Of a DNA stretch of 8,135 nucleotides, positions 1 to 8,135 are shown in pieces. The notes under the pieces were generated by a model. That model made no database searches and was not told the origin of the DNA. It saw only the letters and a program-made list of their open reading frames with translations. How positions within the stretch are numbered: the stretch's first letter is position 1; every line of letters begins with the position of its first letter. Origin of the DNA: a bacterium (GTDB lineage: Bacteria; UBP18; UBA7526); NCBI GenBank assembly GCA_030619985.1, contig JAUXAI010000053.1:1-8135 (forward strand), written 5' to 3'. The position numbers were made by a program, and so were the translations under genes.

Positions 1-1
1 C

Positions 2-463
2 GGCTATTTTGACCAAATAATAGAGGCGGTAGCTATCCTCTCTAAGAAGAAGAAGGGAGCACTCATCTCTCTGGAAAGAGAGACAGGATTAAAGACCTAC
101 ATCGAGACTGGAATAAAGATCGATAGCGAGGTGAGTCGGGAACTACTATCCACCATCTTCCTACCTTCCACCCCGCTTCATGATGGAGCGGTCATCATCC
201 AGGGCAATAGAGTTGCTGCTGCGGGATGTCTCTTGCCCTTTACCAGAAATCCAGATGTTTCTAAGAGGATGGGAATGAGGCATAGGGCGGCTCTGGGTCT
301 CTCGGAGGAGACGGATGCCATAGTGATTGTTGTCTCTGAAGAGACGGGGAAGATATCTCTGGCGGTTGGGGGAAGACTAACCAGGGATCTGGATGAAACT
401 ACCCTATCCAAGACACTGCAGAATCTATTACTTCGGCCCCTTCCCAAAGGAGAAGAGAAATGA
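2..463 (+). CDS. cdaA: Diadenylate cyclase CdaA (DacA/DisA_N domain), 3' part only
   Basis: The gene is open to the left edge and 153 codons are visible in the frame starting at base 2. It encodes the C-terminal catalytic DAC domain, which condenses two ATP into c-di-AMP. The DGA motif sits in TPLHDGAVII (visible residues 58-66, DGA at 61-63) and the RHR motif in MRHRAALGLSEETDA (RHR at 93-95). Both are ATP-binding/catalytic hallmarks of the family. The KGALISLERETGL stretch (18-30) matches the first strand of the DAC fold. CdaA proteins are usually about 270 residues with three N-terminal membrane helices, so the membrane part lies upstream of the window. A GTG at 131 is internal and not a real start. 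The TGA stop at 461-463 directly abuts the left arm of a long inverted repeat. cdaR and glmM follow, the classical cdaA-cdaR-glmM order. The CdaA call rather than DisA rests on this context and on the short C-terminus. Confidence 0.95.
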   Translation, partial: GYFDQIIEAVAILSKKKKGALISLERETGLKTYIETGIKIDSEVSRELLSTIFLPSTPLHDGAVIIQGNRVAAAGCLLPFTRNPDVSKRMGMRHRAALGLSEETDAIVIVVSEETGKISLAVGGRLTRDLDETTLSKTLQNLLLRPLPKGEEK

Positions 464-601
464 GTCCCGCCCCTCCTTTTATTAAAATGTTGCTCAATAG
501 AACTTATCAGCGGGTAATTTTTATACTTTCTATAAGTCAATTTTGTGAACCCCGCTCCTCAGAGAGGGGCGAGGGTGAAATTACACAGGGAGGGGCGGGA
601 T
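464..601 (+). repeat. Long-range inverted repeat joining cdaA stop to cdaR start (IR1)
   Basis: The left arm 465-476 (tcccgcccctcc) is perfectly complementary to 589-600 (ggaggggcggga). A G.U pair at 464/601 extends it to 13 pairs, enclosing a 112-base interior (477-588). The left arm begins right after the cdaA stop codon. The right arm contains most of the cdaR Shine-Dalgarno and the first two bases of its ATG. Folded in mRNA, the pairing would hide the cdaR start. A ribosome terminating on cdaA would cover the left arm and could release it. A matching structure lies before yvcK (3611-3733). The interior holds a short GC hairpin at 550-574. No clear promoter was found; TATACT at 522-527 lacks a good -35 partner. 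The pairing is seen directly; the regulatory role is inference. Confidence 0.8.
546..579 (+). repeat. Compact GC hairpin, third and collapsed copy of the arm sequence
   Basis: Bases 553-560 pair with 564-571 across a 3-base loop (aga), with one G.U pair. Two more G-C pairs (550-551 with 573-574) follow after one mismatch. The left half with its flank (546-560, tgaaccccgctcctc) is nearly the same as the left arm before yvcK (3608-3623, tgaaccccgcaccttc). The right half ends in ggtgaa, as that one does. It therefore looks like the same repeat with almost no interior. No run of T follows, so it is not a good intrinsic terminator. Confidence 0.65.
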
Positions 602-602
602 G
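587..602 (+). promoter_or_regulatory. cdaR ribosome binding site inside the IR1 right arm
   Basis: AGGGAGG at 587-593 is a strong Shine-Dalgarno with a 6-base spacer to the ATG at 600-602, which supports that start. Bases 589-601 are the right arm of the inverted repeat, so the site is predicted to be paired unless the left arm at 464-476 is occupied. Confidence 0.75.
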
Positions 603-1535
603 AGGAATTGGTTTCGGCATAATCTGGGGATTAAATTGGCCTCTTTGGCTTGTGCTTTAGCCTTATTCTTCTATGTTCTGGGCCAGCAAGGAGAGCCCAT
701 CTCCTTCGGTGATGTGCCGCTTGATTTCTATAATGAGCCCATTAATCTTGCCCCCAGTGTGACTCCAGATACGATCTCAGTAAGTCTCCAGGGTCCACGC
801 AACATCATCCTGGGCCTGGAGAGAAAGCAGATCAAGGTCTATCTTGATCTCAAAGGAAAGGAGAAGGGCCGATTCCTTTATCCCTCAGAGGAGTTCAAGA
901 TAAAGTGTCCTGAAGGGGTGAGGGTAGTCAAGATAACACCGAGGATAGTCTCGGTCAACCTGGAGCCTTTGATTACCAAGGAGATGGAGATCAAACCTAC
1001 CATTCTGGGGAAGCCGGCTCCAGGCTATGGAATAGGGAAGGCCACCTCCAGCCCAAAGAGTCTCAAGGTTCGTGGGCCGGAGAGTAGACTAAAGGCCTTG
1101 ACTGGAATACCGACCACCCCTATAGATGTAAGTGATATCTCAAGTAATATTGCTCGGGTAGTGAAGGCGGATCTGACAGAGAGGGATTTGAAGATCATAG
1201 GAGAGGTGCCCATTCAGGTAGCAATAGATTTAGTCCGGGAATTGGTGGAGAAGAGATTTAAAGATATTCCGGTTAAGATTATGCAACCCCCTTCCTCACT
1301 CCTTGAGGCCCGACTAAAAGAGAAGGAAGCAACCATTCTCTTAAGGGGACCCCAGGAAGCGATGGCAGCCCTTTCGCCAAAGGATGTCACGGTAGCCATA
1401 GATGTCACTGACCTCTCTCGGGGCACCTACAAACTGAAGCCAGAGGTTACTGTGCCCCCTAAGATCGAGGTAGTCTCTATCACCCCTTCTATTTTCGAGG
1501 TCACCTTAGGCAGCAAGATAGTATTTATGGAGTAG
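600..1535 (+). CDS. cdaR: YbbR-domain protein CdaR, membrane-anchored CdaA partner
   Basis: A 311-residue protein with one N-terminal membrane helix (about residues 10-28, KLASLACALALFFYVLG core) and three tandem YbbR repeats at about 37-122, 127-210 and 219-303. Each repeat has a beta-rich pattern with a short x-V/L-x-GP segment (SLQGP 62-66, KVRGP 156-160, LLRGP 247-251) and a later IxPxxxxV strand. The chain after the helix should lie outside the cytoplasmic membrane. In Firmicutes, CdaR binds CdaA through the membrane and modulates c-di-AMP synthesis; transfer of that role here rests on synteny. YbbR proteins carry up to four repeats, so three is normal. The start at ATG 600 is fixed by the AGGGAGG site and the hydrophobic N-terminus. 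The gene ends 3 bases before glmM, so the two are surely co-transcribed and probably translationally coupled. Confidence 0.9.
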   Translation: MRNWFRHNLGIKLASLACALALFFYVLGQQGEPISFGDVPLDFYNEPINLAPSVTPDTISVSLQGPRNIILGLERKQIKVYLDLKGKEKGRFLYPSEEFKIKCPEGVRVVKITPRIVSVNLEPLITKEMEIKPTILGKPAPGYGIGKATSSPKSLKVRGPESRLKALTGIPTTPIDVSDISSNIARVVKADLTERDLKIIGEVPIQVAIDLVRELVEKRFKDIPVKIMQPPSSLLEARLKEKEATILLRGPQEAMAALSPKDVTVAIDVTDLSRGTYKLKPEVTVPPKIEVVSITPSIFEVTLGSKIVFME

Positions 1536-1541
1536 ACCTTG
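1529..1541 (+). promoter_or_regulatory. glmM ribosome binding site with TTG start, inside the cdaR end
   Basis: GGAG at 1529-1532 lies in the last cdaR codons, followed by the cdaR TAG stop (1533-1535), ACC and the TTG at 1539-1541. The 6-base spacer and the RRLFGTDGIRG that follows decide the TTG start; no ATG lies between it and this conserved N-terminus. The stop and start are close enough for termination-reinitiation. Confidence 0.75.
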
Positions 1542-2885
1542 CGTAGACTTTTCGGTACCGATGGAATAAGAGGAGTAGCCAATCTCTATCCCATGACTCC
1601 AGAACTTGCCTTTCGTTTAGGGAAGGCAGCAGCTACTTTCTTCAAGAAGGATAAGGAGAAGGCCTCCCTGGCCATCGGTCGCGATACCCGTCTTTCCGGT
1701 CCCATGCTTGAAGAAGCCATATCTAGTGGAATATCCTCCGCAGGGGGGGATGTTTTTAAATTGGGCATCCTTCCCACTCCCGCCATCGCCTATCTTACAA
1801 AATCTCTAAAGGCCGATGCGGGAATTGTTATCTCCGCTTCCCATAACCCATATCATGATAATGGAATTAAGTTTTTCTCCCGAAGGGGCTTCAAGCTCTC
1901 CGATGATTATGAGAAGAAGATTGAAGAACTCCTCTTCAGGAAGAAAAAAGTACCCCGCCCCACGGGAAGGAAGATCGGTAGAGTCTACCCTATTGACGAT
2001 GCTCCCAAAAGATACGAAGAGTTTGTCCTGAAATCTTCCCCCCCTGGTTTAAATCTCAGAGGATATAAGATAGTAGTCGATTGTGCAAATGGTGCTACCT
2101 ACCAAGTAGCACCCCAGATTTTAAGGGAACTCGGGGTAGAAGTGATCGTTTTGAATAACAAGCCAGATGGAACAAATATTAATGAGAACTGCGGCCCACT
2201 TTATCCCGAAGTAACTCGAGAGAGGGTGTTAAAAGAAAAGGCAGATGTTGGGATATCATTTGATGGGGATGGGGATCGGGTAATCCCCATAGATGAGAAG
2301 GGAGAGGTGGTCGATGGGGATCAGGTGATGGCTTTCTGTGCCCAGGAGTTTATCAAGAAGAAGAAACTTTCTAAGAAAACCCTGGTAGCCACAGTGATGA
2401 GTAATCTGGGACTAGATTTAGCATTGGAGAGGATGGGGGGAGAAGTTCTGAGAACCCCGGTTGGTGACAGATACGTTCTGGATAAAATGCTAAGAGAGAA
2501 TCTAAAACTGGGTGGAGAGCAGTCAGGACACATCATCTTTTTAGAGCATAATACTACGGGAGATGGAATAATCACTGCCCTCCAGATACTCTCCATCATG
2601 AAGAGAAGGAATAAGCCTCTTTCTGAACTTGCCCAGGTTATGGAGAAATTCCCTCAGGTTCTAATCAATGTCAGGATCAAGAAGAAGAAAGATCCATTAA
2701 AAATTCTGGAAATTAAGAAAGAGATTGAGAGGGCAGAAAAGAAACTCGGTAGTGGCGGGAGAATTTTAGTCCGTCCTTCAGGCACCGAGCCTCTTATCAG
2801 GGTAATGGTTGAGGGAAGAGAGAGAGAAGAGATTGAGACCATTGCCCGAGACATAAGCAGAATAATCCATAAAAAATTAGGATAG
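1539..2885 (+). CDS. glmM: Phosphoglucosamine mutase GlmM
   Basis: GlmM converts glucosamine-6-phosphate to glucosamine-1-phosphate, a cytosolic step of UDP-GlcNAc synthesis for peptidoglycan and other glycans. The 448 residues match the family's usual length (about 445-450). All four active-site loops are present: the N-terminal LFGTDGIRG (4-12), the phosphoserine loop ISASHNP (98-104, catalytic Ser101), the metal loop DGDGDR (242-247), the sugar loop GGEQSGH (325-331) and the phosphate loop RPSGTEP (412-418). The SASHNP and GEQSGH signatures favour GlmM over phosphoglucomutase or phosphomannomutase. It starts with TTG 3 bases after cdaR and stops 2 bases before pdxJ. In B. subtilis, Listeria and others GlmM binds CdaA and lowers c-di-AMP output, so this gene order places the enzyme beside its signalling partner. 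Nothing looks broken. Confidence 0.97.
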   Translation: MRRLFGTDGIRGVANLYPMTPELAFRLGKAAATFFKKDKEKASLAIGRDTRLSGPMLEEAISSGISSAGGDVFKLGILPTPAIAYLTKSLKADAGIVISASHNPYHDNGIKFFSRRGFKLSDDYEKKIEELLFRKKKVPRPTGRKIGRVYPIDDAPKRYEEFVLKSSPPGLNLRGYKIVVDCANGATYQVAPQILRELGVEVIVLNNKPDGTNINENCGPLYPEVTRERVLKEKADVGISFDGDGDRVIPIDEKGEVVDGDQVMAFCAQEFIKKKKLSKKTLVATVMSNLGLDLALERMGGEVLRTPVGDRYVLDKMLRENLKLGGEQSGHIIFLEHNTTGDGIITALQILSIMKRRNKPLSELAQVMEKFPQVLINVRIKKKKDPLKILEIKKEIERAEKKLGSGGRILVRPSGTEPLIRVMVEGREREEIETIARDISRIIHKKLG

Positions 2886-2887
2886 AG

Positions 2888-3610
2888 ATGGTTAGATTAG
2901 GAGTGAATGTCGATCATGTGGCTACGGTAAGGCAGGCCAGAAGAGCTCCAGAGCCAGACCCTTTAGAGGCCGCCCTCTTGGCCCAGAGAGCAGGAGCAGA
3001 CTCCATCATCGTCCACCTGAGAGAGGACAGGCGCCACATCCAGGATCGAGATGTAGAGATTTTGAGGAAGAAGGTTAAGAGGCTCAACTTAGAGATGGCG
3101 GTAACGGAGGAGATTCTAGAAATCGCCTGCAAAATAAAACCGGACCAGGCCACTCTGGTACCAGAGAAGAGGCGAGAACTAACTACTGAAGGGGGATTGG
3201 ATGTAGCAGGAAACCTAAAGAAGATTTCAAAAGCGGTCAAAAGATTAAAAAAGGAAGGAATTCTTATTAGCCTGTTCATAGACCCTGATCTAAAGCAGGT
3301 CAAGGCCTCTACTAAGACAGGGGTTCAGATGGTGGAGTTACATACCGGATGCTATGCAGAAGCGAAAAGCAAGACGAAGAAAGGTAAAGAACTCACCCGC
3401 ATTTCCAGAGCAGCCAAAGAAGCGCGAGAGTTAGGCCTTGCGGTAAGTGCTGGTCACGGCCTCACCTATTGGAATGTCTCTCGAATAGCCAAAATTCCCG
3501 AGATAGAGGAATTGAACATCGGTCATAACATCATTGCCCGTGCAGTAATGGTGGGGATGAAAGAGGCAGTCGAAGATATGCTTAATCTTATTAAGAGGAG
3601 AAAGAAGTGA
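2888..3610 (+). CDS. pdxJ: Pyridoxine 5'-phosphate synthase PdxJ
   Basis: PdxJ joins 1-deoxy-D-xylulose 5-phosphate and 3-amino-2-oxopropyl phosphate to make pyridoxine 5'-phosphate, the last ring-forming step of the DXP-dependent vitamin B6 pathway. The 240 residues match the family length. Visible signatures are LGVNVDHVATVRQARR (4-19, with Asn7 and His10), VHLREDRRHIQDRDV (42-56, phosphate-binding His/Arg cluster), EMAVTEEI (69-76, catalytic Glu region), ELHTGCYA (150-157), VSAGHGLTY (186-194, His190) and LNIGHNIIARAVMVGM (209-224). The ATG lies 2 bases after the glmM stop with AGGA at 2879-2882, so the two genes are tightly coupled. It has no direct link to amino-sugar signalling; glmM-pdxJ and pdxJ-acpS neighbourhoods are common housekeeping arrangements. 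Its presence argues against a typical PdxS/PdxT Firmicute. The TGA stop at 3608-3610 abuts the second long inverted repeat. Confidence 0.97.
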   Translation: MVRLGVNVDHVATVRQARRAPEPDPLEAALLAQRAGADSIIVHLREDRRHIQDRDVEILRKKVKRLNLEMAVTEEILEIACKIKPDQATLVPEKRRELTTEGGLDVAGNLKKISKAVKRLKKEGILISLFIDPDLKQVKASTKTGVQMVELHTGCYAEAKSKTKKGKELTRISRAAKEARELGLAVSAGHGLTYWNVSRIAKIPEIEELNIGHNIIARAVMVGMKEAVEDMLNLIKRRKK

Positions 3611-3733
3611 ACCCCGCACCTTCTACTATATTTTATCATATTTATCCTTTGAAAATAGAAGAAGTGAAAGACTCTGTATTAGTTTTACCGCCCATAATAC
3701 AAAATCTTTTGAATCATAAGGAAGGTGCGGGGT
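3611..3733 (+). repeat. Long-range inverted repeat joining pdxJ stop to yvcK start (IR2)
   Basis: The left arm 3611-3623 (accccgcaccttc) is perfectly complementary over 13 bases to 3721-3733 (gaaggtgcggggt), enclosing 97 bases (3624-3720). The left arm starts on the base after the pdxJ TGA. The right arm holds part of the yvcK Shine-Dalgarno and the first two bases of its GTG. The AT-rich interior contains a small perfect 6-base hairpin (GTATTA 3676-3681 with TAATAC 3695-3700) and no convincing promoter or terminator. The layout is the same as at 464-601. Relative to that repeat, three stem positions differ and all three are compensated on the other arm. Confidence 0.85.
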
Positions 3734-3734
3734 G
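3718..3734 (+). promoter_or_regulatory. yvcK ribosome binding site and GTG start in the IR2 right arm
   Basis: AAGGAAGG at 3718-3725 precedes the GTG at 3732-3734 by 6 bases, which selects this start for the MKLKKILKWF N-terminus. Bases 3721-3733 belong to the right arm, so most of the site and the first two bases of the start codon would be base-paired in the folded transcript. Confidence 0.7.
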
Positions 3735-5045
3735 AAGTTAAAGAAGATATTGAAGTGGTTCTATCCTGGGATGCTCATTAAGAGATGGATAATCCTTTTA
3801 CTTGTCGGGATTATCTTTCTTGGAACGGGATTGGGTGGCCTATTGCGTCTTCCCAGGCCTCCCCAATTTGTAAAGGGTTTTGAAAGAATCTTTCTTTCCG
3901 AGGCCTTAGTTACTCGTCCGGTGGTTATGCTCATTCTCTTCATAGGTGTGATCTGTATTGCCATAGGCCTGCAACGATTGTTAAAATCCATCTACTCCCT
4001 CTTCGCTCCCCAAGAAAAGAGGGATTTGGTTGATGTGGTCTATGAGAAGAGGCAACTCAGGCGTGGTCCAAGAATAGTAGGCATTGGAGGAGGACATGGT
4101 CTCTCCAGCCTCTTAAAGGGAATAAAGGAGTATACCTCTAATCTAACGGCCATTGTCACTGTGGCTGATTCCGGAGGAAGCTCGGGAAGATTAAGAAAGG
4201 ACTTCGGCATGCCTCCCCCAGGGGATATCAGGAATTGCCTGGTGGCCCTGGCGGATACCGAGCCCCTGATGGAGGATCTCTTTCAATATAGATTCAAAGG
4301 TCCCAGCGAGTTAAAAGGTCACTCCTTTGGGAATCTCTTTATCACCGCAATGCGTGAAGTCACCAAGAACTTTGCCAGCGCCGTGAGGGCTACCAGCAAG
4401 GTACTGGCCATTCGTGGTCGGGTTCTCCCCTCTTCCCTAAGCGACGTCTCTCTCCAGGCAAAGATGAAGGACGGGAGAGTAATAAAAGGGGAGGCAGAGA
4501 TTCCTGAGGCGGGAGGTGAGATAGAGAAGCTCTCCCTTTTGCCTTCTGATGCTCCTTCCTATCCCGAGGCTCTGGAGGCCATAAAGGAAGCAGAGATAAT
4601 CGTTATCGGCCCGGGCTCTCTCTATACCAGTGTGATGCCCAACCTTTTAACAAAAGGGATGATAGAGGCCATAAAGAACTCAAGGGCCATTAAGATCTAT
4701 GTCTGCAACATCATGACCCAGGCGGGAGAGACAGACAATTATTCTGCCTCAGACCATATAGAGGCCATCTATAAGCATACTGAGAGTAGGTTCCTGGACT
4801 ATGTTCTGGTAAATACCAGCCAGGGTCCTCCAGAACTTGCCAAAAAGTATGAAGAGGAGAAGGCCTTCCAGGTAGTGGTGGATGAGGAAAAAATAGAAAA
4901 GATGGGATTAAAAATAGCTCAGGCAAATCTCATGAGCACCAAGGACTACCTGCGCCATGAGCCAGATAAATTAGCTCGAGCCATTATAAAGATCTTCATG
5001 GAAAAGAAGAAAGGGGCAAGAGTTGGTGAGAAAAAGAGAATTTAA
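3732..5045 (+). CDS. yvcK: YvcK/GlmR-family (CofD-like) regulator with two N-terminal membrane helices
   Basis: The 437-residue protein has an N-terminal extension and a YvcK domain from about residue 112. Family motifs are IGGGHGLSSLLKG (118-130), TVADSGGSSGRLR (143-155), PPPGDIRNCLVAL (161-173), a later HSFGNL, and a C-terminal half with VIGPGSLYTSVMPNLL. YvcK proteins resemble the F420-synthesis enzyme CofD but act as regulators. In B. subtilis the protein is needed on gluconeogenic carbon sources, binds UDP-GlcNAc and influences GlmS and cell shape. The B. subtilis protein is about 317 residues and soluble. Here two hydrophobic segments (about 19-38 and 63-81) precede the domain, so it is predicted to be held at the membrane with its domain in the cytosol. 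It shares an operon with cdaA, cdaR and glmM, which fits amino-sugar homeostasis. The NagB-like gene starts 9 bases after its stop. A true CofD is unlikely given the motifs and the absence of F420 genes here. Confidence 0.9.
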   Translation: MKLKKILKWFYPGMLIKRWIILLLVGIIFLGTGLGGLLRLPRPPQFVKGFERIFLSEALVTRPVVMLILFIGVICIAIGLQRLLKSIYSLFAPQEKRDLVDVVYEKRQLRRGPRIVGIGGGHGLSSLLKGIKEYTSNLTAIVTVADSGGSSGRLRKDFGMPPPGDIRNCLVALADTEPLMEDLFQYRFKGPSELKGHSFGNLFITAMREVTKNFASAVRATSKVLAIRGRVLPSSLSDVSLQAKMKDGRVIKGEAEIPEAGGEIEKLSLLPSDAPSYPEALEAIKEAEIIVIGPGSLYTSVMPNLLTKGMIEAIKNSRAIKIYVCNIMTQAGETDNYSASDHIEAIYKHTESRFLDYVLVNTSQGPPELAKKYEEEKAFQVVVDEEKIEKMGLKIAQANLMSTKDYLRHEPDKLARAIIKIFMEKKKGARVGEKKRI

Positions 5046-5054
5046 AGGAAAAGA

Positions 5055-6020
5055 ATGATGGGATTTCAAGTCTATATTACTAAAGATAAGAAACAGATGA
5101 GCCAGGTGGCTGCCCAGATCGTATTGGGGCAGATCTTGAGCTTTATCCCCAGTGAAGAGAAGGAGAAGATGGTCCTGGGATTGGCTACCGGAAGCACTCC
5201 CACGGGTCTCTATGATATTATTGCCAGTAACCAGCATCTCTTCGATGCTCAAAGGATAGTCTCCTTCAATCTCGATGAATATGTCGGTCTCCCTGGAGCC
5301 ACCCCGGAAGAGAGGGCCAGACATCCGGAGAGCTATGCCCATTTTATGTCTGAGCAACTCTTTCAGAAACTCACGCCCTCTTTTACTAAGACCTTTATCC
5401 CTCAAGGCACTAAGGTAGCAGAGGAGAGATTAATTCAAGAATTGGGAAGCCACAAAGACGATCCTTCCTATTACGAATTAAAAGGAACCGATTTTGGTAA
5501 AGCGGTCTCGATTCCAGATACTACTCTTAGTGATTATCTTTCCTGGATAAAGAGAGAGATCCTAGATGGTTATGAGGAATTGATTAGATCTTACGGGGGA
5601 ATCGACCTTCAGGTAGTAGGAGTGGGAGAAAAGGGACACATCGGCTTCCATGAGTGTGGCATCCCTTTGGAAGAGAGGATGCTTCTGGTTAAGTTAGATG
5701 AGAGTACCATCCAGAATGCCGTAAAGGATGGCCATTTCTCCAGTGTAGAGGAATCCCCCCATTATGCCATCTCTATGGGAGCCGGGTTGGTCTATGAGGC
5801 CTCCTTGATACTCCTTTTAGCCAATGGAGAGAGAAAGAGAGAGACCATCGCTGGTTCTCTTCTGGGGCCAGTAACTTGCAATCTACCCATCTCTTTTTCT
5901 CAAGAGTATGCTAAGAAAGGAAAGATGATCTATATTGTTGATGAATTAGCAGCCAAGGATATCTTAGGCAAAGAAAGTATCCTGTCTTCTAAAGAGATTT
6001 ATGTAAGCAATCTGAGATAA
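5055..6020 (+). CDS. NagB-like glucosamine-6-phosphate deaminase family protein, divergent
   Basis: A 321-residue protein of the NagB/6-phosphogluconolactonase (RpiA-like) fold. NagB normally converts glucosamine-6-phosphate to fructose-6-phosphate and ammonia. Matching segments are GLATGSTPTGLYDII (42-56, phosphate loop), FNLDEYVGL (71-79, with the catalytic Asp74), HPESYAHFM (90-98), GGIDLQVVGVGEKGHIGFHE (181-200), HYAISMGAGLVYEAS (236-250) and GERKRE (258-263, conserved Lys261). Two things are odd. It is longer than the usual 240-265 residues, with about 40 extra residues near 130-170. In the catalytic loop the family's G-D-G-H-x-x-F-N-E pattern reads E-K-G-H-I-G-F-H-E, so the Asp equivalent to E. 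coli Asp141 is Lys193, while His195 and Glu200 are kept. Substrate or mechanism may therefore differ, and no symbol is given. Two ATGs (5055 and 5058) both suit the AAGG site at 5045-5048. It is the last gene before the terminator. Confidence 0.8.
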   Translation: MMGFQVYITKDKKQMSQVAAQIVLGQILSFIPSEEKEKMVLGLATGSTPTGLYDIIASNQHLFDAQRIVSFNLDEYVGLPGATPEERARHPESYAHFMSEQLFQKLTPSFTKTFIPQGTKVAEERLIQELGSHKDDPSYYELKGTDFGKAVSIPDTTLSDYLSWIKREILDGYEELIRSYGGIDLQVVGVGEKGHIGFHECGIPLEERMLLVKLDESTIQNAVKDGHFSSVEESPHYAISMGAGLVYEASLILLLANGERKRETIAGSLLGPVTCNLPISFSQEYAKKGKMIYIVDELAAKDILGKESILSSKEIYVSNLR

Positions 6021-6064
6021 CTCCTTAAAATTCTCGTAGTCTTTGTTTCACTTTAACCTGACTC

Positions 6065-6098
6065 AAAGCCTGTCTTTTTTAAGATAGGCTTTTTGTTT
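6065..6098 (+). terminator. Intrinsic terminator closing the cdaA-to-NagB-like operon
   Basis: AAAGCCTGTCTT (6065-6076) pairs with AAGATAGGCTTT (6081-6092) across a TTTT loop, with a single G.U pair. A T-rich tail (ttgttt, to 6098) follows. It lies 45 bases after the NagB-like stop and overlaps the next promoter by two bases. Confidence 0.85.
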
Positions 6099-6125
6099 GC
6101 CTTCTGGGGGGAAATATAGTATACT
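6097..6125 (+). promoter_or_regulatory. Sigma70-type promoter for acpS-nnr
   Basis: TTGCCT (6097-6102) and TATACT (6120-6125) are 17 bases apart, which is optimal spacing. The -10 sits inside a perfect 12-base palindrome (6116-6127, atagtatactat). Transcription would start near 6132, giving a leader of only about 14 bases that holds the AAGGAG site at 6134-6139, 6 bases before the acpS ATG. The position directly after a terminator supports a new transcription unit. Confidence 0.7.
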
Positions 6126-6145
6126 ATCAAAATAAGGAGAATGAG

Positions 6146-6523
6146 ATGATTAAGGGTGTGGGAATAGACCTTGTTAAAATAGAAAGAATCAAAAGGGCCA
6201 TCGATAATAATGGTAGGTTCTTAGAAAGAGTCTTTACTAAGGAAGAGATTGCTCTGGGAGAGAAGAAGAAGGATAGATACCAGTTCTATGGAGCCCATTT
6301 CGCTACCAAGGAAGCGGTGATGAAGACCCTGGGAACGGGATGGAGAAAAGGGGTAAGATGGAGGGATATTCAGGTAATTCATAATAATGATGGAAAGCCA
6401 GAAGTTAGATTAGTGGGAAAGACTAAAGAGATTGCCAAGAGATTAGAGATAGACGAAGTCCTGGTATCTATGTCCCATACCAAAGAGTATGCTATTGCTC
6501 AGGCCATCGCAGTGAGCAAGTAA
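6146..6523 (+). CDS. acpS: Holo-[acyl-carrier-protein] synthase AcpS
   Basis: AcpS transfers the 4'-phosphopantetheine group from CoA to the conserved serine of apo-ACP, activating it for fatty acid synthesis in the cytosol. The 125 residues match the family (about 115-130). Signatures are IKGVGIDLVKIERI (2-15, with metal-binding Asp8), FYGAHFATKEAVMKTLGTG (47-65, with metal-binding Glu56 and Lys60) and VSMSHTKEYAIAQAI (107-121). It is the first gene behind the 6097-6125 promoter, and the AAGGAG site at 6134-6139 fixes the ATG. An ATG at 6141 is followed at once by a stop in its frame and is not used. nnr lies downstream, a frequent partner of acpS. The stop codon is doubled (TAATAA) and overlaps the first unit of an 8-base repeat array. 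Confidence 0.97.
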   Translation: MIKGVGIDLVKIERIKRAIDNNGRFLERVFTKEEIALGEKKKDRYQFYGAHFATKEAVMKTLGTGWRKGVRWRDIQVIHNNDGKPEVRLVGKTKEIAKRLEIDEVLVSMSHTKEYAIAQAIAVSK

Positions 6524-6559
6524 TAAGAGAATAAGAGAATAAGAGAATACGAAAATAAG
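6522..6559 (+). repeat. Octamer array with AATAAG core, overlapping the acpS stop
   Basis: The unit AATAAGAG occurs at 6522, 6530 and 6538, is degenerate at 6546 (AATACGAA) and ends with AATAAG at 6554, an exact 8-base period over five units. The cores are complementary to the CTTATT array at 6586-6631. Confidence 0.8.
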
Positions 6560-6584
6560 GGGAAGAAAGGTAAAATAAATAGGG

Positions 6585-6631
6585 ACTTATTTGCTTATTA
6601 ACTTATTTGCTTATTAACTTATTAACTTCTT
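6585..6631 (+). repeat. Octamer array with CTTATT core, just upstream of the nnr ribosome binding site
   Basis: CTTATT cores occur at 6586, 6594, 6602, 6610 and 6618, with a sixth variant CTTCTT at 6626, all with an 8-base period. Spacers alternate TG and AA, giving a perfect 16-base duplication at 6585-6600 and 6601-6616. The array is the reverse complement in core and the same in period as the array at 6522-6559, across 26 purine-rich bases. The RNA could form a long hairpin of 6-base-pair blocks separated by 2-base mismatches. The nnr Shine-Dalgarno (AGGGAG, 6635-6640) follows directly. Confidence 0.8.
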
Positions 6632-6646
6632 TTCAGGGAGCGTAGG

Positions 6647-8135
6647 ATGAAGGTTGTCACTGCAGAAGAGATGAGAGAAATAGATAGAAAGACCATTGCC
6701 TCTGGGATTCCTTCTATAGAACTTATGGAGAATGCGGGAAGAGCAGTAGCCAGAGTAATCAAATCCCATTATGCTCCTTTGAGGGGCGAAAAGGTCTCTA
6801 TCTTCTGTGGCAGGGGGAATAATGGTGGGGATGGACTGGTAGTGGCTCGTCTTTTAGCAAAAGAGAGAGTAAGGGTAAAGGTATTCTTATTAGCAAAGAA
6901 GGAAGAACTCAAGAGAGATCCGAAGACCAATCTGAAAAGAGTGCTAAAAGAATCCGCCTCTTCGGCGGATCCACCGATGAGGTGGATAGAAATTATAGAG
7001 ATAGATACTTCTCGAAAATTAGAGAGACTTAAACAAAAAATTAAAAAGTCAGATTTAATTGTTGATGCTATTCTGGGAACAGGAATAAAGGGAGCACCTA
7101 AAGGAATAGAAGCAAAAATCATTAAGTTTATCAATACCCTGAAGAAACCTATTGTCTCTGTGGACATTCCCTCTGGAGTGGAAGGAAGCACAGGCCGGGT
7201 CCCCGGAGAAGCAATAAGGGCAGATTTGACCATAACCTTCGGTCTTCCCAAGATTGGGTTGGTCGTCTATCCCGGAGCAGAATATGTGGGAAAATTAGAG
7301 GTAGCTCGCATCGGATTCCCCAAGAAATTCTTAGAGGATGAAAGGATTAAAGTAAACCTAATTGCTAAAGAAGAGATCTCTACTTATTTAGAACCAAGGA
7401 GGCCAGATACTCATAAAGGAACCTATGGCCATCTTTTCGTCATTGCTGGTTCAATTGGTATGACCGGTGCTGCAACCTTAACCTCTCAGGCGGCCTCTCT
7501 CTGCTTTGGGGCTCTAAGAAGTGGAGTAGGTTTAGTCACCCTGGGCATCCCAGAGAGTCTGAATGAAATCATGGAGATTAAATTAACTGAAGGGATGACC
7601 TTACCCCTACCAGAGACAAAAAAGAAAACTCTTTCTTTGAAAGCAGAAAAAGAGATCATAGAATTTTCTAAAAAGGCAGATGCTCTTGCTCTTGGACCTG
7701 GGCTATCTACCGATAAAGAGACTCAACAACTGGTAAGGAATCTAATAAAAAAGATTTCTCTCTCCATGGTCATTGACGCCGATGCCCTTAATGCCCTCGT
7801 TGGTCACCTCTCTCTCCTACATTCTCGCATTCCGCATTCCGCATTCCGCATAATTACTCCCCATCCTGGTGAGATGGCAAGGCTCATCAGTAAAACAGTA
7901 AAAGAGGTACAGGAGAATAGAATAAAGATTGCAGGCGACTTTGCCAAAAGATACAAAGTGATCGTTGTTTTGAAAGGAGCAAGGACAGTCATCTCTGATC
8001 CAGGAGGGAACACCTATATCAATCCCACGGGAAATCCAGGGATGGCCTCTGCGGGAGTGGGGGATGTTCTGACGGGGATGATCGGTTCCTTCTTAGCCCA
8101 GAGAAAGGAACCTTTAGAAGCAGCGAAGACAGGAG
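6647..8135 (+). CDS. nnr: Bifunctional NAD(P)HX epimerase / ADP-dependent NAD(P)HX dehydratase, 3' end cut off
   Basis: This cytosolic enzyme repairs hydrated NADH and NADPH: the N-terminal YjeF_N domain epimerises R/S-NAD(P)HX and the C-terminal kinase-like domain dehydrates the S form using ADP. The 496 visible residues leave only a few dozen missing. Epimerase motifs are LMENAGRAVA (26-35), FCGRGNNGGDGLVVARLL (53-70), IVDAILGTGIKG (138-149) and VSVDIPSGVEG (170-180). Dehydratase motifs are THKGTYGHLFVIAGS (255-269), ALGPGLSTD (348-356), IDADALNAL (376-384), ITPHPGEMARL (403-413) and NPGMASAGVGDVLTGMIG (463-480, catalytic Asp473). The ATG at 6647 has AGGGAG 6 bases upstream. Two repeats lie within the frame without breaking it: a double hairpin encoding residues 103-114 and a 7-base repeat encoding about 394-402. 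Both fall in variable segments between conserved motifs, so the enzyme is probably intact. Confidence 0.95.
   Translation, partial: MKVVTAEEMREIDRKTIASGIPSIELMENAGRAVARVIKSHYAPLRGEKVSIFCGRGNNGGDGLVVARLLAKERVRVKVFLLAKKEELKRDPKTNLKRVLKESASSADPPMRWIEIIEIDTSRKLERLKQKIKKSDLIVDAILGTGIKGAPKGIEAKIIKFINTLKKPIVSVDIPSGVEGSTGRVPGEAIRADLTITFGLPKIGLVVYPGAEYVGKLEVARIGFPKKFLEDERIKVNLIAKEEISTYLEPRRPDTHKGTYGHLFVIAGSIGMTGAATLTSQAASLCFGALRSGVGLVTLGIPESLNEIMEIKLTEGMTLPLPETKKKTLSLKAEKEIIEFSKKADALALGPGLSTDKETQQLVRNLIKKISLSMVIDADALNALVGHLSLLHSRIPHSAFRIITPHPGEMARLISKTVKEVQENRIKIAGDFAKRYKVIVVLKGARTVISDPGGNTYINPTGNPGMASAGVGDVLTGMIGSFLAQRKEPLEAAKTG
6952..6987 (+). repeat. 36-base double-hairpin palindromic element inside nnr
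   Basis: Two perfect 7-base-pair hairpins stand back to back and share two bases. ATCCGCC (6952-6958) pairs with GGCGGAT (6964-6970) across TCTTC. ATCCACC (6969-6975) pairs with GGTGGAT (6981-6987) across GATGA. The whole is 36 bases, exactly 12 codons in length, and encodes about residues 103-114 (SASSADPPMRWI) of the epimerase domain, where homologues usually have a shorter linker. It is GC-rich within AT-rich flanks. It resembles REP-type or coding-region palindromic elements. Confidence 0.75.
7821..7850 (+). repeat. Heptamer tandem repeat (GCATTCC)3+ inside nnr
   Basis: GCATTCC occurs three times in a row at 7827-7847, followed by GCA, and preceded by the diverged unit-like attctc (7821-7826). 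A 7-base period shifts frame each unit, so it encodes a non-repeating peptide (SRIPHSAFRI, about 393-402). This lies between the DADALNAL and ITPHPGEM motifs of the dehydratase domain. The frame stays open. Confidence 0.75.

Follow-up and report, generated by a model that had tools for sequence, protein, structure and literature searches.

REP elements are short palindromes that occur in many copies and are mobilised by RAYT (Y1) transposases. The elements described here are likewise short multicopy palindromes; however, REP insertion involves a Y1 (HUH) transposase and leaves no target duplication, whereas here 4 bp of target are duplicated and no Y1_Tnp protein was found in the six family genomes. 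IS1272 replaces target hairpins, also without target duplication (PMC5678879), and resembles the present elements in its palindromic ends and in an apparent role for inverted-repeat structure—here, in contrast, there is the 4-bp duplication, and an IS1182-family transposase was not found in those genomes. Prokaryotic MITEs share with the present element size, lack of coding content, terminal repeats, target duplications, copy number, polymorphism and, for some, in-frame insertion (PMC10969869). The same review notes Rickettsia palindromic elements for in-frame insertion inside genes; as palindromic mobile repeats tolerated by the genes they enter, these are the closest parallel for tolerance, although in the present family start-codon rebuilding dominates and copies inside genes are a minority (6/79). 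A different kind of precedent is translational coupling by RNA unfolding, in which, as may be the case here, a downstream start lies under structure that translation of the upstream gene may unfold; efficiency is highest where the genes lie close together, and known examples depend on short spacing or on overlap (PMC12548453). At the locus described here, by contrast, the coupling is putative, and a mobile element brought the stem into what had been an overlap.

The window (the whole 8,135-nucleotide stretch that was analysed, from a draft MAG of 91 contigs) contains cdaA (to 463), cdaR (600–1535), a glmM-type gene, pdxJ, yvcK and others, with gene names taken from sequence reading and from an earlier note on this DNA; the cdaA–cdaR and pdxJ–yvcK features given below are on the forward strand. 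That note had proposed that a stem running from the cdaA stop codon to the cdaR start hides the latter and couples its translation to that of cdaA, with a mobile palindromic repeat as the main alternative. On the sequence comparisons given below, we conclude with high confidence that the stem represents the terminal inverted repeats of an inserted MITE-like palindromic element. The full explanation—a MITE-like insertion, a rebuilt start codon, a retention bias and possibly coupling as a by-product—we regard as very probable.

The pairing itself is present, joining 464–476 with 589–601 across 112 intervening bases, and lies where it had been placed: the cdaA TGA (461–463) stands just before it and the cdaR ATG (600–602) at its right end. 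An ungapped scan extends it to 464–478 with 587–601, or 15 pairs including a G.U. One detail of the description changes, in that the outermost pair, G464.U601, is indeed paired but consists of bases of the target duplication (TGAG) and lies outside the repeat. Region 440–640 folds in silico, as do all structures reported here, to an MFE of -68.2 kcal/mol against -54.5 ± 4.8 for shuffled sequences (z -2.87), and 1 of 200 dinucleotide shuffles folds as well. The stem is not unique; the same anatomy is found at 3612–3732 in the window and at dozens of other genomic sites.

Relatives provide the site before insertion. The cdaA orthologues adjoin cdaR in relatives (tblastn), and in four of these (L071, L070, L072 and L047) the two genes overlap as ATGAGG, with a single TGAG; the window and L069/L045 have TGAG twice, with 136 bp between the copies. 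The L071 cdaA is 97% identical to that of the window. The junctions read GAAATGAG / TCCCGCCCC...GGGGCGGGA / TGAGGAAT in the window, against GAAATGAGGAAT in L071. The comparison of empty and filled sites therefore sets the element at 465–600 and the duplication at 4 bp; a 2-bp (GA) duplication was considered and rejected, since the TGAG/TGAG of the window fits the 4-bp reading only. The window holds the 3' part of cdaA, the diadenylate cyclase gene (2–463), whose stop codon is included in the left TGAG (461–464); the left terminal inverted repeat TCCCGCCCCTCCTT (465–478) follows and pairs with the right one, AGGGAGGGGCGGGA (587–600). Inside the right repeat is a Shine-Dalgarno motif, GGAGG (589–593), 6 nt 5' of the cdaR ATG, and its final base, A600, is the A of that ATG; T601 and G602, the first bases of the right TGAG (601–604), finish the codon. 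The open reading frame of cdaR, which encodes the CdaA partner, thus begins at a start codon rebuilt by the insertion (600–1535), and the empty-site relatives start at the same codon.

A second copy of this arrangement is found between pdxJ and yvcK. A TGAA that includes the pdxJ stop (3608–3611) precedes a 121-bp element (3612–3732) with arms CCCCGCACCTTCT / AGGAAGGTGCGGGG, and the TGAA recurs at 3733–3736. This second stop-to-start stem spans 3611–3733 with arms that differ from those at cdaA–cdaR; the final base of the element, G3732, is the first base of the yvcK GTG, and the site is empty in L071 (GGGGTGAAG). Repeats of other kinds also occur in the window: tandem-like runs of AGAGAATA and then TTATTTGCTTATTAACT repeats lie between an acpS-like gene and the next gene (6524–6640), and a run of GCATTCC repeats, possibly an in-frame repeat insertion, lies within a large ORF starting at 6647 (7820–7852).

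The wider family was sought as YCCCG...CGGGR inverted repeats bordered directly by identical 4-mers, overlapping combinations being dropped, in 705 kb of stretches from the window's own genome (G000; approximately 56% of that genome) and 719 kb from its closest sister species (G002). Its members are 25–245 bp long with 4-bp duplications, and number 44 in the former and 35 in the latter, not all of them independent, as some are common to both species by descent. Equal 4-mers abut 46 of 88 inverted repeats in G000 and 36 of 76 in G002; with shifted 4-mers the count falls to 0–2, and shuffled genomes give 0. The duplications vary in sequence while being equal on both sides (TGAA, TGAG, TCAA, TTTA), and every listed copy has 10–20 paired terminal bases. 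Mobility is documented by empty orthologous sites, which, besides cdaA–cdaR and pdxJ–yvcK, comprise seven further sites filled in one of the two species and empty in the other (L009 5015, L014 6152, L027 8204, L156 11745, L157 9270, L188 10526 and L184 3293), most of them at start codons. In its terminal inverted repeats, 4-bp target duplication, empty sites and short, non-coding, multicopy character, the family is that of a MITE. An assembly artefact or a chance inverted repeat might be suspected in a draft MAG, but a sister genome that was assembled independently (L045/L069) has the same insertion, six genomes carry the family and the shuffle controls are zero; we regard the chance of such an error as negligible.

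Members of the family come in three size forms: minimal hairpins of 25–30 bp, short copies of 47–75 bp and long copies of 80–245 bp. Their interiors are unrelated, so that several subfamilies exist. Elements may also nest; the cdaA–cdaR element hosts a 26-bp mini-element, CCCCGCTCCTCAGAGAGGGGCGAGGG (550–575), that is scarcely more than a hairpin and has its own duplication, TGAA, on the left (546–549) and right (576–579). The mini-element is absent from a related sister element, L180 12390 (TTTTGTGAAGTTATAG), which has a single TGAA at this point. A further hairpin type of 28–30 bp, YCCCGTTGATAN...TATCTACGGGR, was observed in the sister genome with flanking CTTG or CTGG duplications (L148 9406, L149 5951, L140 19032). 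As a separate observation, the interiors of some shared elements are near-identical across species (L038 1675 / L182 1319, 0/109 differences; L013 9394 / L140, 1/102), while the coding DNA that flanks them differs by several percent or more; constraint or recent exchange is possible.

The distribution of the family appears narrow. The closest relatives, all incomplete MAGs, comprise six genomes that belong to a single family, and the end motifs are found in 6/6 of these and sporadically elsewhere among 290 genomes. Unrelated DNA selected because it carries the end motif (668 kb) gave no duplication-flanked repeats, and a 14-base end motif that occurs singly in scattered genomes and in 65 viral stretches was accompanied by a duplication-flanked repeat at 0 of 82 loci. 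One distant genome (G053) carries five copies of AGGTGCGGGRTGAA, as against single matches elsewhere.

A cognate transposase was not found in the sampled stretches of these incomplete MAGs. No autonomous copy or transposase was found there between matched ends that lie at most 6 kb from each other and share a 4-bp duplication; a few long matched-end pairs were rejected, as their ends came from neighbouring separate copies and they enclosed several host genes. In the six incomplete family genomes, searches for DDE_Tnp_1, IS701, IS1182 and IS1380, as for Y1_Tnp, returned nothing, and rve gave one match each in G003 and G004 at loci with no matching element ends.

A departure from described MITEs is that the terminal repeat supplies a Shine-Dalgarno and a base of the start codon, and that long copies are concentrated on starts. 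The text of the MITE review contains no mention of start codons, stop codons or ribosomes (PMC10969869), and a search of an open-access collection found no description of MITEs that rebuild start codons. As the empty sites show, a short non-coding MITE-like element entered the stop/start ATGAG overlap of cdaA and cdaR, duplicating TGAG. The upstream gene retains its TGA to the left of the insertion, and the sequence shows that the last base of the element (A or G) joins the duplicated TG as a new ATG or GTG for the downstream gene and that the terminal repeat gives that gene a new Shine-Dalgarno. With start codon rebuilt and Shine-Dalgarno supplied, an insertion exactly on a start codon is therefore nearly harmless.

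The placement of the copies is consistent with this mechanism. The target is TGAR; where this consists of the TG of a start codon and a following AA or AG, the reading of the upstream gene, often through a TGA stop that overlaps the start, stays intact on the left. Long copies (at least 80 bp) lie exactly on start codons in 22 of 25 cases in G000 and 12 of 16 in G002, where equal tolerance of intergenic TGAR sites and start codons would predict 16% and 15% (p = 8e-15 and 1e-7). No enrichment is seen for short copies, with 2/19 on start codons in each species. The Shine-Dalgarno in the terminal repeat is GGAGG at cdaR and AAGGTG in other subfamilies. Starts were placed by a custom gene caller that rewards a Shine-Dalgarno; in empty-site orthologues, where there is no element to attract the caller, the downstream start falls on the same TG, and this check backs the placement in six cases. 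In the sampled part of the window's own genome, approximately 34 of 743 called genes start at a rebuilt codon, including 18 of 106 GTG starts.

Copies within called genes also indicate what is tolerated. Five of these six keep the reading frame (L036 6402, L157 9270, L138 4618, L173 11607 and L184 3293); they lie in genes of more than 200 aa and add a multiple of three bases, the duplication counted, in which they resemble Rickettsia palindromic elements. The sixth, in a 48-aa call, breaks the multiple-of-three rule.

The start bias of long copies could also have arisen if sequence context, translation or a structure-guided enzyme actively steered insertion to start codons, in place of random insertion followed by selective retention. 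The excess over equally tolerable intergenic TGAR sites would be expected of targeting, as would the interior orientation relative to the gene, which is constant in several subfamilies; however, the short members of the family show no enrichment at starts and occur both between and within genes. Two related elements, L009 7802 and L181 17508, are inserted in opposite orientations relative to their TGAA duplication, and only L181, in the start-proper orientation, lies on a start codon—a pattern that fits selection. We thus consider targeting unlikely and infer that the bias of long copies probably reflects selection or retention. A more elaborate form of the idea, in which an enzyme outside the tested families directs insertion to starts (for example, by recognising the folded ends or the DNA or RNA of the initiation region), the ends have evolved into a portable ribosome-binding site and start codon, and the arms keep the two host genes translationally coupled once the element is in, strikes us as quite doubtful.

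The alternative favoured by the earlier note is that the stem was selected to couple cdaR to cdaA translation, with the terminating ribosome opening the left arm. Relatives keep the cdaA–cdaR order and lose the pairing without compensation, the whole element being absent and a direct ATGA overlap standing in its place; additionally, equally paired arms are found in places that have nothing to do with stop or start codons. Both are observations that the earlier note had named as refuting its proposal. The stem therefore did not arise for coupling, and the empty sites, the 4-bp target duplication and the multicopy family bear out the mobile palindromic repeat that had been offered as the alternative. 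The duplications are themselves left unexplained by a coupling stem.

Pairing between the arms is nonetheless well kept across the family. Among 69 distinct copies of at least 40 bp, 804 of the 828 positions compared (the outermost 12 of each copy) are paired; random reassignment of the right arms gives 686 pairs, and at most 717. Coordinated changes of the two arms are seen at positions 1, 6, 7, 8, 9, 10 and 11, position 7 occurring as A-T, C-G and T-A. The pairing is, however, equally kept at start sites (11.6/12) and elsewhere (11.7/12); hence self-complementary ends belong to the element and provide no evidence for coupling. Such ends are needed for mobility or are inherited as such.

In the RNA, the arms are predicted to pair and to cover the new ribosome-binding site, and it is here that part of the coupling proposal stands. 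The computed mean unpaired probability of the start region in 35 start-site copies is 0.13 when folded and 0.41 with the left arm held open, as against 0.44 in ordinary genes; by computation, then, the downstream start is blocked by structure, as in coupled pairs. A start hidden by the stem and freed by an upstream ribosome is thus possible in its mechanics, but the stem that would do so was imported rather than evolved for coupling. An upstream stop lies within 20 nt of 25 of 37 start-site copies, a count that includes copies shared by descent, compared with 226 of 525 comparable starts (p = 0.003). This excess fits a filter in which hidden starts are better tolerated where a terminating ribosome can open them; however, 12 of the 37 have no nearby upstream stop, two of these lying behind divergent genes, so that an upstream stop is not required. 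Five shared copies differ between species by a mean of 1.0%, against 14% in 27 other intergenic regions (p = 0.011, a small sample), which hints weakly that entire elements are constrained. Taking both sides together, we find it improbable that the stem was selected for coupling.

With the MITE-like insertion as the origin of the stem, a ribosome finishing the upstream gene could still cover and open the left arm of operon-internal copies, and coupling as a conditional by-product of insertion is possible. As coupling is best at small distance, the ATGA overlap of the ancestral state probably held the two genes in tighter coupling; it is more likely that the insertion weakened or replaced a tight coupling than that it created one.

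Long copies might instead be a conserved cis-regulatory RNA leader that is mobile in looks alone, as they stand at the starts of genes, for the most part share an orientation and are well conserved across two species. Rfam gives no match in the window, and empty orthologous sites, duplications and unrelated subfamily interiors speak of insertion rather than of a common leader; we judge this very unlikely, while exaptation after a MITE-like insertion is compatible with a role of this type.

The rebuilding of ribosome-binding site and start codon, together with the near restriction of long forms to starts, had not been seen in the earlier note, and these cases serve as a warning that a stem running from stop to start may be a repeat brought in from elsewhere and not a regulator that evolved in place. 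The filled and empty sites also provide many natural before-and-after pairs for the effects of spacing and structure on translational coupling. For the organism, they show a simple way in which mobile DNA is accommodated in a compact genome: by entering at a stop/start overlap with its own ribosome-binding site and start base, an element spares both genes, and a visible fraction of translation starts has been written by a mobile element.

Follow-up and report, generated by a model that had tools for sequence, protein, structure and literature searches.

Bacterial MITEs (the Correia, RUP, ERIC and other elements) are short dispersed sequences with inverted-repeat ends that duplicate their target and carry no transposase of their own (PMC10969869). 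The family of elements described here has all of these traits in common with them. Unlike those of the MITEs, its copies lie precisely on start codons or -35 boxes, which they regenerate; most of its start-codon copies are open mini-ORFs, and its likely parent encodes a GIY-YIG nuclease. Start codons are not mentioned in the MITE review (PMC10969869). The Rickettsia palindromic elements (RPEs) are mobile as well, and their insertion inside genes, with which they fuse, is tolerated via in-frame translation (PMC10969869). The present family resembles them as palindromic mobile elements whose insertion would be tolerated by in-frame translation; whereas RPEs fuse inside genes, its mini-ORF usually has its stop at the start codon of the host gene, fusion (length 2 mod 3) being less frequent. 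The seg genes of phage T4 are small free-standing GIY-YIG homing endonuclease genes lying between other genes, which spread by break repair with homologous flanks and whose products cut far from the insertion site (PMC2988022). Small GIY-YIG genes inserted between genes are the common feature; unlike the seg genes, the present family occupies many unrelated sites and has inverted-repeat ends and 4-bp duplications. Elements of the HEARO/IS605 type insert at ATGA or GTGA, and a preference for stop/start overlaps is possibly common to both systems. Unlike them, our family has symmetric inverted repeats, no Y1 domain in six genomes and no Rfam match in the sampled sources.

The window (8,135 nucleotides) is contig G000:C41 of the 1.25-Mb draft genome G000 (completeness 83.65%), and the genomes compared with it are drafts too. 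From their translations, we take its genes to be the end of dacA, ybbR, glmM, pdxJ, yvcK, a nagB-like gene, acpS and an nnr-like gene. The original prediction placed a perfect stem between the pdxJ stop (TGA, 3608-3610) and the yvcK start (GTG, 3732-3734). The arms 3611-3623 and 3721-3733 are indeed complementary at 13/13 positions around a 97-nt interior, and the chance expectation for such a 13-bp arm pair (loop ≤150 nt, whole window) is about 0.017. As had been stated, positions 5, 11 and 15, counted from the stop codon, differ from the first copy with pairing kept. Position 4 (A/G), which is part of the target duplication, differs between the window copies too. The outermost pair A3611-T3733 derives from two TGAA duplications, the element proper being 3612-3732. 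The predicted pairing of position 5 with the first base of the start codon was also found, because the repeat finishes with G or A and this final base serves as the first one of the start codon. Each stem is one copy of a mobile element whose terminal inverted repeats are YCCCGCNCCTYY...RRAGGNGCGGGR and which is flanked by a 4-bp target duplication (Table 1), the end motif of the family being YCCCGCNCCT...

Table 1. Element parts in the window, and solo right ends at other loci.
Feature	Position	Strand	Remarks
Mobile element copy 2, 121 bp, non-autonomous	3612..3732	+	terminal inverted repeats CCCCGCACCTTC / GAAGGTGCGGGG; empty site in relative G001 (L207)
Left target duplication TGAA	3608..3611	+	holds pdxJ stop TGA
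Right target duplication TGAA	3733..3736	+	supplies bases 2-3 of yvcK GTG start
Mini-ORF VNPAPSTIFYHIYPLKIEEVKDSVLVLPPIIQNLLNHKEGAG, then stop	3607..3735	+	start overlaps pdxJ stop (GTGA), stop overlaps yvcK start (GTGA)
Shine-Dalgarno-like AAGGAAGG	3718..3725	+	right end, 6 nt before yvcK GTG; from sequence and family-wide comparison
Mobile element copy 1, 136 bp	465..600	+	last base A600 is first base of ybbR ATG; empty sites in G001, G004, G005 (L207, L208, L209)
Left target duplication TGAG	461..464	+	holds dacA stop TGA
Right target duplication TGAG	601..604	+	
Mini-ORF MSPAPPFIKMLLNRTYQRVIFILSISQFCEPRSSERGEGEITQGGAG, then stop	460..603	+	overlaps dacA stop and ybbR start
26-bp member nested in copy 1	550..575	+	TGAA duplications 546-549 and 576-579; 30 bp added, in frame
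Solo right ends	L221, 283; L215, 740; L218, 651; L220, 1762; L222, 430		

In the genome-wide search called for by the prediction, TGANYCCCGCNCCTYC had 13 exact matches and its reversed control none. A broader palindrome search (interior 8-131 nt) brought the number in G000 close to 50 (about 48-50), again with no control match; further copies thus exist, and the coincidence with stop and/or start codons, noticed on two copies, holds for most of them. Nearly all copies lie between exact 4-bp direct repeats, mostly TGAA/TTCA, with TCAA/TTGA as a second class and a few TGAG. Copies are also found inside one another, as in copy 1; a related copy in G002 (L166) reads GTGAAGTT... without the 26-bp nested member. 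The dacA/ybbR junction is empty in G001 and G005, where it reads ...AAATGAGGAATTGG..., and nearly equivalent in G004, while G002 has the insertion in common with G000, nested copy included. The empty pdxJ/yvcK junction of G001 reads ...ATGGGGTGAAGTTAAAG... Two further pairs likewise differ by the element with an exact -4 gap: the start of a gene that is presumably rplO-like is filled in G000 and empty in G002, and that of a presumably cooC-like gene (both named from their translations) is filled in G001 and G005 and without element in G000. Terminal inverted repeats, target-site duplication and dispersal at unrelated sites, three marks of a MITE or non-autonomous inverted-repeat transposon, are present. 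The stems at 3608-3736 and 461-604 are non-autonomous copies of a very small DNA transposon.

The stem 3608-3736 has a predicted RNA fold of -38.4 kcal/mol, and this stability between a stop and a start, together with the compensated changes, is what one would expect from a conserved, immobile regulatory RNA hairpin acting on downstream translation. The empty sites contradict such a hairpin, which we regard as extremely improbable, and target duplications, nesting and unrelated host genes speak against it too, as does the lack of an Rfam match in the sampled sources, by which a described RNA family was also rejected. The stop/start coincidences and the compensated changes can be explained by transposon anatomy and do not necessarily reflect RNA selection, since copies that belong to different repeat subfamilies are expected to show such changes. 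Of the two readings offered in the prediction, arms copied as a palindrome therefore stood, in agreement with the terminal inverted repeats, the 4-bp duplications and the empty sites, whereas the compensated changes did not hold as proof of RNA pairing. Pairing in the RNA may still help translation coupling, the stop abutting the left arm and the start lying inside the right one.

The TGAA/TGAG copies are concentrated at gene starts. Twenty-eight of the 34 non-nested copies of this class in G000 (hand counts from tables, nested copies and one copy cut by a contig end being excluded) end precisely where the RTG of a long ORF lies, for an expectation of about 20-35%. Genes were called by a simple purpose-made caller, which recovers the window genes. 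In the background, 54/202 TGAA sites near elements are at gene starts. In a larger sample (337 kb from the largest contigs, taken irrespective of where elements lie), 12/15 copies were at gene starts versus 89/433 sites. The binomial p of the start-codon bias ranges from 2e-11 to 2e-8, and is 1.4e-6 inside the 337-kb sample, related copies in these counts being not fully independent. The start codons occupied read RTGAA, the upstream stop often overlapping the start (RTGA), and the 4-bp duplication restores the start signal at the far end of the element. Behind an element, GTG is the start in 13/23 genes compared with 24/179 elsewhere, an excess expected if the last base of the repeat replaces the first base of ATG.

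In the second class, the duplicated TTGA is the core of a -35 box, which the duplication regenerates at the far end of the element; in most copies the right TTGA runs on as TTGAC(A/T). A -10 hexamer was found exactly 17 nt further on in 15/18 TTGA copies over all genomes, and in 9/11 of those in G000 versus 27/413 in the background. We regard mobility and site bias as strong claims.

The right end of the element reads AAGG(A)NG-nGCGGG-R followed by TGA, that is, a Shine-Dalgarno-like sequence and then the first base of the start codon. Solo right ends (AGGNGCGGGR followed by TG) without a left end act as ribosome site and start codon at gene starts (Table 1) and look as if they were older insertions eroded from the left. 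Single repeat ends were rejected as borders of long elements, since they turned out to be nested copies or solo right ends in front of genes. Copies at start codons have their interior in one orientation, the end with the better Shine-Dalgarno lying downstream, while both orientations occur among TTGA copies and one non-start copy is reversed; this suggests that selection acted after insertion. This orientation pattern, as well as the persistence of solo right ends at gene starts, is compatible with random insertion at TSAA, the start-codon and -35 copies being the survivors in which duplication and repeat restored the signal. To this account, which bears on the site bias only and is compatible with the rest of our explanation, we give somewhat less than an even chance, since inert intergenic TSAA sites are several-fold commoner yet almost empty and the same site is occupied by one subfamily in one species and by another elsewhere.

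Most start-codon copies encode a mini-ORF that opens on the old start codon, which lies in the left duplication, and has the form (M/V)NPAP...(K/E/G)GAG-TGA; NPAP comes from the left repeat and GAG from the right one, and the TGA shares bases with the new start codon. Of 29 start-class copies, 21 have a length of 1 mod 3 and 8 depart from that rule; the minority of 2 mod 3 mostly lengthen the host protein in frame. Seventeen of the 21 frames are open, versus a shuffle mean of 2.3 and a maximum of 7 (400 shuffles). Open frames so far above chance could mean that the NPAP...GAG peptides, as products of small genes, have been selected for a function, but we consider this very unlikely because interiors are unrelated among subfamilies and the three codon positions vary equally (133/138/129 between related copies), so that conservation of the peptide is unsupported. 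What appears to be kept is thus an open frame and not the peptide. The open mini-ORFs fit leader translation through the stem, halting on the new start codon. The old start codon would load ribosomes, which would read through the element and open its stem; they would stop on the new start codon and then begin the host gene there, so that the insertion would be nearly harmless and operon coupling would survive.

A candidate parent of these copies was recognized in G002. Two full-length elements, L266 and L277, lie in the sampled stretches of this genome and belong to different subfamilies with the same end motif. The TTGA site that L266 (272 bp) occupies is itself a -35 box, followed after 17 nt by TATACT; the element encodes a 77-residue GIY-YIG protein (E 4e-11). 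L277, which measures 374 bp with its nested 52-bp copy and has the ends CCCCGCACCTTTTT and AAAAGGTGCGGGG, follows a stop codon and precedes a GTG. The frame of its GIY-YIG protein (E 7e-16), once the nested copy is left out, ends ...NMLKGAG before the stop, the tail that the mini-ORFs have too. Two bases are irregular: the left duplication of L277 is without one A and the right end of L266 has one extra G. Both elements contain the GIY-YIG gene and no other. In addition, a 130-bp copy ahead of a ptsI-like gene (L054) encodes MNPAPPKIYYVYLLKSCEKTWIYVGFASDLSRHLQEHSQYIGGAG followed by a stop, which matches half of the Pfam GIY-YIG domain (E 4e-4), slightly under the curated cut-off. The window peptide (VNPAPSTIFYHIYPLK...) has no Pfam match, and the GIY-YIG domain is undetectable in the window copies themselves; the peptide aligns weakly to the N-terminal half of the nuclease (z 1.9-3.8 for three nuclease peptides), while related copies such as L026 give up to z 6.4 with L054. 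From these sequences, the window copies are most likely frame-keeping deletion derivatives of a GIY-YIG mini-transposon. The parent, as reconstructed from the two full-length copies and several eroded ones, would be a single-gene element whose nuclease frame spans the element and uses the start codon of the target as its own. The nuclease, or a partner, would make the staggered cut that enables the copies to move; nuclease-driven movement and translational coupling are both what we infer. A free-standing GIY-YIG homing endonuclease was rejected: the domain is present (L266, L277 and half of it in L054), but the many unrelated sites have 4-bp duplications.

The genomes G000 to G005 gave no match to PF01609 (DDE_Tnp_1) or PF01797 (Y1_Tnp), while positive controls were detected. 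An IS4/IS5-like DDE element was rejected on the absence of PF01609 in the six genomes, and membership of REP/RAYT or IS200/IS605 on the target duplication, the TTGA copies in both orientations and the lack of Y1. Symmetric inverted repeats with a fixed 4-bp duplication are typical of transposase insertions, most copies are without a recognisable GIY-YIG domain and the genomes are incomplete (83.65% for G000); on a rival reading, these are ordinary MITEs that depend on a transposase acting in trans which escaped detection, with GIY-YIG genes as cargo acquired by a few copies. This is unlikely in view of the missing DDE_Tnp_1 and Y1_Tnp domains, and because both full-length copies, from different subfamilies, carry GIY-YIG and nothing else and the nuclease frame ends in the repeat (KGAG, then stop) as the mini-ORFs do. 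The explanation that we retain, and hold to be probable as a whole, is that of non-autonomous copies of a tiny transposon, inserted at start-codon and -35 sites and derived from a GIY-YIG nuclease parent.

A search of 386 genomes for the full signature (duplication, both ends, 65-125 bp) found it in five of six family members and, outside the family, in just four genomes. The four outside copies are all at start codons of genes beginning GTGAA (adk-like, rplW-like, feoB-like and a fourth gene). The same short ends across unrelated families suggest an old or horizontally moving system. No copy was found in viral contigs; in a plasmid search, the L054 peptide gave a weak match to one Spirosoma gene and the L266 protein none. 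The literature searched, with partial coverage, gave no start-codon-targeting or GIY-YIG MITE matching these elements. There is about an even chance that they form a new class of DNA transposon encoding a single protein, a GIY-YIG nuclease of some 80-100 residues. Such a transposon would enter start codons and -35 boxes, express its gene from the start codon of the target and give back a new start codon with a Shine-Dalgarno of its own; its deletion derivatives, which keep the frame, would remain in the operons of unrelated bacteria.

Transposons must insert without killing their host, and this family would do so in a way not described in the literature searched: it lands on the 4-base core of a start codon or promoter box and gives the signal back by duplicating it, with a Shine-Dalgarno in its ends. 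This would explain small orphan NPAP...GAG ORFs between operon genes and ATG-to-GTG start changes before genes such as ptsI, and GIY-YIG nucleases become possible mobility enzymes of inverted-repeat elements.

Several other observations were made. The same start codon or -35 box bears clearly different elements across species in L033/L170, L054/L201, L048/L200 and L018/L191. At the pdxJ/yvcK junction, both G002 (L206, about 3740-4000, reverse strand) and G004 (L208, about 3670-3800) have AT-rich GGTTAA-type repeats and no element. L029, L030, L035 and L036 are near-identical 75-bp copies, all bordered by CTGCTTG and, at the opposite end, by TGAAATTGCCGAACG, so that they may have spread within a longer repeat. 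A perfect 26-bp hairpin with a TAAA duplication (L269, 4618-4643) is near the smallest form of the element. In G000:C69, a GIY-YIG gene followed by a tRNA-like stretch (L296, about 10509-10766, minus strand) lies between CCGTCCCGTCCGGCC inverted repeats; this locus, of a different repeat family, is about 130 bp downstream of a -35-class element. Finally, 8-bp direct repeats were observed upstream of the nnr-like gene of the window, at 6522-6553 and 6586-6632 (AATAAGAG; CTTATTTG/CTTATTAA).
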